In this document: positions 1 through 64,000 of the stretch, piece after piece
Numbering within the stretch: the first letter of the stretch is position 1
How the letters are laid out: each line of letters opens with the position of its first letter
NCBI RefSeq assembly: GCF_003096835.1
Contig: NZ_QENZ01000003.1
Location: forward strand, 558,001 to 622,000
DNA length: 64,000 bases
Origin: Balneicella halophila
Lineage (GTDB): Bacteria > Bacteroidota > Bacteroidia > Bacteroidales > Balneicellaceae
Reading direction: 5' to 3'
Notes under the pieces: generated by a model
What the model was told of the DNA's origin: nothing
The model's database searches: none
Seen by the model: the letters and a program-made list of their open reading frames with translations, nothing else
Made by a program: the position numbers and the translations under genes

Positions 1-64
1 CAGGTAAGATTTCTTTTATCTCTTCAACTTTATGGGAGTTATTGGTTGCGATGATTAGTTCCAT
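1..64 (-). CDS. rdgB: RdgB/HAM1 XTP/dITP diphosphatase, N-terminal fragment
   Basis: Only the first 21 codons lie in the window; the gene runs off the left edge. The reverse strand opens with an ATG at 64 and reads MELIIATNNSHKVEEI, the N-terminal substrate-binding strand and T/SNNxxK signature of the RdgB/HAM1 family. These enzymes hydrolyse non-canonical purine triphosphates (dITP, XTP) to monophosphates and so keep deaminated bases out of DNA. It begins 6 bases after the stop of the DUF3108 gene, so the two are probably cotranscribed. The identification rests on a short but characteristic N-terminus; the catalytic residues are outside the window. Confidence 0.8.
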   Translation of the reverse strand, partial: MELIIATNNSHKVEEIKEILP

Positions 65-70
65 AACTAA

Positions 71-904
71 TTACTCTTCATTCTCAAACACACCGTTGGT
101 GTTATTAAAAACATTGTTTGAATGCTTTAAACCACTATAGTTTTTAAGAACACCTTTCACAGAACCTACACGAATTTTTGCTTCTACCATAACAGGAACT
201 TTATTTTCATCTTGAGTTAGCCAAACACTCATTCCATCACCGTCCTCAAACATAGCACCGTTTGGAAGCACTGGTGTTATACGGTAGCATTTAACTTTTA
301 ATCCGCTCTTTGTCTTAATTTCTTCTTTGCCACGGTAGCGAATTTCAACATTGCTTATTTCTGCATCTACCAACATTTTAATAGGTATTCTATCTCCTTT
401 GTTAAGAGCTTCATAATCAATATTCCGTGCATAATAAAGAACGTTCATTAGATTAGTCACGCATCCATTAAAAGGAATGCTTGAGTTTTTTTGTTTGCCT
501 TTTTTATTAATAAAAGCATTTATTGTATTGTTAGAATAATTGTAGGTATAGACATGTCTGGCTTTATAACTTCCTTCATTAGTAATTCTATCTAATGAAT
601 AGGGAATAAGGGTTTCCTTATCAACAACCGAAGTTAAAGTGTCTCGTAATGAAAAAAACATATCAAAGGCTTTTGCATTACGACCAATGCCTTTTAACTC
701 ATAGGCTGGTTTCCCTAGAAACTCCGTTTTTTTTACATTCATTGTTATTTTACCCGCATTCACCCAGAGAAGTCCCCAGTTGTAATATCCGGTAAATTCT
801 AATTTTTCTCCTGCAGTAAATGCGTTGTTTTCTATACATTGTGCATTCAGATGAGATACGCTAAAAGCACTTAGTGCAATTAATAATATGACAGTCTTTT
901 TCAT
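71..904 (-). CDS. DUF3108 domain-containing exported protein
   Basis: A 277-residue protein with a cleavable signal peptide (hydrophobic stretch at residues 5-20, likely cleavage after Ala21 before QC). The body is mostly beta strand and looks like the DUF3108 family (lipocalin-like fold proposed), common as a periplasmic or outer-membrane-associated protein in Bacteroidota. No catalytic motif is visible and the function is unknown. It sits 11 bases downstream of the Ig-like lipoprotein gene and 6 bases before rdgB, so the three form a likely operon. The start ATG directly precedes the signal peptide. Family assignment is from overall pattern, not a search. Confidence 0.75.
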   Translation of the reverse strand: MKKTVILLIALSAFSVSHLNAQCIENNAFTAGEKLEFTGYYNWGLLWVNAGKITMNVKKTEFLGKPAYELKGIGRNAKAFDMFFSLRDTLTSVVDKETLIPYSLDRITNEGSYKARHVYTYNYSNNTINAFINKKGKQKNSSIPFNGCVTNLMNVLYYARNIDYEALNKGDRIPIKMLVDAEISNVEIRYRGKEEIKTKSGLKVKCYRITPVLPNGAMFEDGDGMSVWLTQDENKVPVMVEAKIRVGSVKGVLKNYSGLKHSNNVFNNTNGVFENEE

Positions 905-915
905 TTTTTCCTTTT

Positions 916-2640
916 TTAATTATTTAGATTCCAATCAACTTCTAATTCCCAATTGGATCTTAACTCTATTTCTTTAGAAAAGATTTTTGTTCGTTCAGGC
1001 TGGCGTTGAGTTTCATAATCTCCAACATCCCATTTACCGTTACCGTTGGTGTCCCATAGCGCTTTTAGCTGATAGGTTGCTGGGGGTAGATTTTCAAAAG
1101 TAATTACTTCGCCCTCTGTCCAATTTTGTTGTGCTATGACTACATTCGGATTACTTTTCTTCACCAGTTGTATGAGAACATTTTCTTCTCCTCCTGCAAT
1201 CATTACAAAGAGTTTGCCATAAAATGAATTATCATAAGTAGAGAAAGAGTTTTCTAGCTTTTTATTCGGTCTTCCTCCGCTGTCATAGACAGCCATTGAA
1301 TCTATTCTAATAGTATATTCTTCATTAGGTTCTATTTGGAATATGACATGATACTTTCTGTGTGGTAAGATACTGTCAGGTGTTAATGTTAATTCAATAG
1401 GAGAACTGATAGTATCCTTTTTTGTAAAAAGAGCGACATGCTCTTGATTTAAAGTTGTGACTGGTCGTTCAAATGTCAAAATAAGCGGATCGAAATAATT
1501 TATTTGACCTGACATATTTGTCTGAATATCCATAAACTCTATATTGGCCCCTTCTTCTTCCTCTTTTTGTTCTTTTTTGCTTTTTTTCGGTTCTTTGTAA
1601 ACCAATTTTAATGTGTCATCATAAGGGCTGAGATAACCTAAAGTGTCAGTTTTTAGATAAGATAATTTTGCTAATAGTGTGTCTTTTTGTGCTATATCTT
1701 TATCCGCAATCCAATAAATTAAACTGTCATTAGTTTCATTACTTTCAGTATAGAATGGAACGTCTTTTGAACTATTTAGTATTTCTATAGATAGAGAATC
1801 TTTAAGTGGCGCATTAAAAAGGAAATTCAGTTGTTCAGGCAACGGGCGAGTATAATCTTCTAGATATTGCAGACTCTTTACTGGAGTATACATGCGTAGT
1901 TGTAAACTGATGTTTTTGAATAAAGTATATTTATCCAACTGTAGAGAATCTTGATCTCCTCGGTCGGTTTCTGAGGTATGCACATTCTCTTTTAGAAAAG
2001 CTATAGGTTCATCATAATCAAGCATGCTATTGCTGTTCTCATCTTGAAAAGCGATTATTTTGTATTCTCTGTCCACAATATTGTTAAACATAAAAAAACC
2101 TAAAGTATCAGTTTGGGCAATGTAGTCAGGCAATTTTTGAAAAGGATTTAGGGTGTCAGTAGGAATATACAGTGCTACAGTAGCACTTTGTGCAACAGTA
2201 TCTACTTGTGCCCCTTTCACATAACCTGCAATACCCATTCGGTCAATTTGATCACCAGTGGAGAACACATAACGATATTCGCCAAGCGGATTTCCTTCAT
2301 TATTATCTACAATGGCTTTCCCAAAGTCTAGAGTGTAAGTTGTATTCTCTCGTAACGTATCTCTTAAATCTACCACAATTTGCTTTTCTTTGAGCCGTAA
2401 CTTAGGTTTTTTCTTTTGTGGTGGTGAAATCATGACATTTTGAGAAGCATTTTCCAGTTTTACAAATTCATTAAAGTCAATTACAATCTTGTTTCTATCA
2501 AAATAAAGTGTATAGTTTTCTGGGTATGTTCGAGTGATTCTTGGTGGTTCTTCATCTTTTTCTCCGCCTGTAGGGATGCCTGGATTAGCACAAGATAGCA
2601 GGAGGAAGGTAAAAAATATGATGATTTGATATTTTCTCAT
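916..2640 (-). CDS. Ig-like domain-containing lipoprotein
   Basis: A 574-residue exported lipoprotein. The N-terminus has a lipobox (LLLSC, Cys17) after a short hydrophobic segment. Residues about 30-110 resemble a bacterial Ig-like (Big_5) domain: PPRITRTYP, then FDRNKIVIDFNEFV and a closing YRYVFSTGD. The middle is strand-rich with repeated 'DTLGFF'-type segments. The C-terminus has an Asp-rich turn (DTNGNGKWDVGDYETQ) typical of this Bacteroidota family, and a Lys/Glu-rich linker lies near residues 350-366. It is likely surface- or periplasm-exposed and anchored by lipid. Its role is unknown. It is the first gene of the putative operon with the DUF3108 protein and rdgB; a -7 element lies at 2686-2693. 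Confidence 0.8.
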   Translation of the reverse strand: MRKYQIIIFFTFLLLSCANPGIPTGGEKDEEPPRITRTYPENYTLYFDRNKIVIDFNEFVKLENASQNVMISPPQKKKPKLRLKEKQIVVDLRDTLRENTTYTLDFGKAIVDNNEGNPLGEYRYVFSTGDQIDRMGIAGYVKGAQVDTVAQSATVALYIPTDTLNPFQKLPDYIAQTDTLGFFMFNNIVDREYKIIAFQDENSNSMLDYDEPIAFLKENVHTSETDRGDQDSLQLDKYTLFKNISLQLRMYTPVKSLQYLEDYTRPLPEQLNFLFNAPLKDSLSIEILNSSKDVPFYTESNETNDSLIYWIADKDIAQKDTLLAKLSYLKTDTLGYLSPYDDTLKLVYKEPKKSKKEQKEEEEGANIEFMDIQTNMSGQINYFDPLILTFERPVTTLNQEHVALFTKKDTISSPIELTLTPDSILPHRKYHVIFQIEPNEEYTIRIDSMAVYDSGGRPNKKLENSFSTYDNSFYGKLFVMIAGGEENVLIQLVKKSNPNVVIAQQNWTEGEVITFENLPPATYQLKALWDTNGNGKWDVGDYETQRQPERTKIFSKEIELRSNWELEVDWNLNN

Positions 2641-2685
2641 AAAATAAAAAGTTCAAAGGTTTTTCCTTTCGTTTTTTGAAGTAAA

Positions 2686-2693
2686 CAAAGATA
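2686..2693 (-). promoter_or_regulatory. -7 promoter element for the Ig-like lipoprotein gene
   Basis: On the reverse strand this reads TATCTTTG, a perfect match to the Bacteroidetes -7 consensus TAnnTTTG, 46 bases upstream of the start codon. No clear TTG -33 element at the expected distance. Confidence 0.5.
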
Positions 2694-2821
2694 CAAACTT
2701 TTATTACTATTAATAGCTAAGCTCTTATCGCTTTTTTACGCAGTAACGAAATTAAATAAATAATTTAGAGTTTCATCTGTACTGGAAAAACAGAAGGAGC
2801 AATTCGCTAATATATTTTCGT

Positions 2822-2829
2822 TATTTTTG
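2822..2829 (+). promoter_or_regulatory. -7 promoter element for glnS
   Basis: TATTTTTG, a perfect TAnnTTTG match, 37 bases upstream of the glnS ATG. No obvious TTG -33 box at 19-20 bases. Confidence 0.5.
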
Positions 2830-2866
2830 TAAATTACAATTAAAAAAATAAATACGAATTAGCTAT

Positions 2867-4552
2867 ATGGCAGTAGAGAAAAAATCACTCAATTTTATTG
2901 AGGCTATCATCGAAGAATATTTAGAAGAAAAGGGAGAAGGTGCAAAGATACACACACGTTTTCCTCCTGAGCCTAATGGATACTTACATATTGGGCATGC
3001 AAAGTCAATTTGTTTAAATTTTGGATTGGCTGAGCAATATAATGGCCTGTGTAATTTACGTTTTGATGATACAAATCCTGCCAAAGAAGAACAAGAGTAT
3101 GTAGATTCTATTAAAGAAGATATTAAGTGGTTGGGCTTTATGTGGGATAACGAATGTTTTACCTCAGATTATTTCCAGCAACTATATGATTGGGCTGTAC
3201 AAATGATAAAAGACGGTACCGCTTATGTAGATGACCAATCTCCTGCTGAGATTGCAGAGCAAAAGAAAACTCCCACAGAGCCAGGAATTAAAAGTCCCTA
3301 TAGAGATAGAAGTGTCGAGGAGAATCTAGACCTTTTTGAGCGAATGAAGAATGGAGAGTTCCCTGACGGATCTAAAGTGTTGAGAGCTAAAATAGATATG
3401 AGTTCTCCAAATATGCATATGCGCGATCCAATTATGTATAGGATTTTAAGAAAAGCGCATCATCGGACTGCAGATAACTGGTGTATCTACCCAATGTATG
3501 ATTATGCACATGGTGAGAGCGACTACATCGAAGGTATTACTCATTCTATCTGTACACTAGAGTTTGAGGTGCATCGACCTTTGTATAATTGGTTTTTAGA
3601 GCAAATCAAAGATGGAGAATATGCGCCTGTACAGAGGGAATTTGCACGCCTAAACCTTTCGTATACCATAATGAGTAAAAGAAAGTTATTGCAATTAGTC
3701 AATGAAAGGCATGTAGCAGGCTGGGATGACCCAAGGATGCCAACCATTTCGGGAATGCGTCGTAGAGGATATACACCAGCTGCCATACGAAAGTTTGCAG
3801 ATACTATCGGGGTTGCTAAACGTGAAAACGTTATCGATGTAGCATTACTTGAGCATCACGTGCGTGAAGATTTGAATAAGATAACACCTCGCATGATGGT
3901 AGTAACCGATCCTGTAAAAATCATATTAACAAATTATCCTGAAGGGATAACAGAAAAAGTGTATGCGGATAACAACCCAGAAGACGAGAGTGCAGGAAAA
4001 CGAGAGATGACTTTTTCAAGAGAACTTTATATTGAACGCAGTGACTTTATGGAAGATGCTCCAAAAAAATATTTTCGTCTTTCTTTAGGTAATGAAGTGC
4101 GATTGAAGCATGGGTACATTATTAAAGCTGAAAGTGTCGTAAAAGATGAAAATGGAGACATTACAGAGATACATTGCTCCTATGATGCTGATAGCAAGAG
4201 CGGTAGCGGTACTGAAGCAAGCAAGCGTCGGGTGAAAGGAACGCTCCATTGGGTGTCTGCGGAGGTTGCCCTTCCAGTGGAAATACGTTATTATGATCGT
4301 TTATTTACTGATGAAGCTCCAGATGGTCATAAAGACAAAGACTTTTTAGACTTTATCAATGAACATTCCTTAGAGGTTTCCCACAAGGCCTTGGCTGAAC
4401 CTGCTTTAAAGGACGCTAAGCCAGAAGACAAGTTTCAGTTCCAGCGCATTGGGTATTTTTGTGTAGATAAAGATAGTACGCCTGAACACCTAGTTTTTAA
4501 TAGAACTCTAACGTTGAGAGATACTTGGGCAAAAATGCAGAAGAAGAAATAA
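2867..4552 (+). CDS. glnS: Glutamine--tRNA ligase
   Basis: A 561-residue class I aminoacyl-tRNA synthetase that charges tRNA-Gln with glutamine. The ATP-binding HIGH motif is at residues 41-44 within [13 protein letters not shown], and the KMSKS equivalent is IMSKR near residue 270. GlnRS rather than GluRS is supported by the [14 protein letters not shown] context, the long C-terminal anticodon-binding beta-barrel region, and the usual length (about 550). Its presence indicates direct charging of Gln-tRNA, as is usual in Bacteroidota. It is monocistronic by appearance: its own -7 element upstream and a strong hairpin terminator at 4597-4627 downstream. The ATG start gives the standard N-terminus. 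Confidence 0.96.
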
Positions 4553-4596
4553 GCAGATTCATTGAAAAAAAATAATTTGTATTAAAAAACCATGAA

Positions 4597-4627
4597 GGGT
4601 TATCGAATTATCGATAACCCTTTTTTC
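4597..4627 (+). terminator. Intrinsic terminator after glnS
   Basis: Perfect 10-bp stem gggttatcga / tcgataaccc with an atta loop, followed by six T residues. Confidence 0.85.
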
Positions 4628-4660
4628 GTGAATCTATATCATTTTCTAGTTTAAAAATGA

Positions 4661-4668
4661 TAAATTTG
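4661..4668 (+). promoter_or_regulatory. -7 promoter element for the DPP III gene
   Basis: TAAATTTG, a perfect TAnnTTTG match 41 bases upstream of the ATG at 4710 and just after the glnS terminator. Confidence 0.5.
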
Positions 4669-4709
4669 TAGGTTATAAAAACAAATATTTTTTATCAAAA
4701 CCAAATACA

Positions 4710-6734
4710 ATGAAGATATTAAAGTCTATGAGTTTATTATTAATTGGCGTGGCTATGGCTACGGCATCATGTGACAAGAAGGCTGAAGACCAACCTCAAG
4801 ATCAGCAAGATTTTGAGTGGTTAGCAGAAAAGTTTGCAGACCTCAAAATTATTAGATACCAAATTCCACAATGGAACAAACTTTCATTGAAACAAAAGGA
4901 ACTGGTTTATTACCTTACTGAAGCTGCGTATAGTGGTAGAGAGATTATCTATCAGCAAAATTACCGTTATGGTTTGGAAATCAAACGTGCTTTGGAAAAT
5001 ATCTATACAACCTATGAAGGCGATAAGTCGACTGAAGATTGGAAAAATTTCCAGACATACGTAAAACGTATGTGGTTTTCCAGTGGTATTTTTCATCACT
5101 ATGCGAATGTAAAGTTTGAACCTAAGTTTTCCAAAGAATATCTTACTCAATTAGTAGAAGAAACTAACACAGAAATTTCTGATGATGCGTTTGATGCTAT
5201 ATTCGACAGATCTGATGCTAAGAAAGTAAGCTTAGACGCAAACAAAGATTTGTTGCTATCATCAGCTGTGAATTTTTATGGAACTGATGTAACTGCTGAG
5301 GAGGCAGAACAGTTCTATGCAGAACAAAAAAAGAACGAGAAAGATCACGACCGTCCTAATGAGTTAGGATTGAATACCAGATTAGTAAAAGAGAATGGCG
5401 AACTGAAAGAGCAAGTATATAAAGTTGGAGGACTTTATAGTGAAGCTATCGAGGAGATTGTTTATTGGCTAGAGAAAGCAGTAACTGTTGCAGAAAATGA
5501 AAAGCAAGCGAAAGCCTTGAGGATATTGATTGAATATTTCCAAACAGGTGATCTTGACAAATGGACTGAATATAACATTGCTTGGGCAGAAGCTACGGAT
5601 GGTGATGTGGACCATATTTTAGGTTTTGTAGAGGTGTACAATGACCCAATGGGGTATAAAGGTTCTTTTGAGTCTATCGTGCAAATCAAAGATTTCGATA
5701 TGACGGAAAAGATGAAGGTGGTAGCTGAAAATGCACAATATTTCGAGGACAATTCTCCAATCATGGATGAACACAAGAAAGAAAATGTGGTAGGGGTTTC
5801 ATATAAGGTAGTTAACGTTGCTGGTGAGGCAGGTGATGCTTCTCCTTCCACACCTATTGGAGTGAATTTGCCTAACAATAACTGGATACGTGCAGAGCAT
5901 GGTTCTAAATCAGTTTCTTTAGGAAATATTGTCTATGCATACTCACAGGCTGGAGGAGAAAGTATCTTGAAGGAATTTGCTTATGATAATGATGAAATAG
6001 AACGCTCTAAGAAATACGAAGGAGTTTCTGACAAAATGCACACAGCATTGCATGAGGTTATCGGTCATGCATCAGGTAAGTTAAATCCAGGAGTTGGAAC
6101 TCCAAAGGAAACCTTGAAAAATTATGCTTCTACACTGGAGGAGGCTCGTGCAGACTTGGTGGCTTTGTATTATATGCCAGATACTATTTTATTGAACTTG
6201 GGATTGTTTGAGAATGAAGAAGCTGCTAAAGCTCAATATGATGGTTATTTGCGAAATGGATTGATTTCTCAATTAATTCGTATAGAATTGGGGCATGATA
6301 TCGAAGAAGCACATATGCGTAACCGTCAATTAGTATCTAAATGGGTCTTGGAAAAAGGCTCAAAAGACAAAGTGGTAGAATTGGTGAAGAAAGATGATAA
6401 AACTTACGTTAAGATAAACGATTATGCTAAACTTAGAACTTTATTTGGAGAGTTATTAAGAGAAATCCAACGCGTAAAATCTGAAGGAGACTATGAAGCG
6501 GGGCGTGCGTTAGTTGAAAACTATGGAGTGAAGGTAGATCAAGAACTTCATAAAGAAGTTTTAGCTCGTGTAGAGAAGTTAAATATTGCTCCTTATGGTG
6601 GATTTATCAATCCAAGATTAGAAGCCGTTATGGATGCCGATACAGTTTCTGATGTTAAGGTGCATTATGACGAAACTTTCGAAGAACAAATGCTACGCTA
6701 CTCAAAAGAGTACAGCTTTTTGCCCACGAAATAG
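4710..6734 (+). CDS. Dipeptidyl peptidase III (M49) lipoprotein
   Basis: A 674-residue zinc exopeptidase of family M49, which releases dipeptides from the N-terminus of oligopeptides. The M49 signature HExxxH is seen as HEVIGH at residues 448-453, and the second motif EExRAD as EEARAD at 477-482; these supply the zinc ligands and catalytic Glu. The N-terminus carries a signal peptide and lipobox-like ATASC near residue 20, so the protein is probably a periplasmic or outer-membrane lipoprotein, unlike the cytosolic eukaryotic enzyme. Length and motif spacing fit bacterial DPP III such as the Bacteroides enzymes. It is flanked by its own promoter and terminator, so it is monocistronic. Confidence 0.92.
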   Translation: MKILKSMSLLLIGVAMATASCDKKAEDQPQDQQDFEWLAEKFADLKIIRYQIPQWNKLSLKQKELVYYLTEAAYSGREIIYQQNYRYGLEIKRALENIYTTYEGDKSTEDWKNFQTYVKRMWFSSGIFHHYANVKFEPKFSKEYLTQLVEETNTEISDDAFDAIFDRSDAKKVSLDANKDLLLSSAVNFYGTDVTAEEAEQFYAEQKKNEKDHDRPNELGLNTRLVKENGELKEQVYKVGGLYSEAIEEIVYWLEKAVTVAENEKQAKALRILIEYFQTGDLDKWTEYNIAWAEATDGDVDHILGFVEVYNDPMGYKGSFESIVQIKDFDMTEKMKVVAENAQYFEDNSPIMDEHKKENVVGVSYKVVNVAGEAGDASPSTPIGVNLPNNNWIRAEHGSKSVSLGNIVYAYSQAGGESILKEFAYDNDEIERSKKYEGVSDKMHTALHEVIGHASGKLNPGVGTPKETLKNYASTLEEARADLVALYYMPDTILLNLGLFENEEAAKAQYDGYLRNGLISQLIRIELGHDIEEAHMRNRQLVSKWVLEKGSKDKVVELVKKDDKTYVKINDYAKLRTLFGELLREIQRVKSEGDYEAGRALVENYGVKVDQELHKEVLARVEKLNIAPYGGFINPRLEAVMDADTVSDVKVHYDETFEEQMLRYSKEYSFLPTK

Positions 6735-6759
6735 TGGAGCGTTAGCATATTAATTTTTG

Positions 6760-6795
6760 AAAAAACGTTCGGGGCAAAGCTTCGGACGTTTTTTC
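6760..6795 (+). terminator. Intrinsic terminator after the DPP III gene
   Basis: Stem aaaaaacgttcg / cggacgtttttt (one G-T pair) with a loop of about 9 bases, followed by a T run. Confidence 0.8.
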
Positions 6796-6865
6796 ATTTC
6801 AAAATAATATTCAATACAATCTGGAGAGATATTGAAATTCAGAATTTGACTACCTTTACAAAAAT

Positions 6866-7918
6866 ATGGCGAGTAAGAAAATACATAAAGGAGACTTAGA
6901 AATGAATAATACAGCAAGGTTTTTACAGTCTCAAATTTCTAAAATTCCTTTTCCCACACCAGAAAACCATACATTCCAGTTTATAGATTTATTTGCAGGT
7001 GTTGGCGGTTTTCGCCTGGCTATGCAGAGTGTTGGGGGAAGGTGCGTCTATTCCAGTGAATGGAACAAGGATGCCCAACAGACGTATTATACTAACTTTG
7101 GAGAACTTCCTTTTGGTGATATTACCAAAGATGAGACAAAAGATTCAATTCCTCAAGGATTTGATGTTCTATGTGCAGGATTTCCTTGTCAAGCATTTTC
7201 TATAGCAGGGCATAGGAAAGGATTTTCTGATACACGAGGAACGCTGTTTTTTGATATAGAGCAGATTATAGAGAAGCATAGACCCAAAGCCGTATTCCTT
7301 GAAAATGTAAAAAATCTTGTTTCTCACGATAAAGGAAAAACATTTAAAGTAATTCTTGAGATCTTATATGAAAAGTTAGGCTACACAGTGTTTTATCAGG
7401 TTCTAAATTCCATGACTCACGCTAATATCCCACAAAACAGAGAACGAATATTTATTGTCGCTTTTGATCCCAAACAAGTGCCTAATTACGAGAATTTTGT
7501 CTTTCCAGAATCCATTCCTCTGACTCATTCTATTCAAGATTTTTTAGGTAAAGGGAAACAAGAAGATAAATATTATTACACGAAAGCACATAAGTATTAC
7601 CAGGAGTTGGAGAAAGCAATGACGAATAAAAATAACGTTTATCAATGGCGTAGAGTGTATGTCCGGGAGAACAAAAGTAATGTATGCCCAACACTTACAG
7701 CCAATATGGGGACAGGCGGTCATAATGTTCCTCTAATAATAGATGATTTTGGATTTAGAAAGTTAACACCTAAAGAATGTTTTGCTTTTCAAGGCTACCC
7801 AATGGAGAGATACGTATTGCCGGATATTGCTAATGGAAAACTCTATATGCAAGCCGGTAATTCTGTAACAGTACCGCTAATAGAGCGTATCAGCAACCAA
7901 ATTTTAAAAGTTTTGTAA
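6866..7918 (+). CDS. Orphan DNA (cytosine-5) methyltransferase
   Basis: A 350-residue C5-cytosine methyltransferase using SAM. Conserved motifs occur in order: motif I FIDLFAGVGGF (39-49), motif IV GFPCQAFS with catalytic Cys108, motif VI ENVKN (146-150), motif VIII QNRERIF (190-196), motif IX RKLTPKECFAFQGYP, and motif X QAGNSVTVPLI. The target-recognition region between VIII and IX is short, so a single short site is expected; the site cannot be read from sequence. No endonuclease gene is adjacent, so it appears to be an orphan. A second in-frame ATG at 6902 has an ideal AAAGGAG 8 bases upstream (6887-6893) and may be the true start, removing 12 residues; the downstream start would also leave a 5' leader after the near-consensus -7 element (TACCTTTA, 6851-6858). 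Confidence 0.92.
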   Translation: MASKKIHKGDLEMNNTARFLQSQISKIPFPTPENHTFQFIDLFAGVGGFRLAMQSVGGRCVYSSEWNKDAQQTYYTNFGELPFGDITKDETKDSIPQGFDVLCAGFPCQAFSIAGHRKGFSDTRGTLFFDIEQIIEKHRPKAVFLENVKNLVSHDKGKTFKVILEILYEKLGYTVFYQVLNSMTHANIPQNRERIFIVAFDPKQVPNYENFVFPESIPLTHSIQDFLGKGKQEDKYYYTKAHKYYQELEKAMTNKNNVYQWRRVYVRENKSNVCPTLTANMGTGGHNVPLIIDDFGFRKLTPKECFAFQGYPMERYVLPDIANGKLYMQAGNSVTVPLIERISNQILKVL

Positions 7919-7942
7919 AAGTAGAATGATTGTTTAAATAAA

Positions 7943-7971
7943 AAAACCGAATACGTGGTGTATCCGGTTTT
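7943..7971. terminator. Bidirectional terminator between the methyltransferase and peroxiredoxin
   Basis: Stem aaaccgaatac / gtatccggttt (one mismatch) around a gtgg-type loop, with A and T runs on the two sides. It lies between convergent genes and can serve both. Confidence 0.75.
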
Positions 7972-7993
7972 GCTATAACTTTATGGATTTTAA

Positions 7994-8719
7994 TTATTTT
8001 TTTAGAATCTTGTCTAGTACAGTGTCTTTATCTAATTTTTTTGTACAGAAGAACCAATCTTTACAATCTAATTCTTCTTTACCAGACATGCGCTCCTCAG
8101 CTAGATCTGACGTTTTTGCAGGTGGTACGATTACGTCATCTCCTGGTCTCCAGTCTGCTGGGGTAGCAATTCCGAACTCATCAGTAGCTTGAAGAGCAAT
8201 CAGTGTTCTGTAAATCTCATCGAAATTACGTCCGGTACTTAGTGGGTAATACATTAATGTACGAATGATTCCTTCAGGATCAATGAAGAAAACCGCACGA
8301 ACAGCTTGTGTGGTGCTTTCACCAGGCTGAACCATTCCATATTTCTTTGCCACGTTCATAGACACATCATCAATTAGAGGGAATTTAACCTCTACATTCT
8401 TCATGCCGTTATATTCTATCTTTTCTTTGATTGTTCTCAACCATGCAATGTGACTGTGTATTCCATCAATTGATAGACCTATGAGTTCACAGTTCGCTTT
8501 TTTGAATTGCTCATGCATCACTCCGAAAGTCATAAACTCTGAGGTACATACAGGAGTAAAGTCAGCTGGATGACTGAACAGAATTGTCCACTGTCCTTTG
8601 TAGTCACTTGGAAAGTTAATTTCACCTTGAGTAGTTACTGCTTTAAATTCAGGTGCTTTGTCACCTATTCTTGGTAATGTTACCATTTCTATTTCTTGAT
8701 TTTCCATGTCGTAATACAT
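7994..8719 (-). CDS. Peroxiredoxin, Prx6/AhpC-TSA type
   Basis: A 241-residue thiol peroxidase that reduces H2O2 and organic peroxides. The peroxidatic cysteine lies in HPADFTPVCTSEF (Cys58 by the upstream start), and the C-terminal extension carries two more cysteines in LDCKDWFFCTKK, as in the archaeal-type Prx6 group where they act in resolving. The protein is cytosolic with no signal peptide. Two starts are possible: MYYDMENQ from 8719 or the inner ATG at 8707 (MENQEIEM), and the sequence does not decide between them. A reverse-strand -7 element (8756-8763) lies just upstream. The gene is monocistronic and convergent with the methyltransferase gene. Confidence 0.93.
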   Translation of the reverse strand: MYYDMENQEIEMVTLPRIGDKAPEFKAVTTQGEINFPSDYKGQWTILFSHPADFTPVCTSEFMTFGVMHEQFKKANCELIGLSIDGIHSHIAWLRTIKEKIEYNGMKNVEVKFPLIDDVSMNVAKKYGMVQPGESTTQAVRAVFFIDPEGIIRTLMYYPLSTGRNFDEIYRTLIALQATDEFGIATPADWRPGDDVIVPPAKTSDLAEERMSGKEELDCKDWFFCTKKLDKDTVLDKILKK

Positions 8720-8755
8720 TTTTAATGAGTTAATTAACGGTTTTGTCTATACATA

Positions 8756-8763
8756 CAAATCTA
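8756..8763 (-). promoter_or_regulatory. -7 promoter element for the peroxiredoxin gene
   Basis: Reads TAGATTTG on the reverse strand, a perfect TAnnTTTG match, 37 bases upstream of the ATG at 8719. Confidence 0.5.
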
Positions 8764-8951
8764 AGATTTATAATCGATAATAAAAAATAAATGCAGAGGA
8801 TTTCGTATTGATAAAATCAATGTAATAAACAAGGTTTATTATATATGAAAAATAAAACTTTAAGTGCTAAAAAAATGCTTTTTCAAACTGACGTTAACTA
8901 CTTCTATAAATATAAGTTCATTATGCTTTAATTAAGAAAGATGAATAAATT

Positions 8952-8981
8952 TTGTGAGTCATCAAATACGTGATAATTTTG
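8952..8981 (+). promoter_or_regulatory. Promoter of the MFS exporter gene (-33 and -7)
   Basis: TTG at 8952-8954, a 19-base spacer, then TAATTTTG at 8974-8981. Both elements and the spacing fit the Bacteroidetes consensus. The ATG is 31 bases downstream. Confidence 0.65.
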
Positions 8982-9012
8982 CATCTATTCTAAAATGTAA
9001 AGGAGTAAGAGG

Positions 9013-10428
9013 ATGACAGAATATAGTGAGGAGCGGGAGGCTAAGGTTAAACGATATATGCCTTATATTTTAGCCACAGCTATTTTTATGCAGATGTTGG
9101 ATTCTACAATCCTGAATACAGCCATTCCAGCTATTGCTAGTGATTTAGGAGAATCCCCATTGAATATGCAAGGAGCTATTATTAGTTATGTGCTTACATT
9201 GGCTCTTTTTATTCCAATAAGCGGGTATTTTGCTGATAAGTTTGGTACTCAGAAAACCTTTTTGGTATCCTTAGTGATATTTATCATAGGTTCTGTTTTA
9301 TGTGCATCATCACAAAGTCTCAATTTTTTAATCTTTGCGCGTTTTGTGCAAGGTCTTGGTGGTGCTTTGATGACGCCAGTGGCGAGATTGGCATTAATCA
9401 AAACTTATCCGAGAAACGAATATGTACAGGCGATGAATTATGCCATTATTCCTGCTCTATTAGGACCTATTGCAGGACCATTAGTTGGTGGATATCTAGT
9501 GGAATATATCAGTTGGCATTGGATATTTTTAATAAATATACCTTTTGGTTTGTTAGGCTTTTACATGGCATTGAAATATCTGCCCAATTTTGAGGGCGTA
9601 AATACAAAGCTTGATTACAAAGGATTTTTAATTTTTGGTACAGCTTGTCTTTTGCTCTCTGTGGCACTGGAATATTTAAGTGAACTTGATAGGATTGTTA
9701 TTGTTTCACTTTTAATTCTTGCGGGTGTGATTTTGTTGTATTTGTATTACTTGCATGCTAAAAAGGTGGGTAGATCAGCTATTTTCCCTTTACATTTGTT
9801 TCAGGTTAGAACTTTTAGAGTAGGTATCGTAGGGAATCTTGTATGTCGCTTAGGAGTAAGCAGTATTCCGTTGTTAATCCCTCTTTTGATTCAAGTGGCT
9901 TACGGAAGGTCTGCAAGTACTGCAGGCTGGATTATTGCCCCTATGTCAATCTCAGTAATGGCTACAAAGTCAGTGGTAGTGCCTATATTAGATTATTTTG
10001 GGTATAGGAATATTTTAAAAATTAATACATTGATCATTGGTGTTATAATTATTATCATTGGTTTTGTTCCACAGAACTGGAATATCTTATGGTATGTGGG
10101 TATATTGATTATTCTTGGTTTTTTCAATTCTATACAATTTACAACAATGAATGCCATCTCCATAGCTGATTTGAGAGATCATCAGACAAGTAGCGGTAAT
10201 AGTTTACTCTCGGTTAACCAACAACTTTCTATGGGATTCGGAATTGGAATAGGACTAGCCATATTGCGTGTTTTCAAGAGCTCAGAAGTTATTACAAACA
10301 ACGATGTTTACTTTGCCTTCAAATATACCTTTATTTTTATTGGATTACTGACTATTCTTTCCAGTTTTGTATTCTCTCGATTGAATTACAGAGATGGCGA
10401 TAATCTAAAAACTAAGAAAGCAAAGTAA
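9013..10428 (+). CDS. MFS multidrug exporter, DHA2 family (MdtD-like)
   Basis: A 471-residue integral membrane transporter of the major facilitator superfamily, drug:H+ antiporter-2 (14-TMS) branch. The N-terminal helix begins MQMLDSTILNTAIPAIA, with the D-S/T-T-I-x-N-x-A motif of the EmrB/QacA group, followed by the loop motif GYFADKFGTQK and the GPxxGGxLVEYxSWHWIFLINIPFG block. From memory, residue patterns along the whole length resemble Escherichia coli MdtD. The substrate is unknown. There is no adjacent membrane-fusion partner. An AGGAG-like sequence precedes the ATG at 9013. It has its own promoter and a hairpin terminator after the stop. Confidence 0.88.
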   Translation: MTEYSEEREAKVKRYMPYILATAIFMQMLDSTILNTAIPAIASDLGESPLNMQGAIISYVLTLALFIPISGYFADKFGTQKTFLVSLVIFIIGSVLCASSQSLNFLIFARFVQGLGGALMTPVARLALIKTYPRNEYVQAMNYAIIPALLGPIAGPLVGGYLVEYISWHWIFLINIPFGLLGFYMALKYLPNFEGVNTKLDYKGFLIFGTACLLLSVALEYLSELDRIVIVSLLILAGVILLYLYYLHAKKVGRSAIFPLHLFQVRTFRVGIVGNLVCRLGVSSIPLLIPLLIQVAYGRSASTAGWIIAPMSISVMATKSVVVPILDYFGYRNILKINTLIIGVIIIIIGFVPQNWNILWYVGILIILGFFNSIQFTTMNAISIADLRDHQTSSGNSLLSVNQQLSMGFGIGIGLAILRVFKSSEVITNNDVYFAFKYTFIFIGLLTILSSFVFSRLNYRDGDNLKTKKAK

Positions 10429-10430
10429 AA

Positions 10431-10464
10431 AAGCACCGCCAGTATTGGCAGTGCTTCCGCTTTT
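10431..10464 (+). terminator. Terminator after the MFS gene
   Basis: Stem aagcaccgcc / ggcagtgctt around an agtatt loop (one mismatch), followed by a short CT/T-rich tract. It lies between convergent genes (MFS and TonB receptor). Confidence 0.65.
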
Positions 10465-10503
10465 CAAGATAAAAATGAGCTTTGTTAAACGTATATGAAA
10501 GAT

Positions 10504-12882
10504 TTATCTTGTAAAACTATATTTTAACCCCATAAAGATGGTGCGGGGCTTTCTTGGTCCATAAATGTAACCGGCGTCACGGTCAGCACCTTTGTCGAAG
10601 TCATCTTGGAAGCTATTAAAAGCATTTTGTATTCCGGCAAATAGTTCTAAACAATTATCTTCGTTAAAGTCCCAGTCATATGATATTTTAAAGTTATTCT
10701 CAAGGAAAGTGGGTGTTTCTTTAACCACCGTAAACTCGGTGTCTGGTTCTATAATATGAGGAACATGCATCTTACCAGTGTACACTCCCGACCAAGAAAG
10801 ACTAAGTGGCTCTATAGGGTTGTACGTGAAAGAAAAGAACCCATATGCATCTGTAGTCCGTAATATTTTGTCTGTAAAAACTGCACTTCTTTGGTCGTTT
10901 GCATCGGGCTCCCAAACTAATTCGGGCGTGTTGTATTCTGATTTTTGTAACGTAAATCCTAGCTGTGCTTGGAATTTTTTAGTGTAGGCAACGTTTAGTT
11001 CAATATTTCCCCCGGCTACTTTCACAGCATCTCCATTTTCTTTTCTTTTTACTTTTACTCCTGAAGGTAGAGTCTCCACCTCAAGGCTCGTAAATGGATC
11101 ATTAATTTTTGTATAAAAACCTTCAAGGACAAAATTTGCTTGAAAATCTCCTAAGCTTTTCGTATAGTTTAATGATCCTGTGAAATTATGAGATTTCTCT
11201 TCTTTTAAATCTGGAGATAGTTGTACAAAAACAGCATCGCCTCCTACGGTTTCAATATGTAGGTCTTCATCAAAAGCTTGAGGACCTCTATACCCTTGTG
11301 CATAGGAAAATCTTAGTTTCATTTCTTTGTTAATATCATACATTGCTGTCGCTCTTGGTACAAAAACATCAAGAGTTTTGTCTGTATCAAAATTTTCTCC
11401 GCTAAAACGATATTCACCATCAATATTTACATGATCATACCGTCCTCCTAGTAGGAATGTTAAAGGTTCAATAGGTTTTATTTCTAATTGAATATAGGAA
11501 CCCAACGTATTTACTGTTTGGTTGATACTTCTATTGTAACCACCCATTTCATCATTTACGTCATTGTGTTGATATTCTCCTCCTGCCGACACTGTAAATT
11601 TGTCATTGATATCATAACTATATTGTACGCCTGATGCAGAAGATATAACTTTAGAACGACCGTAAGAATTCAGTGCTAATAAATCATCTTCAGTGAAGGT
11701 GTCTCCATCGGAAAGCACTCTGCCTCCACCTCCATAATAACTCTTACGTTTCGTATCTTGAACAGAGGTATAAATAGAGAATTTATGTTTGTAATCATTT
11801 GAGTACTGTTCAAAAGAGAGCCCCCCTGCAATAATCTTATGATCCAGTTGTTCTGTTAGGTCAGTTTGATGAGGTTCTAAGTCTAATTTATTTCCTCCGC
11901 GACGAAATTCATTGATGCTATGCATATTGAGTTTTAACTTTCCTTTTTCTGAGGTATTCCAAAATGCGTCCATCCCAAAGGTATTATTTTCTAATTTCGT
12001 TAACTCTGTGTATCCATCATCATTTGCGTCCCAAGGCTTTCTGTTTCTGTTAGAAGCAAAAATGCTGATCCCTTTGTCTAAGTCATCACTCACGATATTT
12101 CCATTCAAGGTTATTATTCTGTCTGAACGATTCATGTCTGTGAACCCTTGGTTAAGACCAAATTGAAAAGAATCATTTATCGGATCCTTGGTAATGATAT
12201 TCACAGTACCTCCGATAGCGCTACCGTCGTATAGTGCCGAACCTCCGCCTTTTACCACTTCTACACGGTCTATCATATTGGCAGGAATCATATCCAAGCC
12301 ATAAACACCTACAAGTGCAGAGTAGATAGGGGGACTATTAATAAGTATTTGAGAATAAGCACCTTCTAACCCATTCATTCTCAGCTGAGAAAATCCGCAG
12401 TTCTGACAATTTGTTTCCACACACAGTCCAGGTGAGAAAGCAAGACCTTCAGATAATCTTAAGGATTGTGTAGATTGAAATAATTTAGGAGAGATTCTGC
12501 TTACGATAACAGGAGCTTCGTACGTAGCTACTCCATTTCGAGTTCCCGTTACGACTACCTCATCAATATTCAACAAGTCCTCTTCTAAATTTACATTTGC
12601 AGTAATAGCTTCACCTGCACTTACATTTACATTTTTTGTTGCTGTATGAAAACCTAAGCACGACACCGATAAACTGTATTCTCCAACAGGAACTTTTTGA
12701 ATAATATAATTACCTGAAGAATCTGTTACGGCACCATTTCCCTTGAGTCCTTTTATTTCTACTAGACAACCAGGCACTGGTTCTCCATGGGATGTGACCA
12801 TTCCCTTTACAACTCCTGTGTTAGCATAACTCACTACTGCCAATAGGAGTAAAGAAATTAATAGTATTGTTTTCTTTTTCAT
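10504..12882 (-). CDS. TonB-dependent receptor, probably metal-linked
   Basis: A 792-residue outer-membrane receptor. It has a signal peptide (cleavage near Ala20), a carboxypeptidase-regulatory-like beta-sandwich (about 22-100), a TonB-box/linker segment (NIDEVVVTGTRN), a plug domain (about 105-230) containing VEVVKGGGSALYDGSAIGGTVNIIT, and a beta-barrel ending in an aromatic-rich strand (GLKYSFTR). The plug carries a CxxC (ETNCQNCGF) before RMNGLEGAYSQILIN, a hallmark of one subgroup of Bacteroidota receptors that may touch metal; that role is inference. It diverges from a DtxR/MntR-type regulator with a DtxR-box-like site in the shared promoter, so repression by metal is likely. The substrate (iron, manganese or a chelate) is not determined. 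Confidence 0.9.
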   Translation of the reverse strand: MKKKTILLISLLLLAVVSYANTGVVKGMVTSHGEPVPGCLVEIKGLKGNGAVTDSSGNYIIQKVPVGEYSLSVSCLGFHTATKNVNVSAGEAITANVNLEEDLLNIDEVVVTGTRNGVATYEAPVIVSRISPKLFQSTQSLRLSEGLAFSPGLCVETNCQNCGFSQLRMNGLEGAYSQILINSPPIYSALVGVYGLDMIPANMIDRVEVVKGGGSALYDGSAIGGTVNIITKDPINDSFQFGLNQGFTDMNRSDRIITLNGNIVSDDLDKGISIFASNRNRKPWDANDDGYTELTKLENNTFGMDAFWNTSEKGKLKLNMHSINEFRRGGNKLDLEPHQTDLTEQLDHKIIAGGLSFEQYSNDYKHKFSIYTSVQDTKRKSYYGGGGRVLSDGDTFTEDDLLALNSYGRSKVISSASGVQYSYDINDKFTVSAGGEYQHNDVNDEMGGYNRSINQTVNTLGSYIQLEIKPIEPLTFLLGGRYDHVNIDGEYRFSGENFDTDKTLDVFVPRATAMYDINKEMKLRFSYAQGYRGPQAFDEDLHIETVGGDAVFVQLSPDLKEEKSHNFTGSLNYTKSLGDFQANFVLEGFYTKINDPFTSLEVETLPSGVKVKRKENGDAVKVAGGNIELNVAYTKKFQAQLGFTLQKSEYNTPELVWEPDANDQRSAVFTDKILRTTDAYGFFSFTYNPIEPLSLSWSGVYTGKMHVPHIIEPDTEFTVVKETPTFLENNFKISYDWDFNEDNCLELFAGIQNAFNSFQDDFDKGADRDAGYIYGPRKPRTIFMGLKYSFTR

Positions 12883-12913
12883 TTTACAAGTCTTTATTTT
12901 TATTCTTGTGTTG

Positions 12914-12921
12914 CAAATACA
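12914..12921 (-). promoter_or_regulatory. Likely -7 element of the TonB receptor gene
   Basis: Reads TGTATTTG on the reverse strand (7 of 8 to TAnnTTTG), 32 bases upstream of the start. The operator at 12927-12945 lies between it and the expected -33 region, a position suited to repression. Confidence 0.4.
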
Positions 12922-12926
12922 ATAAG

Positions 12927-12945
12927 TTAGATTAGCCTAACAATA
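12927..12945. promoter_or_regulatory. DtxR/IdeR-box-like operator
   Basis: TTAGATTAGCCTAACAATA matches the textbook DtxR/IdeR box TTAGGTTAGCCTAACCTAA at 15 of 19 positions, including the whole TTAGCCTAAC core. It also contains the inverted repeat GTTAG-N6-CTAAC (12926-12941). It sits between the divergent TonB receptor and DtxR-family regulator genes, upstream of both likely -7 elements, so it can regulate the receptor and the regulator itself. Confidence 0.7.
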
Positions 12946-12963
12946 AAATTCAAAACAATTTCT

Positions 12964-12971
12964 TATTTTTG
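12964..12971 (+). promoter_or_regulatory. -7 promoter element for the DtxR-family gene
   Basis: TATTTTTG, a perfect TAnnTTTG match 28 bases upstream of the ATG. The operator lies about 19 bases further upstream, over the expected -33 position. Confidence 0.5.
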
Positions 12972-12999
12972 TGTTGAAAACTATAAATGAGAGTTCATT

Positions 13000-13662
13000 A
13001 TGCCGTCCGATACGAAAGAGAATTACCTTAAAGCTATATACAGTTTAGAAGAGAATGGAGAAAAAATATCACTATCTGCCTTGAGTAAACGTATTGATGT
13101 GAGTATTCCTACGGTAAATAATATGGTAAAGCGTCTGCAAGAAGAAGGCTGGGTTATTTATGAGAAATATAAGCCTATTATCTTAACTGACGAAGGACGC
13201 AAGGTAGCCTCTCATATAGTTCGTAAGCATCGCTTAGCAGAGATGTTTTTAGTGGAGACTATGGGGCTAGGCTGGGAGGAAGTTCATGATATTGCTGAGG
13301 ATTTGGAACATATTAATTCTGAGACTTTCTTTAATAGAATAGATGAAATGTTAGATTATCCTAAGTTTGATCCCCACGGTACCCCGATACCTGATAAAAA
13401 TGGAAAAACGGTTTCTCAAAACTACGAAAGTCTGTCTGCAATAGAACCAGGTCAAAGTGCAGTTTTAAGAGCGTTGGATCATGAACAAAAAGAATTCTTA
13501 GTTTTTCTGAATAAAAAGAACATTGCTCTGGGAACTGAGATAAAAATAGAGGAAAAAGAACCCTTTGATGAAAGTGTGGTAGTCGCTTATGACCAATTTA
13601 AAAATGTAGTCTTAACGAAAGATGTTTGTGATAAACTTCTTGTTGAAAAGGTTCACAAATAG
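13000..13662 (+). CDS. DtxR/MntR-family metal-dependent transcriptional regulator
   Basis: A 220-residue cytosolic repressor: winged-helix DNA-binding domain (about 1-65, with LSKRIDVSIPTVNNMVKRL as helix-turn-helix), dimerisation/metal domain (66-140) and a C-terminal FeoA/SH3-like domain (about 145-218). Metal residues can be aligned by eye with DtxR: His77, Glu81 and His96 match DtxR His79, Glu83 and His98; Glu103 and His104 match Glu105 and His106. At the DtxR Cys102 position there is Glu100, as in MntR, and at the Met10 position Asn8. This suggests manganese rather than iron selectivity, by inference. The gene diverges from the TonB receptor across a DtxR-box-like operator. Confidence 0.93.
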   Translation: MPSDTKENYLKAIYSLEENGEKISLSALSKRIDVSIPTVNNMVKRLQEEGWVIYEKYKPIILTDEGRKVASHIVRKHRLAEMFLVETMGLGWEEVHDIAEDLEHINSETFFNRIDEMLDYPKFDPHGTPIPDKNGKTVSQNYESLSAIEPGQSAVLRALDHEQKEFLVFLNKKNIALGTEIKIEEKEPFDESVVVAYDQFKNVVLTKDVCDKLLVEKVHK

Positions 13663-13692
13663 CAGTAATTTTATATCTTGCACAGAATTCAT

Positions 13693-14724
13693 ATGGACGA
13701 TTTTTTAAATATACAGCATTTAGCAACAACGAATAAGGAAGAAGAGTTTGAAAACAAACTTCGTCCTATTTCTTTTGCTGATTTTCAAGGTCAACCTCGA
13801 ATAGTAGAAAATCTTCAGGTATTTGTTGCTGCAGCTATTCAACGAGGCGATGCACTTGATCATGTATTGCTACATGGACCTCCAGGCTTAGGAAAAACTA
13901 CCCTTTCTAATATTATTGCAAATGAATTGGGAGTTGGTATAAAAGTCACTTCTGGTCCTGTTTTGGACAAACCGGGGGATTTAGCCGGATTATTGACTAA
14001 TTTGGAACCGAATGATGTCCTGTTTATTGATGAAATCCATCGATTGAGCCCTATCGTAGAAGAATATTTATACTCTGCTATGGAGGACTATAAAATCGAT
14101 ATTATGATAGATAAGGGGCCTGCAGCCCGTTCCATACAGATAGAGTTAAATCCTTTTACACTTATTGGTGCTACTACACGTTCGGGATTACTTACGAGTC
14201 CATTGAGAGCAAGATTTGGTATTAATTCTCACATGGAATATTATGATGCCCAAACGATAAAGTCTATTATTGAACGTTCTGCTAATATTCTTCAAGTACC
14301 TATAGATGAAAAAGCATCTTGGGAGATTGCATCACGTTCCAGAGGAACACCACGTATTGCTAATGCATTATTGCGACGCGTTCGTGATTTTGCTCAAGTA
14401 AAAGGTACAGGTACTATTGAAATTGAAATAACAAAGTATGGGTTAGAAGCTTTAGATATTGATAAGCATGGATTGGATATTATGGATAATAAAATCCTAA
14501 CCGTTATTATTGATAAATTTAAAGGCGGACCTGTCGGTATCTCTACTATAGCTACGGCGGTAGGTGAGGATGCCGGAACGATTGAGGAAGTTTATGAACC
14601 ATTTTTAATTAAAGAAGGATTTATAAAACGCACTCCAAGAGGCAGGGAAGTTACTGATAGAGCCTATAATCATTTAGGAAAATCAAATCCTAATGCTATG
14701 AATCCGCAACAAACATTATTGTAA
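13693..14724 (+). CDS. ruvB: Holliday junction branch migration ATPase RuvB
   Basis: A 343-residue hexameric AAA+ motor that drives branch migration with RuvA during recombinational repair. Walker A is GPPGLGKT (residues 62-69), Walker B is LFIDEIHRL (about 110), and the arginine-finger region [18 protein letters not shown] follows. The C-terminal winged helix ends with [12 protein letters not shown]. The reading frame is open from a TTG at 13678, but the ATG at 13693 gives the usual MDDF start and is preferred. It follows the regulator gene by 30 bases. Neither ruvA nor ruvC is nearby, which is normal in Bacteroidota. Confidence 0.96.
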
Positions 14725-14801
14725 AAATTAAAACATTCTATAACATAGTAGTTTCTCTAGCACTAATTCTTGTCGTATTAGGAATAGTATTATTCTTTGG
14801 T

Positions 14802-15044
14802 ATGTATCCTTTTAGTATGGCTGTTATTATACTTGGTTTTTTACTTTTGAGCATTCATACATTAAGTACCATACGCTTTCAAAAACCTAAGCTTAGAGAT
14901 TTTATTAAAATAGTTACTGTGCTAATGTTTGTAGCTGTTGCTGTATGTTTTGCACTTGATTTCAGTTGGTTTTATTGGCTATTGATTTTAGGTGTTTTAT
15001 TGCAGATTGTTGTTTCAATTTCGGGTCTGCTCATAAAGGATTAA
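14802..15044 (+). CDS. Small multi-pass membrane protein; true start probably upstream
   Basis: From the first ATG (14802) this is an 80-residue hydrophobic protein with about three membrane helices. The same frame is open upstream to 14694, and between 14718 and 14801 it encodes another clear membrane helix (IKTFYNIVVSLALILVV, then LGIVLFFG), which looks like genuine coding sequence. No ATG, GTG or TTG begins that extension; the candidates are ATT codons at 14715, 14718 or 14727, overlapping or just after the ruvB stop. The full product would be about 105-110 residues with four helices. I do not recognise the family. It follows ruvB directly, so it is probably cotranscribed. Confidence 0.55.
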   Translation: MYPFSMAVIILGFLLLSIHTLSTIRFQKPKLRDFIKIVTVLMFVAVAVCFALDFSWFYWLLILGVLLQIVVSISGLLIKD

Positions 15045-15075
15045 ATACTATAATTATTTCTCTGTATATTTTCTA

Positions 15076-15098
15076 AACCTATAGGTTATTTAAATAAC
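15076..15098. promoter_or_regulatory. Overlapping palindromes upstream of the DoxX gene
   Basis: AACCTATAGGTT (15076-15087) and GTTATTTAAATAAC (15085-15098) are both perfect palindromes sharing three bases. They lie about 40 bases upstream of a near-consensus -7 sequence (TAATTTTA, 15137-15144). A dimeric regulator site is possible; no regulator is identified. Confidence 0.35.
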
Positions 15099-15189
15099 TT
15101 ATTCCTGCATTTTGCTGAAAACAAGAAAAAATATTGTAATTTTAGCTACATATTAGACTATGATAACTTAACTTTTAAAAACAGATATA

Positions 15190-15591
15190 ATGAAAAAACA
15201 AGTAAATTTAGGATTGTTAATTTTGAGACTTGCAGTTGGTTGCTTGATGTTATTGCATGGAATAGCAAAATTAAAGCACGGCATTCCCGGAATCGAAGGA
15301 ATGGTAGAGAGCCATGGTTTACCAACGTTTTTAGCGTATGGTGTTTATGTAGGAGAGGTTGTAGCGCCTCTTTTGATTATCGTGGGTTACAAAACAAGAT
15401 TAGCAGCTTTAGTTCTTTTCTTTAATTGTATAGTAGCTACTTCATTAGCACATGGAGGGCAAATTTTTTCTCTCAATGAAACAGGAGGATGGGCACTAGA
15501 ACTTCTAGGGCTTTATGGATTTGGAGCTTTGGCACTATTTTTTACTGGTGCAGGTAGTTATGCTGTAGCCAGTAGAGGTCGTTGGGATTAA
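15190..15591 (+). CDS. DoxX family membrane protein
   Basis: A 133-residue protein with four predicted membrane helices and the DoxX signature: GLLILRLAVGCLMLLHGIAKLKHG at the N-terminus, then VYVGEVVAPLLIIVGYKTRLAAL and a glycine-rich C-terminal helix. DoxX-like proteins are inner-membrane proteins tied in some species to quinone or thiosulfate redox chemistry and to oxidative stress, but the function of this subgroup is not established. It starts with ATG and has its own upstream region with two palindromes. Its stop overlaps the stop of the convergent GSCFA gene by four bases. Confidence 0.88.
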   Translation: MKKQVNLGLLILRLAVGCLMLLHGIAKLKHGIPGIEGMVESHGLPTFLAYGVYVGEVVAPLLIIVGYKTRLAALVLFFNCIVATSLAHGGQIFSLNETGGWALELLGLYGFGALALFFTGAGSYAVASRGRWD

Positions 15592-16559
15592 TTTAATTGC
15601 TCTTTCTCTTTCGTGAAATTGATAAAAGGAAGTTTGTATTCTAAACTTTCTATTTGACTAAGAACTTTTGCCTTGAACTTTTGATAGGCAGAAGTTTCTT
15701 TATTTATAGCTCGATGATGTAGTGCCTTATGTAACTTTTCTAAGGCAGGAAACAAGGCTTGACTCTCTTTTTTAATGTATGTTTCGCAGAAACGCTCCCA
15801 TATATAATTTGTGCCTAATTCGTTTAGGTGAGTAAAGTCTTGTGCATAAAATCGATAATCTCTTAATTCATCCATGGCTATCTCGTATGCAGGGAAATAA
15901 CCAATAGTTTTATCTACTTGCTGTAGCTTTTCTATACCCAATAATAGCGTAGCTTTGCTTAATTGGTTTTTATGTAAACCGTCTTTTAAGTGCCTTACGG
16001 GACTTACAGTAAATATAATTTCAGCAGTAGAATTCAGCTCACGTATTTGATGAATTGCCGTCTGCAATGCGTTAGTTACTTCTTGAATACTTAGCTTCCT
16101 TCGCCTAAAATGCTTAGCCGGTAGCTTGTGACAATTAGTTACAACCTGTTCTGTTGCTATGTGTTCGAAAACCCACGAAGTCCCGAGCGTTAAAAAGATA
16201 TGAGAAGCCACGACTATTTGGTTATATCCTTGTTTTATTTCTTCAGCTATCAACGTCTTTGTTTTATCCAGTTCTTGCTGTGAAAACCTCCCATGATGAT
16301 GTAAACTATGCCATAGGTCATCATTAAAAACAAAGTCATTTTCTTTTAAACACTTATTTTTTGAAATTAGTGCAATAGTATTAGTTGCGGAAATGGGATT
16401 ATAGGCTATCCCACAAGGGTTTATAACAGTTTTAAATTTGTAGGCTAATGTTTTGTTCCCGATATTTTCAGCAAAACAAGAGCCAATAAATAATAGGGAG
16501 TCCAAGTGTGATATCCGGCTCTTTGGCTGTTGTATGTCAACAGTTGTCTGTAGGTTCAT
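15588..16559 (-). CDS. GSCFA domain-containing protein
   Basis: A 323-residue protein named for the family signature GSCFA, seen at residues 26-30 (FIGSCFAENIG). The family is related to SGNH/GDSL hydrolases: GS in the first block, NPxGIxYNP, a central TLGTSWVF, ITVSPVRH-type third block (FTVSPVRHLKDG) and the late DxxHLNExG block (DFTHLNELG). It is probably an esterase acting on a carbohydrate or lipid, but the substrate is unknown. There is no signal peptide. It overlaps the 3' end of queG by 23 bases, so the two genes are translationally close and probably in one operon. The start ATG is at 16559. Confidence 0.9.
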   Translation of the reverse strand: MNLQTTVDIQQPKSRISHLDSLLFIGSCFAENIGNKTLAYKFKTVINPCGIAYNPISATNTIALISKNKCLKENDFVFNDDLWHSLHHHGRFSQQELDKTKTLIAEEIKQGYNQIVVASHIFLTLGTSWVFEHIATEQVVTNCHKLPAKHFRRRKLSIQEVTNALQTAIHQIRELNSTAEIIFTVSPVRHLKDGLHKNQLSKATLLLGIEKLQQVDKTIGYFPAYEIAMDELRDYRFYAQDFTHLNELGTNYIWERFCETYIKKESQALFPALEKLHKALHHRAINKETSAYQKFKAKVLSQIESLEYKLPFINFTKEKEQLN

Positions 16560-17478
16560 CTTTTTTATTTAAATGCATTAACGTTCGCTTTATTCCGGTA
16601 TATTTTGCTCTTTTCATGGGTGAGCCTTTAAATTTCTCTCCAAACTCATGTGCGGTTAGCTTATTCCAATCCTCTCGGTTCATTTTCATAAGGTTTGCTA
16701 AAGGCTTAAATCCTGAAGTAGTATGTTCTCTCGCTTTCCTATTCCACGGGCAGACATCTTGACAAATATCACATCCAAATAGTCGATTTTTTATATCCAC
16801 ATCATCAGGAATATGACCTTTTTTCTCAATGGTAAAATAAGAAATACACTTTGAGGCATTGATGATTTTACTGGGAAGGATGGCATTGGTGGGACAAGCA
16901 TCTATACATCTTGTGCATTTTCCACAAGGATCTATGGTTTTTGATGCATCATAATCCAATGCCATGTTAAGTAATATTTCACCTATAAAAACATAGGATC
17001 CTATTGGAGTGAGTAACAAGGAGTTCTTACCAATCCAACCTAATCCAGCGCGTTCAGCCCAAACTTGCTCTAATACCGGAGCACTATCCACAAAATAGCG
17101 ACCTTTAGCTTGGGGGGCTAATTCTTGGATGTATGAAAGCAATAGGTTTAACTTGTCCTTCATGATAAAATGATAGTCCTTGCCAAAGGCATATTTTGAA
17201 ACTACAGGAGCACATTCAGGCTGTTTCTTATCAGTATAATAATTGAGCATAACGACAATTACAGACTTAGTGCCTTCTTCCAGTTTTCGGGGATCTAACC
17301 GTTTCTCAATATTACGCTCCATATATGATAAATCACCATGGTAATTAGCGTCGAGCCATTGAGTAAAAGGTTGAACTTGTTCTTCTAAAAAATCGGCACG
17401 AGCTATTCCACATCCATCAAAACCAAGTTTGTGGGCTTGTTGCTTTATAAGGTGTGTTATCTCAACTTTATCAGTCAT
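16537..17478 (-). CDS. queG: Epoxyqueuosine reductase
   Basis: A 313-residue cobalamin- and iron-sulfur-dependent enzyme that performs the last step of queuosine synthesis, reducing epoxyqueuosine in tRNA. Two 4Fe-4S clusters are visible as DPCGKCTRCIDACPTN and CDICQDVCPWN. The N-terminal half carries the DUF1730 cobalamin-binding domain, with GFDGCGIARAD at the start and SYMERNIEKRLDP in the middle. The frame opens at a TTG (17490), but the ATG at 17478 gives the typical MTDKVEI start and is preferred. The 3' end overlaps the GSCFA gene. Confidence 0.95.
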   Translation of the reverse strand: MTDKVEITHLIKQQAHKLGFDGCGIARADFLEEQVQPFTQWLDANYHGDLSYMERNIEKRLDPRKLEEGTKSVIVVMLNYYTDKKQPECAPVVSKYAFGKDYHFIMKDKLNLLLSYIQELAPQAKGRYFVDSAPVLEQVWAERAGLGWIGKNSLLLTPIGSYVFIGEILLNMALDYDASKTIDPCGKCTRCIDACPTNAILPSKIINASKCISYFTIEKKGHIPDDVDIKNRLFGCDICQDVCPWNRKAREHTTSGFKPLANLMKMNREDWNKLTAHEFGEKFKGSPMKRAKYTGIKRTLMHLNKKDEPTDNC

Positions 17479-17526
17479 TCTATTTTGCAAAATAAGCCTT
17501 TATTCAGGAAATAAAAAATGAGCACA

Positions 17527-17557
17527 TTGTTTTAAAGGATTAACATTTGTATATTTG
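17527..17557 (+). promoter_or_regulatory. Promoter of the NlpC/P60 gene, leaderless geometry
   Basis: TTG at 17527-17529, a 20-base spacer and TATATTTG at 17550-17557, a full consensus promoter. The last base of the -7 element is only 4 bases before the ATG at 17562, so the transcript should start at or next to the start codon. Confidence 0.65.
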
Positions 17558-17561
17558 AAGT

Positions 17562-18359
17562 ATGATGACACTGGATTTTTTATATGGCATAGTTCTTCTT
17601 AGTATGATTCCTGTACGTTATGAACCAGCTGAGCAGAGTGAAATGGTTACACAATTGATGTTTGGAGATACCTTTAGGGTTATTGAAGAAGATGGCAATT
17701 GGTTGCACATTCGTAATGATTTTGATAATTACGAAGGCTGGGTCTATAACCGAACCGTTTTCCAGTTAGATGAAGAAACTTACAGAGAAATTACCGAGAG
17801 TAGACCGGCTATTGTTGCTTCTTTTCAAGCAACAGTCCAGGAAGAGGATAAACCCTTAACACATATAGTTCAAGGTAGTTCTCTTCCCAATTATAATCAT
17901 GAAACTCAAACTTTTAGGGTAGGAGATAGGGTTTTCCATTTTGATGGTGAAGTTGCAACAACACCAGAAAATTGCAGAACACAATTAATTGAAAATGCAA
18001 AGACATATCTTAATGCTCCGTACCTATGGGGTGGGAAAAGTGCTTACGGAATTGATTGTTCGGGATTTGTGCAACAAGTAAGTAAAGTAGTTGGCATAAA
18101 GCTACCTCGAGATGCTTCACAGCAAGTACTATTAGGCGATGATGTAAGTTTCTTAGAAAATGTAAAGCCTGGTGATTTAGCTTTTTTTGATAACGAAGAA
18201 GGACGAATCATTCATGTGGGAATTCTATTGAGTAAAGATAGAATAATACACGCCTCTGGTCAAGTAAGAATTGATAGTATTGACCAAGAAGGTATATATA
18301 ATTTGGAATTGGGTGAATATACTCACAATCTTAGAACGATTAAAAAAATTATTGAGTAA
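17562..18359 (+). CDS. C40 (NlpC/P60) peptidase with SH3 domains
   Basis: A 265-residue cell-wall or peptide endopeptidase of the NlpC/P60 (C40) type, related to gamma-D-glutamyl-diamino acid peptidases. One or two bacterial SH3-like domains occupy about residues 8-130 (IPVRYEPAEQSEMVTQLMFG, then YEGWV), and the catalytic domain follows. The nucleophile is Cys166 in GIDCSGF, with His218 in IIHVGIL and His230 as the likely third residue. No signal peptide is seen, as is usual in the Bacteroidota group, which may recycle muropeptides in the cytosol. A consensus promoter places transcription start at the ATG. The stop overlaps the NUDIX start (TAATGA), so translation is coupled. Confidence 0.9.
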   Translation: MMTLDFLYGIVLLSMIPVRYEPAEQSEMVTQLMFGDTFRVIEEDGNWLHIRNDFDNYEGWVYNRTVFQLDEETYREITESRPAIVASFQATVQEEDKPLTHIVQGSSLPNYNHETQTFRVGDRVFHFDGEVATTPENCRTQLIENAKTYLNAPYLWGGKSAYGIDCSGFVQQVSKVVGIKLPRDASQQVLLGDDVSFLENVKPGDLAFFDNEEGRIIHVGILLSKDRIIHASGQVRIDSIDQEGIYNLELGEYTHNLRTIKKIIE

Positions 18360-18802
18360 TGACCACTTTCTGTTATAAATATCCTCGTCCAGCAGTAACT
18401 GTAGATGCTGTTGTTTTTTCATTGCTTCCGATACCACACACGCAGGTATTACTGGTCCAACGTAAGAATTCACCTTTTGAAAATCAATGGGCACTGCCAG
18501 GCGGGTTTTTAGATATGAATGAAACCGTTGAGGAGGCAGTGAAAAGAGAACTTCAAGAGGAAACGGGATTACTAGTCAAAAACTTGAAACATTTCAAAGT
18601 GTTCAGTTCGCTAGATCGTGATCCTAGGGCTAGAACTATTTCAGTAGCTTTTGTTTCAACCTTAACTATGGAGCCATTGCCATTAGTGGCTGGTGATGAT
18701 GCAGAAGATGCGCAATGGTTCCCAATTGACAAACTCCCAGAACTAGCATTTGATCATAAACAGATTATTGAAGAAGCTATTAAAATGTATATTGATTACT
18801 AA
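18359..18802 (+). CDS. NUDIX hydrolase
   Basis: A 147-residue cytosolic pyrophosphohydrolase. The NUDIX box is complete: Gly49, Glu55, then Arg63-Glu64-Leu-Gln-Glu67-Glu68-Thr-Gly70 (GX5EX7REUXEEXGU). The preceding QRKNSPFENQWALPGGF resembles the NadM/ADP-ribose pyrophosphatase branch, so ADP-ribose or a related nucleoside diphosphate is a plausible substrate, but this is inference. The ATG overlaps the last base of the C40 peptidase stop codon, indicating translational coupling. A very strong bidirectional hairpin follows the gene. Confidence 0.92.
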   Translation: MTTFCYKYPRPAVTVDAVVFSLLPIPHTQVLLVQRKNSPFENQWALPGGFLDMNETVEEAVKRELQEETGLLVKNLKHFKVFSSLDRDPRARTISVAFVSTLTMEPLPLVAGDDAEDAQWFPIDKLPELAFDHKQIIEEAIKMYIDY

Positions 18803-18813
18803 TCATTATCCTC

Positions 18814-18873
18814 ATAGGAATACATTAAAAAAGCTCGGCTAAAATTAGCCGAGCTTTTTTAATGTATTCCTAT
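18814..18873. terminator. Bidirectional terminator with perfect 28-bp arms
   Basis: Arms 18814-18841 and 18846-18873 are exact reverse complements, with a 4-base loop (aaat). The GC-rich core is agctcggcta / tagccgagct, flanked by A6 and T6 tracts that serve as terminator tails in each direction, and the pairing continues another 12 bases past those tracts. It lies between convergent genes (NUDIX and OmpA). Confidence 0.9.
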
Positions 18874-18883
18874 CTTAGTTAAT

Positions 18884-20872
18884 TTATTCTTTAATAAGAT
18901 ATTTATTTAATCTCTTATTCACTTCTACACAGTCAGAAGAAATAATTTCAACCGTGGTTCTTCTATTTACTTGATGCTCTACCTCAGAACATTTAACGCC
19001 GTCAGCACAACCGTTGAGTAATTGTGTCTCACCAGCACCACGTGCGGTCAATCTTTCTCTAGCAATACCTCTTTCAACCAAGTAATTAACTGCAGATTCG
19101 GCACGTTTTTGAGACAACCATTCGTTGTACTTATGTGTTCCTCTACTATCTGTATGAGATACTAAATTAACACGTATTTCTGGATATTCTTTTAAGAATG
19201 AAAGCAAGTCATCTAATGAAGCACTCGCATCATCTCTGATATAATATTTGTCAAAGTCATAGAATATGTCTTCTAAAGTGATTTCGGGGCAGTTTATTTC
19301 CTTAGGTTCAGGCTCTGGAGTCTTTTCGAGCTCTATTACAGCAGTTACGAACTTGCCTTTTGGAAGTACAACTTTTGTTTCACCAGGCTCATATCCATCA
19401 GCATTTGCACAAACAAGATAAGTCTTAGCTGTTAATTCACGATTGAACTTCGCTTGATCATTTAGTTTGATGTCTTGTTCAATGAAATCACCAAATTCAG
19501 ATTTAAAACATCCATTTGCGGCTAATATAGGTTGCTTGGTGTCTTTGTCTATTACCTGAACTTCTAGCATTGATACCAATTTCTCAAAAGCAAAAATATC
19601 ATCAGCTCCTTTATCTCCTACCACACCTTTTCTTCCTGAGTTAAAATAACCGGTTGCATCATCACTGTTATATATAAAACCGAAATCGTCAGCTTCACTA
19701 TTGATAGGAGCTCCTAAATTATAAACATCGTCTTTACCATCTAAAAATCCTGGAATCCAAAATACATCATAACCTCCAAAACCGTGTATACCACCGTCAG
19801 ATGCAAAATATAAATTACCATCTTTATCAAGATGCGGGAAATTATCCCTGCGAGCCGTATTAATCTTTTCTCCTAGATGAACAGGAGAGCCCCATGCGGC
19901 ATTTTCTCTTTTACTCATCCATAAGTCTGTTTCACCCACACCACCAGGCATGTCTGAAGCAAATACCATAAAATTACCATCATGAGAAATAGTAGCACAA
20001 CCTATAGAATACTCTGAACTGTTGTATTGGAATGGCGCCAATTCTGACCATTCACCATTTTGATTCTTTTTACTTAAATATAGGTTAATTTCTACAATGC
20101 CTTCTGCACTTTTTTCTAATCTCCCTTTTGGGGAATAATTACTTCGAGTTACATATGCTTCTGTAAAATCAGAATTGAAAGCGACAGGACCATCATGGTA
20201 TTTATTCTTTTTTGCAAAAGTAAACTTTTCAGGCTCACCATACTTTCCATCATTTATAGGAACATAATAAAGTTGAAGAAAATTCGTATTATCCCAAGCA
20301 AATTTACGCTTTACATCTACTCGCTCTCCACGCTTTTCTGGTGAAGCGAATAAGATTCCATCTTTATAATATGTTGCACCAAAATCATGTTCTGGACTAT
20401 TGAAATTCAGCTTAGTAATTTTATATTTACCAGCATTCTTTTTTTGTAAATCTTGCAAATAATTTGGATTTTCTTTCAAATATTTAATAAAATCAGTAGC
20501 AAAGCCACCATTTTCAAGATAATCATTCATTACTATTAATGATTTTTCATAGCTTCCATTTTTTCTTAATAATAAGAAGTATTCATATTTGTCATTAGTA
20601 GTTGCCCAGCCTTTAGTATAAAGCACTTCGTACCACTTAACTGCATTTTTTGTATCTCCAATTTTGTTAAAACTATCTGCAGTTTTTCTAACAATTTCAT
20701 CGTTTGCTTTTTTACTTTCAGCCAATTCAACGTAGTAAGGAATTGCTTTCTTGTAAGCTAGGTTTTCATAATACGAATCAGCTACCTTTTCTTTTATCCC
20801 CTTTGCATTTGCTTCGCTATAAATTGAGAATAAGCAAAATAGAGATATTGTGTATATAATCGTTCTTTTCAT
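18884..20872 (-). CDS. PorE-like OmpA family protein (TPR, PD40 propeller, CRD, OmpA)
   Basis: A 662-residue envelope protein with a signal peptide cleaved near residue 23 (EANA/KG). Domains in order: TPR-like helices (about 28-130), PD40/WD40-like beta-propeller blades (about 165-420, with repeated FASDxxGG and FPHLDKDGNLYFASDG segments), a carboxypeptidase-regulatory-like domain (about 430-520) and a C-terminal OmpA peptidoglycan-binding domain (about 535-650; YDFDKYYIRDDA, LVSHTDSRGTHKYNEWLSQKRA). This is the architecture described for PorE of the type IX secretion system. It lies 29 bases downstream of a PorP/SprF gene, the usual partner. Assignment as the functional PorE ortholog is not certain since many paralogs exist. 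Confidence 0.85.
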   Translation of the reverse strand: MKRTIIYTISLFCLFSIYSEANAKGIKEKVADSYYENLAYKKAIPYYVELAESKKANDEIVRKTADSFNKIGDTKNAVKWYEVLYTKGWATTNDKYEYFLLLRKNGSYEKSLIVMNDYLENGGFATDFIKYLKENPNYLQDLQKKNAGKYKITKLNFNSPEHDFGATYYKDGILFASPEKRGERVDVKRKFAWDNTNFLQLYYVPINDGKYGEPEKFTFAKKNKYHDGPVAFNSDFTEAYVTRSNYSPKGRLEKSAEGIVEINLYLSKKNQNGEWSELAPFQYNSSEYSIGCATISHDGNFMVFASDMPGGVGETDLWMSKRENAAWGSPVHLGEKINTARRDNFPHLDKDGNLYFASDGGIHGFGGYDVFWIPGFLDGKDDVYNLGAPINSEADDFGFIYNSDDATGYFNSGRKGVVGDKGADDIFAFEKLVSMLEVQVIDKDTKQPILAANGCFKSEFGDFIEQDIKLNDQAKFNRELTAKTYLVCANADGYEPGETKVVLPKGKFVTAVIELEKTPEPEPKEINCPEITLEDIFYDFDKYYIRDDASASLDDLLSFLKEYPEIRVNLVSHTDSRGTHKYNEWLSQKRAESAVNYLVERGIARERLTARGAGETQLLNGCADGVKCSEVEHQVNRRTTVEIISSDCVEVNKRLNKYLIKE

Positions 20873-20901
20873 TGTTGTTCTGTCTTTATGTTAGGTTACT
20901 T

Positions 20902-21816
20902 TTAGAAGTATCTAGGACTTTTAAACCTCTTCTTGTCAAACTCGAAATCATAACTTAGCATAAATTCATGAGTACCACCTGTATATTTTGTTAAATCGTT
21001 AAAGATATAATCATAATTATAACCTAACCTAAGCTGAGGAGTAATGTTAGCCGCTAAATAACCCCTTACAGACTCATCATGACGGTAGCCAACACCTATC
21101 CATAGTCTGTCATATAACAATCCTGCTAACTCTGCATCGAATTCTAGAGGAGAACCTGCTACAGCTTTAATTAAACCAGAAGGTTTTAATTTTAATGAAG
21201 CGTTGATGTCAAATACATAACCTCCCATTAAATAGAAATGACGTTTCTGTTCCAATGCATTGATGTCATCATTGTCTAAAACTGACGCTTCTAATAATGT
21301 TAACGAAGACAGACCTAGATAATGTTTTTCTCCATAATAATAAATACCAGCACCGAAGTTTCCTCTCATCTTATTTTCAATATCATATTGCAAAGGATCT
21401 CCAGAGTCTGTAGCATCTAGATCAGACAAAGGAGCGTCAAACATATTGATACCTCCTTTCAAACCAAAAGACAATCTGTGTCCTTTATCATTCAATTGAA
21501 CGTAATATGAAACATCTAGATAAGCACTCGTAGCTTTTGATATTCCAATTTCATCATAAGTTAAATCAGCACCAATTGAGAGCTGAGTATCATTAATAGG
21601 TGAGTGAATGGATAAAAAAGTGGTGTTAGGAGCACCATCAATTCCAGTCCATTGGATACGGTGAATAGCATTAATCGAAAGTGCATCTCTTGAGCCAGCA
21701 TATGCTGGGTTGTAATTCAAGGGATTAAAATAATACAATGAATTTTGCGCTTGTTGCTGTGCCCAGCTAGTTCCTATTGTAATACATAGAAACAATAAAA
21801 GTACAATTTTTTTCAT
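20902..21816 (-). CDS. PorP/SprF family type IX secretion outer-membrane protein
   Basis: A 304-residue outer-membrane beta-barrel with a signal peptide (cleavage after WAQQQAQ region, near residue 19). The mature N-terminus reads YYFNPLNYNPAYAGSRDALSIN, the signature of the PorP/SprF family, followed by RIQWTGIDGAPNTTFLSIHSPI. PorP in Porphyromonas and SprF in Flavobacterium are needed for secretion or for export of specific adhesins through the T9SS. It heads a two-gene operon with the PorE-like OmpA protein, an arrangement common in this phylum. Which cargo it serves is unknown. Confidence 0.9.
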   Translation of the reverse strand: MKKIVLLLFLCITIGTSWAQQQAQNSLYYFNPLNYNPAYAGSRDALSINAIHRIQWTGIDGAPNTTFLSIHSPINDTQLSIGADLTYDEIGISKATSAYLDVSYYVQLNDKGHRLSFGLKGGINMFDAPLSDLDATDSGDPLQYDIENKMRGNFGAGIYYYGEKHYLGLSSLTLLEASVLDNDDINALEQKRHFYLMGGYVFDINASLKLKPSGLIKAVAGSPLEFDAELAGLLYDRLWIGVGYRHDESVRGYLAANITPQLRLGYNYDYIFNDLTKYTGGTHEFMLSYDFEFDKKRFKSPRYF

Positions 21817-21979
21817 AAGTCGCTTGATGAAATTAGTAAATTATTTAGTTTTTTTAATTTATTTTTATAGTTATGTGCTAAAAACAAAAACTAAGCCACA
21901 AATATCGTAATAAATTTCTTAAAAAAAAATACCTTAATAATTTAATTTTAGTATCGTTCTATTTTTAATGAGATTATAT

Positions 21980-22432
21980 TTATTTATTTGCTTTGGTGTC
22001 AATAATAATTGTCACAGGACCGTCATTAATCATATTGATTTGCATGTATGAACCAAATATACCAGTCATTATTTTTTTATTGATTTCTTGTTGCAATTTC
22101 TTAACAAAAAGTTCATATAAAGGTTTTGAGATATCTGGATGAGCAGCATCTATATACGCTGGCCTATTCCCTTTTTTTGTTCGAGCATATAGCGTGAATT
22201 GAGAAACTACAAGAATTTCTCCATTAACATCTATTACAGAAAGATCTTTAACGCCTTCATCATTATAAAATATTCGAAGATTTGCTATTTTTTTTGCTAA
22301 CCAACTTGCGTCTTCTTCAGTATCTTCATGTTCTATTCCCAGTAAAACCACCAATCCTAATTCGATACTGCACTTAGGTATGTGTTCAACACTCAATATT
22401 GCTTCGCTAACTCGCTGAATAACTGCTCGCAT
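21980..22432 (-). CDS. dtd: D-aminoacyl-tRNA deacylase
   Basis: A 150-residue cytosolic homodimeric deacylase that removes D-amino acids (and glycine) mischarged on tRNA. The family motifs are present: MRAVIQRVSEAI at the N-terminus, VSQFTLYA (-SQFTL- motif, about residues 77-84) and NDGPVTIIID near the C-terminus (the NxGP(V/F)T motif with the cross-subunit Gly-cis-Pro). Length fits the family exactly. A perfect -7 element lies at 22456-22463 on the reverse strand. It is divergent from ileS and separated from PorP by 163 bases that hold no gene. Confidence 0.95.
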   Translation of the reverse strand: MRAVIQRVSEAILSVEHIPKCSIELGLVVLLGIEHEDTEEDASWLAKKIANLRIFYNDEGVKDLSVIDVNGEILVVSQFTLYARTKKGNRPAYIDAAHPDISKPLYELFVKKLQQEINKKIMTGIFGSYMQINMINDGPVTIIIDTKANK

Positions 22433-22455
22433 GATTTACTCTAATTATTTAGACT

Positions 22456-22463
22456 CAAAAATA
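22456..22463 (-). promoter_or_regulatory. -7 promoter element for dtd
   Basis: Reads TATTTTTG on the reverse strand (perfect TAnnTTTG), 24 bases upstream of the dtd ATG. Confidence 0.5.
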
Positions 22464-22518
22464 CTAAAACTCGTTGAAGTATTGAAATCCTTATTTTTCA
22501 TTATCCATTCGTTTCTTG

Positions 22519-22526
22519 TATATTTG
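22519..22526 (+). promoter_or_regulatory. -7 promoter element for ileS
   Basis: TATATTTG, a perfect TAnnTTTG match 52 bases upstream of the ileS ATG. Confidence 0.5.
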
Positions 22527-22578
22527 TACGTTTTTTTAATGAAGTAAAAAAGATCTTTAACGTAAAAGAGTAGTACAT

Positions 22579-25500
22579 ATGAAGTTTCCCGAGTACAAGA
22601 AATTTAACCTCTCAAATGTGGCTAAAGAGGTTTTGGAGCAATGGAAAACCGAGAATACATTTGAGAAAAGTCTAGAAAATAACAAAGGTGCAAAAGAATT
22701 CGTTTTTTATGATGGTCCACCTTCAGCGAATGGAATGCCTGGTATTCATCATGTTATTTCACGCTCATTAAAAGACATTGTTTGCAGATACAAAACATTA
22801 CAGGGATTTCATGTAGAGCGTAAAGCAGGTTGGGATACTCACGGACTACCTGTAGAGTTAGGAGTAGAGAAAGCGTTAGGTATTACAAAAGACGACATTG
22901 GTGAAAGTATTTCTATAGAAGATTATAACAAAGAATGTCGTACCAGTGTGATGAAATATACGGATTCTTGGAAGGAGTTAACAGAGCAGATGGGTTATTG
23001 GGCTGATATGGATAATCCTTACATTACCTATGACAATAAATACATTGAAACCCTTTGGTGGCTTTTAAAGCAGTTGTTTGAGAAAGGTTATTTGTATAAA
23101 GGGTTTTCGATTCAGCCATATTCACCAACTGATGGTACTGGTTTGTCTTCTCATGAATTAAATCTTCCTGGTTGCTACAAAGATGTTAAGGATACTACAA
23201 TAGTGGCACAATTTAAAATTGTTAAAGATGCAATTTCTGAGAAGTTCTTCTCTGATGTTGATACAGATTTGCATTTCATTGCTTGGACTACTACACCATG
23301 GACATTGCCATCTAATACCGCTTTAGCTGTTGGCCCTAAAATTGACTATGTTAAAATTCGCACATTTAATCCTTACACAGGAGAACCAACCACAATTATT
23401 TGTGCAAAAGCATTATACCAGAATTACTTCAGAAAAGAAGACGCGGAGCTTTCATTAACTGAGTATGAAAAAGGAGGTAAAGCTTTACCCTATAAGATAT
23501 TAGATACCTTTAAAGGAGCTGAGTTGGAAGGTGTGCGTTATGAGCAGTTAATGCCTTATCAACAACCATTAGTGGGTGATGCTTTCCGTGTTCTTGTAGC
23601 TGATTTTGTTACGACAGAGGACGGTACCGGTGTCGTACATATTGCTCCAAGTTTTGGTGCTGATGACTACAGAGTAGCACAACAAAATGGAATAGGAGCA
23701 TTAACTTTAGTCAATAAGCAAGGGAAGTTTATTGAAGGAACTGGAGACTTAGAAGGACGCTATGTAAAGAATGATTACGATAGTGAACTTACGGATAAAG
23801 ATGAAACGGTAGATGTATACATTGCTGTAAAATTGAAAAACGAGGGCAAAGCTTTCAAAATAGAAAAATATGTCCACTCTTATCCACATAGCTGGCGTAC
23901 AGACAAGCCAATTTTATATTATCCTTTAGATTCTTGGTTCATTAAAACCACTGCGTCTAAGGAACGTATGATGGAGCTGAACGAGACAATCAATTGGAAA
24001 CCTAAGAGTACCGGGGAAGGTCGATTTGGCAAGTGGCTTGAAAACCTAGTGGATTGGAACTTGTCACGTTCTCGCTATTGGGGAACTCCTTTGCCAATAT
24101 GGGTAACAGAAGATGGTAAAGAGATGAAGTGTATCGGTTCGGTTGCTGAACTTAAAACGGAGATTCAAAAAGCAATAGTTGCTGGATTCGTACAGGAAAA
24201 TCCCTTGAAAGATTTTGTAGAAAATGATATGAGTAAAGAAAACTATAATAGTTTTGATTTACACCGTCCTTATGTGGATAACATCATTTTGGTAAGTGAT
24301 TCCGGAAAACCTATGAAACGCGAGAGTGATTTGATAGATGTGTGGTTTGACTCAGGAGCGATGCCTTATGCTCAACAGCACTATCCGTTCGAAAACAAAG
24401 AGAATTTTGACAAATGTTTCCCTGCAGACTTTATCGCTGAGGGGGTTGACCAAACGCGTGGATGGTTTTTTACGCTTCATGCTATTGCAACCATGTTATT
24501 TGATTCTGTAGCATTTAAAAATATCATTTCTAATGGATTGGTACTTGATGCAAAAGGCAACAAGATGTCTAAGCGTTTAGGTAATGGCGTAGATCCTTTC
24601 GAAACGCTTGATAAATACGGAGCAGATCCCGTACGCTGGTATATGATTACCAATGCACAACCTTGGGATAATTTAAAGTTTGATGTAGCAGGGATTGATG
24701 AAGTGCGTCGAAAATTCTTTGGAACTTTATATAATACGTATAGCTTTTTTGCATTATATGCAAACATCGATGGATTTAAAGCTGCTGACGAACAAGTTCC
24801 ATTTGAAGAACGTCCAGAGTTAGATAGATGGATACTCTCACTATTAAATACATTAGTGGAAGAAGTTACGGAACATTATGATAATTATGAATTGACTAGA
24901 GCAGGTCGAGCCATTCAGCATTTTGTTACCGAAAATCTTTCCAACTGGTACGTACGATTGTGTCGTAAGCGCTACTGGGGTGGCGAGTATAATACTGATA
25001 AGATTTCTGCGTATCAAACATTATACGAATGCTTAAAAACCCTTTCAATTTTAGGTTCGCCAATAGCACCATTTTATATGGATAGATTATACCGAGACTT
25101 AATGAAAATACAAGGCGTTGATGAGTCAGTACATTTAACTACTTTCCCAAAACCAAATATGGAGTTTGTGGATAAGGAATTGGAAGCAAGAATGGACTTG
25201 GCACAACAAATATCCTCAATGATATTAAGTTTGCGTCGAAAAGTACAAATCAAGGTGCGCCAGCCATTACAAAAAGTATTAATACCTATTTTAGATCAGA
25301 AGGTTCAGGAGCGTATTGAGGGCGTTGAAGATATCATTCTATCAGAAGTTAATGTAAAAGAGATAGAATATCTTACAGATGCTTCAAATATCTTAGTAAA
25401 GAGTATTAAGCCAAACTTTAAGACTTTAGGTCCAAAGTATGGAAAGATGATGAAACAAATTGCTGGAGCTATTGCTAAATTAACACAAGAAGAAATTGCA

Positions 25501-25920
25501 GCATTCGAGAAGAATTCAAAATTTGATCTAGAGGTTGAAACTGAAAATCTTCCATTAACATTAGAGGATGTAGAGATTGTTTCTGAAGATATTCCAGGAT
25601 GGTTAGTTGCTAATGAAGGAGCATTGACAGTAGCTTTAGATATCACAATTACAGATGATTTACGCAATGAGGGAATCGCTCGTGAGTTAGTTAATCGTAT
25701 TCAAAACATACGTAAAGAAAGTGGCTTTGATGTGACAGACAAGGTAAATATTAGTATTTCAACCCATGAGGTTACTGATAAAGCCGTGAATGAATACAAA
25801 CATTTTATAGCCTCACAGACATTAGGAAATGAAGTGATGCTTGTCGCAAATTTGCAAGAAGGGAGAGAGCAGGACATTGAGGATGGAGTTGTTTTGAAAA
25901 TTGATGTGAAAAAATTGTAA
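22579..25920 (+). CDS. ileS: Isoleucine--tRNA ligase, long eukaryote-like type
   Basis: A 1113-residue class I aminoacyl-tRNA synthetase that charges tRNA-Ile. The HIGH motif appears as PGIHHVISRSL (about residue 57) and the KMSKS loop as NKMSKRLGNG (about residue 656). The inserted CP1 editing domain holds TTTPWTLPSNTA. At over 1,100 residues and with no C-terminal CxxC zinc knuckle, it belongs to the longer clade shared with eukaryotic cytosolic and mupirocin-tolerant IleRS, usual in Bacteroidota. It begins a run with a glycosyltransferase, a DksA-like protein and lspA. Confidence 0.96.
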   Translation: MKFPEYKKFNLSNVAKEVLEQWKTENTFEKSLENNKGAKEFVFYDGPPSANGMPGIHHVISRSLKDIVCRYKTLQGFHVERKAGWDTHGLPVELGVEKALGITKDDIGESISIEDYNKECRTSVMKYTDSWKELTEQMGYWADMDNPYITYDNKYIETLWWLLKQLFEKGYLYKGFSIQPYSPTDGTGLSSHELNLPGCYKDVKDTTIVAQFKIVKDAISEKFFSDVDTDLHFIAWTTTPWTLPSNTALAVGPKIDYVKIRTFNPYTGEPTTIICAKALYQNYFRKEDAELSLTEYEKGGKALPYKILDTFKGAELEGVRYEQLMPYQQPLVGDAFRVLVADFVTTEDGTGVVHIAPSFGADDYRVAQQNGIGALTLVNKQGKFIEGTGDLEGRYVKNDYDSELTDKDETVDVYIAVKLKNEGKAFKIEKYVHSYPHSWRTDKPILYYPLDSWFIKTTASKERMMELNETINWKPKSTGEGRFGKWLENLVDWNLSRSRYWGTPLPIWVTEDGKEMKCIGSVAELKTEIQKAIVAGFVQENPLKDFVENDMSKENYNSFDLHRPYVDNIILVSDSGKPMKRESDLIDVWFDSGAMPYAQQHYPFENKENFDKCFPADFIAEGVDQTRGWFFTLHAIATMLFDSVAFKNIISNGLVLDAKGNKMSKRLGNGVDPFETLDKYGADPVRWYMITNAQPWDNLKFDVAGIDEVRRKFFGTLYNTYSFFALYANIDGFKAADEQVPFEERPELDRWILSLLNTLVEEVTEHYDNYELTRAGRAIQHFVTENLSNWYVRLCRKRYWGGEYNTDKISAYQTLYECLKTLSILGSPIAPFYMDRLYRDLMKIQGVDESVHLTTFPKPNMEFVDKELEARMDLAQQISSMILSLRRKVQIKVRQPLQKVLIPILDQKVQERIEGVEDIILSEVNVKEIEYLTDASNILVKSIKPNFKTLGPKYGKMMKQIAGAIAKLTQEEIAAFEKNSKFDLEVETENLPLTLEDVEIVSEDIPGWLVANEGALTVALDITITDDLRNEGIARELVNRIQNIRKESGFDVTDKVNISISTHEVTDKAVNEYKHFIASQTLGNEVMLVANLQEGREQDIEDGVVLKIDVKKL

Positions 25921-26022
25921 CAACTTATGATGGCATCATATGTTGGCTATTTATTAATCTAAATAGAGAATTAGAAGATGTTTTAATTTCCCTAAACTAT
26001 AAATACTAAAACTGAGAAGTAG

Positions 26023-27051
26023 ATGCCTAAGCAAATAATCATGCGAACATCAAATTATATTGGTGATACCATTATGATGTTGCCAGCTTTAGAATTGGTG
26101 CAGAGAGAATATCCAGATGCGTCTATTACAATTGTATGTAAAGCTAAATCAAGAGACATTTTTCGGGGTAAAGGCATCAAAGACATAATTATCGATGACA
26201 CCAAAGGCAAAGGACGTTTTTTTCGGACTTTACAATTTGTAAGAAAGTTACGAAAGAATAAGTATGATTTAGGAATATTATTTCATAATTCATTTCTTAC
26301 CGCATTGCTTTTTCGTTTAGCAAAAGTCAAAACATTGATTGGTTATCAAAAGGAAGGACGTAAGTTTTTACTTGATTTTTCTTTACCTATTGACAGGAGT
26401 TGGCATTACTCCAATCATTATGCTAATTTGGTAAATATATACTGGAATAGTAAGTATGATTATTTGCCACCAATGATTCTAGAATTTAAAAAAACAGAAT
26501 TGTTTGATAAAGCCGGAAGACCTTTAGTTGGCTTTTTGTTAGGCGAAGAGTGCGCAAAAGCACAAAATCATAAGGATAGTTATGCTTACAGAATAAAAAA
26601 AGGAGCAAGAAGATACCCTCTTAATTTAGGAGAAAAATTGTTTGAATATTTAAGTAAAGAGGATATAGATTTTGTTTTGTTAGGAGATTCAAAAGATTGT
26701 AAAAATCATAGAATTTACACTAATTTACTCAAAAAAAATATGAAACACGTAGTTGATTTGACAGGTAAAACTTCTGTAGGAGAATGCATAGATGCTATTG
26801 GAACTCTGGATTTATTAGTAACAATTGACACTTCAGCAATGCATATGGCTGCAGCTACAAATACAGAATTTATTTTACTGCAAGGCAAAGGCACTAGTCC
26901 GCTATCTGTAGTATTTCCTATAGATGGGGAGGGACATGTTTTAAATAAAGGGCAACATTGTTTAAGAGGGGAGGATATGATAAGTGCTATCAAACCTGAT
27001 GATATTTATCATAAAATAATGGAACTACTTGAGAAAAAAAGTTATCTTTGA
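26023..27051 (+). CDS. Glycosyltransferase family 9 (heptosyltransferase-like)
   Basis: A 342-residue cytosolic-face glycosyltransferase of family GT9, the group of WaaC/WaaF heptosyltransferases that build the LPS inner core from ADP-heptose. Visible features are the N-terminal RTSNYIGDTIMMLPALELVQREYP block and the C-terminal VTIDTSAMHMAAATNTEFILLQG, which carries the sugar-nucleotide-binding D-T-x-x-x-H-x-A-A signature. Donor and acceptor sugars are not determined. It lies between ileS and the DksA-like gene, positions more often adjacent in Bacteroidota. The start ATG at 26023 gives a standard N-terminus. Confidence 0.88.
   Translation: MPKQIIMRTSNYIGDTIMMLPALELVQREYPDASITIVCKAKSRDIFRGKGIKDIIIDDTKGKGRFFRTLQFVRKLRKNKYDLGILFHNSFLTALLFRLAKVKTLIGYQKEGRKFLLDFSLPIDRSWHYSNHYANLVNIYWNSKYDYLPPMILEFKKTELFDKAGRPLVGFLLGEECAKAQNHKDSYAYRIKKGARRYPLNLGEKLFEYLSKEDIDFVLLGDSKDCKNHRIYTNLLKKNMKHVVDLTGKTSVGECIDAIGTLDLLVTIDTSAMHMAAATNTEFILLQGKGTSPLSVVFPIDGEGHVLNKGQHCLRGEDMISAIKPDDIYHKIMELLEKKSYL
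27043..27050 (+). promoter_or_regulatory. -7 promoter element for the DksA-like gene
   Basis: TATCTTTG, a perfect TAnnTTTG match overlapping the last codons of the glycosyltransferase gene, 57 bases before the ATG at 27107. Confidence 0.5.
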
Positions 27052-27106
27052 CAACTTATTATTCTTAAACAAAGAATTTTACATAACAAATTTAAAATAG
27101 AGCGTT

Positions 27107-27484
27107 ATGGAAATAAAAAAAAGATATAGTGACGAGGAGTTACAAGAATTTAAAGAATTGATCTTAGAGAAACTAGAAACGGCTAAGAGAGATTATGAAA
27201 TGCTAAAGGAAGGTATTTCTAATACTTCAAATAATGGAATAGAAGATACTTCACCTACTTTCAAAGTTTTGGAAGAAGGAGCAGCTACATTATCAAAAGA
27301 AGAGGTTGGGCTATTAGCTCACCGCATGGCAAAATTTATATCGCACCTAGAGGCCGCTCTTGTACGTATCGAGAATAAGACCTATGGAATATGCCGAGTG
27401 ACCGGTAATTTAATTGCTAAAGAGAGATTGCGTTTAGTTCCACATGCTACGCTAAGTATGGAAGCTAAAATGAAGCAGGACTAA
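27107..27484 (+). CDS. DksA/TraR family protein with a degenerate zinc finger
   Basis: A 125-residue protein with an N-terminal coiled-coil (about residues 5-50, rich in Glu/Lys) and a C-terminal DksA/TraR fold: RIENKTYGICRVTGNLIAKERL then VPHATLSMEAK. Classical DksA has four zinc cysteines in CxxC...CxxC; here only the first Cys remains (CRVT), and the second pair is replaced by LSME. The family binds the RNA polymerase secondary channel and acts with ppGpp, but whether this form does is not shown. It is placed 6 bases before lspA and has its own -7 element. Confidence 0.85.
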   Translation: MEIKKRYSDEELQEFKELILEKLETAKRDYEMLKEGISNTSNNGIEDTSPTFKVLEEGAATLSKEEVGLLAHRMAKFISHLEAALVRIENKTYGICRVTGNLIAKERLRLVPHATLSMEAKMKQD

Positions 27485-27490
27485 AAACTT

Positions 27491-28099
27491 ATGTGGAAAA
27501 AATACATTCCCATACTGTTTCTACTATTACTTGCTGACCAGGCGTTGAAGATATGGGTGAAAACTCACATGCAACTTGGAGAGGAGTTTTCGGTGATAGG
27601 AGACTGGTTTTATATCCATTTCTTAGAAAATCCGGGAATAGCGTTTGGCGGGAAGATTGATCATCCCTATTGGAAGCCTATTCTTACCATTTTCCGATTG
27701 TTGGCAGTTATTGGCATTGGCTGGTATATTAGTAGGTTAATCATGAAGAAAAACTTCACTAAAGGGTTCATTTTTTGTACAATCTTAATTTTTGCAGGAG
27801 CAATTGGTAACGTGATTGATAGTGTGTTTTATGGAGTGGTGTTTGGAGACAGTTACTATCAGGTTGCGCAGTTTCTGCCCGATGGAGGTGGATATGCACC
27901 GCTTCTATTTGGTAAAGTGGTAGATATGTTTTATTTTCCCTTGATAGAAATTGCTGAAATGCCGAGTTGGATACCTATATTAGGAGGCAAGCCCTTTGTT
28001 TTCTTTGCTCCAGTTTTTAACTTAGCAGACAGTTATATTACAGTTGGTATCTTGTTGCTTTTGTTATTTTATCGTAAAGAGCTTAATAAGAAATTATAG
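27491..28099 (+). CDS. lspA: Lipoprotein signal peptidase II
   Basis: A 202-residue inner-membrane aspartyl peptidase that cleaves signal peptides of prolipoproteins after lipid attachment. Four membrane helices are visible. The catalytic aspartates are in GNVIDSVFYG and FNLADSYITVG, the two family motifs (N-x-x-D and F-N-x-A-D). A loop of about 45 residues between them (DSYYQVAQFLPDGGGYAPL) is longer than in Escherichia coli, as is usual in Bacteroidota. It serves the several lipoproteins of this window (DPP III, GldH, SprE, Ig-like, glutaminyl cyclase). Six bases separate it from the DksA-like gene. Confidence 0.95.
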   Translation: MWKKYIPILFLLLLADQALKIWVKTHMQLGEEFSVIGDWFYIHFLENPGIAFGGKIDHPYWKPILTIFRLLAVIGIGWYISRLIMKKNFTKGFIFCTILIFAGAIGNVIDSVFYGVVFGDSYYQVAQFLPDGGGYAPLLFGKVVDMFYFPLIEIAEMPSWIPILGGKPFVFFAPVFNLADSYITVGILLLLLFYRKELNKKL

Positions 28100-28164
28100 T
28101 ATCTTTAAGCTTAGTTTTCCTTGTGTAAATCATTTTTGCACAGACAATATAAATTCATAATATT

Positions 28165-29310
28165 ATGGAATCTAAAGGATGTTGTTCTGGCTGTAGTGCC
28201 AATAAAAATATAGATTATAGATCACGTTCATCAAAATTAAAAGTATATGACTGGTTAGAGAATCTCCCTGTCTCTTCATTATTTCCTCCAATTGTGGAGA
28301 TACATTTCAAAAATACACGTAAAGGCTATTTCATTAATGAGAATGGTATTCCTTTGTTTAAGGATGACATTGTAGCTGTAGAGGGTACACCTGGTCATGA
28401 CATTGGCATCGTTTCTTTAACTGGTGATTTGGTGTTTGAAAAAATGCGTGAAGAGGGCATAGATTATAAAAAAGAAGAATTCAAAAAAGTATATCGACAG
28501 GCTAGACCAAATGATTTGGATAAATGGCATCAAGCTATGGAGCGAGAAAAGCCGACGATTATACAAACACGCAAAATCATAGAACGCATGGGCTTAGATA
28601 TGAAGCTAAGTGATGTGGAGTATCAAGGAGATAATACGAAAGCTATTTTTTATTATATTGCAGATAAGCGTGTGGATTTTAGGCAACTGATAAAAGTGTT
28701 AGCTGATGAATTTCAGATTCGTGTAGAGATGAAGCAAATTGGCTCTAGGCAAGAGGCTGGTTTAGTAGGTGGTATTGGTCCTTGTGGTCGTGAACTTTGC
28801 TGTTCATCATGGTTGACTAATTTTTCATCAGTATCAACAGGGGCTGCTCGTAAGCAAGAGTTGTCCCTGAACCCACAAAAGCTTGCTGGTCAGTGTGGAA
28901 AATTGAAATGTTGCTTGAATTATGAATTGGATGTTTATGAAGAAGCTCGTTCCGAGTTTCCGCGTACTGATACTATTCTTAAAACTGAGCAAGGCGATAT
29001 GCGATGCATTAAAACTGACGTTTTAAGACAAAAGATGTGGTACGTATATACTGATCCTAAAAAAATAGGAATGGTAGAAATCACCGTTGAAAGGGCTATT
29101 GAAATTCAAAAACTTAATAATGAAGGCAAGCTTGTCGAAGATATCCAAATGAAAGACAGTCAAGAAATTGAAAAGTCACTTTCAAACTATGGAGGTGATT
29201 TAGTTGGGCAAGATAGCTTGAACCGTTTTGACGGTAAGAAACCTGCTAAAAAACGCAGAAAGAAGCGTTATCGTAATCCTAAAGGAAAAAAGAATACTAA
29301 TGGAAATTAA
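28165..29310 (+). CDS. ricT: PSP1 domain protein RicT (YaaT homologue)
   Basis: A 381-residue cytosolic protein of the PSP1/RicT family. The conserved cysteine blocks are GPCGRELCCSSWL and GQCGKLKCCLNYE, which in Bacillus subtilis RicT bind an iron-sulfur cluster as part of the RicAFT complex that guides RNase Y. Here there is an added Cys-rich start (CCSGCS) and a very basic C-terminal tail (about 355-381, KKPAKKRRKKRYR), which could bind RNA. RicA and RicF are not nearby and may not exist in Bacteroidota, so the role here is uncertain. Its last 11 bases overlap gldH, a neighbour commonly found beside it in this phylum. Confidence 0.88.
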   Translation: MESKGCCSGCSANKNIDYRSRSSKLKVYDWLENLPVSSLFPPIVEIHFKNTRKGYFINENGIPLFKDDIVAVEGTPGHDIGIVSLTGDLVFEKMREEGIDYKKEEFKKVYRQARPNDLDKWHQAMEREKPTIIQTRKIIERMGLDMKLSDVEYQGDNTKAIFYYIADKRVDFRQLIKVLADEFQIRVEMKQIGSRQEAGLVGGIGPCGRELCCSSWLTNFSSVSTGAARKQELSLNPQKLAGQCGKLKCCLNYELDVYEEARSEFPRTDTILKTEQGDMRCIKTDVLRQKMWYVYTDPKKIGMVEITVERAIEIQKLNNEGKLVEDIQMKDSQEIEKSLSNYGGDLVGQDSLNRFDGKKPAKKRRKKRYRNPKGKKNTNGN

Positions 29311-29776
29311 TCTCAGAAATAGTAAGCACCTGTTTTTAGTTTTTTTCGGATTCTTGTATTTTAGCTGTGACACCTCACTGTCTTATGAGACTTTTAGAGA
29401 AGTTGACGAAAATGCCTGGAACTATAGCAACGAAAAAAAGTTTCTAATTCCAATAAAAGATGTACAACCGCTAGAACTGAGCCTTGCAGTGCGGAATACG
29501 AACAAATATCAGAAGGCTAATCTTTGGTTGTTTTTATCCTTACGCTCTCCATCAGGCAATTTACAAAGAGATACACTCAATTGTTTATTGGCTGATGATT
29601 ACGGCTATTGGTTAGGTGATGGATTTTCAGGACTTTATCTCACAGAACATAAGATGCCTCATTCTATTTCCTTTGACGAAATAGGTGACTGGGAACTGAC
29701 CGTGACACATGGTATGCGCGAAGAACGTATAAAAGGGATAAGAGAAGTGGGTGTTTTACTTAGGAAAAAAGAATAA
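29300..29776 (+). CDS. gldH: Gliding motility lipoprotein GldH
   Basis: A 158-residue lipoprotein with a signal segment (HLFLVFFGFLYFSC, lipobox Cys near residue 22). The mature part, SYETFREVDENAWNYSNEKKFLIPI and the later YGYWLGDGFSGLYLTEHKMPH, matches the pattern of GldH, a lipoprotein needed for gliding and chitin use in Flavobacterium johnsoniae. The frame is open further upstream, but the ATG at 29300 gives the lipoprotein signal and overlaps the end of ricT by 11 bases, so translation is likely coupled. It is the first of three gliding/secretion genes in this run (with sprE and porX). Confidence 0.88.
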   Translation: MEINLRNSKHLFLVFFGFLYFSCDTSLSYETFREVDENAWNYSNEKKFLIPIKDVQPLELSLAVRNTNKYQKANLWLFLSLRSPSGNLQRDTLNCLLADDYGYWLGDGFSGLYLTEHKMPHSISFDEIGDWELTVTHGMREERIKGIREVGVLLRKKE

Positions 29777-29787
29777 AAGATAGCGTT

Positions 29788-30510
29788 TTGGGTAAAGGAA
29801 AGTTAGAAAGGTTCGAAGAGAACAAACACTTAGACAATGTGTATCAACCTACGATAGACGAATTGAAGTCTGGATATTTGCTAAAAGGAAATTGGAAGCA
29901 GAAAGTCTTTAGGAATGAGGGAGATATCATTTTGGAATTAGGTTGTGGCAAAGGAGAATACAGCGTTGGTTTGGGAAAACAGTATCCTGATAAGAATTTT
30001 ATAGGTGTTGATGTAAAAGGAGCAAGACTTTGGCGTGGTGCGAAAACCGCTATTGAAAAAAAACTTACTAATGTGGCATTCTTGCGAACACATATTGGTA
30101 ATTTGCCAGATGCTTTCGCACCTAATGAAGTGTCAGAACTGTGGTTGCCCTGCCCTGATCCGCAGATGAAAAGAGCACGAAAAAGACTTACAGGTTCATT
30201 CATGCTCAATCGGTATCAAAACTTTCTCGTTGATGGAGGTTTGGTACATCTGAAGACCGACAGTAATTTTATGTTCCAATATACTAAGGCACTTATTGAA
30301 TACAATGAACTGCCTCTGTTGGTTTTAGAGGAAGATATTTATTCGTCAGAGTTCATAAAACCAGAATTAGAAATAAAGACGTTCTACGAACGACAATTCC
30401 TTTCACGAGGCATTACCTCCAAGTATATATGCTTTACTCTTCCACATAAAACAATTGAAGAACCTGATGTAGAAATACCTAGAGACAGCTATCGCTCGTT
30501 CGGAAGATAG
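29788..30510 (+). CDS. trmB: tRNA (guanosine(46)-N7)-methyltransferase
   Basis: A 240-residue SAM-dependent enzyme that makes m7G46 in the variable loop of tRNAs. The SAM-binding motif is ILELGCGKGEY (about residues 47-57), followed by FIGVDVKGARLWRGA and the catalytic block WLPCPDPQMKRARKRL, where most homologues have a WLTFPDPQ-type sequence. The start is a TTG at 29788 (MGKGKLERFEEN), preferred because the MGK-KL- N-terminus is the family norm and no ATG lies upstream in frame. It follows gldH by 11 bases and precedes the ATL gene by 11 bases. Confidence 0.93.
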   Translation: MGKGKLERFEENKHLDNVYQPTIDELKSGYLLKGNWKQKVFRNEGDIILELGCGKGEYSVGLGKQYPDKNFIGVDVKGARLWRGAKTAIEKKLTNVAFLRTHIGNLPDAFAPNEVSELWLPCPDPQMKRARKRLTGSFMLNRYQNFLVDGGLVHLKTDSNFMFQYTKALIEYNELPLLVLEEDIYSSEFIKPELEIKTFYERQFLSRGITSKYICFTLPHKTIEEPDVEIPRDSYRSFGR

Positions 30511-30521
30511 CTGATTTTATT

Positions 30522-30848
30522 ATGAAAATCTCACAAGAAAATATTTTTGAAATTGTTCGAAAAATTCCTAAAGGTAGAGTGACTTCTTATGGTGCTATAG
30601 CTAAGTATTTTGGGACTGTACGTTCAGCACGAATGGTAGGGTGGATTATGAATACTGCACATGGATATAGTCCATACGTACCAGCTCATAGAGTGGTCAA
30701 TAGAAATGGATTGCTGACGGGTAAAGCCCATTTTGGTGGTGAAAATACAATGAAAGAATTATTAGAGTCTGAAGGAATAGTGATAATAAACGATAAGATT
30801 GTTAACTTTGAGGCTGTGTTTTGGAATCCAATTGAAGAATTAAAATAA
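30522..30848 (+). CDS. Alkyltransferase-like protein (ATL)
   Basis: A 108-residue protein with the DNA-binding half of O6-alkylguanine-DNA alkyltransferase: IPKGRVTSYGAIAKYFG, the Arg-finger helix SARMVGWIMN and PAHRVVNRNGLLTG. The acceptor cysteine of the PCHRV motif is replaced by alanine (Pro54-Ala55-His56-Arg57-Val58). It should therefore flip and bind alkylated guanine without repairing it, as known for ATL proteins (Trp in the Escherichia coli version), which hand lesions to nucleotide excision repair. It has no N-terminal methyltransferase domain. It sits 7 bases before mrp. Confidence 0.92.
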   Translation: MKISQENIFEIVRKIPKGRVTSYGAIAKYFGTVRSARMVGWIMNTAHGYSPYVPAHRVVNRNGLLTGKAHFGGENTMKELLESEGIVIINDKIVNFEAVFWNPIEELK

Positions 30849-30855
30849 TGAATAG

Positions 30856-31947
30856 ATGATAACTAAAGAGCAAATAAGACAAATTCTAGCTCAAGTAAGC
30901 TATGCAGACACAGGGAGAGATATCATTTCTCTTAAAATGGTTCAAGATCTAAAGGTAGAAGGAGATAAGGTATCCTTCAGCCTAATATTTCAACGTGCAG
31001 ATGACCCCAATATCGTTCCAACAAAAAAAGCTTGTGTACAGCAACTAGAAGCTAATTTTGATAAAATTGATATCAGGGGAAATATAGCTGTAAAAATTTT
31101 AGATTTAAAAGCGAACCCACCCATCTTTGCTGACGTTAAAAATATTGTAGCTATTGCTTCTGGTAAAGGGGGAGTTGGTAAATCTACTGTAGCGGCAAAC
31201 TTAGCAGTTACCTTAGCAAAACAAGGGTATAAAGTGGGACTGTTGGATGCAGATATCTTTGGCCCTTCTATGCCTAAAATGTTTGGCGTAGAACAAGAAA
31301 ATGTCTCTATACGCACTGTAGGTGAAAGAGACTTGATAGAACCTGTTGAGAAGTATGGCGTAAAAATGTTGTCGATAGGATTTTTTGTAAATCCTAATCA
31401 AGCTACTGTATGGAGAGGTCCAATGGCAGGAAATGCCTTAAAGCAAATGATGCAAGATGGTGATTGGGGGGAGTTAGACTATTTGCTAATAGATTTACCT
31501 CCAGGAACAAGTGATATTCATTTAACAATGGTTCAAGGCGTATCAGTTACCGGTGCTGTAATTGTGAGTACTCCACAAGACGTCGCTCTAGCAGATGCTA
31601 TAAAAGGTATTGATATGTTTGAAAGTGACGCCGTAAACGTCCCTGTGTTAGGTTTGGTTGAAAATATGGCTTGGTTTACACCTGAAGAATTACCAGAAAA
31701 TAAGTATTACATCTTCGGTGAAGGCGGTGCAAAACGTTTGGCGCAAGACAAAAATGTAAGCCTATTGGGCGAAATCCCTATTGTGCAAAGCATTCGAGAG
31801 TCTGGGGATATGGGAGCGCCTATAGCTTTGAAAGATGAGCATCCTGTAGCTGAGGCATTCGCTACGGTTGCACATAATATAGTAGCAGCAATTAACAGAC
31901 GTAACCAAGATTTACCTCCAACTCAAGTTGTGGAAATGAATAATTAA
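30856..31947 (+). CDS. mrp: Mrp/NBP35 family iron-sulfur carrier ATPase
   Basis: A 363-residue P-loop ATPase of the Mrp/ApbC family. The N-terminal MIP18-like domain covers about residues 1-85. The deviant Walker A is SGKGGVGKST (102-111), with DADIFGPSMPKMFG and LLIDLPPGTSDIHL following. Family members bridge and transfer Fe-S clusters using a CxxC near the C-terminus; in this protein that loop reads WFTPEELPENKYYIFG with no cysteines. Cluster binding, if any, would have to use other residues. It lies 7 bases after the ATL gene and about 60 bases before sprE. Confidence 0.93.
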   Translation: MITKEQIRQILAQVSYADTGRDIISLKMVQDLKVEGDKVSFSLIFQRADDPNIVPTKKACVQQLEANFDKIDIRGNIAVKILDLKANPPIFADVKNIVAIASGKGGVGKSTVAANLAVTLAKQGYKVGLLDADIFGPSMPKMFGVEQENVSIRTVGERDLIEPVEKYGVKMLSIGFFVNPNQATVWRGPMAGNALKQMMQDGDWGELDYLLIDLPPGTSDIHLTMVQGVSVTGAVIVSTPQDVALADAIKGIDMFESDAVNVPVLGLVENMAWFTPEELPENKYYIFGEGGAKRLAQDKNVSLLGEIPIVQSIRESGDMGAPIALKDEHPVAEAFATVAHNIVAAINRRNQDLPPTQVVEMNN

Positions 31948-32010
31948 ACTATAATAGTGCACTTTCGATTTTTGTAATTAACTTTGACTGTTTCACAAGT
32001 ACTGAAATAC

Positions 32011-35000
32011 ATGATGTCATTAAAAAATAAATTAGCAATTACTCTTTGTTTTATTATTGTTGTTGGGGTGATTAGTAGTTGTTCCAATCAAGTAAATACT
32101 TGGGGTTCCCGGCAATATCACATGGCAACAACGCGTTGGAATGTATATTTTAATGGAAAAGAGAGTTTAAGAAAAGGTCAAGAGATTATTGAACAATCTC
32201 ACCAAGAAAATTTCGACAAACTATTACCTGTTTATTTTGAGAATGATATCCAAGCTCGGGAAAGTGCTTCTGCTGAGATGGAGCGTGTTGTTAGTAAGGC
32301 AGTCAAGGCTATAGAGTTGCACTCTATCACCGCAAAGCCAAAGCGTAAAAAAGGAAAGCGGGAGTCTGAAAAATACCGAGAATTTCGTCGAAAAAAGGAG
32401 TATAATAACTTGATTGATGAATGCTATTTACTTCTAGGGAAAGGACAATTTTATCGAAGAGAATATTACAGTACAGAGCGGACTTTCCGTTACATTTTGA
32501 GAGAATTCAATGATATGCCGATCTATTATGAATCGGCTATATGGTATGCTCGCTCCCTCGCTGAACAGGATAAATATTTTCGTGCACTGCGTACCGTAGA
32601 TGATGTTATGGCAGAAGAAGGTTTTCCTGAAGAGTTAATTCCTATGGCACGTATAGCTAAAGCTGATATGTATATCCGAAGAGGACTATACGATAATGCA
32701 ATCGAAGAGTTAACATTTTTAAAAAATAATACCAAGAAAAAAGATGGACAAACTCGTTATTATTATATCCTAGCTCAACTATACCAAATGCAGGGTGAGA
32801 TTGAAAAAGCACAAGCAACATATGCAGAATTAGTAGATACTCATCCGGAATATGAATATTCTTTTCATGCAAAGTTGAGCAAAGCTTTATTATATGGAGA
32901 GTATGACCTGGCTTCAGGAGATACTAAGGTGAAACAAGAGTTGAGAAAGCTGATCAGAGATTCTCGAAACAAGGAATATTTAGACCAAGTGTATTATACA
33001 TTGGCTAGAATACATGAGAATGAAAGAGAATTTGAAAAAGCTGAAGAAAATTACTTGCTCTCAATAGAAAATTCAATGGGGGATCAAAAGCAACTAGCTA
33101 AGTCCTATCTGGCTTTGGGTGATTTATATTTTAATGAGAATAAAAATTATAATTTAGCTCTTGAAAACTACCAACAAGCAACGCCTTTGCTTTCAGAAGA
33201 TTATCCTGACTATGAAGAAGTAAAATTGCGATTAGACGGATTGACGCAACTTGCACAGAATCTTAACACGGTATACGAGCAAGATAGCTTGCGCAAAATA
33301 GCACAAATGCCTACTTTAGAAAGAGAAAACTTTATCAAGAGTTTAATGTTAGCCGAACGTGATGCAGTGATTGATAAAGATCGAAAGTTGAAGAAGGTCT
33401 TAAAAAGTAGTATTAAAGAGATAGATCGTCCTATAGGCGAATGGTATTTTTATAATCCTAAAGCTGTTGCACAGGGTAAAAAAGAGTTTCAGAAGAAATG
33501 GGGCGTTCTAAATCTTACAGATAATTGGCGAAGCAATCCTGAAAAATTTCAACTTTCAGCAGAAGAAAGAAGTAAGTTAAGTAAAGATACGCTCTCTTTT
33601 AGGACTTATGAAGATTATGTAGCAGATTTGCCTCTGACACCAGAATTAATGGAAGCTTCTGAAGAGAAAAGCATCAATGCACTCTATGATGCAGGAGTTA
33701 TTTATGAGGACGAAATGGATGATTATATTCAAGCAAAATCAAGCTTCGAACAAGTGCTGGAGCGTAATCCTAAGAGTGATGAAAAACGTTTACGAGCCAA
33801 TTATCATCTCTATATGCTCCACAGTTTGTTGGATAATGATATTGAAGCCAATCGGTATAAAAATATTGTATTAAATGAATATCCTGATAGCGATCTAGCA
33901 AAAGTGCTCCAAGATCCTGCTTATTATAGTAAAATGGAACAAAGAGCAAAAGATGCATCGCTGTTATATGAAAAGGCTTATACCGCATATAGTGCAAATA
34001 ACTTTGAAGAAACAAAAGCCTTGACGCAACAAGGAATGTCAAAATATAAAGGTACCACAACTTATCAGCGTTTTGCTTTTCTGAATGCGATGACTAAGGC
34101 ATATACAGAATCTCCTGAGAACTTTAAAAAAGCGTTGCAAGAGGTAAATGCTGTGGCTACGGACAGAAAAATCTTAGCTACGAGCCAGGAATTATTAGCA
34201 AGATTGGAAAAAGGAGATGTTCCTAATAAAAATGTAAGAGATATAAAGAGAACTTATACAGCAGAAGATTTTGAAAAACCAGAGACGATTAATAAAACTG
34301 TTGAAGTTCCTTTACTTTCAGAAATAGAAATTCCTGGAAATTATACAATGGAGGTGGATGCTAAGCATCTTGTAGCATTGATTCTTCCTCGAGATTTGAG
34401 AGGAGACATTGTTAAGGCGATAGAAGATTTTAACAGCAAGAAATTTGCAGGTGAAGATTTACGAGTGCGTCGTCGTAATTTTAGTTTAAATACTGATATT
34501 ATTTTGGTAGAATCATTTAAAGGTAAAGAGGATGCACTAAACTACTTTGGACAACTCATCATTGCACAGAAAGAGTTCCTAAAGAGAATCAACGAAGTTG
34601 ATTATACGAATCTAATTATCTCTGAAAACAACCTTTTGAAATTAACTACAGATAGAGATGTCACACCATATTTAGACTTCTATGCTTACCATTATTTTGG
34701 CGAAGGAAAACCTGTTGGTGAGGAGGAAGTTGAAGATCAAGAAATTAACAACGAAATCAATACTTCAAAAGTAAATATTGAGAACTTGCAACCAGAAGTT
34801 GGCTTTACAGAACACTCAAGAGGCGCTCACAACTTCGTTTTAATTGTGCCTTCAAAAGGTGTTGATGTGAATTATTTATGGACAGCATTACATAATTTTA
34901 ATAAAGATTTTAGGGTCAAAAAAGAAAAGCTAGGCGATAAGCGTATGCTTATAGTTCAAAATGTGGGAACAAGCGGAGAAGCCATGAGCTATCTGAAAGA

Positions 35001-35151
35001 AGTCGTCACCGTCGATTATATTTATGAGAATCTGCAACAGGTAGAATACCGTAACTTTGTAATAACCAATGAGAATTTAAAGCTGTTGCGTTCCACGAAT
35101 GCAGTAGACAATTATGTTCAGTTTTTTAAAGATAATTATTTAACAAAATAA
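32011..35151 (+). CDS. sprE: SprE/PorW family T9SS lipoprotein with TPR repeats
   Basis: A lipoprotein of about 1,046 residues. The signal peptide ends in a lipobox (VISSC, about residue 24), followed by NTWGSRQYHMATTRWNVYFNG, the SprE/PorW N-terminal block. TPR-like helical repeats cover about 100-480 and 550-740 (for example YYTLARIHENEREFEKAEENYLLSI). The C-terminal third holds two copies of one domain (about 786-896 and 940-1043). PorW links the T9SS ring and motor parts in Porphyromonas, and SprE is needed for gliding in Flavobacterium. The frame is open from a TTG at 31984, but the ATG at 32011 (or 32014) gives the lipoprotein signal. It is 5 bases before porX. Confidence 0.88.
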   Translation: MMSLKNKLAITLCFIIVVGVISSCSNQVNTWGSRQYHMATTRWNVYFNGKESLRKGQEIIEQSHQENFDKLLPVYFENDIQARESASAEMERVVSKAVKAIELHSITAKPKRKKGKRESEKYREFRRKKEYNNLIDECYLLLGKGQFYRREYYSTERTFRYILREFNDMPIYYESAIWYARSLAEQDKYFRALRTVDDVMAEEGFPEELIPMARIAKADMYIRRGLYDNAIEELTFLKNNTKKKDGQTRYYYILAQLYQMQGEIEKAQATYAELVDTHPEYEYSFHAKLSKALLYGEYDLASGDTKVKQELRKLIRDSRNKEYLDQVYYTLARIHENEREFEKAEENYLLSIENSMGDQKQLAKSYLALGDLYFNENKNYNLALENYQQATPLLSEDYPDYEEVKLRLDGLTQLAQNLNTVYEQDSLRKIAQMPTLERENFIKSLMLAERDAVIDKDRKLKKVLKSSIKEIDRPIGEWYFYNPKAVAQGKKEFQKKWGVLNLTDNWRSNPEKFQLSAEERSKLSKDTLSFRTYEDYVADLPLTPELMEASEEKSINALYDAGVIYEDEMDDYIQAKSSFEQVLERNPKSDEKRLRANYHLYMLHSLLDNDIEANRYKNIVLNEYPDSDLAKVLQDPAYYSKMEQRAKDASLLYEKAYTAYSANNFEETKALTQQGMSKYKGTTTYQRFAFLNAMTKAYTESPENFKKALQEVNAVATDRKILATSQELLARLEKGDVPNKNVRDIKRTYTAEDFEKPETINKTVEVPLLSEIEIPGNYTMEVDAKHLVALILPRDLRGDIVKAIEDFNSKKFAGEDLRVRRRNFSLNTDIILVESFKGKEDALNYFGQLIIAQKEFLKRINEVDYTNLIISENNLLKLTTDRDVTPYLDFYAYHYFGEGKPVGEEEVEDQEINNEINTSKVNIENLQPEVGFTEHSRGAHNFVLIVPSKGVDVNYLWTALHNFNKDFRVKKEKLGDKRMLIVQNVGTSGEAMSYLKEVVTVDYIYENLQQVEYRNFVITNENLKLLRSTNAVDNYVQFFKDNYLTK

Positions 35152-35156
35152 ACAGT

Positions 35157-36719
35157 ATGATTAAAGGTAAACTTTTGTGGGTGGATGATGAGATAGATTT
35201 GTTAAAAGCCTACATTATCTTCTTGGAGGAAAAAGGCTATGAGCTTACTCTTATCAATAATGGTGCAGATGCTATCGATAGAGTGAGAGAGGAAAAGTTT
35301 GACTTAGTGCTACTAGATGAAAGCATGCCTGGACTTTCTGGATTGGAAGTCTTGGAGGAGCTTAAAAAAATACGTACAGGGATGCCTGTGGTCATGATTA
35401 CCAAAAATGAGGAGGAGGGACTCATGGACGAAGCAATAGGGTCAAAAATAGCCGATTATCTCTTAAAACCAGTTAATCCTAAGCAAATACTGCATTCCAT
35501 AAAAAAGCAACTCGACGGTAAGCGTTTGGTCTCAGAACGGACCACTTCAAGTTACCAAAAAGAGTTTACCCAATTAGGTATGAAAATCAATGACTGTAGA
35601 ACTTTTGATGATTGGACCAAAGTATATCGTGATTTAGTTTACTGGGAGTTAGAGTTGCAACGCTCTGGTGTCTCGGAAATGGAAGAAATTCTCTCTATGC
35701 AACGCACAGAAGCAAATAGATTGTATGGTCGTTTCATTAAAGAAAACTATTTAGAATGGATGAGTGGACGTGCTGAAGATGCTCCTTTAACATCTGCTAA
35801 TATCTTTAAAGAGAAGCTCTTTCCACGTATCAACGACGGAGAGAAGTGTGTGGTAGTCCTTCTTGATAATCTGCGTTTTGATCAGTGGAGAACTTTATAT
35901 AGAGATGTCATCAATGAATATTATTCGATAGAAGAGGAAGTAGTTTTTTCGAGCATCTTGCCAACTGCAACACACTATGCGCGTAATGCTATGTTTGCAG
36001 GGCTTATGCCACGTGATATTGAAGGTATCATGCCTGACTTTTGGGTGAATGATGATGAGGACGAAGGGAAAAACCTCTATGAAGACAGACTTTTGGAAAC
36101 ACAGGTCAATAGATTAGCACCAGGCAAAACATTGAATTACCAAAAGGTGCTCAATATGAAGAAAGAAAAGCAAGTTTACGATAATTTGACACAAATCTTA
36201 GATGATGATGTCGTAATTTTAGTGTATAACTTTATTGATATACTATCACACTCACGTACTGAGAATAATACTTTAAGGGAATTATCAAAAGATGAAAAAG
36301 GCTATCGAGATATTGTGAAATCATGGTTTAAAAATTCACAATTGCTAGAGACGATAAAGGAACTGGCATCTCAAAAAATAAAACTAATTATCACAACCGA
36401 CCATGGTAGTGTGAAGGTGGACAAGCCCCAAATAGTTCAAGGACTCAAAGAAGTGAACACCAACTTACGATACAAGCAAGGGAAACATCTAAAATATGAC
36501 CCTAAAAAAGTATTTGCAGTAACGGATCCAATAGAGGCTAAATTGCCTCAAGTAAATGTTAGTTCAAAATATTTATTTGCTTTAGATGATGACTTTTTTG
36601 CTTATCCTAATAATATGAATCATTATGTCGGGTATTATAAAGATACTTTCCAGCATGGTGGCGTCTCATTAGAAGAAATGCTTGTACCTTTTGTTGTGTT
36701 AGAACCAAATCGTAAATAA
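35157..36719 (+). CDS. porX: PorX: response regulator with PglZ phosphatase domain
   Basis: A 520-residue cytosolic regulator. The receiver domain (about 1-120) has the phospho-acceptor Asp54 in VLLDESMPG and conserved Thr/Lys partners (MITK, LLKPVNP). The C-terminal half is a PglZ/alkaline-phosphatase-like domain: VVVLLDNLRFDQW, ILPTATHYARNAMF, IITTDHGS and FQHGGVS supply the metal and nucleophile residues. PorX, with sensor PorY and SigP, controls T9SS gene expression in Porphyromonas and has phosphodiesterase activity on oligonucleotides. Here it follows sprE by 5 bases and its stop codon directly abuts the tsaE ATG. Confidence 0.93.
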   Translation: MIKGKLLWVDDEIDLLKAYIIFLEEKGYELTLINNGADAIDRVREEKFDLVLLDESMPGLSGLEVLEELKKIRTGMPVVMITKNEEEGLMDEAIGSKIADYLLKPVNPKQILHSIKKQLDGKRLVSERTTSSYQKEFTQLGMKINDCRTFDDWTKVYRDLVYWELELQRSGVSEMEEILSMQRTEANRLYGRFIKENYLEWMSGRAEDAPLTSANIFKEKLFPRINDGEKCVVVLLDNLRFDQWRTLYRDVINEYYSIEEEVVFSSILPTATHYARNAMFAGLMPRDIEGIMPDFWVNDDEDEGKNLYEDRLLETQVNRLAPGKTLNYQKVLNMKKEKQVYDNLTQILDDDVVILVYNFIDILSHSRTENNTLRELSKDEKGYRDIVKSWFKNSQLLETIKELASQKIKLIITTDHGSVKVDKPQIVQGLKEVNTNLRYKQGKHLKYDPKKVFAVTDPIEAKLPQVNVSSKYLFALDDDFFAYPNNMNHYVGYYKDTFQHGGVSLEEMLVPFVVLEPNRK

Positions 36720-37154
36720 ATGTCTGTTGTATCTAAAACATATCGGGCAAACTCTTTAGAAGGGCTTTTAGAAGTTGCTGATAAATTCTTACAGGATTGG
36801 GGAGAGCACAAGTTGGTCACATTAATTGGAGAAATGGGGGCAGGAAAGACCACATTTGTAAAAGCTATTTGTGATGTCTTAGGAGTTGAAGATGCCGTGA
36901 GCAGTCCTACGTTTTCGATTATCAATGAATATACTACCGCTAATGGTGAGACCCTTTTCCATTTTGATTTTTACAGAATAAATGATGAACAGGAAGCCTT
37001 AGATTTTGGGGTGGAAGAGTACTGGGAGTCCGATGCCTATTGCTATATGGAATGGCCAGAGAAAGTTGAAAATATATTGCCAGAGGATATCTTAGAAGTG
37101 AGAATTAAGGAAGAAACAGACGGCACCAGGCTCATTTCAGTCTTCAAACATTAA
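36720..37154 (+). CDS. tsaE: tRNA threonylcarbamoyladenosine biosynthesis ATPase TsaE
   Basis: A 144-residue P-loop ATPase that works with TsaD and TsaB to make t6A37 on ANN-decoding tRNAs. The Walker A motif is GEMGAGKT (37-44), followed by VSSPTFSIINEY and HFDFYRINDEQEA, the family signature, and a late YCYMEWPEKV block. The ATG begins directly after the porX stop with no spacer, so the two are cotranscribed and probably translationally coupled. That pairing of tsaE with porX is likely mere operon proximity. Confidence 0.95.
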   Translation: MSVVSKTYRANSLEGLLEVADKFLQDWGEHKLVTLIGEMGAGKTTFVKAICDVLGVEDAVSSPTFSIINEYTTANGETLFHFDFYRINDEQEALDFGVEEYWESDAYCYMEWPEKVENILPEDILEVRIKEETDGTRLISVFKH

Positions 37155-37163
37155 CAAAAACTC

Positions 37164-38195
37164 ATGAAAAGGATTTTTATAGTTTGTTTCAGTGTTTTAT
37201 TACTTAGCTCTACAGTTGCACAGAATGCTGAAGACAGAGGCGATTATCGTATTGTATTCTATAATGTAGAGAATCTTTTTGATGTCGAAAACGACAGCCT
37301 TACGGTAGATGATGATTTTACGCGAGAAGGCAGAATGTATTGGAGTTTCAATAAATATAAGAAAAAGATCAATCGAATAGCTCAAGTAATTATGGCAGTT
37401 GGCGGTTGGGAGATTCCAGAGATTGTTGGACTTTGTGAGGTAGAGAATCGATACGTTTTAGAAGGTCTTACACGATATACAGCGTTGGCTCGTTTCCATT
37501 ATGACATTATACATTACGATTCTCCTGATAGAAGAGGAATAGATGTGGCTATGCTATATCAAAAGGATAAATTTACACCATTGTATACAGAAGCTCTCAA
37601 GGTTGATTTAAAAGACTTAGATGGAGGAACTACGCGTGATATCCTCTATGTAAAAGGAGAAACCACTACGCAGGATACGTTACATATTTTTGTCAACCAT
37701 TGGCCTTCAAAATATGGTGGAGCTTTACAAACTGTCCCTAAAAGAAATAAGGCTGCACTTACACTAAAAGCCAAAACAGACAGTTTACTTCAAAACGACC
37801 CTCTCGCAAAAATCATTATTATGGGCGATTTGAATACAGAAGCTGACCGTACTCCCATTGTAAAAACCTTAGGAGCAAGAATAAAGTGGGAAAACACTGA
37901 TGAACTCGGCTTGTACAACCTGAGTGCAAGGTGGAATAAAATCTCTGGCTACGGTTCGCATAAATACCATGGCGTTTGGGGTTCGCTTGACCATATTATT
38001 GTTTCTAATGGTATGTTTAAAGGACGAGGTTCCTTATTTGTTTACGAAAATGATGCAAAAGTGTATTGTCCGGCTTTTCTTTTAGAAGATGATAAAGAAG
38101 GAGGACAGAAACCTTTTCGCACAAATATTGGAATGAAATATAATGATGGATTCAGTGACCACCTACCTGTGTATTTAGATTTGTGGAGAGAATGA
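37164..38195 (+). CDS. Exported endonuclease/exonuclease/phosphatase family protein
   Basis: A 343-residue protein with a signal peptide (MKRIFIVCFSVLLLSSTVAQ) and a metal-dependent endonuclease/exonuclease/phosphatase fold. Motifs include YRIVFYNVENLFDVEND, ICEVENR-like GLCEVENRYVL, FVNHWPSKYGG, GDLNTEADRTPI and the late SDHLPVYLDL with its catalytic His. Members hydrolyse nucleic acids or phosphorylated compounds; the substrate here is unknown but the protein should act outside the cytosol. It is the last gene of the ricT-sprE-porX run and ends one base before the convergent exonuclease gene. Confidence 0.88.
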   Translation: MKRIFIVCFSVLLLSSTVAQNAEDRGDYRIVFYNVENLFDVENDSLTVDDDFTREGRMYWSFNKYKKKINRIAQVIMAVGGWEIPEIVGLCEVENRYVLEGLTRYTALARFHYDIIHYDSPDRRGIDVAMLYQKDKFTPLYTEALKVDLKDLDGGTTRDILYVKGETTTQDTLHIFVNHWPSKYGGALQTVPKRNKAALTLKAKTDSLLQNDPLAKIIIMGDLNTEADRTPIVKTLGARIKWENTDELGLYNLSARWNKISGYGSHKYHGVWGSLDHIIVSNGMFKGRGSLFVYENDAKVYCPAFLLEDDKEGGQKPFRTNIGMKYNDGFSDHLPVYLDLWRE

Positions 38196-38196
38196 T

Positions 38197-38895
38197 TTAT
38201 TCCGATATAAAACGGATATTTTCTTCTTTAAGTAAATCCATACCTTGCATTTTGAGGTAGAGCTGGGTAAGAGCAACTACATCTGCTTCACAATAGTTTA
38301 CAATTCTGTCAAGGCCATTCTCCTGCCAATAAATATTCCCAACTTGACTACCGTTAATATCTTGCTTAGGAGTTGGGATGTCAAAGATGTGGCAGAGTAA
38401 ATCCAACGAAGTATAGTTTTTATAATCTCCAAAGCGCCATAAATCAAGCGTGTCTAAGAATGGAATTTCCCAAGGTTTTTTGCCCTGTATCTGAAGGAGT
38501 TTAGGTAAACCAATACCATTGATTAGCATTCTTCTGCATAGATAAGGGAAGTCAAATTCCTTACCATTGTGTGCACAGAGCCGGGCATTTCTGTTACTGG
38601 AAAACTTAGTAAGGCTCTCTTTGAATTGTTTAAGTACCACGACTTCTTCATCTCCGTAAAATGATTTGATATGCAATGTCCCTTTTACGATAGTGCCCAC
38701 CGAAATACAAATGATTTTCCCAAATTCTGCGTAAATTCCAGCTCTCTCATATGAATCTTCTACGCTAGTTTCTTTACGCCATTGGTTTGATTTCTTTTCC
38801 CATAGTGTTTTGCTGCGTTCTGATAAATTTTCGTAGTCTGCCTCTTGGGCAACGGTTTCAATATCTAAAAAAAGGATATTTGCTAATGTATTCAT
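38197..38895 (-). CDS. PolB-like 3'-5' exonuclease (DEDDy)
   Basis: A 232-residue predicted 3'-5' exonuclease. Exo I is ILFLDIETV (residues 7-15), Exo II is CAHNGKEFDFPYL (about 110-122), and Exo III is VNYCEADVVAL with the Tyr four before the Asp, so the DEDDy type. The fold matches the PolB-associated exonuclease-like family that lacks a polymerase domain. Its role (repair or RNA processing) is unknown. The ATG is at 38895; it follows udk by 3 bases and is likely in one operon with it. It abuts the convergent gene with no intergenic terminator. Confidence 0.85.
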   Translation of the reverse strand: MNTLANILFLDIETVAQEADYENLSERSKTLWEKKSNQWRKETSVEDSYERAGIYAEFGKIICISVGTIVKGTLHIKSFYGDEEVVVLKQFKESLTKFSSNRNARLCAHNGKEFDFPYLCRRMLINGIGLPKLLQIQGKKPWEIPFLDTLDLWRFGDYKNYTSLDLLCHIFDIPTPKQDINGSQVGNIYWQENGLDRIVNYCEADVVALTQLYLKMQGMDLLKEENIRFISE

Positions 38896-38898
38896 ACT

Positions 38899-39507
38899 TT
38901 ATAAAGTTAAAAGGTACTGTAATCGGGAAGCAACCATATCAATGCCGACATTGTTGCCTCCGCCTCTTGGAATAATAACATCTGCATAGCGTTTGCTAGG
39001 CTCTACAAATTCGAGATGCATAGGCTTTACCGTTTTTCGATATTGCTCTTGCACACTTTCAAAGCTACGTCCTCTTTCTTCCATATCTCTGGAAATACGG
39101 CGAAGTAGTCGCTCATCATCATCAGTATCTACAAATATCTTCATGTCAAAAAGTTCCCGTAATTCCGGGATAGCAAAGATCAAAATTCCTTCAACAATCA
39201 AGATACGAGCAGGTTTTACTGTTGTTGTTTCTTTTTTACGAAGATGATTCGTAAAATCGTAAATCGGTTGTGCGATAGGGAGTCCCTTTTTTAAGGTTTT
39301 AATATGTTGGATGAGTAAGGAAAACTCAATAGCATCAGGGTGGTCATAGTTTACCTTAGCTCGTTCATCTAAACTAAGTTCGGGCATATCTCTGTAGTAT
39401 GCATCTTGCTCTAAAAGGGAGGTGTGTGCATTTACTTTTTCTAAAATGGCTCCTGTTACAGTAGTTTTTCCTGAACCCGTTCCACCAGCTATTCCTAAAA
39501 CAATCAT
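38899..39507 (-). CDS. udk: Uridine kinase
   Basis: A 202-residue cytosolic kinase that phosphorylates uridine and cytidine in pyrimidine salvage. The Walker A motif is GGTGSGKT (residues 8-15), followed by the family blocks LLEQDAYYRDMPELS, NYDHPDAIEFSLL, YDFTNHLR and IVEGILIFA. An in-frame TTG at 39516 exists, but the ATG at 39507 gives the normal MIVLGIAGG start and is preferred. It is divergent from manA, whose promoter lies only about 20 bases upstream of the udk start. Confidence 0.95.
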   Translation of the reverse strand: MIVLGIAGGTGSGKTTVTGAILEKVNAHTSLLEQDAYYRDMPELSLDERAKVNYDHPDAIEFSLLIQHIKTLKKGLPIAQPIYDFTNHLRKKETTTVKPARILIVEGILIFAIPELRELFDMKIFVDTDDDERLLRRISRDMEERGRSFESVQEQYRKTVKPMHLEFVEPSKRYADVIIPRGGGNNVGIDMVASRLQYLLTL

Positions 39508-39528
39508 AGTTTCCAAGTGATTTATTCG

Positions 39529-39536
39529 TACTTTTG
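39529..39536 (+). promoter_or_regulatory. -7 promoter element for manA
   Basis: TACTTTTG, a perfect TAnnTTTG match. It puts the transcript start near 39543, downstream of the in-frame GTG at 39517, which decides the manA start in favour of the ATG at 39580. Confidence 0.6.
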
Positions 39537-39579
39537 TGAAATATACAACAAAATAAAGAGAAATTTAAAAAGAGCCAAA

Positions 39580-40557
39580 ATGAATAAGCTATATCCTCTG
39601 AAGTTTAGTCCAATATTTAAGGAAAAAATATGGGGTGGAGAAAAACTCAGAAATTTGCTAAATAAAGATGTGGAAGGAAATAATATAGGTGAGAGTTGGG
39701 AGATTTCGGGTGTTCAGGACAATGTCTCAGTAGTTTCTAATGGATTTCTTGCTGGAAATAATATAGAGGAATTGGTAGAGGTTTATATGGGCGACCTTGT
39801 AGGAGATAGCGTTTATGAAAAGTTTGGTATTGAGTTTCCTTTATTAGTAAAATTTATTGATGCCAAAGAAAGGCTTTCCTTGCAAGTGCATCCTAATGAT
39901 GAGATGGCGAGAGAACGCCATCATTCTTATGGAAAGACAGAAGTTTGGTACATCACACAAGCAGATAAAGGAGCAGAACTCATTAGTGGCTTTAATCGTC
40001 CGATAAGTAGAGAAGAGTATCTTCAGCTTATGCGAGATGGGAAAATTGAGGAAATTATCAATAAAGAAACAGTTAAAGAGGGCGATTGTTTATATATGCC
40101 TTCAGGACGCATTCATTCTATTGGAGCAGGAGTTTTGCTCGCAGAAATTCAACAAACATCTGACATAACTTATCGGATATTTGATTGGAATAGAGTAGAT
40201 GCTGAGGGAAATAAAAGGGAGTTGCATACAGATTTAGCACTAGATGCTATAGATTTTTCCTTTCATAAGGATTATATGACACGCTATGATGCTCTGAAAA
40301 ATAAGGCTACTACCTTAGTTCAATGTCCTTACTTCACTACTAATTTAATCTATTTTTCCGACGAGATGTCGCAAGACTTTCATCAATTAGATAGTTTTGT
40401 GATTTATATGTGCGTAGATGGAAAGCTATCGTTGCTCTGGGAAGAAGGTGAGATTTCTTTAATAAAAGGAGAGACAGTGTTAGTTCCAGCTTCTATTGAC
40501 GAAGTTACACTCGAACCGGATGGGGAATCCAAAGTTTTAGAAATTTACATATCATAA
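39580..40557 (+). CDS. manA: Class I mannose-6-phosphate isomerase
   Basis: A 325-residue cytosolic zinc isomerase interconverting mannose-6-phosphate and fructose-6-phosphate, feeding GDP-sugar and glycan synthesis. The family blocks are [19 protein letters not shown] at the start, GESWEISGV, the metal-binding [22 protein letters not shown] and the late [13 protein letters not shown] with the ligand His and catalytic region. The frame is open from GTG at 39517, but the promoter at 39529-39536 and the MNKLYPLKF start make 39580 the start. engB begins one base after its stop. Confidence 0.92.
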
Positions 40558-40558
40558 G

Positions 40559-41155
40559 ATGAATATTAAGAGCGCAGAATTTTTAATGAGTAATAGTAAG
40601 GTGCATTTATGTCCTGAACCAAATCTTCCTGAGTTTGCCTTCATCGGTCGGTCTAACGTAGGAAAATCATCTCTGATTAATATGCTGACAGAGCGTAAAA
40701 GTCTGGCAAAAACGTCATCTACTCCTGGGAAAACTCAGTTAATCAATCATTTCATTATAAATGACGAATGGTATTTGGTTGATTTACCTGGTTATGGTTA
40801 TGCTAAGATGCCTGAGAAACCTCGAAAGAAATTGAAGGCGATTATCGAAAACTATATTTTAGGAAGAGAAAATTTGACGAATATATTTGTTTTGATAGAT
40901 AGCAGGCATAGCCCACAACAAATAGATTTAGAGTTTATGGAGTGGTTAGGAGAATCTCAAATTCCATTTTCAATCATTTTTACAAAAACAGATAAACTGT
41001 CAAAAGGGGCATTACTAAAAAATATAGAAACATATCGTCAAGAAATGTTGAAAGTTTGGGAAGATATGCCTCCATATTTTACTTCTTCATCCACGAAACG
41101 AGAGGGGCGTGACGAAATATTAGATTATTTAGATACTATTTTAAAACAAATCTAA
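40559..41155 (+). CDS. engB: Ribosome biogenesis GTPase EngB (YihA/YsxC)
   Basis: A 198-residue P-loop GTPase that aids assembly of the large ribosomal subunit and is often essential. G1 is GRSNVGKS (residues 30-37), followed by the family hallmark [13 protein letters not shown] (G2), [10 protein letters not shown] (G3), TKTDK (G4) and [11 protein letters not shown] (G5). Length matches the family. Its ATG lies one base beyond the manA stop, so the two are cotranscribed. It is followed by the prs promoter. Confidence 0.96.
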
Positions 41156-41202
41156 ATGTAATTATATCTCTTAAATAACTTCGTAAAAAAATATAAAAGC
41201 GG

Positions 41203-41210
41203 TACTTTTG
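41203..41210 (+). promoter_or_regulatory. -7 promoter element for prs
   Basis: TACTTTTG, a perfect TAnnTTTG match 26 bases upstream of the prs ATG. Confidence 0.5.
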
Positions 41211-41236
41211 TATCAAAATCTAACAACCTAAAAACA

Positions 41237-42181
41237 ATGAAACTATCTACGTCAACGAAACTTAAAATTTTTTCAGGAACAGCTTCAGAATATTTTGCAG
41301 AGGGAATAGCTAAGAGCATTGGACTTTCTGTTGGAAAATCTACCTTACAACGCTTTAGCGACGGTGAAATACAGCCTTATTTTGAAGAGTCTGTACGTGG
41401 TGATAATGTATTTATTGTACAATCAACGTTTTCTCCTGCTGAAAACATTATGGAGTTGCTTTTGATGATAGATGCAGCAAAGCGTGCATCTGCATACAAA
41501 GTTATAGCTGTAATTCCTTATTACGGTTATGCGCGTCAAGACCGAAAAGACAAACCACGTGTAGCGATTGGAGCAAAAATGGTAGCTAATCTTTTACAGG
41601 CTGCCGGGGTAGATAGAATTATGACAATGGACTTGCATGCTCCTCAAATACAGGGATTTATTGATGTGCCAGTGGATCATTTATATGCATCAAGTATGAT
41701 AGTGCCATATATCAGAAATCTAAATTTACCTGATTTACTCATAGCATCTCCTGACATGGGAGGTTCTAAACGTGCAAATGTGTATGCTAAGTTTTTGGAT
41801 GCCGAAATGGCTATTTGCCATAAGTCAAGACTAAAAGCCAATGTGGTAAGTGATATGAAAGTCATAGGTGAGGTCGAAGGTAAAAACGTAGTCATTGTTG
41901 ATGATATGATTGATACTGCCGGGACTATTGTAAAGGCCGCAGAAATGCTAAAAGAAAAAGGAGCAAAGACAGTGAGAGCCGTGGCAACACATCCGGTGCT
42001 TTCTGGGCAAGCTCACGAGCGCATAGAAAATTCAGCATTGGAGGAAGTCATCTTTACAGACTCAATACCTTTAAGAAAGAAGAATTCTAAGATCAAAATC
42101 CTTTCTGCAGCAGAGCTTTTCGGGAATGCAATTTTAAATGTACACCAAAGTCGATCAATTAGTAAAGGATTTTTAGAATAA
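41237..42181 (+). CDS. prs: Ribose-phosphate pyrophosphokinase
   Basis: A 314-residue cytosolic enzyme that makes PRPP from ribose-5-phosphate and ATP for nucleotide, His and Trp synthesis. Signatures seen: KLKIFSGTASEYFAEGIAKSIG, RFSDGEIQPYFEESVRG, the catalytic-loop region YYGYARQDRKDKPR, the metal-binding DRIMTMDLHAPQIQGF and the PRPP-binding VIVDDMIDTAGT. Length is near the family norm. It has its own -7 element and is followed by the independently promoted rplY. Confidence 0.96.
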   Translation: MKLSTSTKLKIFSGTASEYFAEGIAKSIGLSVGKSTLQRFSDGEIQPYFEESVRGDNVFIVQSTFSPAENIMELLLMIDAAKRASAYKVIAVIPYYGYARQDRKDKPRVAIGAKMVANLLQAAGVDRIMTMDLHAPQIQGFIDVPVDHLYASSMIVPYIRNLNLPDLLIASPDMGGSKRANVYAKFLDAEMAICHKSRLKANVVSDMKVIGEVEGKNVVIVDDMIDTAGTIVKAAEMLKEKGAKTVRAVATHPVLSGQAHERIENSALEEVIFTDSIPLRKKNSKIKILSAAELFGNAILNVHQSRSISKGFLE

Positions 42182-42186
42182 TTGAT

Positions 42187-42194
42187 TATCTTTG
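42187..42194 (+). promoter_or_regulatory. -7 promoter element for rplY
   Basis: TATCTTTG, a perfect TAnnTTTG match that starts five bases after the prs stop. It gives a leader of about 83 bases before the rplY ATG. Confidence 0.55.
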
Positions 42195-42199
42195 CACCC

Positions 42200-42283
42200 T
42201 CGTTTTCATTACCGCAGTGTAATGGGAATTCTCCGCAATGGTTGTGGACGAATTTGAGTAGCACATTTTAATTTTAAAAAATT
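42200..42283 (+). promoter_or_regulatory. Structured 5' leader of rplY
   Basis: The leader between the -7 element and the ATG contains a perfect 6-bp hairpin CATTAC (42207-42212) / GTAATG (42219-42224) with loop cgcagt, then a repeated CCGCA. It is longer than neighbouring leaders. Autoregulation by the ribosomal protein is possible but not shown. Confidence 0.3.
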
Positions 42284-42922
42284 ATGAAAACATTTGATTT
42301 AGCCGGTGAGTCTAGAGAGACTACTGGAAAAAAAGCCGCAAAGGCATTTCGCGCAGAAGGTAAAGTACCTTGTGTTGTTTATGGAAAAGGAGACAATGTA
42401 CATTTTGTAGCTGAGGCTAAGAGCTTTACAAAATTAATTTACACTCCAAATTCCTACATCGTTAATCTTTCCATTGATGGGAAAGAGGAAACTGCTATTG
42501 TAAAAGATGTTCAGTTTCATCCAGTTTCTGATGAAATTCTTCATGTGGATTTTGCCCGTGTAGATACTAAAAATCCTATTGTTATTGAAGTGCCAGTAAA
42601 AACTGAAGGTCTAGCAAAAGGTGTAAAAGCTGGTGGTAAATTACATTTATCAACACGCAAATTAAGAGTAAAAGCATTGATGGAAAATCTTCCTGATGTG
42701 CTAACTGTGAACGTTACGAATCTTACTTTAGGAAAGAGTATTTTAGTTGAAGATTTAGAGTTTGATAATATTGAATTGGTAAACTCTCCAAAAGCCGTTG
42801 TCGCTCAAGTGAAATTAACAAGAGCTGCAAAATCTGCAGATGATGATTTCGATGATGAAGATGAGGATGAAGAAGAGTCTTCTGGAGAAGGAGAAGAGAA
42901 TAAAGAAGAAGCTGCTGAATAG
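42284..42922 (+). CDS. rplY: 50S ribosomal protein L25 (Ctc type)
   Basis: A 212-residue 5S rRNA-binding ribosomal protein of the long L25/Ctc form. The N-terminal L25 domain (1-90) starts with MKTFDLAGESRETTGKKAAK, has FRAEGKVPCVVYG, and FHPVSDEILHVDFARVD; the TL5-like C-terminal domain runs about 95-185. It ends in a highly acidic tail (about 187-212, DDDFDDEDEDEEE), common in Bacteroidota homologues. It has its own promoter and leader, and is followed by a terminator that overlaps the pth promoter region. Confidence 0.95.
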   Translation: MKTFDLAGESRETTGKKAAKAFRAEGKVPCVVYGKGDNVHFVAEAKSFTKLIYTPNSYIVNLSIDGKEETAIVKDVQFHPVSDEILHVDFARVDTKNPIVIEVPVKTEGLAKGVKAGGKLHLSTRKLRVKALMENLPDVLTVNVTNLTLGKSILVEDLEFDNIELVNSPKAVVAQVKLTRAAKSADDDFDDEDEDEEESSGEGEENKEEAAE

Positions 42923-42956
42923 CATTTCAACTTTTATATTTTAAAAAAATAAGATT

Positions 42957-42990
42957 CCCTCACAGTTTGCTCTGTAGAGGGTTTCTTTTT
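42957..42990 (+). terminator. Intrinsic terminator after rplY
   Basis: Stem ccctcacag / ctgtagaggg (one bulged A) with loop tttgct, followed by a T-rich tract (tttcttttt). Confidence 0.75.
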
Positions 42991-42995
42991 AGTTA

Positions 42996-43003
42996 TATAT
43001 TTG
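42996..43003 (+). promoter_or_regulatory. -7 promoter element for pth, leaderless geometry
   Basis: TATATTTG, a perfect TAnnTTTG match ending 4 bases before the pth ATG, the same spacing as in the NlpC/P60 gene at 17562. It lies right after the rplY terminator. No TTG at the ideal -33 distance. Confidence 0.55.
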
Positions 43004-43007
43004 TAGT

Positions 43008-43592
43008 ATGAAATATCTAGTTGTTGGCATTGGGAATATTGGTTATGAGTATATGAATACTCGTCACAATATTGGTTTTGAAGTCTTGGATACTCTTGCA
43101 GAAAAAGCAGGATTAGAATTTAAATCAGAACGATACGGTGCACGTGCACAATATCGATTTAAAGGACGTATTTATGAACTGTTGAAACCTAATACATTTG
43201 TGAACCTTAGTGGTAAGGCTGTTAACTATTGGCTACAAAAAGAAAAAATTCCTCAAAGCAATTTACTTATTATTGTTGATGATTTAGCCTTGCCGTTTGG
43301 AACATTACGTTTAAAGCTGAAAGGTAGCGATGCCGGGCATAATGGCTTGAAAGATATTAATGCAGTATTAGGAAATCAAAACTATGCAAGATTAAGGTTT
43401 GGAATAGGAGACAGTTTTTCTCGTGGACATCAGGTCGATTATGTACTTGGTAAGTGGGAAAAACAAGAGCAAGAACATTTGCCCTTGCTCATAGATAAAT
43501 GTATTGAAGTTATTCGCTCTTTTGGGACAATAGGTGCTTCACGCACTATGAATACTTTTAACAAAGATTATTTACCCAAAGAGGAAGAATAA
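43008..43592 (+). CDS. pth: Peptidyl-tRNA hydrolase
   Basis: A 194-residue cytosolic esterase that frees tRNAs from peptidyl-tRNA drop-off products. Motifs: VVGIGNIGYEYMNTRHNIGFEVLD with the catalytic His20 region, KPNTFVNLSGKAVNYW, IIVDDLALPFGTLRLKLKGSDAGHNGLKDI (catalytic Asp and the GHNGL block) and YARLRFGIGD. All are family hallmarks. A -7 element 4 bases upstream suggests the transcript begins at the start codon. It ends 5 bases before the convergent carbonic anhydrase gene. Confidence 0.96.
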   Translation: MKYLVVGIGNIGYEYMNTRHNIGFEVLDTLAEKAGLEFKSERYGARAQYRFKGRIYELLKPNTFVNLSGKAVNYWLQKEKIPQSNLLIIVDDLALPFGTLRLKLKGSDAGHNGLKDINAVLGNQNYARLRFGIGDSFSRGHQVDYVLGKWEKQEQEHLPLLIDKCIEVIRSFGTIGASRTMNTFNKDYLPKEEE

Positions 43593-43609
43593 AATAATTA
43601 TTTTTCTTC
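43584..43609. terminator. Possible bidirectional hairpin over the pth and carbonic anhydrase stops
   Basis: GAAGAA and AAATAA pair with TTATTT and TTCTTC across the junction (two-base bulge). The stem is AT-rich and weak. It covers both stop codons of the convergent pair. Confidence 0.35.
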
Positions 43610-44125
43610 ATCTTCGGTGTACCAACTAGCATACATACTATAACTGTTTGCAATTCTATTGATCTCACCTTCTAACAAATCCGGGCTCAACTCTTTTATT
43701 TTTTTTGCAGGAGTTCCCGCAAATACACTTCCTGACTTCACTACCGTTCCCTTAGTCACTACGGCACCTGCAGCTATGATGCTGTTACTTTCTACCACTG
43801 CGTCATCTAAGACAACAGCATTCATGCCTATAAGTACATTATCATGAATTGTGCAACCATGCACTATAGCGTTGTGTGCGATTGAAACATTATTACCAAT
43901 ATTGGTTGGAGATTTTTTATATGTAGCATGTATCGTTGCATTGTCTTGAACGTTTACATTATTTCCAAGTCTGATGCTGTGTACATCACCACGGATGACA
44001 GCTCCGTACCAAATACTACAATCATTTCCCATAACTACATCACCAAGGACTGTAGCATTTTCTGCGAGAAAACAATTCTTACCAAACTGGGGAGAAATTC
44101 CTTTTACTTTTCTTACTAATGCCAT
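43598..44125 (-). CDS. Gamma carbonic anhydrase family protein
   Basis: A 175-residue left-handed beta-helix protein. Hexapeptide repeats run through the whole chain, for example ATVLGDVVMGNDCSIWYGAVIRGDVHSIRLGNNVNVQDNATIH, written here by the motif blocks GDVVMG, DCSIWYGAVIRGD and NVQDNATIH. The three zinc-ligand histidines of the gamma class are likely in ATIHATYK, SIAHNAIVH and the following VHGCTI. Members are trimers; some are true carbonic anhydrases and others (YrdA, PaaY) are not. The activity of this one is not shown. A full promoter lies upstream at 44171-44201. Confidence 0.9.
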   Translation of the reverse strand: MALVRKVKGISPQFGKNCFLAENATVLGDVVMGNDCSIWYGAVIRGDVHSIRLGNNVNVQDNATIHATYKKSPTNIGNNVSIAHNAIVHGCTIHDNVLIGMNAVVLDDAVVESNSIIAAGAVVTKGTVVKSGSVFAGTPAKKIKELSPDLLEGEINRIANSYSMYASWYTEDEEK

Positions 44126-44170
44126 ATTTTATAAATTTTTAGTCTAATTTTAACCTTGTTATTTCAAGTA

Positions 44171-44201
44171 CAAAAATACGATAGTTTTGTATGTTTACCA
44201 A
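44171..44201 (-). promoter_or_regulatory. Promoter of the gamma carbonic anhydrase gene
   Basis: On the reverse strand, TTG at 44201-44199, a 20-base spacer and TATTTTTG at 44178-44171, both matching consensus, 46 bases upstream of the ATG. Confidence 0.6.
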
Positions 44202-44228
44202 TAAACAGAAGATGTCCTTTTATTTTTA

Positions 44229-44236
44229 TACTTTTG
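44229..44236 (+). promoter_or_regulatory. -7 promoter element for ftsY
   Basis: TACTTTTG, a perfect TAnnTTTG match 55 bases upstream of the ftsY ATG at 44292. Confidence 0.5.
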
Positions 44237-44291
44237 TATGGATTATGGCAAAATGCTATAGAGTAACTTAACTACTTATTTATTGATAATC

Positions 44292-45239
44292 ATGGCATTA
44301 TTTGGACTGTTTAAGAAGAAAGAAAAAGAAAATTTAGATAAAGGCTTAGAAAAGACAAAAGAGAGCGTTTTCTCCAAACTTTCTCGGGCTGTTGCCGGGA
44401 AAAGTACGATTGATGATGCTGTTTTAGATAACTTAGAGGAAGTATTAATTTCGTCTGATGTAGGTGTTGATACTACCTTAAAAATAATTGATAGAATTAC
44501 AGAACGAGTTGCAAAAGACAAATACGTCGGAACTAGTGAATTGCAAAAGTTGTTGCAAGAAGAAATAGTCGGACTTTTGGCTGAGAATCCTTTAAAAGTA
44601 GATTATAGTTTAGATGGGAAAGGAGATCCTTATGTAATAATGGTTGTAGGAATCAACGGAGTTGGTAAAACAACAACTATAGGGAAGATATCCTATCAAT
44701 TGAAGAAGGACGGAAAAAAGGTTGTGATTGGTGCCGCTGATACATTTAGAGCTGCGGCGATTGAGCAACTGGAAGCTTGGGCTGAACGCGCTGATGTGCC
44801 TTTAGTAAAACAGAAGACCGGATCTGATCCAGCTTCTGTTGCGTTTGACACCTTGAGTAAGGCAAAGAATGACCAAGCAGATGTTGTAATAATAGACACA
44901 GCAGGTCGTTTACATAACAATGTGAATTTAATGAATGAATTGACTAAAATAAAACGTGTGATGCAAAAGGTTGTTCCTGCTGCTCCTCACGAAATATTAC
45001 TTGTACTTGATGGTTCTACTGGACAAAATGCATTTGAACAAGCTAAGCAATTTACCAAAGCAACGGAAGTGAATGCTCTAGCCATTACTAAGTTAGATGG
45101 CACTGCAAAAGGGGGAGTAGTTATTGGTGTCTCAGATCAATTTCAAGTTCCCGTAAAATACATTGGAATCGGGGAAGGTGTAGAAGATTTACAGGTATTC
45201 AATCGGGAAGAATTTGTCGATTCTTTATTTTCTATTTAA
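44292..45239 (+). CDS. ftsY: Signal recognition particle receptor FtsY
   Basis: A 315-residue SRP-family GTPase that docks ribosome-nascent-chain/SRP complexes at the membrane. The N-terminal basic helix (ALFGLFKKKEKEN) is followed by the N domain and the G domain: G1 GINGVGKTTT, the DTFRAAAIEQL block, DTAGR (G3), TKLDGTAKGG (G4/G5) and the C-terminal GIGEGVEDLQVF. The acidic A domain of Escherichia coli is absent, as usual. The frame opens at a TTG (44283) but the ATG at 44292 is preferred. rimO begins 8 bases after the stop. Confidence 0.96.
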   Translation: MALFGLFKKKEKENLDKGLEKTKESVFSKLSRAVAGKSTIDDAVLDNLEEVLISSDVGVDTTLKIIDRITERVAKDKYVGTSELQKLLQEEIVGLLAENPLKVDYSLDGKGDPYVIMVVGINGVGKTTTIGKISYQLKKDGKKVVIGAADTFRAAAIEQLEAWAERADVPLVKQKTGSDPASVAFDTLSKAKNDQADVVIIDTAGRLHNNVNLMNELTKIKRVMQKVVPAAPHEILLVLDGSTGQNAFEQAKQFTKATEVNALAITKLDGTAKGGVVIGVSDQFQVPVKYIGIGEGVEDLQVFNREEFVDSLFSI

Positions 45240-45247
45240 ACTCAAAT

Positions 45248-46552
45248 ATGCAGGTTGAAAAAAAAGAAAGGATAAACCTAATTAGTTTAGGTTGTTCCAA
45301 AAACTTGGTGGACAGCGAATTATTAATGGGTCAATTGTTAGCTAATGATTATGAGGTAGTCTGCGATGATGAAAACCTTAATGCTGACACTTTAATTGTA
45401 AATACATGTGGTTTTATCGGAGATGCTAAGGAAGAGTCTGTTAATACGATTTTACAGTGCATTGAGGCAAAGAAAAGAGGAATGACCAAGCAAGTCTTTG
45501 TAATGGGATGCATGACAGAGAAATACAAAGATGAAATGCTTAAAGAGCTTCCAGAAGTAGATGCTTTTTTCGGAAAATTCCAAGGTAAGGATATTGTTAC
45601 ACGTTTAGGTAAAAATTACAAGCAGGATATTTTAGGAATTCGAATGTTGACTACACCTAGTCATTACGCATATTTAAAGATTTCTGAAGGTTGTGATAGA
45701 AAATGTTCTTTTTGCGCTATCCCTTCTATGACTGGAAAACACACCTCTAAAACTATAGAAGCTCTCGTTCAAGAAGCTGAATTGTTAGCACAGAAAGGGG
45801 TAAAAGAACTTCTTGTAATAGCACAAGATTTGTCATCTTATGGTCTGGATATTTATGGCAAGCAGAGCTTAGCTGACTTACTTGAAGAGTTAGTTAGGAT
45901 AGATGGTATAGAATGGATAAAACTCCATTACGCTTATCCAACCGCTTTTCCCTACGATATTCTACCTTTAATGGCAAAACATGAAAAAATTTGTAATTAT
46001 CTAGATATCGCGCTACAACATTCTAGTGATAATATGTTGAAAATGATGCGTAGAGGAATTACTCTTGAGAAAACAGAACGACTGATTGAAAGGATAAGGG
46101 AAGAGGTACCGGGAATTGCAATTAGAACGACCTTAATGGTCGGACATCCTGGTGAAACGGAAAAAGACTTTGAGAATTTAATGAATTTTGTACGAAAAAT
46201 GCGCTTTGAGCGTATGGGTGCTTTTGCTTATTCAAATGAGGAAGGAACTTATGCGTATGATAAATATGAAGATATTATACCTTCACAAGTGAAAATGCAA
46301 CGTTTAGATGAACTTATGGAACTCCAAGAACAAATTGCTGAGGAAATAGCGAATAGTTTTGTAGGCAAGCATCTAAAGGTTATTATTGATAAGGAAGATA
46401 AAAATTATTTTGTGGGTCGTACGGAATATGACTCCCCAGAAGTTGATCCAGAAGTATTCATAAAAAAAGAGAAAAGCATTAACGTGGGTGAATTCTATAC
46501 TGTTAAAATCACTTCTGCTAATGCTTTTGAATTATTTGGACGTTTAGTATAG
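45248..46552 (+). CDS. rimO: Ribosomal protein S12 methylthiotransferase RimO
   Basis: A 434-residue radical-SAM enzyme that adds a methylthio group to Asp88/89 of ribosomal protein S12. The N-terminal UPF0004 domain has its own cluster cysteines (LGCSKNLVDSE, NTCGFI, GCMTE), the radical-SAM site is CDRKCSFCAIP, and a C-terminal TRAM domain follows about residue 370 (FVGKHLKVIIDKEDKNYFVGRT). The MiaB-type tRNA enzyme is excluded by the LGCSKNLVDSE start, typical of RimO. It is paired with ftsY and its stop lies two bases before the convergent SLBB gene. Confidence 0.95.
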   Translation: MQVEKKERINLISLGCSKNLVDSELLMGQLLANDYEVVCDDENLNADTLIVNTCGFIGDAKEESVNTILQCIEAKKRGMTKQVFVMGCMTEKYKDEMLKELPEVDAFFGKFQGKDIVTRLGKNYKQDILGIRMLTTPSHYAYLKISEGCDRKCSFCAIPSMTGKHTSKTIEALVQEAELLAQKGVKELLVIAQDLSSYGLDIYGKQSLADLLEELVRIDGIEWIKLHYAYPTAFPYDILPLMAKHEKICNYLDIALQHSSDNMLKMMRRGITLEKTERLIERIREEVPGIAIRTTLMVGHPGETEKDFENLMNFVRKMRFERMGAFAYSNEEGTYAYDKYEDIIPSQVKMQRLDELMELQEQIAEEIANSFVGKHLKVIIDKEDKNYFVGRTEYDSPEVDPEVFIKKEKSINVGEFYTVKITSANAFELFGRLV

Positions 46553-46554
46553 TT

Positions 46555-48999
46555 CTATTTTGTGATGCTAATTATTGCAGCTAAAGAGGCTGCAATTCCT
46601 GCAATTCCACTTCCGATACCAATCCAACGCTGGGCCTGTCCTGTTCTGTCAATCTGTGGTTTTTCAGGAACAATAATTTCAGCTCCAGGTACAACCTTTG
46701 GAGAATTTCTAAAAATGAAACATCGCGTAGCATGTGCTTCTCCATTAGGATAAACCACATAAACTTTATTTTTCTTTGCATTGTTAGCGAAACCACCACT
46801 CAAACGAATATAGTCATAAGCACTCAGTTTTTTGTCGTATGTTAAAGATACTTCGTTTAAAACAGCTCCTTTTATTGCTATAGTTTGCATTTTTGCAGGA
46901 ACAAAGATTTGGTCTCCATCTTGCAACATCAAATCTGTACCACTTCTTTTATCAGACATAATGTCTTTGAGGTTTATAGCAACTGTTTTATATTCTTCTC
47001 TTGTTATTTCTTTTACATTCATTGTAGAATCTTGCTCTGCAATTTTTACTTTGGATTGATATTGAGCATCAGAAAGTATTTCTCTTCGTTGTAATGAAAT
47101 GCCTTGAATATAAGCTTCAGGAGTTAATCCACCTGCACGCTCAATTATATCAGAAATACGTTCCTGTTTATTAGAAATACTATAACTTCCTGTGTACTTT
47201 ACCTCTCCATTTATAGTTACACTGCCCTGTCCTTGATTTAATCCTGGTGCATTTCTAACATATACGTGATCAAATGGCATTAAGACCATGTCTTTATCTT
47301 CTGAAATCAACTGTAAGTTTCTATCTACTGATATAGTATAAGTATGAATCAAATTGTCTGAATACTCTTCTGCCTCATCGTAGTTTAGTCTTCTTGCAAT
47401 TTCAATGTTAGAAATGGAGGCTTTTTCTTTAAATCCGCCAGCTAGAAAAATTAAATCCTGAACTGTCATATTTTCTGAGTATGAAAAAGTTCCTGGAGAC
47501 TGTACAGCACCAACAATCTCAACAGTGCGATCTTCACGCATATCAAAAATAGATGATATAATTACATTATCTTCTTTACGAAGTGTGATATTTTCTTTTC
47601 CTTCGAGTATATCCTTAACAGAAAACGAAATTGTTTTTAATTCAAGATTGTCTAGTTTGCGAGTTATGATCGCTCTTTCTACGAAAGCATCATCTCTAAG
47701 ACCTTCGGCATTTTCTATGAGTTGCTTCAATGTAAGTCCATCTGTTAGCTCATAGTTTCCAGGTCTGTATACGGCTCCTGATATTGAAACTCTATTCTCA
47801 TAAAGTTCAACAACTTTTCCTGATTCAATTTGGTCACCATTTAAAATTGGAGTAGATTCATACTGTTCTGCAGTTATAGTTTTGAAACTAAGCGTGCGAG
47901 AATTATTTCTTGTTAGACTAACCTGTTTGTTGTATGCATTTGCAGTAAATCCTCCTGCAAAACGAATCACATCTGCTACTGTTTCGCCAGGTTTTGCCTC
48001 AAAAATCCCTTGACGCTTAAACGCACCTTCAACAAAAACTCTGTGTAAATAAGGCTTTATTAGGATAACATCATTGTTTCTAAGCTGAATATTACCACGT
48101 GTATCACCATTTATTAAGTAGTGGTATACATCAGTGGTTGCAACTGTTTTTCCGTCACGGACAATGTCAATTTCTCTAAAAGAACCATTAGCTCCTGGAC
48201 CACCAGCTAAATATAATGCATTAAATACGTTAGCTGTAGCAGGTAATGTATAGGTGCCAGGTCTGTTTGCTTCTCCAATAACATTAACATTAATTCCTGA
48301 AATATCAACAACATTTATAGAGACAAACGTATTTGGGTGATTTCCCTGCATTCCATTATAAATAGAGGAAAGGCGCGTTTTTATTAATTTTTTAGCTTCT
48401 GCTATTGATAATCCACCTATATAAACTGGACCTATGTTAGGAATATTTATGGCTCTGTTTTTTCCTACTTGTAAGGCATAATCACGTTGGGAAACCCCAT
48501 ATACATTAATATGAATGTTATCACCGACACCAATAATATAATCCTCAGACAGAGGGGTGTTTAGATTGGAAGCAAAATTAAGGTTCTCCGTATTGAAAAA
48601 TTGAAAGCCGAAGGGTTGCTTCTCTATATCTAGCGAGTCTATATTAACTTTTTGAGAAAATAATGTTGAGTCAATAATAGCATCTATGGTATTAGAACCT
48701 TCAAGTAACTGTTTTTCATTTTGTTCCTCTTCCTTCTTTTCAAGAAAATCTTTTATTCTAGCCTCTAAATCTCTTAGTTGTGTTTGCGTTGCACCTTTAG
48801 TTCTAGCTATATTTAATACTTCGTCAAGTGATAAGCCGTTTTCCTCCATTTGTGAAACAAGTTTCTCAATTTGAGAATCGGAAACTTCTTCGATGGATTG
48901 TAGGTTGGAATGGTTTAGGTTAAATATTCCTTGGGCTTTTACGTGAAGAGGGCTAAGTAAGAGTAAGAGTAAAGTAATGAATAATGATAATTTTCTCAT
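46555..48999 (-). CDS. SLBB-domain polysaccharide export protein (Wza-like)
   Basis: An 814-residue exported protein with a signal peptide (cleaved after KAQ region, about 23). A helical segment with Glu/Lys-rich coiled-coil character covers about 30-100. A polysaccharide export (PES) domain at about 145-235 (DYIIGVGDNIHINVYG, IPNIGPVYIGGLSIAEAKKLI) is followed by five or more SLBB repeats (VNVIGEANRPGTYTLP, VFVEGAFKRQGIFE, VSISGAVYRPGNYEL, VEIVGAVQSPGTFSY, VTINGEVKYTGSYSI). It ends with one membrane helix (WIGIGSGIAGIAASLAAI). It should form an outer-membrane polysaccharide channel, but no Wzc kinase or glycan cluster is adjacent. It lies 21 bases after the antiporter gene. Confidence 0.88.
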   Translation of the reverse strand: MRKLSLFITLLLLLLSPLHVKAQGIFNLNHSNLQSIEEVSDSQIEKLVSQMEENGLSLDEVLNIARTKGATQTQLRDLEARIKDFLEKKEEEQNEKQLLEGSNTIDAIIDSTLFSQKVNIDSLDIEKQPFGFQFFNTENLNFASNLNTPLSEDYIIGVGDNIHINVYGVSQRDYALQVGKNRAINIPNIGPVYIGGLSIAEAKKLIKTRLSSIYNGMQGNHPNTFVSINVVDISGINVNVIGEANRPGTYTLPATANVFNALYLAGGPGANGSFREIDIVRDGKTVATTDVYHYLINGDTRGNIQLRNNDVILIKPYLHRVFVEGAFKRQGIFEAKPGETVADVIRFAGGFTANAYNKQVSLTRNNSRTLSFKTITAEQYESTPILNGDQIESGKVVELYENRVSISGAVYRPGNYELTDGLTLKQLIENAEGLRDDAFVERAIITRKLDNLELKTISFSVKDILEGKENITLRKEDNVIISSIFDMREDRTVEIVGAVQSPGTFSYSENMTVQDLIFLAGGFKEKASISNIEIARRLNYDEAEEYSDNLIHTYTISVDRNLQLISEDKDMVLMPFDHVYVRNAPGLNQGQGSVTINGEVKYTGSYSISNKQERISDIIERAGGLTPEAYIQGISLQRREILSDAQYQSKVKIAEQDSTMNVKEITREEYKTVAINLKDIMSDKRSGTDLMLQDGDQIFVPAKMQTIAIKGAVLNEVSLTYDKKLSAYDYIRLSGGFANNAKKNKVYVVYPNGEAHATRCFIFRNSPKVVPGAEIIVPEKPQIDRTGQAQRWIGIGSGIAGIAASLAAIISITK

Positions 49000-49020
49000 T
49001 ATATTTTATATTTAGATCGT

Positions 49021-50298
49021 TTATTCTGTTTTCTCTATTTCATCAGGTGATGGTAACGGGCTTTCATCAACAACAGGCGAAACTGCTATGTCATCCTTTT
49101 CAACATCAGGTGCTTTGGGTCCTTTTTTATACTTTATTAATGCACCTGCCATAATCAAACTTGTAGCAATAATCATAAAAAGAAGGGTTCCCGTCTCGAA
49201 ATCAAATAGAGCATATTCTTCAGGTATAGAGAAGAATAAAAGAATCGAAATTAAACCTCTAGGTGAAATGTATAACTCAGGTATAACATCTTTACTGACA
49301 AAGATTCTTAAAAGCATAAAGCGACTACCATATAAAAGCAATAAAGCAAAAAGACTAATAATCCAAACCTGTGCAGTAAAAATTGAAGCTAAAGTGATAC
49401 TAAATCCAAAAACGACAAAAAAGAAAGTTCTTAAAATGAAGGAGCTTTCTAGTGTAATGAGGTTAAAGTTTGAAAACACCTCTACAAAATCATCGTTTTC
49501 TATTTGTTTACGAATAAATTTAGGCAGTAGAAATTGATTTCTGAGCATCAGTCCAAAAATTAAGATAAGGAGTAGTGTTGACAGATGAAAAAGTTTTCCT
49601 ACCGAAGTAAAAAGCATCAATATAGCGATAAGGAGAAAGAGTTTTACTTCTCCTTTTAATCGATGGAATATCAATAAAATTAAATAAGATGCAACAACCG
49701 ATACTATTAAAGTCAATACCAGATTACTTCCTATTGACCAACTCGCTTCTGCAAAACTCGTTGCATTAATATTATCTCTAGCTGCGTAGAATATCATGAT
49801 ACCTAATATGTCGGAAAAGGTACTCTCGTATATCATGAATTCTTTTTTTTCATCTTCTAAGTCTGCTACACTTGGAATTACAATGGCACTACTCATTATT
49901 GAGATTGGAATTGCATAAATGAGTCCGACTGAAAATGTGATACCTCCAACAACCCATTGGATGAGGAATGCCAAAAAAACAGCATTAATAACAATTCCCA
50001 GCAAGGCAACAAGGAATGAGTTGGTTATGAGTTTCTTCTTGTTTTTCCGAATCTTTAAGTCTAAAGCTGCCTCAAGGACAATAAGTATTAAACCTACGGT
50101 GCCCAATATCCCTAAATATGGCATTACATCAAAATTTGACAAACCGAGAATTGGAGCAACATATTTTAATATTATCCCTAGTGCGATTAATAAAAGGACG
50201 CTAGGAATACCCGTTCGCTTGCTTATCCCATTAAAGAAGTAGGATGCAATAACGATTAGTGAAGCAACAATAATAATGTAATAATCAGATCCGTGCAT
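49021..50298 (-). CDS. Cation/proton antiporter (CPA family)
   Basis: A 425-residue inner-membrane protein with about 12 hydrophobic helices. The helix LGILGTVGLILIVLEAALDLKIRKNKKKL and the conserved SIMSSAIVIPSVADLEDEKKEFMIYESTFSDILGIM resemble the ion-binding region of CPA-type Na+(K+)/H+ antiporters, with acidic residues in the mid-membrane helices. The C-terminal tail (about 390-425) is soluble, acidic and proline-rich. The transported ion cannot be read from the sequence. The gene sits between ridA (10 bases) and the SLBB gene (21 bases) in a likely operon led by lptD. Confidence 0.85.
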   Translation of the reverse strand: MHGSDYYIIIVASLIVIASYFFNGISKRTGIPSVLLLIALGIILKYVAPILGLSNFDVMPYLGILGTVGLILIVLEAALDLKIRKNKKKLITNSFLVALLGIVINAVFLAFLIQWVVGGITFSVGLIYAIPISIMSSAIVIPSVADLEDEKKEFMIYESTFSDILGIMIFYAARDNINATSFAEASWSIGSNLVLTLIVSVVASYLILLIFHRLKGEVKLFLLIAILMLFTSVGKLFHLSTLLLILIFGLMLRNQFLLPKFIRKQIENDDFVEVFSNFNLITLESSFILRTFFFVVFGFSITLASIFTAQVWIISLFALLLLYGSRFMLLRIFVSKDVIPELYISPRGLISILLFFSIPEEYALFDFETGTLLFMIIATSLIMAGALIKYKKGPKAPDVEKDDIAVSPVVDESPLPSPDEIEKTE

Positions 50299-50308
50299 AA
50301 AACAATCT

Positions 50309-50686
50309 TTATTTTACAGCAATAGTTTCAATTTCTACTAATACACCCATCGGTAAATCTTTAACAGCAAAAGCAGCTCTAGCTGGAGGGTTTTCAGTGT
50401 AGTATGAAGCATAAATATCATTGAAATCTTTGAAATTGACAATATCGCTTAATAAACAAGTGGACTTAACGACATCATCAAAACTATAACCAGCCTCCGA
50501 AAGTATTGCTTTTATGTTTTCCATTACCTGTGTGGTCTGCTCCCTTACTCCGCCATCGACTATCTTGCCTGTTTTCGGACTTAGCGGTATCTGACCTGAG
50601 ATATAAAGTGTACCATTAGCTTCTACTGCTTGGCTATATGCTCCTACAGCTGCAGGTGCTTTATCTGTTGAAATAATCTTTTTCAT
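50309..50686 (-). CDS. ridA: Reactive intermediate/imine deaminase RidA
   Basis: A 125-residue trimeric enzyme of the RidA (YjgF/UK114) family, which hydrolyses 2-aminoacrylate and related imines released by PLP enzymes, limiting damage to them. Family hallmarks: APAAVGAYSQAVEANGTLYISGQIPL, the active-site Arg in PPARAAFAVKDLP (late block PARAAF), and the C-terminal VEIETIAVK with its Glu. Length matches the family. It starts 53 bases after the lptD stop. Co-location with lptD is frequent in Bacteroidota but no functional link is known. Confidence 0.95.
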   Translation of the reverse strand: MKKIISTDKAPAAVGAYSQAVEANGTLYISGQIPLSPKTGKIVDGGVREQTTQVMENIKAILSEAGYSFDDVVKSTCLLSDIVNFKDFNDIYASYYTENPPARAAFAVKDLPMGVLVEIETIAVK

Positions 50687-50739
50687 AAAGTTTTTTATTT
50701 ATGCTAAAATTTGAACTCAAGTTAATTTAGTCAAAAATA

Positions 50740-53709
50740 TTAAAAATTATCGTACCATGAGTCTCTTTTCTGTAATTTTAAATCTTTCAAAAGAGTAGAC
50801 TTAACACCAATATGGAAGCTGAAGCTTTGTCTTTGTCCAAAAGGAATTGCAGAGAACCTCATTTCCCAACAATGTAAATCTCTAAAAACTGAGAAGCTAG
50901 TAGTCGTTACTTCACTTTGGCTAAAGTCGTATCCTGTACTTACTGAAACTTTCCATTTAGGCGTTATACTTACATCACCAGATAATCTTAAATATTGTGA
51001 GGTATTGGCTTTGTCTCTTGGTTTTGTATATTGGAAATTGTAGTCTAAACGAACAGACCATGGAATGTCAAAATCAACATATTCATTAATGTCGTTAAAT
51101 GTTTCAACATCATTGAGGTCTCCGAATACCTCGTCGCCACCGATTACCCCATCATTTACAGCATCTACATCATTCGGAGGTGTATTGTTATCAGTTCCTT
51201 TTGATTTAAATGTATCTCCATTAAATGCAGTTCCGACAGAAAAACCAGCGCTTGTCAAGCGTCCTAAACCTCCTGCAAATTTATTAATTCGTACACCTGC
51301 TTCATCTATAGCATACGGATCAATGGATCCAGACATTTGTACATTTACTTTATTATTAAAGAGAGAAGTTCTTCCTGATAAACTAATATTGCTAAAATTC
51401 ATAGAATCTCTAAAAACATCATAGCTAGTACTAAGTCGGAAACTTTCAAGAAGCTTAATTTTTTTCAGATCTTCATTGCTAGTGGTATCATCTGTGTTGC
51501 GAACTTTCATTTCAATATTATTATCCAAACTAAAGTTGATATAACCAGACTGCATAGCCTTCTGTGGCACACCATACACCCCTTGTGACAAAATATTGTA
51601 TCGAATAAGCTCATCACTTACATTATTATCAAATGAACGGAATAATCTATCATTTTCAATTCCCAGGTCAGGAGTATAACTGAACGACAATGATGGACTT
51701 AGTACGTGGCGTATTGCCTGAACTTTGCTGTCTTTCTTGAAATTATACATACCAAAGTATTTTGGAGTATAAGAGACAGATGTGTTAGTAGTAAAATTGT
51801 GTGCATACTGCAGTCCGTCGATAGTGTCATTAACGACCTTGTCCAGCATGGGGTCATAACTTTTTCGTATAGAGTTTATATATGCGACCGCACTATATCT
51901 TACATTGGCAGAGAACGTTAAATCTTTAGCTAGCTTATAGGAAGCGCCTATGGGTATATCATGCTTGAAACCGTTTCTCCAATCACGCTTAAGATCTGAT
52001 TTAAAAAGTTTATCTTCATGCGTGCGAATGGTGTTAGTGAGTCTGGCATTATAGCTTACACTAATCATATCATACCACTTTAATTCTCCTACTCTCTCTT
52101 TCGATCGGAATGGATATTGGGTTTGCATAGAAAAACTCACATTGGGCAGAGTAAGACTAATCGTTGTGTCTCTTCTATTTTGCGAATGTTGTAGAGCAAC
52201 ACTCAGGTTGAAAGGACTATCAGGCCATCTGCGACTATAGGAGACACTAGACTGTTTTGTACTATTTACAATGTTTTCAATAGAGCGAGCATTTCTATAA
52301 TCATTTTCAGAAGTTGAAATGTTTACTGAAGCGCTCAAGGTTCTATAGGGATGTGCTTTACTGTCCTGTGAGTGTGTCCACCTCAAGGAAAAGTCTTTAG
52401 TTTTTCTATAATCATCTAATCCTTTATCACCAAATTGATTCATTGCGTAGGAAAAATTAAATCGACCATTATATCGATATCTTTTTTTGTAGGTTGTGTT
52501 GGTATTTACTTCCCAAGAACCATTTGTATAAATACTACCATTCAGCCTGAGGTCATAATAGTCATTTATGGCCCAATAATAGCCGAAGTCACGAAAGTAA
52601 AATCCTCTTGTTTTCTCCTCTCCAAAAGAAGGAATAATAATCCCAGAAGAATATCTTTTTTTCAGTGGGAATAAACCAAAAGGTAAGCCTAAAGGAGTGG
52701 GCACACCTTCAATAACAAGATTTGCTGGTCCTGTGATAACTTTATCATCCTTTATCATTTTTGCCTTCTTTAGCTTAATGTAATAATGTGGATGATCATG
52801 ATTGTCACAAGTTGTATAGCGCCCGTCTTTAAGGAAAAAAGTGTCTTCTGCAATACGTTTAGAAACATCGCTTCGTATATAGCCTTCTCCTTCTTTAGTA
52901 AGTATATCCTTGACCACCGCTTTTTTGGATTTTATATTGTAAGACATCTTTTGAACTTCATATTCGCTTTGCCTGTCCTTAAAAACAGGATAGCCAATTT
53001 CATTATCAGCTGTGTCTAATCCATAGTTTGCATGTACCAGATTTTTTTGGATATCTACCTCAATATAGTATGCATTTATTTGTTGTTCTTGGGTTTTTAC
53101 TTGTGATTCATTGAACATTTGCATTTTTTCAGACTCTAAGTTTATTTTAATAGAGTCTGTTGCTTGATAATCAATAGGAGAGCTAAAGCTGGTATTCTTG
53201 TTAGAATCTGCACTCAAAGTAGAGCTTGCAGTCGATGATGCGGTACTAGAAACAGCGGAGCCATCTATAGCAAGTTCATTGGTCTCAGAAGTAGTAATTG
53301 TCTTTAAGTCTTGGTCGCCAGTTTCTGGGATGACGAATGTAGTGTCGACAGATACAGTACTGGTCTGTGAGCTTGTAGTTTTGGAATAAACATCCGAGAG
53401 TTCAGTTGTATTGGTTGATAAATCGTTATCACTAGTGGTTTCAGAGACTTGTTGTGTGTTTTGAGTGAAAGCGCCATTTTCGATCTTGGTGCTATCAATA
53501 CTCACAGTACTCGAATATAGAGCTGAAGGAGGTGCTATACTTATGTTTGCATCAACTAATGTGTCTGTTCCCAATTTGGTACTATCAATATTAGATAGTT
53601 TATCCTTGGAAATTTGAGTCATAGCTTTTTTGTTTGTTGTAGAACAACAGATTAATGTCAAACAACAAGCAATAACTAGCAAGAAAATATGTACGCTTTT
53701 CAAAAACAA
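50740..53709 (-). CDS. lptD: LPS-assembly protein LptD-like outer-membrane protein
   Basis: A 989-residue outer-membrane protein. The N-terminus carries a signal and lipobox-like region (LLVIACCLTLICC), then a Ser/Thr-rich low-complexity linker (about 40-165). The OstA/LptA-like beta-jellyroll follows (about 185-290: YYIEVDIQKNLVHANYG, VQKMSYNIKSKKAVVKDILTKEGEG), then a long beta-barrel (about 300-989) with many alternating strands and a terminal motif. LptD inserts LPS in the outer leaflet. The Bacteroidota version differs from the proteobacterial protein, so the match is by domain order. It heads the lptD-ridA-antiporter-SLBB run and diverges from the amidase gene. Confidence 0.82.
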   Translation of the reverse strand: MFLKSVHIFLLVIACCLTLICCSTTNKKAMTQISKDKLSNIDSTKLGTDTLVDANISIAPPSALYSSTVSIDSTKIENGAFTQNTQQVSETTSDNDLSTNTTELSDVYSKTTSSQTSTVSVDTTFVIPETGDQDLKTITTSETNELAIDGSAVSSTASSTASSTLSADSNKNTSFSSPIDYQATDSIKINLESEKMQMFNESQVKTQEQQINAYYIEVDIQKNLVHANYGLDTADNEIGYPVFKDRQSEYEVQKMSYNIKSKKAVVKDILTKEGEGYIRSDVSKRIAEDTFFLKDGRYTTCDNHDHPHYYIKLKKAKMIKDDKVITGPANLVIEGVPTPLGLPFGLFPLKKRYSSGIIIPSFGEEKTRGFYFRDFGYYWAINDYYDLRLNGSIYTNGSWEVNTNTTYKKRYRYNGRFNFSYAMNQFGDKGLDDYRKTKDFSLRWTHSQDSKAHPYRTLSASVNISTSENDYRNARSIENIVNSTKQSSVSYSRRWPDSPFNLSVALQHSQNRRDTTISLTLPNVSFSMQTQYPFRSKERVGELKWYDMISVSYNARLTNTIRTHEDKLFKSDLKRDWRNGFKHDIPIGASYKLAKDLTFSANVRYSAVAYINSIRKSYDPMLDKVVNDTIDGLQYAHNFTTNTSVSYTPKYFGMYNFKKDSKVQAIRHVLSPSLSFSYTPDLGIENDRLFRSFDNNVSDELIRYNILSQGVYGVPQKAMQSGYINFSLDNNIEMKVRNTDDTTSNEDLKKIKLLESFRLSTSYDVFRDSMNFSNISLSGRTSLFNNKVNVQMSGSIDPYAIDEAGVRINKFAGGLGRLTSAGFSVGTAFNGDTFKSKGTDNNTPPNDVDAVNDGVIGGDEVFGDLNDVETFNDINEYVDFDIPWSVRLDYNFQYTKPRDKANTSQYLRLSGDVSITPKWKVSVSTGYDFSQSEVTTTSFSVFRDLHCWEMRFSAIPFGQRQSFSFHIGVKSTLLKDLKLQKRDSWYDNF

Positions 53710-53720
53710 TGCTAAATTCG

Positions 53721-53728
53721 TATTTTTG
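53721..53728 (+). promoter_or_regulatory. -7 promoter element upstream of the amidase gene
   Basis: TATTTTTG, a perfect TAnnTTTG match, about 105 bases upstream of the amidase ATG, in the region divergent to lptD. A palindromic CAAATATTTG lies just after it (53733-53742). Confidence 0.4.
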
Positions 53729-53832
53729 TGTACAAATATTTGCCAAAACTACATAAAATTTCTCGTGTGGCGGGATTTTTGGTGTTAAAAGAGCAAAAAC
53801 TTTAGAGGATTTAAAAATCGGAGTAAGTGGAG

Positions 53833-54936
53833 ATGGTATATAAAAAAATCGGAATAGTTCTATTGTTCTGTTGCTTATTTATGGAGTTTTCTTTTGCACA
53901 AGCAGTCCGGAAGGTTGTTATCGATGCAGGGCATGGTGGTAAGGACTCTGGAACAGTTGCTAGAACACGTAAACATCAGCATGAAAAAGTGATTGCATTG
54001 GCTATAGCTAAGAAAGTAGGACATTATATTGAAAAGAATTTCTCCGATGTAGAAGTTATTTATACCCGAACAAAAGATGTATACTTAACACTGAATCAGC
54101 GTGCAAAAGTAGCCAACAAGGCAGATGCTGATTTGTTTATTTCCATACACGTAGATGCTGTCGGAAGTAGAAGTGTGAGCGGTGCTTCAGTCTATGTTTT
54201 GGGGCTTCATCGCTCTGAAGACAACTTAAAAGTAGCTATGCGAGAAAACGCAGTGATGTTGCAAGAGGAGGATTACAAAACAAAGTATGCAGGGTTTGAC
54301 CCTAAAGATGCAGAATCTTATATAATTTTTAGCTTGATGCAAAATCAGTATTTGAATAATAGCATGACCATGGCTTCGTTTGTGGATAAGCATCTAAAAA
54401 CAAAGACTAAGCGACATACAAAAGGGGTAAAACAAGCTGGGTTCTATGTGTTGCGTGAGGTAGGAATGCCATCAGTTCTGATAGAGACCGGATACATCAC
54501 AAACAGTTCTGATGCAGATTATCTTTGTTCTGCAACAGGTCAAGATAAAACAGCCTATGCAATATATAATGCATTCAGAGATTATAAATCTTTTGTGGAA
54601 AATCATACTACTGATTTAGGCAAAGAAAACATGAGTCAGGAAAAAGTTACTGAAGCAACTATAGGAGATGATGATACTTATTTTACCATACAGTTAGCCT
54701 ACTCAGGAAAAAATCTGACAGAGAATGATCCATATTTCAAAGGACTATCTCCTATTTTCAAGTATAAAAAAGGCAATGGCTATCGATATACCTATGGTCG
54801 AACTAAGAGCTATACTAAGGCACTGTCGTTACAGCAGGAGGCTCGTGCTAAAATCTCCGATGCATATTTGGTTGGCTTTCATCAAGGAGAATTAAATATG
54901 GCCTCAGTGGTAAGAACAATTTTAAACGGGAAATAA
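53833..54936 (+). CDS. N-acetylmuramoyl-L-alanine amidase (Amidase_3) with SPOR-like C-terminus
   Basis: A 367-residue exported zinc amidase that cuts the amide bond between muramic acid and the stem peptide. After a signal peptide (to about residue 22) the Amidase_3 domain shows VVIDAGHGGKDSG (His/Glu ligands), HEKVIALAIAKKVG, SIHVDAVGS and the late catalytic VLIETGYITNSSDADYL. A C-terminal segment from about residue 283 (YFTIQLAYSG, FKG, KKGNGYRYTYG) looks like a SPOR-type domain and is shared with the next gene. An in-frame GTG at 53827 is less likely than the ATG at 53833. Confidence 0.93.
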   Translation: MVYKKIGIVLLFCCLFMEFSFAQAVRKVVIDAGHGGKDSGTVARTRKHQHEKVIALAIAKKVGHYIEKNFSDVEVIYTRTKDVYLTLNQRAKVANKADADLFISIHVDAVGSRSVSGASVYVLGLHRSEDNLKVAMRENAVMLQEEDYKTKYAGFDPKDAESYIIFSLMQNQYLNNSMTMASFVDKHLKTKTKRHTKGVKQAGFYVLREVGMPSVLIETGYITNSSDADYLCSATGQDKTAYAIYNAFRDYKSFVENHTTDLGKENMSQEKVTEATIGDDDTYFTIQLAYSGKNLTENDPYFKGLSPIFKYKKGNGYRYTYGRTKSYTKALSLQQEARAKISDAYLVGFHQGELNMASVVRTILNGK

Positions 54937-54954
54937 AAAATCCAATAGCTTCAT

Positions 54955-54962
54955 TATCTTTG
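54955..54962 (+). promoter_or_regulatory. -7 promoter element for the MlaD gene
   Basis: TATCTTTG, a perfect TAnnTTTG match 53 bases before the MlaD ATG. Confidence 0.5.
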
Positions 54963-55015
54963 TAAGATATTAGTAAAGTATTTATACAAAATAGTACCTA
55001 CGAAAAAATAGTTTT

Positions 55016-56227
55016 ATGAAAAAGAATGTCATAACAGGAATAGTTGTAGTAGTTGCTTTAGTCTTGTTTTTCTTCGGATTTAATTTTCTGAAAGGTAAAA
55101 ACATTTTCTTTAGTGATAATATTTTCCATGCAATTTATACCCATGTAGATGGATTGAAAAAATCAAGTAAGGTTACCATTCGCGGTTATAAGGTAGGAGA
55201 AGTTCAAGAAGTTGCTTTCACAAGCGAGAGAGCAGATTTATTAATGGTTTCTTTCTCTGTATCAAGCGACTATAAGATACCTAAAGGCACAATCGCACAA
55301 ATTATAACAACAGACATAATGGGTTCACGCTCTCTAGAGTTGCGTTTACCTCCTGAGGCTGAATTTGGGTATCTAGTTTCTGGGGACACTTTGGATGGAG
55401 GAATGTCAAAAGGACTCAAAGAAGAAGTGAGTGCACAGGTACGTCCGTTGAAGGCGAAAGCCCAAGAATTGATGGGCTCATTAGATTCTATCTTAAATGC
55501 AACCCAAGCTGTTTTAGGTAAGGATTCTCAAAGAAGTCTTATTGCAAGTATTGAAAATATGGAGAAAACATTTCGGAATCTTAAAAATGCTACAGGAAGT
55601 TTAGAGGAAGTAATGACAGGTGAAGAGCAGAATATGAGAAGTATTTTGCAGAATCTTTCGGATATTACCCAAAATCTAAATCAAAATCAGGATAGAATAA
55701 ATCGCATACTTTCGAATGTGTCGTCATTTACGGACACTTTGGCACAAGCTGATTTCACAGGGACTTTATTAGAAGCACAGACTGCAATAAAACAATTTAC
55801 CGGATTAGTGAGAAAAATTGAAGCAGGAGAAGGTACTGTTGGTGCATTGCTGAATGACAAACAGTTGTATGATGAGTTGGAAACAGCGGCAGCCAGTCTC
55901 GGTCGCCTAACTACAGACTTGAGAATGAATCCTAAAAAGTATGTGCAATTCTCGTTACTAAATACAGGTCGTACGGTTTATTGTGAGGGGCAAGGTCCTA
56001 ACAGCAGTGATAAAATTTATCGCATACAATTATATCATTCCTCAACTCCAGTAAATCTGAATAACCCGATATTTAAGGGGCGTGATGATGTTATGCAAAT
56101 TCAAAATAAAAAAGGCGATTATCTTTATACTATTGGTTACACCTCAGACTATGAACAGTTGCAGGATATCTTAAAGAAATTACGAAAAGATTTTCCTGAT
56201 GCTTTTATTATTGAGGATAAGCAGTAA
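55016..56227 (+). CDS. MlaD/MCE family lipid-transport protein with SPOR-like C-terminus
   Basis: A 403-residue inner-membrane-anchored protein: one N-terminal helix (VITGIVVVVALVLFFFGFNFL), an MCE domain (about 33-120, HVDGLKKSSKVTIRGYKVGEV, TDIMGSRSLELRLP), and a long helical region (about 130-320) that likely forms the tube seen in long MCE proteins. MCE proteins shuttle phospholipids between the membranes. The last 70 residues (from about 335, YRIQLYHSS, NPIFKG, KKGDYLYTIGYT, DAFII) match the C-terminal domain of the neighbouring amidase. The permease and ATPase partners (MlaE, MlaF) are not in the window. Confidence 0.9.
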   Translation: MKKNVITGIVVVVALVLFFFGFNFLKGKNIFFSDNIFHAIYTHVDGLKKSSKVTIRGYKVGEVQEVAFTSERADLLMVSFSVSSDYKIPKGTIAQIITTDIMGSRSLELRLPPEAEFGYLVSGDTLDGGMSKGLKEEVSAQVRPLKAKAQELMGSLDSILNATQAVLGKDSQRSLIASIENMEKTFRNLKNATGSLEEVMTGEEQNMRSILQNLSDITQNLNQNQDRINRILSNVSSFTDTLAQADFTGTLLEAQTAIKQFTGLVRKIEAGEGTVGALLNDKQLYDELETAAASLGRLTTDLRMNPKKYVQFSLLNTGRTVYCEGQGPNSSDKIYRIQLYHSSTPVNLNNPIFKGRDDVMQIQNKKGDYLYTIGYTSDYEQLQDILKKLRKDFPDAFIIEDKQ

Positions 56228-56231
56228 TTGA

Positions 56232-56239
56232 TATCTTTG
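56232..56239 (+). promoter_or_regulatory. -7 promoter element for lepA
   Basis: TATCTTTG, a perfect TAnnTTTG match 60 bases before the lepA ATG. Confidence 0.5.
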
Positions 56240-56299
56240 CATCTTCAAAAATGACGATACTTTAGTTAGTAAGTAGCTGAAATACGAAAAGATAGGAGT

Positions 56300-58093
56300 A
56301 TGACGATGAACGAGATAAGAAATTTTTGCATAATTGCGCATATTGATCATGGCAAAAGTACCTTGGCAGATCGCCTGTTAGAAATCACTGAGACTGTTTC
56401 TGAGAGAGACCAAAAAGAACAGGTGCTCGACAATATGGATTTAGAGCGTGAGCGTGGAATTACTATAAAAAGTCACGCTATTCAGATGGATTATAAGCAA
56501 AATGGTAAAAAGTATACGCTCAACCTCATAGACACTCCAGGGCACGTCGATTTTTCTTATGAGGTGTCTCGTTCTATTGCGGCCTGTGAAGGAGCCTTAC
56601 TCATTGTTGATGCTACTCAAGGAATACAAGCGCAAACCATCTCCAATCTCTACCTTGCAATGGAAAATGATTTGGAAATTATCCCGGTGATGAATAAAAT
56701 GGATATGCCCAATGCCATGCCGGAAGAGGTTCGCGAACAAATTATCGATTTAATTGGTTGTGAAGAGGACGATATCATAGAGGCGAGTGGAAAGACAGGT
56801 CTCGGAGTACAAAAAATATTGGAAGCCATTGTAGAAAAAGTACCGTCACCAACAGGTGATACTAAAGCGCCTTTACAAGCACTCATTTTCGATTCAGAAT
56901 TTAATTCATTTAGAGGAATCATCGCTTACATACGAGTCATCAACGGAGAAATACACAAAGGTGATAAAGTCAAGTTCGTAAATACAGGGAAAGAATACAC
57001 TGCTGATGAAATTGGGGTGTTACGACTCATACAGGAGCCACGCAAAGTGCTTCGCACTGGCGACGTGGGCTATATTATATCTGGAATAAAAACTTCGTCT
57101 GAGGTAAAAGTGGGTGATACCGTGACGCATCTGGAAAGACCTTGTGAAAAAGCCATTGAAGGTTTTGAAGAAGTAAAACCTATGGTATATGCAGGTATTT
57201 ATCCAATCGATGCTGAGGATTATGAAGATTTACGTGCCTCTATTGAAAAATTACAGTTAAATGATGCTTCCCTTACTTTTGAGCCTGAGTCATCTCTAGC
57301 TTTAGGTTTTGGTTTCCGTTGTGGATTTTTAGGAATGTTGCATATGGAGATTATCCAAGAACGCTTAGATAGAGAGTTTGATATGAGTGTAATCACTACC
57401 GTGCCAAACGTTATGTACATTGCACACACCAAAAAAGGTGATACTTTTGAGATGCACAATCCCTCAGATATGCCGGGGCCTAATGAGTTGGATTACATCG
57501 AGGAGCCTTACATCAAAGCGCAAATCATTACCAGAGCTGATTTTATTGGACAAGTTATGACATTATGCCTAAGTAAGCGTGGCGTATTAAAAAATCAGCA
57601 CTACCTCACAAGCGATCGGGTTGAACTCACCTTCGAATTACCATTGGGTGAAATTGTTTTTGACTTTTATGATAAATTAAAAAGCATCTCTAAAGGTTAT
57701 GCTTCTTTTGATTATTATACCATTGGCTATCGGAATGCAAATCTTATTAAATTAGATATACTATTGAATGGTGAAAGTGTTGATGCACTCTCTACTTTGA
57801 TTCATTTTGACAATGCGTATAGTTTTGGTCGCAGAATGTGTGAGAAATTAAAGGAGCTTATCCCACGTCAACAATTTGATATTGCAATACAGGCAGCTAT
57901 TGGTGCGAAAGTTATCGCTCGTGAAACGGTGAAGGCTGTCCGTAAAGACGTAACTGCTAAGTGTTATGGTGGAGACATTACCCGTAAGCGTAAGTTGCTG
58001 GAGAAGCAGAAAAAAGGGAAGAAACGCATGAAGCAAGTCGGCAATGTAGAAGTCCCACAAAAAGCATTTTTAGCTGTATTGAAATTAGATTAA
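56300..58093 (+). CDS. lepA: Elongation factor 4 (LepA)
   Basis: A 597-residue ribosomal GTPase that aids back-translocation or initiation/assembly under stress. G1 is AHIDHGKS (about residues 13-20), G3 DTPGHVDF, G4 NKMD, and the C-terminal LepA-specific domain ends with [36 protein letters not shown], here recognised by [18 protein letters not shown]. Length fits the family. The start is the ATG at 56300 (MTMNEIRNF); an inner ATG at 56306 is an alternative. No terminator is seen after the stop; the gene is followed by repeat-bearing gene-free DNA. Confidence 0.96.
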
Positions 58094-58558
58094 GCTTTAT
58101 TTGCATAGTTACGAAAGTGATGCCCCACATTACTCTTTATTCGTAATGTAAGTTCTCTCATAAGTGATTTACGGGAAGTAACAACGTTGCTAAAACTCTT
58201 TTTACAAGAATAGGTAAAGGAGTTGGCTGAAAGATTACTGAATCCATGTAGGGAATTTTGCAATGGCGATGCGGTTTCGATAGCGATAGCTAACGAAAAT
58301 TCATTCGAAAAAATTAGCTTTTCTTTTATTTCTTGTCTTTCTGAATGCTATGAAGAAAATCTCGCTGTCTTTGTCTTATCACTACGTGAAAATAGTAGCG
58401 TGAGACTCTTCCTACAATTTATCCTGAGCAAAGCCGAAGGAGCAGAGAGGCAAGAGGATTTATTCCACTGACGACCGAAAACATCCCATACAATTAGTTA
58501 GTTAGCTTACAATCTATATGTTATGTTTGCATTAAATTTAAATTTTTAGGTATTAATA
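58094..58558. other. Gene-free region of 465 bases with a dispersed repeat
   Basis: No supportable gene. It contains short inverted segments and copies of the repeat also found near 63.5 kb (listed separately). An 82-residue open frame at 58223-58471 lacks any family signal and has repeat-derived sequence, so it is not called as a gene. A short inverted pair TTACGAA (58109) and TTCGTAA (58140) lies soon after the lepA stop. The region separates lepA from the broken T9SS cargo gene and looks like a site of past rearrangement. Confidence 0.6.
58335..58411. repeat. Dispersed intergenic repeat, copy A (58 kb)
   Basis: 58335-58369 begins gtctttctgaatgctatgaa and matches 63474 onward in direct orientation (gtctttctgaacgcagtgaa). 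58389-58411 (aaaatagtagcgtgagac...) is the reverse complement of 63491-63512 with one mismatch. The two parts face each other, forming an imperfect inverted repeat. Confidence 0.6.
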
Positions 58559-60640
58559 ATGGATGCTCAAACAACTAGTAACGACTTTACAGGTATTAGT
58601 GAAGACTTAATTTTTAAAACATCGGGTACGCCTTTTGCTCTTTTTGAAGAATTAGGAGGTACAGCAGGAGACAGCGATGCCATTCTTGGAGAAGGTACTC
58701 ATATGATAGAATATGTTAATTCATATAGTGCTGATAATAGTATGAACAACAGGAATGCTATATTTAGTACAAGTGGTAAAAATATTGTTATTAATACCTA
58801 TGCTTCACGGTTAACAGGTAATGATGATACACAAGGTGCATCTTTTGCTGTGGTATTATATTGTGATACTGCTGATGATGGAATACCAAATTATTTAGAT
58901 TTAGATTCAGATAACGATGAATGTCCAGATGCTATTGAAGGAGGAACGAATGATGAGACAGACCCAATCAGAAGTAACTTGGCAAAAGCAACCGGAATTG
59001 TAAACGATGGCAATAATGATATTGTAACTGAAAACTTATGCGGAGGTACAGATTGTGTAACTACTGATGGTATTCCTTTAAATAACTCACAACCTATAAG
59101 TCAAATTGTAGGTGGTTCACAAGAATCAGCAAGCTTTACAGTTGCTAATGATCTTCAAAATCAAACAGTTTGCGAAGGAAGTGAAGCTACATTTACAGCA
59201 ACTATAAGTGTGAGTAGTGACTTTATTACTACCTATGATTACCAGTTACAAGTATCTGCAGATTCCGGAAGCACGTGGACAGATGTTGCTGGTCAATCAG
59301 GAACTGACGAAATAAGTGTTTTTACTCTAGACGTAAGCATCCCATCTGTAACAGCTGATATGAATAACAACCTTTATCGCATCTTCTATAATAATTCTGC
59401 TAATACTTGTGGTGGCTATACTAATGCAGCAAAATTAACAGTGAAAGATTTGCCTGCTACACCTACATTAAGCACTGCTGTGCAGCCAAGTTGTGATAAT
59501 GTTAGCGGTACATTTACTATTGATATGAGTGCTTATGCAGGAGAAAAGTTTAAATTCAACATCCAACCTTCTGATGGAGCGAGAATTGATATTACTACAG
59601 GAGCCTTTACAGATTATACTGTAGGTACTACGTATTCAATTACAGCAACTACGCATAATTGTATAAGTGATGCATTTGAGTTTACAGTGAATCAAATAAC
59701 AAATAAAGATTGTAAGTCAGATGAACCAACGATAGATGATCCAACAGAGGGAGATGATACAGTAACAGGAGGAGGAAATCCAGGTTCAGAGATTGTGGTA
59801 ACCTTCCCAGACGGAGGCGTTGTCACAACAACAGTAGATGAAGATGGAAATTGGGAGGTAGATGTACCGGATGGAGAAGATTTAACACCAGGAGAAACTG
59901 TAACAGCAACGCAAACAGATCCAGGTAAAGATCCGAGTGATGAAGTTACAGGAACAGTACAGTAGCCTGAAGATCCTTGTGATATTGATCCAACAAGACC
60001 AGAGTGTGATTTTGATGGTGATGGAATTCCAAATAATGAAGATCCTGATGATGACAATGACGGAGTCAGTGATGCTGATGAAGATATCATTGGAACAGAT
60101 CCATTTAATCCTGATACTGATGGTGATGGAGTCTCCGACGGAGATGAAGATGCTGATGGAGATGGAACTTCAAATGCTGATGAATCTGATGAAACATTAG
60201 ACGAGCCAACTGATGAAAATGGAGATGGAGTACCTGATATTATTGATCCATGTTATCCAAATGCTTTTGGACCTGATTGTGAATGTACGAAATTGCAACA
60301 AACGATGATGGACAATATACCACAAATCATATCACAAAATAATGATGGTAAGAATGATGAGTGGAACTTAGAAGATCTGAAAACGTATTATGAAAAATGC
60401 TTAGTAGGTGATGAAATTCTAAGAAATAAGGTAATTGTCTTCAACAGATGGGGAGCAAAAGTGTATGAGAAAGAAAACTATATGTTAGACTCAGAACGCT
60501 TTCGTGGGGAATCTGATAACAGTATAGATTTCAAAGATGACAAGCTATTGCCAGCAGGTACTTACTTCTATATTTTGAAAGTGGAAGGCTTTAATGACAA
60601 GACTGGTTACTTATATATTCTAAGTGAAGAAGATAAGTAG
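58559..60640 (+). pseudogene. Disrupted T9SS type B sorting-domain protein
   Basis: One reading frame runs from 58559 to 60640 but is broken by an in-frame TAG at 59963-59965. Before the stop: a repetitive secreted-protein region with a DSDNDECPDAIEG calcium-type motif, beta-sandwich segments, and an Ig-like repeat (GNPGSEIVVTFPDGG). After the stop, still in frame: thrombospondin type 3-like Asp repeats (DFDGDGIPNNEDPDDDNDG) and a C-terminal gliding-associated/type B sorting domain (VIVFNRWGAKVYEKENY, then LPAGTYFYILKV). There is no signal peptide and the frame closes 10 bases upstream of the ATG, so the 5' end is lost too. This looks like a decayed surface adhesin. Stop-codon readthrough is an unlikely alternative. 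Confidence 0.8.
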
Positions 60641-60667
60641 ATAATCAATATTTAGATTAGATAATGT

Positions 60668-60702
60668 CAGGGTTGCTCTTAATGAGTAGCCCTGTCTTAT
60701 TT
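60668..60702 (+). terminator. Terminator after the disrupted cargo gene
   Basis: Stem cagggttgctc / gagtagccctg (11 pairs with two G-T wobbles) around ttaat, followed by tcttattt. Confidence 0.75.
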
Positions 60703-60704
60703 GG

Positions 60705-60752
60705 TTGCTGTCAATAATATAAATGATTACTTTTGATAAAAGTTTATCTTTG
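60705..60752 (+). promoter_or_regulatory. Tandem promoter elements for cysS
   Basis: TTG at 60705-60707, a 20-base spacer and TACTTTTG at 60728-60735; a second perfect -7 element TATCTTTG follows at 60745-60752. The ATG is at 60775. Two start sites 17 bases apart are possible. Confidence 0.55.
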
Positions 60753-60774
60753 TAGTTCAAAATAGTAGACAGTT

Positions 60775-62250
60775 ATGAATAAACCACTTTATATTTATAA
60801 TACATTATCGCGAAAGAAAGAGGAATTTAAACCTTTAGTTGAGGGGCATGTCGGTTTATACGTATGTGGACCCACAGTGTATAGTAACTCACACTTAGGT
60901 CATGCTCGTCCATATATTACATTCGATTTATTGTATCGCTATCTTACATTTTTAGGAAATAAAGTGAGATATGTTCGTAACATTACCGATGTGGGGCATT
61001 TGGAAGATGAAGTTGAAGGTGTTGGCGAAGATCGCATAGCAAAGAAAGCTCGTTTAGAACAGTTAGAACCTATGGAGGTGGTACAAAAATATATGAATAC
61101 TTTTCAGCATAATATGGATCAACTCAATATTATTCGTCCAAGCATAGAGCCACGTGCTTCTGGTCATATTATTGAGCAGATTCAAATGATTGAAGAAATA
61201 CTCGAGCAGGGATATGCTTATGAAATCAACGGTTCTGTATATTTTGATGTAGAGAAATACAATAAGGATTATCACTATGGAAAGTTGTCAGGGCGGAATT
61301 TAGAAGATACGCTAACCAATACGCGTAAACTTGACGGTCAGGATGAAAAGAAGAATCCATTCGATTTTGCATTGTGGAAAAAAGCATCACCGGAGCACAT
61401 TATGCGTTGGCCTTCTAAGTGGAGTGACGGCTTTCCGGGTTGGCACTTAGAATGCTCTACGATGAGTACAAAATATCTTGGTGAGCAGTTTGATATACAC
61501 GGAGGTGGCATGGATTTGACTTTCCCGCACCACGAGTGTGAAATTGCACAAAATACAGCAAGCAAAGGAAAAGAAGCTGTAAAATATTGGATGCACAACA
61601 ATATGATTACTATCAATGGGCAAAAAATGGCTCGTTCGCTAGGTAATTTCATCACCTTGGATGAATTATTCAGCGGAACGCATGAAATACTAGAGCAACC
61701 GTATTCCCCAATGACTATACGCTTCTTTATTTTACAAGCACATTATCGCAGTACGGTAAATTTCTCCAATGAAGCATTACAGGCGTCACAGAAAGGCTTA
61801 GAGAGACTCATGAGTGCAGTAGATGTACTGGGTGAGTTAAAGTCATCAGAGGCTTCGACAGTTGAGATAAAGGGTTTACAAGAGAAATGCTTTGAAGCGT
61901 TAAGTGATGATTTAAACAGCCCTATCGCTATTGCGCATCTTTTTGACGGAGTCAAGATGATTAACTCTATAAAAGCAGAAAAAGAAACAATTTCAGCAGA
62001 TGATTTACAAGAATTAAAGGAATTTTATCATACGATGGTGTTCGATATCTTGGGTTTGAAAAAAGAAGATGAAACAGCCTCTGCTGATAATGAAACGGTA
62101 GCTGGTTTGATGCAATTAGTCATAAGTTTGAGGCAAAATGCCAAAACAGCAAAAGACTGGGCTACCGCAGATAAGATTCGTGATAAATTAAAGGAGATTG
62201 GGATTATAGTAAAAGATACCAAAGACGGTGCTGAGTGGGAGAAAGAATAA
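60775..62250 (+). CDS. cysS: Cysteine--tRNA ligase
   Basis: A 491-residue class I aminoacyl-tRNA synthetase that charges tRNA-Cys. The zinc-binding Cys31 in YVCGPTVY, the HIGH motif HLGHARPY (residues 40-43), the His/Cys/Glu zinc block [23 protein letters not shown] and the KMSKS equivalent KMARSLGNF are all present. Length is as expected. It has tandem -7 elements upstream, and the glutaminyl cyclase gene starts 31 bases after its stop, so the two may be cotranscribed. Confidence 0.96.
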
Positions 62251-62263
62251 GTGAATACCACTT

Positions 62264-62283
62264 ATATTTAAAATTTTAAATAT
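62264..62283. repeat. Perfect 20-bp AT palindrome at the glutaminyl cyclase start
   Basis: The 20 bases centred on AAAATTTT are identical to their reverse complement and run into the first two bases of the ATG at 62282. The composition is pure A/T, so chance cannot be excluded; it could fold over the start codon. Confidence 0.4.
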
Positions 62284-63322
62284 GAACAGAATATTTCAAA
62301 CTTTTTGTCTTATCTTCTTGCTTTCTTGTGGCAGTTCTAAAGATACTGCTATTGAATTCGAAAGTCCTAAAAAGAGCATTCAATATATGGATAATGAGAA
62401 TGTGGAAGTTAAACTTAATGTTATTGGGAATGTGGACTCAATAAGCCTTTTGCTAAATAATGAAATCACAATATCTGTAAAAGATAATTCTGCTAATATA
62501 TCATCAGATAAGCTTATTTTAGGTGAAAATATATTGGTTGCTAAAGCTTTTAAAAGCGGAGAAAATATAGCAAAGAAATATTTATTGTTTGAGGTAGCCA
62601 CGAAACATGTTCCTAATATTTGGAAGCCTAAAGTTCTCCGCAAAATTCCACATGACGAGAAAGCGTTTACTCAAGGGTTATTCTTCTATAATGATAAGTT
62701 GTATGAAACAACTGGAGAGCGAACCCACTCACGCTTAATGATGATAAACCCTGAAGATGGAAAAGTTTTAAATAGAAAGCGTTTGCCCGACCAATATTTT
62801 GGAGAAGGCTCGACCGTTTGGAACAATAAAATTTATCATATAACTTGGACTTCCGGGAAAGGGTTTATATTCAATCCTGAAACATTAGAGCAGACCGGTA
62901 CTTTTAACTACGGCAAGCATTCCAAAGAAGGTTGGGGATTGACTACAGTTGATAATAATTTAGTAATGAGTAACGGATCTGATAAATTATTGTTTTTCCT
63001 CCCTAAAGCGATGCAATTTTATAAGACCCTGACAGTTGTCGGTGACAGGGGAAATCAAACGCAGCTTAATGAGTTGGAGTACGACGGCACTTATATCTAT
63101 GCTAACGTGTGGATGACTAACGAAATATTGGCAATTAGTCCAAAGACAGGACGTGTAGAGGCTATTATTGACTGCTCCGAATTACTTGCTTTGGAGAAAA
63201 AGGCACAAAACAACCCGATGTCTGATGTTCTCAACGGCATCGCTTATCAGCCTAAAACAAAAACGTTTTTCCTTACAGGAAAGAATTGGGAACATATCTA
63301 CGAGGTTGAGTTGAAGAAATAA
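62282..63322 (+). CDS. Glutaminyl-peptide cyclotransferase lipoprotein
   Basis: A 346-residue exported enzyme of the glutamine cyclotransferase family, which converts N-terminal Gln to pyroglutamate. A lipobox LLSC (Cys17) marks it as a lipoprotein. A short Ig-like segment (about 25-110) precedes the beta-propeller catalytic domain, with family motifs HDEKAFTQGLFFYNDKLYETTGERTHS, FGEGSTVWNNKIYHITW, GWGLTTVDNNLVMSNGSD and LNELEYDGTYIYANVW in order. N-terminal pyroglutamate is common on T9SS-secreted proteins in this phylum, so a role in cargo maturation is plausible. A perfect AT palindrome covers the start. Confidence 0.88.
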   Translation: MNRIFQTFCLIFLLSCGSSKDTAIEFESPKKSIQYMDNENVEVKLNVIGNVDSISLLLNNEITISVKDNSANISSDKLILGENILVAKAFKSGENIAKKYLLFEVATKHVPNIWKPKVLRKIPHDEKAFTQGLFFYNDKLYETTGERTHSRLMMINPEDGKVLNRKRLPDQYFGEGSTVWNNKIYHITWTSGKGFIFNPETLEQTGTFNYGKHSKEGWGLTTVDNNLVMSNGSDKLLFFLPKAMQFYKTLTVVGDRGNQTQLNELEYDGTYIYANVWMTNEILAISPKTGRVEAIIDCSELLALEKKAQNNPMSDVLNGIAYQPKTKTFFLTGKNWEHIYEVELKK

Positions 63323-63473
63323 TAATTAGTCTGTTAAAAGCTTTTGTAGCGGTACATTTTCCCTATTTTGTTACCAAAGTCCCGCTTTCCGTTCCTATCT
63401 TTTTTCACACGCACTCATTCCAACCCACAAAAAAGGATAACCACTCCAATCGGGGCTATTTATTGGGGGGGCT

Positions 63474-63513
63474 GTCTTTCTGAACGCAGTGAAGAGTCTC
63501 ATGCTACTATTTG
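63474..63513. repeat. Dispersed intergenic repeat, copy B (63.5 kb)
   Basis: Begins gtctttctgaacgcagtgaa and continues gagtctcatgctactattt. The first part matches 58335 onward directly, and 63491-63512 matches 58389-58411 in inverted orientation with a single mismatch. Confidence 0.6.
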
Positions 63514-63731
63514 TCTAAGTGAAAAGTTTAAAATAGAAAAGTAAAAATTATCAGTTCGTGATATTACCATTAATATAGTCACGTAGCGTTGACAGACATT
63601 GAAAGCATAGCGTTAAAAAACGGCGTGCTGTAGTCGTAAAGAAACAGGAAGTGTTTGGGCATAGCGAGCTTTCCTGTTTTAGGCTACGTTGTTTCGTTTT
63701 AGCTTATGTTTTCACAGTATTGAGTTTTTAG

Positions 63732-63757
63732 TTCGTTTTGGGTCAAGCCAAAATGAA
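63732..63757. repeat. Intergenic hairpin
   Basis: Ten-base arms ttcgttttgg / ccaaaatgaa with one G-T wobble and loop gtcaag. An A/G-rich tract follows. It may act as a terminator for transcription from the right or as a repeat unit. Confidence 0.45.
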
Positions 63758-64000
63758 TAGAAAGAAAAGAAAAGAAAAACAAAAATCAAAGGCAAGGATA
63801 TTGATTTGTTGTTAAAAAAATGCTCTATGTTAACCGTGAAAGCACTTTTTTAAGCCTCTTTGATCTTAGAATTTTCCTCAACTAAAAATAAATTAACCTT
63901 ACTTAAAGAGGCTTACATGAGGTTACTTTTATGAACTCTTGGTATTTTTAGGTGGTTGTGCAACAGTTACCAATTTTATGCACTGGCTTTCTCATTCCCA

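Follow-up and report, generated by a model that had tools for sequence, protein, structure and literature searches.

Transport of lipids between the membranes of the bacterial envelope raises a general issue, namely how the transporting complexes get across the peptidoglycan or fasten to it, and whether their activity is coordinated with wall remodelling. The window analyzed here, a stretch of 64,000 nucleotides from the genome of Balneicella halophila, poses this in a specific form, as the gene for an N-acetylmuramoyl-L-alanine amidase is followed directly by that of an MlaD protein of the MCE family, and both proteins end in what appears to be the same domain. SPOR domains bind denuded glycan, which is the product of amidases (PMC6895207, in the extract available). 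We have asked whether the two C-terminal tails are related, whether they are SPOR domains, how widely MlaD proteins carry such a tail, and what it might do there. Because an MCE protein here shares a domain with the adjacent amidase, and this tail could be removed with the MCE part intact, a direct test of its role is possible.

The amidase-mlaD locus

The features of the locus are shown in Table 1. The amidase and mlaD genes are separated by 79 bases on the forward strand, with lepA downstream of mlaD and a divergent gene for an LptD-like protein upstream of the amidase. The N-terminus of the amidase has a hydrophobic stretch that, judged by eye, resembles a Sec signal, and the genome has another Amidase_3 gene at a different locus. 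MlaD is the single PF02470 match in this genome, which is 98.2% complete, and the one MlaE match is away from mlaD on contig C4, with an ABC_tran ATPase gene adjacent to it. A scan for promoters and terminators, which is uninformative on operon structure, found two promoter-like sites (10.1 in shuffled sequences) and three terminator-like sites (1.4 in shuffled sequences), none of the latter between amidase and mlaD. We also note that the ORFs at 58559-59965 and 59937-60200 resemble an adhesin-type protein with DSDND-like repeats and a possible frame change.

Table 1. Features of the amidase-mlaD locus, in window coordinates.
Feature	Position	Strand	Basis
N-acetylmuramoyl-L-alanine amidase, 369 aa	53827..54936	+	ORF; PF01520 Amidase_3, 171.2 bits, residues 30-249
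Predicted SPOR-type C-terminal domain of amidase, residues 283-356	54673..54894	+	Alignment, profiles, AlphaFold2, residue counts
MlaD / MCE-family protein, 403 aa	55016..56227	+	ORF; PF02470, 48.8 bits (cut-off 25.1)
MCE domain of MlaD, residues 38-110	55127..55345	+	PF02470 match range
Normal MlaD core end NPKKYVQFSL, residues 305-314	55928..55957	+	Alignment of MlaDs, tail lengths
Predicted SPOR-type C-terminal domain of MlaD, residues 331-400	56006..56215	+	Alignment, profiles, AlphaFold2, residue counts
LptD-like protein	50740..53709	-	PF19838 LptD_2, 559 bits; divergent from amidase

The amidase and MlaD tails are homologous

An earlier note on this DNA, made from the sequence alone, described a pattern shared in the same order by the two tails (54679-56224), and this description is right except for one residue near the KKG motif. 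Amidase residues 283-349 align with MlaD residues 332-399 with two gaps, of two residues and one residue, both around this motif, where the amidase reads KKGNGYRYT and MlaD reads KKGD-YLYT. The local BLOSUM62 score of this alignment is 92. When the MlaD tail was shuffled 5000 times, the best score obtained was 55 (mean 25.3, sd 4.5).

Comparison of profiles bears out the similarity. The MlaD tail was used as a query across the order, where 112 of 198 genomes were matched, and loci were then fetched. From these, one profile was built with 13 tails of MlaD and another with 64 tails of the amidase, each including the window's own sequence. The two profiles match with a probability of 99.9% and an E value of 2.5e-34 over 87 columns, and the score of 175 compares with at most 14.4, and a probability of at most 1.1%, in 60 column-shuffled controls. 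The two proteins are homologous over their last 70 to 80 or so residues. The window's two tails are just about 29% identical and both fall below the Pfam SPOR cut-off, as might be expected of chance similarity or of convergence on a common beta-alpha motif, but with no shuffle reaching the score and the profile controls flat, chance is ruled out and we regard this explanation as having almost no probability.

The tails as SPOR domains: sequence profiles and best structural matches

Profile matches, together with the first-ranked fold match, identify both tails as SPOR domains, as the earlier note had supposed, although of an amidase-type subfamily that is mostly missed by Pfam. When compared to 30 sequences from the same order that Pfam does recognize as SPOR, the probability of the match is 89% for the MlaD tails (E 2e-6) and 94% for those of the amidase (E 9e-8); the matches cover the second half of the tails, and shuffled controls give at most 2.8%. 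In the PDB, the best profile match of both is 1x60, the SPOR domain of CwlC, itself an amidase (E 0.0055 for MlaD and 0.016 for the amidase), and the next entries are unrelated, with E values of 0.13 and 0.18 respectively. The MlaD-tail profile is nearer to the amidase subfamily (E 2.5e-34) than to other SPOR domains (E 2e-6).

Searches with single sequences behave differently from those with profiles. Relative to the Pfam SPOR cut-off of 21 bits, the excised MlaD tail of the window scores 17.8-18.0 and the whole MlaD 13.8, and no Pfam SPOR match was seen on the window's amidase tail, so that single-sequence Pfam searches of the two proteins would have missed the domain. At E ≤ 1, Pfam SPOR matches 3 of the 13 MlaD tails (best 3.4e-6) and 32 of the 64 amidase tails (best 9.8e-7), and when 43 tailed MlaDs are searched at full length, just two have it at E ≤ 0.001. 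There is no SPOR model among the ten NCBIfam models listed for tailed MlaDs at E ≤ 0.001. Since this subfamily is common in the order and largely missed by Pfam, wall-binding modules on other proteins there may likewise be overlooked.

AlphaFold2 models of the MlaD and amidase tails (pLDDT 88.9 and 92.3) are predicted to have the same order of elements, with a strand, a three-residue helix, two strands, a helix, and a final strand. Both predicted tails pick the same structure first in Foldseek, and this is again 1x60, with a probability of 1.00, TM 0.69 and E 2.7e-3 for MlaD, and 0.99, TM 0.60/0.68 and E 0.13 for the amidase; neither model has a match at E ≤ 0.001. Using VIA-align, the MlaD tail matches the SPOR domains of RlpA, CwlC, DamX and DedD at Z 5.5-6.7, and the amidase tail those of CwlC, RlpA and DedD at Z 5.1-7.3, scores which VIA-align rates as middling and after which the next rows stand at Z 4.3 and 4.8. 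The SPOR domain of FtsN gives Z 3.2 with the MlaD tail, and a family's absence among the VIA-align rows is no evidence either way. One structure, 6ozd, outranks the SPOR structures for the MlaD tail (Z 8.1), albeit with a title that names no SPOR protein. Residues 76-167 of 6ozd, which is titled putative exported protein, also rank second when the amidase tail is compared (Z 7.2), and 6ozd may hold an unannotated SPOR-like domain.

Known SPOR domains (PF05036; CwlC, RlpA, DamX, DedD, FtsN) are likewise C-terminal in envelope proteins and about 75 residues long. Their fold is RNP-like, with a sheet and two helices, and the modelled tails have the four strands and helix 2 in SPOR order, whereas just three residues are left of helix 1 in both. 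The stretch following strand 1 (consensus SSxxPIPxxSxxFKG) also sets the tails apart, as the 30 Pfam-SPOR sequences show nothing equivalent in their consensus.

We note several other proteins with SPOR-type domains. One of the three Pfam-SPOR proteins of the window's genome (L002:1486-2481) has SPOR together with two prokaryotic HU-CCDC81 domains, so that a domain with a DNA-binding-type name is joined to a wall-binding one. Large PD40-repeat proteins ending in one to several tails occur in other genomes of the order, at L219:17-2632, L220:1902-4655, L222:57-3092, L223:356-6400 and L224:1971-5342; their tails are of the same subfamily as those of the amidase and MlaD, and their N-terminal parts are unrelated. 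Those of L219, L220 and L224 also have an OmpA domain, those of L222 and L223 are without it, and some have TPR matches. This mixture of domains is reminiscent of PorE-like proteins of type IX secretion. Two more proteins (L074:3759-5261 and L088:2881-4482; 501 and 534 aa from stop to stop) have an amidase-type SPOR tail, at 92 and 80 bits, and match no Pfam family at E ≤ 0.01.

Glycan-contact residues

The contacts of RlpA to denuded glycan involve Q270, R302 and R309 as well as the main chain; the equivalents of Q270 and R309 in FtsN are Q251 and R285, and the basic patch of a SPOR domain can be made of other residues (PMC6895207, in the extract available). We determined by sequence alignment which residues occupy the positions of RlpA Q270 and R309 in 146 amidase tails and 43 MlaD tails, the latter including that of the window. 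The Gln is present in 145 amidase tails and 27 MlaD tails, and a Lys or Arg at the second position in 144 and 19. Both are found together in 143 of the amidase tails, as against 19 of the MlaD tails. The window's amidase has both (Q289 and R320), and its MlaD keeps Q338 and has L370 at the basic position. The tyrosine that follows this position (Y371) is present in all 43 MlaD tails, and other core positions are near-invariant.

Because the SPOR Gln and basic residue, which they share with known SPOR domains, are near-universal in them, the amidase tails look like working SPOR domains. The MlaD tail seems to be relaxed in part of its presumed binding face and constrained elsewhere.

Distribution of the MlaD tail

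The MlaD tail is an add-on behind the normal end of the core. Untailed MlaDs of the order stop 11-42 residues past the position of window residue 305, typically with NPKRYVHFS and a few more residues, and tailed ones extend at least 99 residues past it; one row of 24 residues among these lengths is a partial ORF. A profile of tailed MlaDs matches in 382 of 392 genomes of the order, and in at least 40 of the 392, window included, the match reaches the tail (profile position ≥415). These 40 belong to 13 family codes, and six of them are read through one TAA, as is the window at its own end; two further tailed family codes come from G175 and G343. Every searched genome is tailed in families f96, f114 and f86 (six genomes each), f139 (five), f122 (three) and f123 (two), and the window's family consists of one genome.

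The fusion has also been surveyed across the class, where MlaD matches were found in 391 of 396 genomes. Among the matches listed, just the window and G175, both of the same order, enter the tail, and those outside the order end at profile position 365 or before. The tail is likewise missing from all 29 MlaDs that were retrieved from the remaining orders of the class. In a scan of named genomes 35 of 80 loci are tailed, which is not a frequency because the loci are the best matches ranked by likeness to the window; records with tailed MlaDs include Odoribacter laneus and O. lunatus (Bacteroidales), Culturomica and Salinivirgaceae. These relatives, and MlaD proteins that are identical between genomes of the order and named Bacteroidetes records, point to Bacteroidales as the order in question. 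SPOR on MlaD is a real and lineage-limited domain architecture.

Pairing of amidase and mlaD

The amidase is directly upstream of mlaD in 73 of 80 loci that were fetched by MlaD, and all 73 of these amidases are tailed. Of the other seven loci, L165, L193 and L213 are at a contig edge, and L136, L152, L194 and L197 have kilobases of amidase-free sequence upstream. The MlaDs of L136 and L152 are tailed, and the upstream sequence fetched for each, which exceeds 4 kb, contains no amidase; these loci provide natural cases for separating the function of the tail from that of a neighbouring amidase.

Among all loci of the order, an adjacent amidase accompanies 37 of the 42 MlaDs with the tail and 83 of the 88 that lack it, a count that leans to tailed amidases because part of the loci were fetched by the tail; two of the adjacency misses (L140 and L054) are overlaps beyond the cut-off. 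The divergent lptD is present at 36 of the 42 tailed and 68 of the 88 untailed loci. Elsewhere in the class, an amidase is found at 24 of 29 loci, and 16 of these amidases are tailed. With so many untailed MlaDs still paired with an amidase, the pairing does not need the tail, and it is wider than the tail on MlaD.

Evolution of the tail

We constructed a tree of 160 MlaD cores, obtained from 167 by merging identical proteins, of which 117 are without the tail. The tail needs ten changes on this tree, at least five of them forced by well-supported branches, with long branches flagged, and grouping of the tailed cores as one clade is rejected (AU p 0.011). An earlier core tree of 59 rows gave seven changes, one of them forced. 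A single clade of MlaD tails is compatible with the tree of the tails themselves (p 0.39), albeit one that is poorly resolved (86 columns, 194 rows). The window's MlaD core groups with an untailed long branch, L013, at a well-supported fork, a placement that we do not trust. Left out of trees and counts were L047 and L053, which duplicate L066 and L067, as well as L063, of which just the partial ORF was omitted from the 59-row tree. Copies of window stretches (L004 and L034-L036) were left out of the later trees and the locus counts, and identical proteins were merged for the tree of the tails and the locus counts as well.

As the tailed cores do not form one clade, there has been more than one loss or gain of the tail. 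Recent copying from the adjacent amidase is not supported, as the tail of its own amidase is the closest for 2 of 39 MlaD tails and in the top tenth for eight, with a median rank fraction of 0.38. An old fusion from an amidase-type SPOR domain followed by losses fits these data, with repeated gains as the alternative. The most likely source of the MlaD tail is the SPOR subfamily of the amidase type, and the closest gene with such a domain is the one directly upstream.

Proposed role of the MlaD tail

A simple explanation, and one that we hold to be somewhat better than an even bet, is that the SPOR tail of MlaD tethers the lipid-transport complex to glycan stripped by amidases. In E. coli MlaD forms hexamers. 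Oligomers of the tailed MlaD, anchored in the membrane, would expose several SPOR domains at the far, C-terminal end of the MCE assembly, and these would grip glycan strands once an amidase has removed the peptides, such that the complex would be enriched and held where the wall opens. This could be at the septum or at local gaps, and septal placement and passage through gaps are thus two versions of the tethering that we envisage. The tail could possibly also coordinate wall cleavage with lipid transport. The homology of the tails, their SPOR-type sequence and predicted fold, the placement of the tail past the core end, and its stable retention within several families all support tethering, as do the tailed amidase next to mlaD in 73 of 80 loci, the compatibility of the MlaD tails with a single clade, and the single MlaD and single MlaE of the genome. 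Counting against it are the many MlaDs of the order that are untailed yet amidase-adjacent, and the contact pair that is kept in fewer than half of MlaD tails; these relaxed contact positions are the main evidence against the simplest form of the tether. Further points against it are the repeated loss or gain of the tail, the window's SPOR scores under the Pfam cut-off, and the structural comparisons, in which Foldseek gives nothing at E ≤ 0.001, 6ozd ranks first for the MlaD tail and FtsN scores low.

The same positions can be read in another way, which we consider possible but appreciably less probable, in that the tail has a SPOR fold without glycan binding and now acts as a structural cap or a protein-interaction module on the MlaD assembly, docking for example to the amidase, to an outer-membrane partner, or to itself. 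Relaxation of the contact residues while Tyr371 is kept throughout would be in keeping with this, as would the co-purification of the E. coli SPOR protein DedD with the lipid-transfer protein YhdP (PMC12977461, in the extract available). However, the Gln is kept in 27 of the 43 MlaD tails, that of the window among them, and much of the glycan recognition by RlpA is through the main chain (PMC6895207, in the extract available), so loss of residues alone is no proof of lost binding.

A wider proposal, which seems to us unlikely although not negligibly so, is that a lipid conduit spans the envelope and has the amidase as its dedicated wall-opener. The enzyme would cut a local gap through which a long MlaD assembly passes, its own SPOR domain would keep it there, and in lineages with a tailed MlaD the SPOR domains at the MlaD tip would clamp the denuded strands around the gap. 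Such an arrangement would explain why amidase and mlaD are neighbours even where MlaD is untailed.

It is improbable that the tail is a functionless by-product, left by an old duplication of the 3' end of the amidase gene onto mlaD and now being lost. The patchy occurrence on the core tree, with its ten changes, at least five of them forced, and 117 of 160 cores untailed, is what such decay could produce, but at least 13 family codes are tailed, in six of them in every genome searched, and Tyr371 is present in 43 of 43 divergent tails in which other core positions are near-invariant. Moreover, the tail is retained in L136 and L152, whose upstream sequence, over 4 kb of it, lacks an amidase.

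Comparison with known systems

The earlier note considered that an MCE protein with a SPOR tail is not standard, and we concur, having found no description of one, and with Pfam SPOR being recognized in so few of the tailed MlaDs. A literature search found no report of a SPOR or peptidoglycan-binding domain fused to MlaD, MCE or Mla proteins, which is weak evidence as it covered few subscription journals. The extract of an MCE domain survey (PMC5561183) deals with gene neighbourhoods in Proteobacteria, and that of PMC8657477 names the MCE domain just in a reference title.

The closest parallel in architecture is MlaD of Veillonella, which has a C-terminal beta-barrel (PMC10665443, in the extract available). 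Like the window's MlaD, it is an MCE protein in which a long linker region leads to an envelope-binding module at the C-terminal end; in Veillonella this is an outer-membrane beta-barrel, whereas it is a predicted SPOR domain here. The extract of the same paper describes a survey in which C-terminal beta-barrels are found on MlaD in other phyla and are wholly absent from the group that holds the Bacteroidetes, and mention of SPOR on MlaD was not found in it.

YhdP and DedD of E. coli offer a second likeness, in which a lipid-transfer protein is physically linked to a SPOR protein, although these are two proteins rather than a fusion, and YhdP is AsmA-like (PMC12977461, in the extract available). 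The same extract reports that YhdP localizes to the poles independently of DedD, and a link to SPOR therefore need not mean septal placement.

SPOR on MlaD combines parts of known kinds in a new architecture, and suggests that lipid transport may be linked to wall cleavage in a way that can be tested. Flagella and secretion systems have dedicated wall hydrolases, and if the amidase were indeed to open the wall for a lipid conduit, it would be the counterpart of these in lipid transport.
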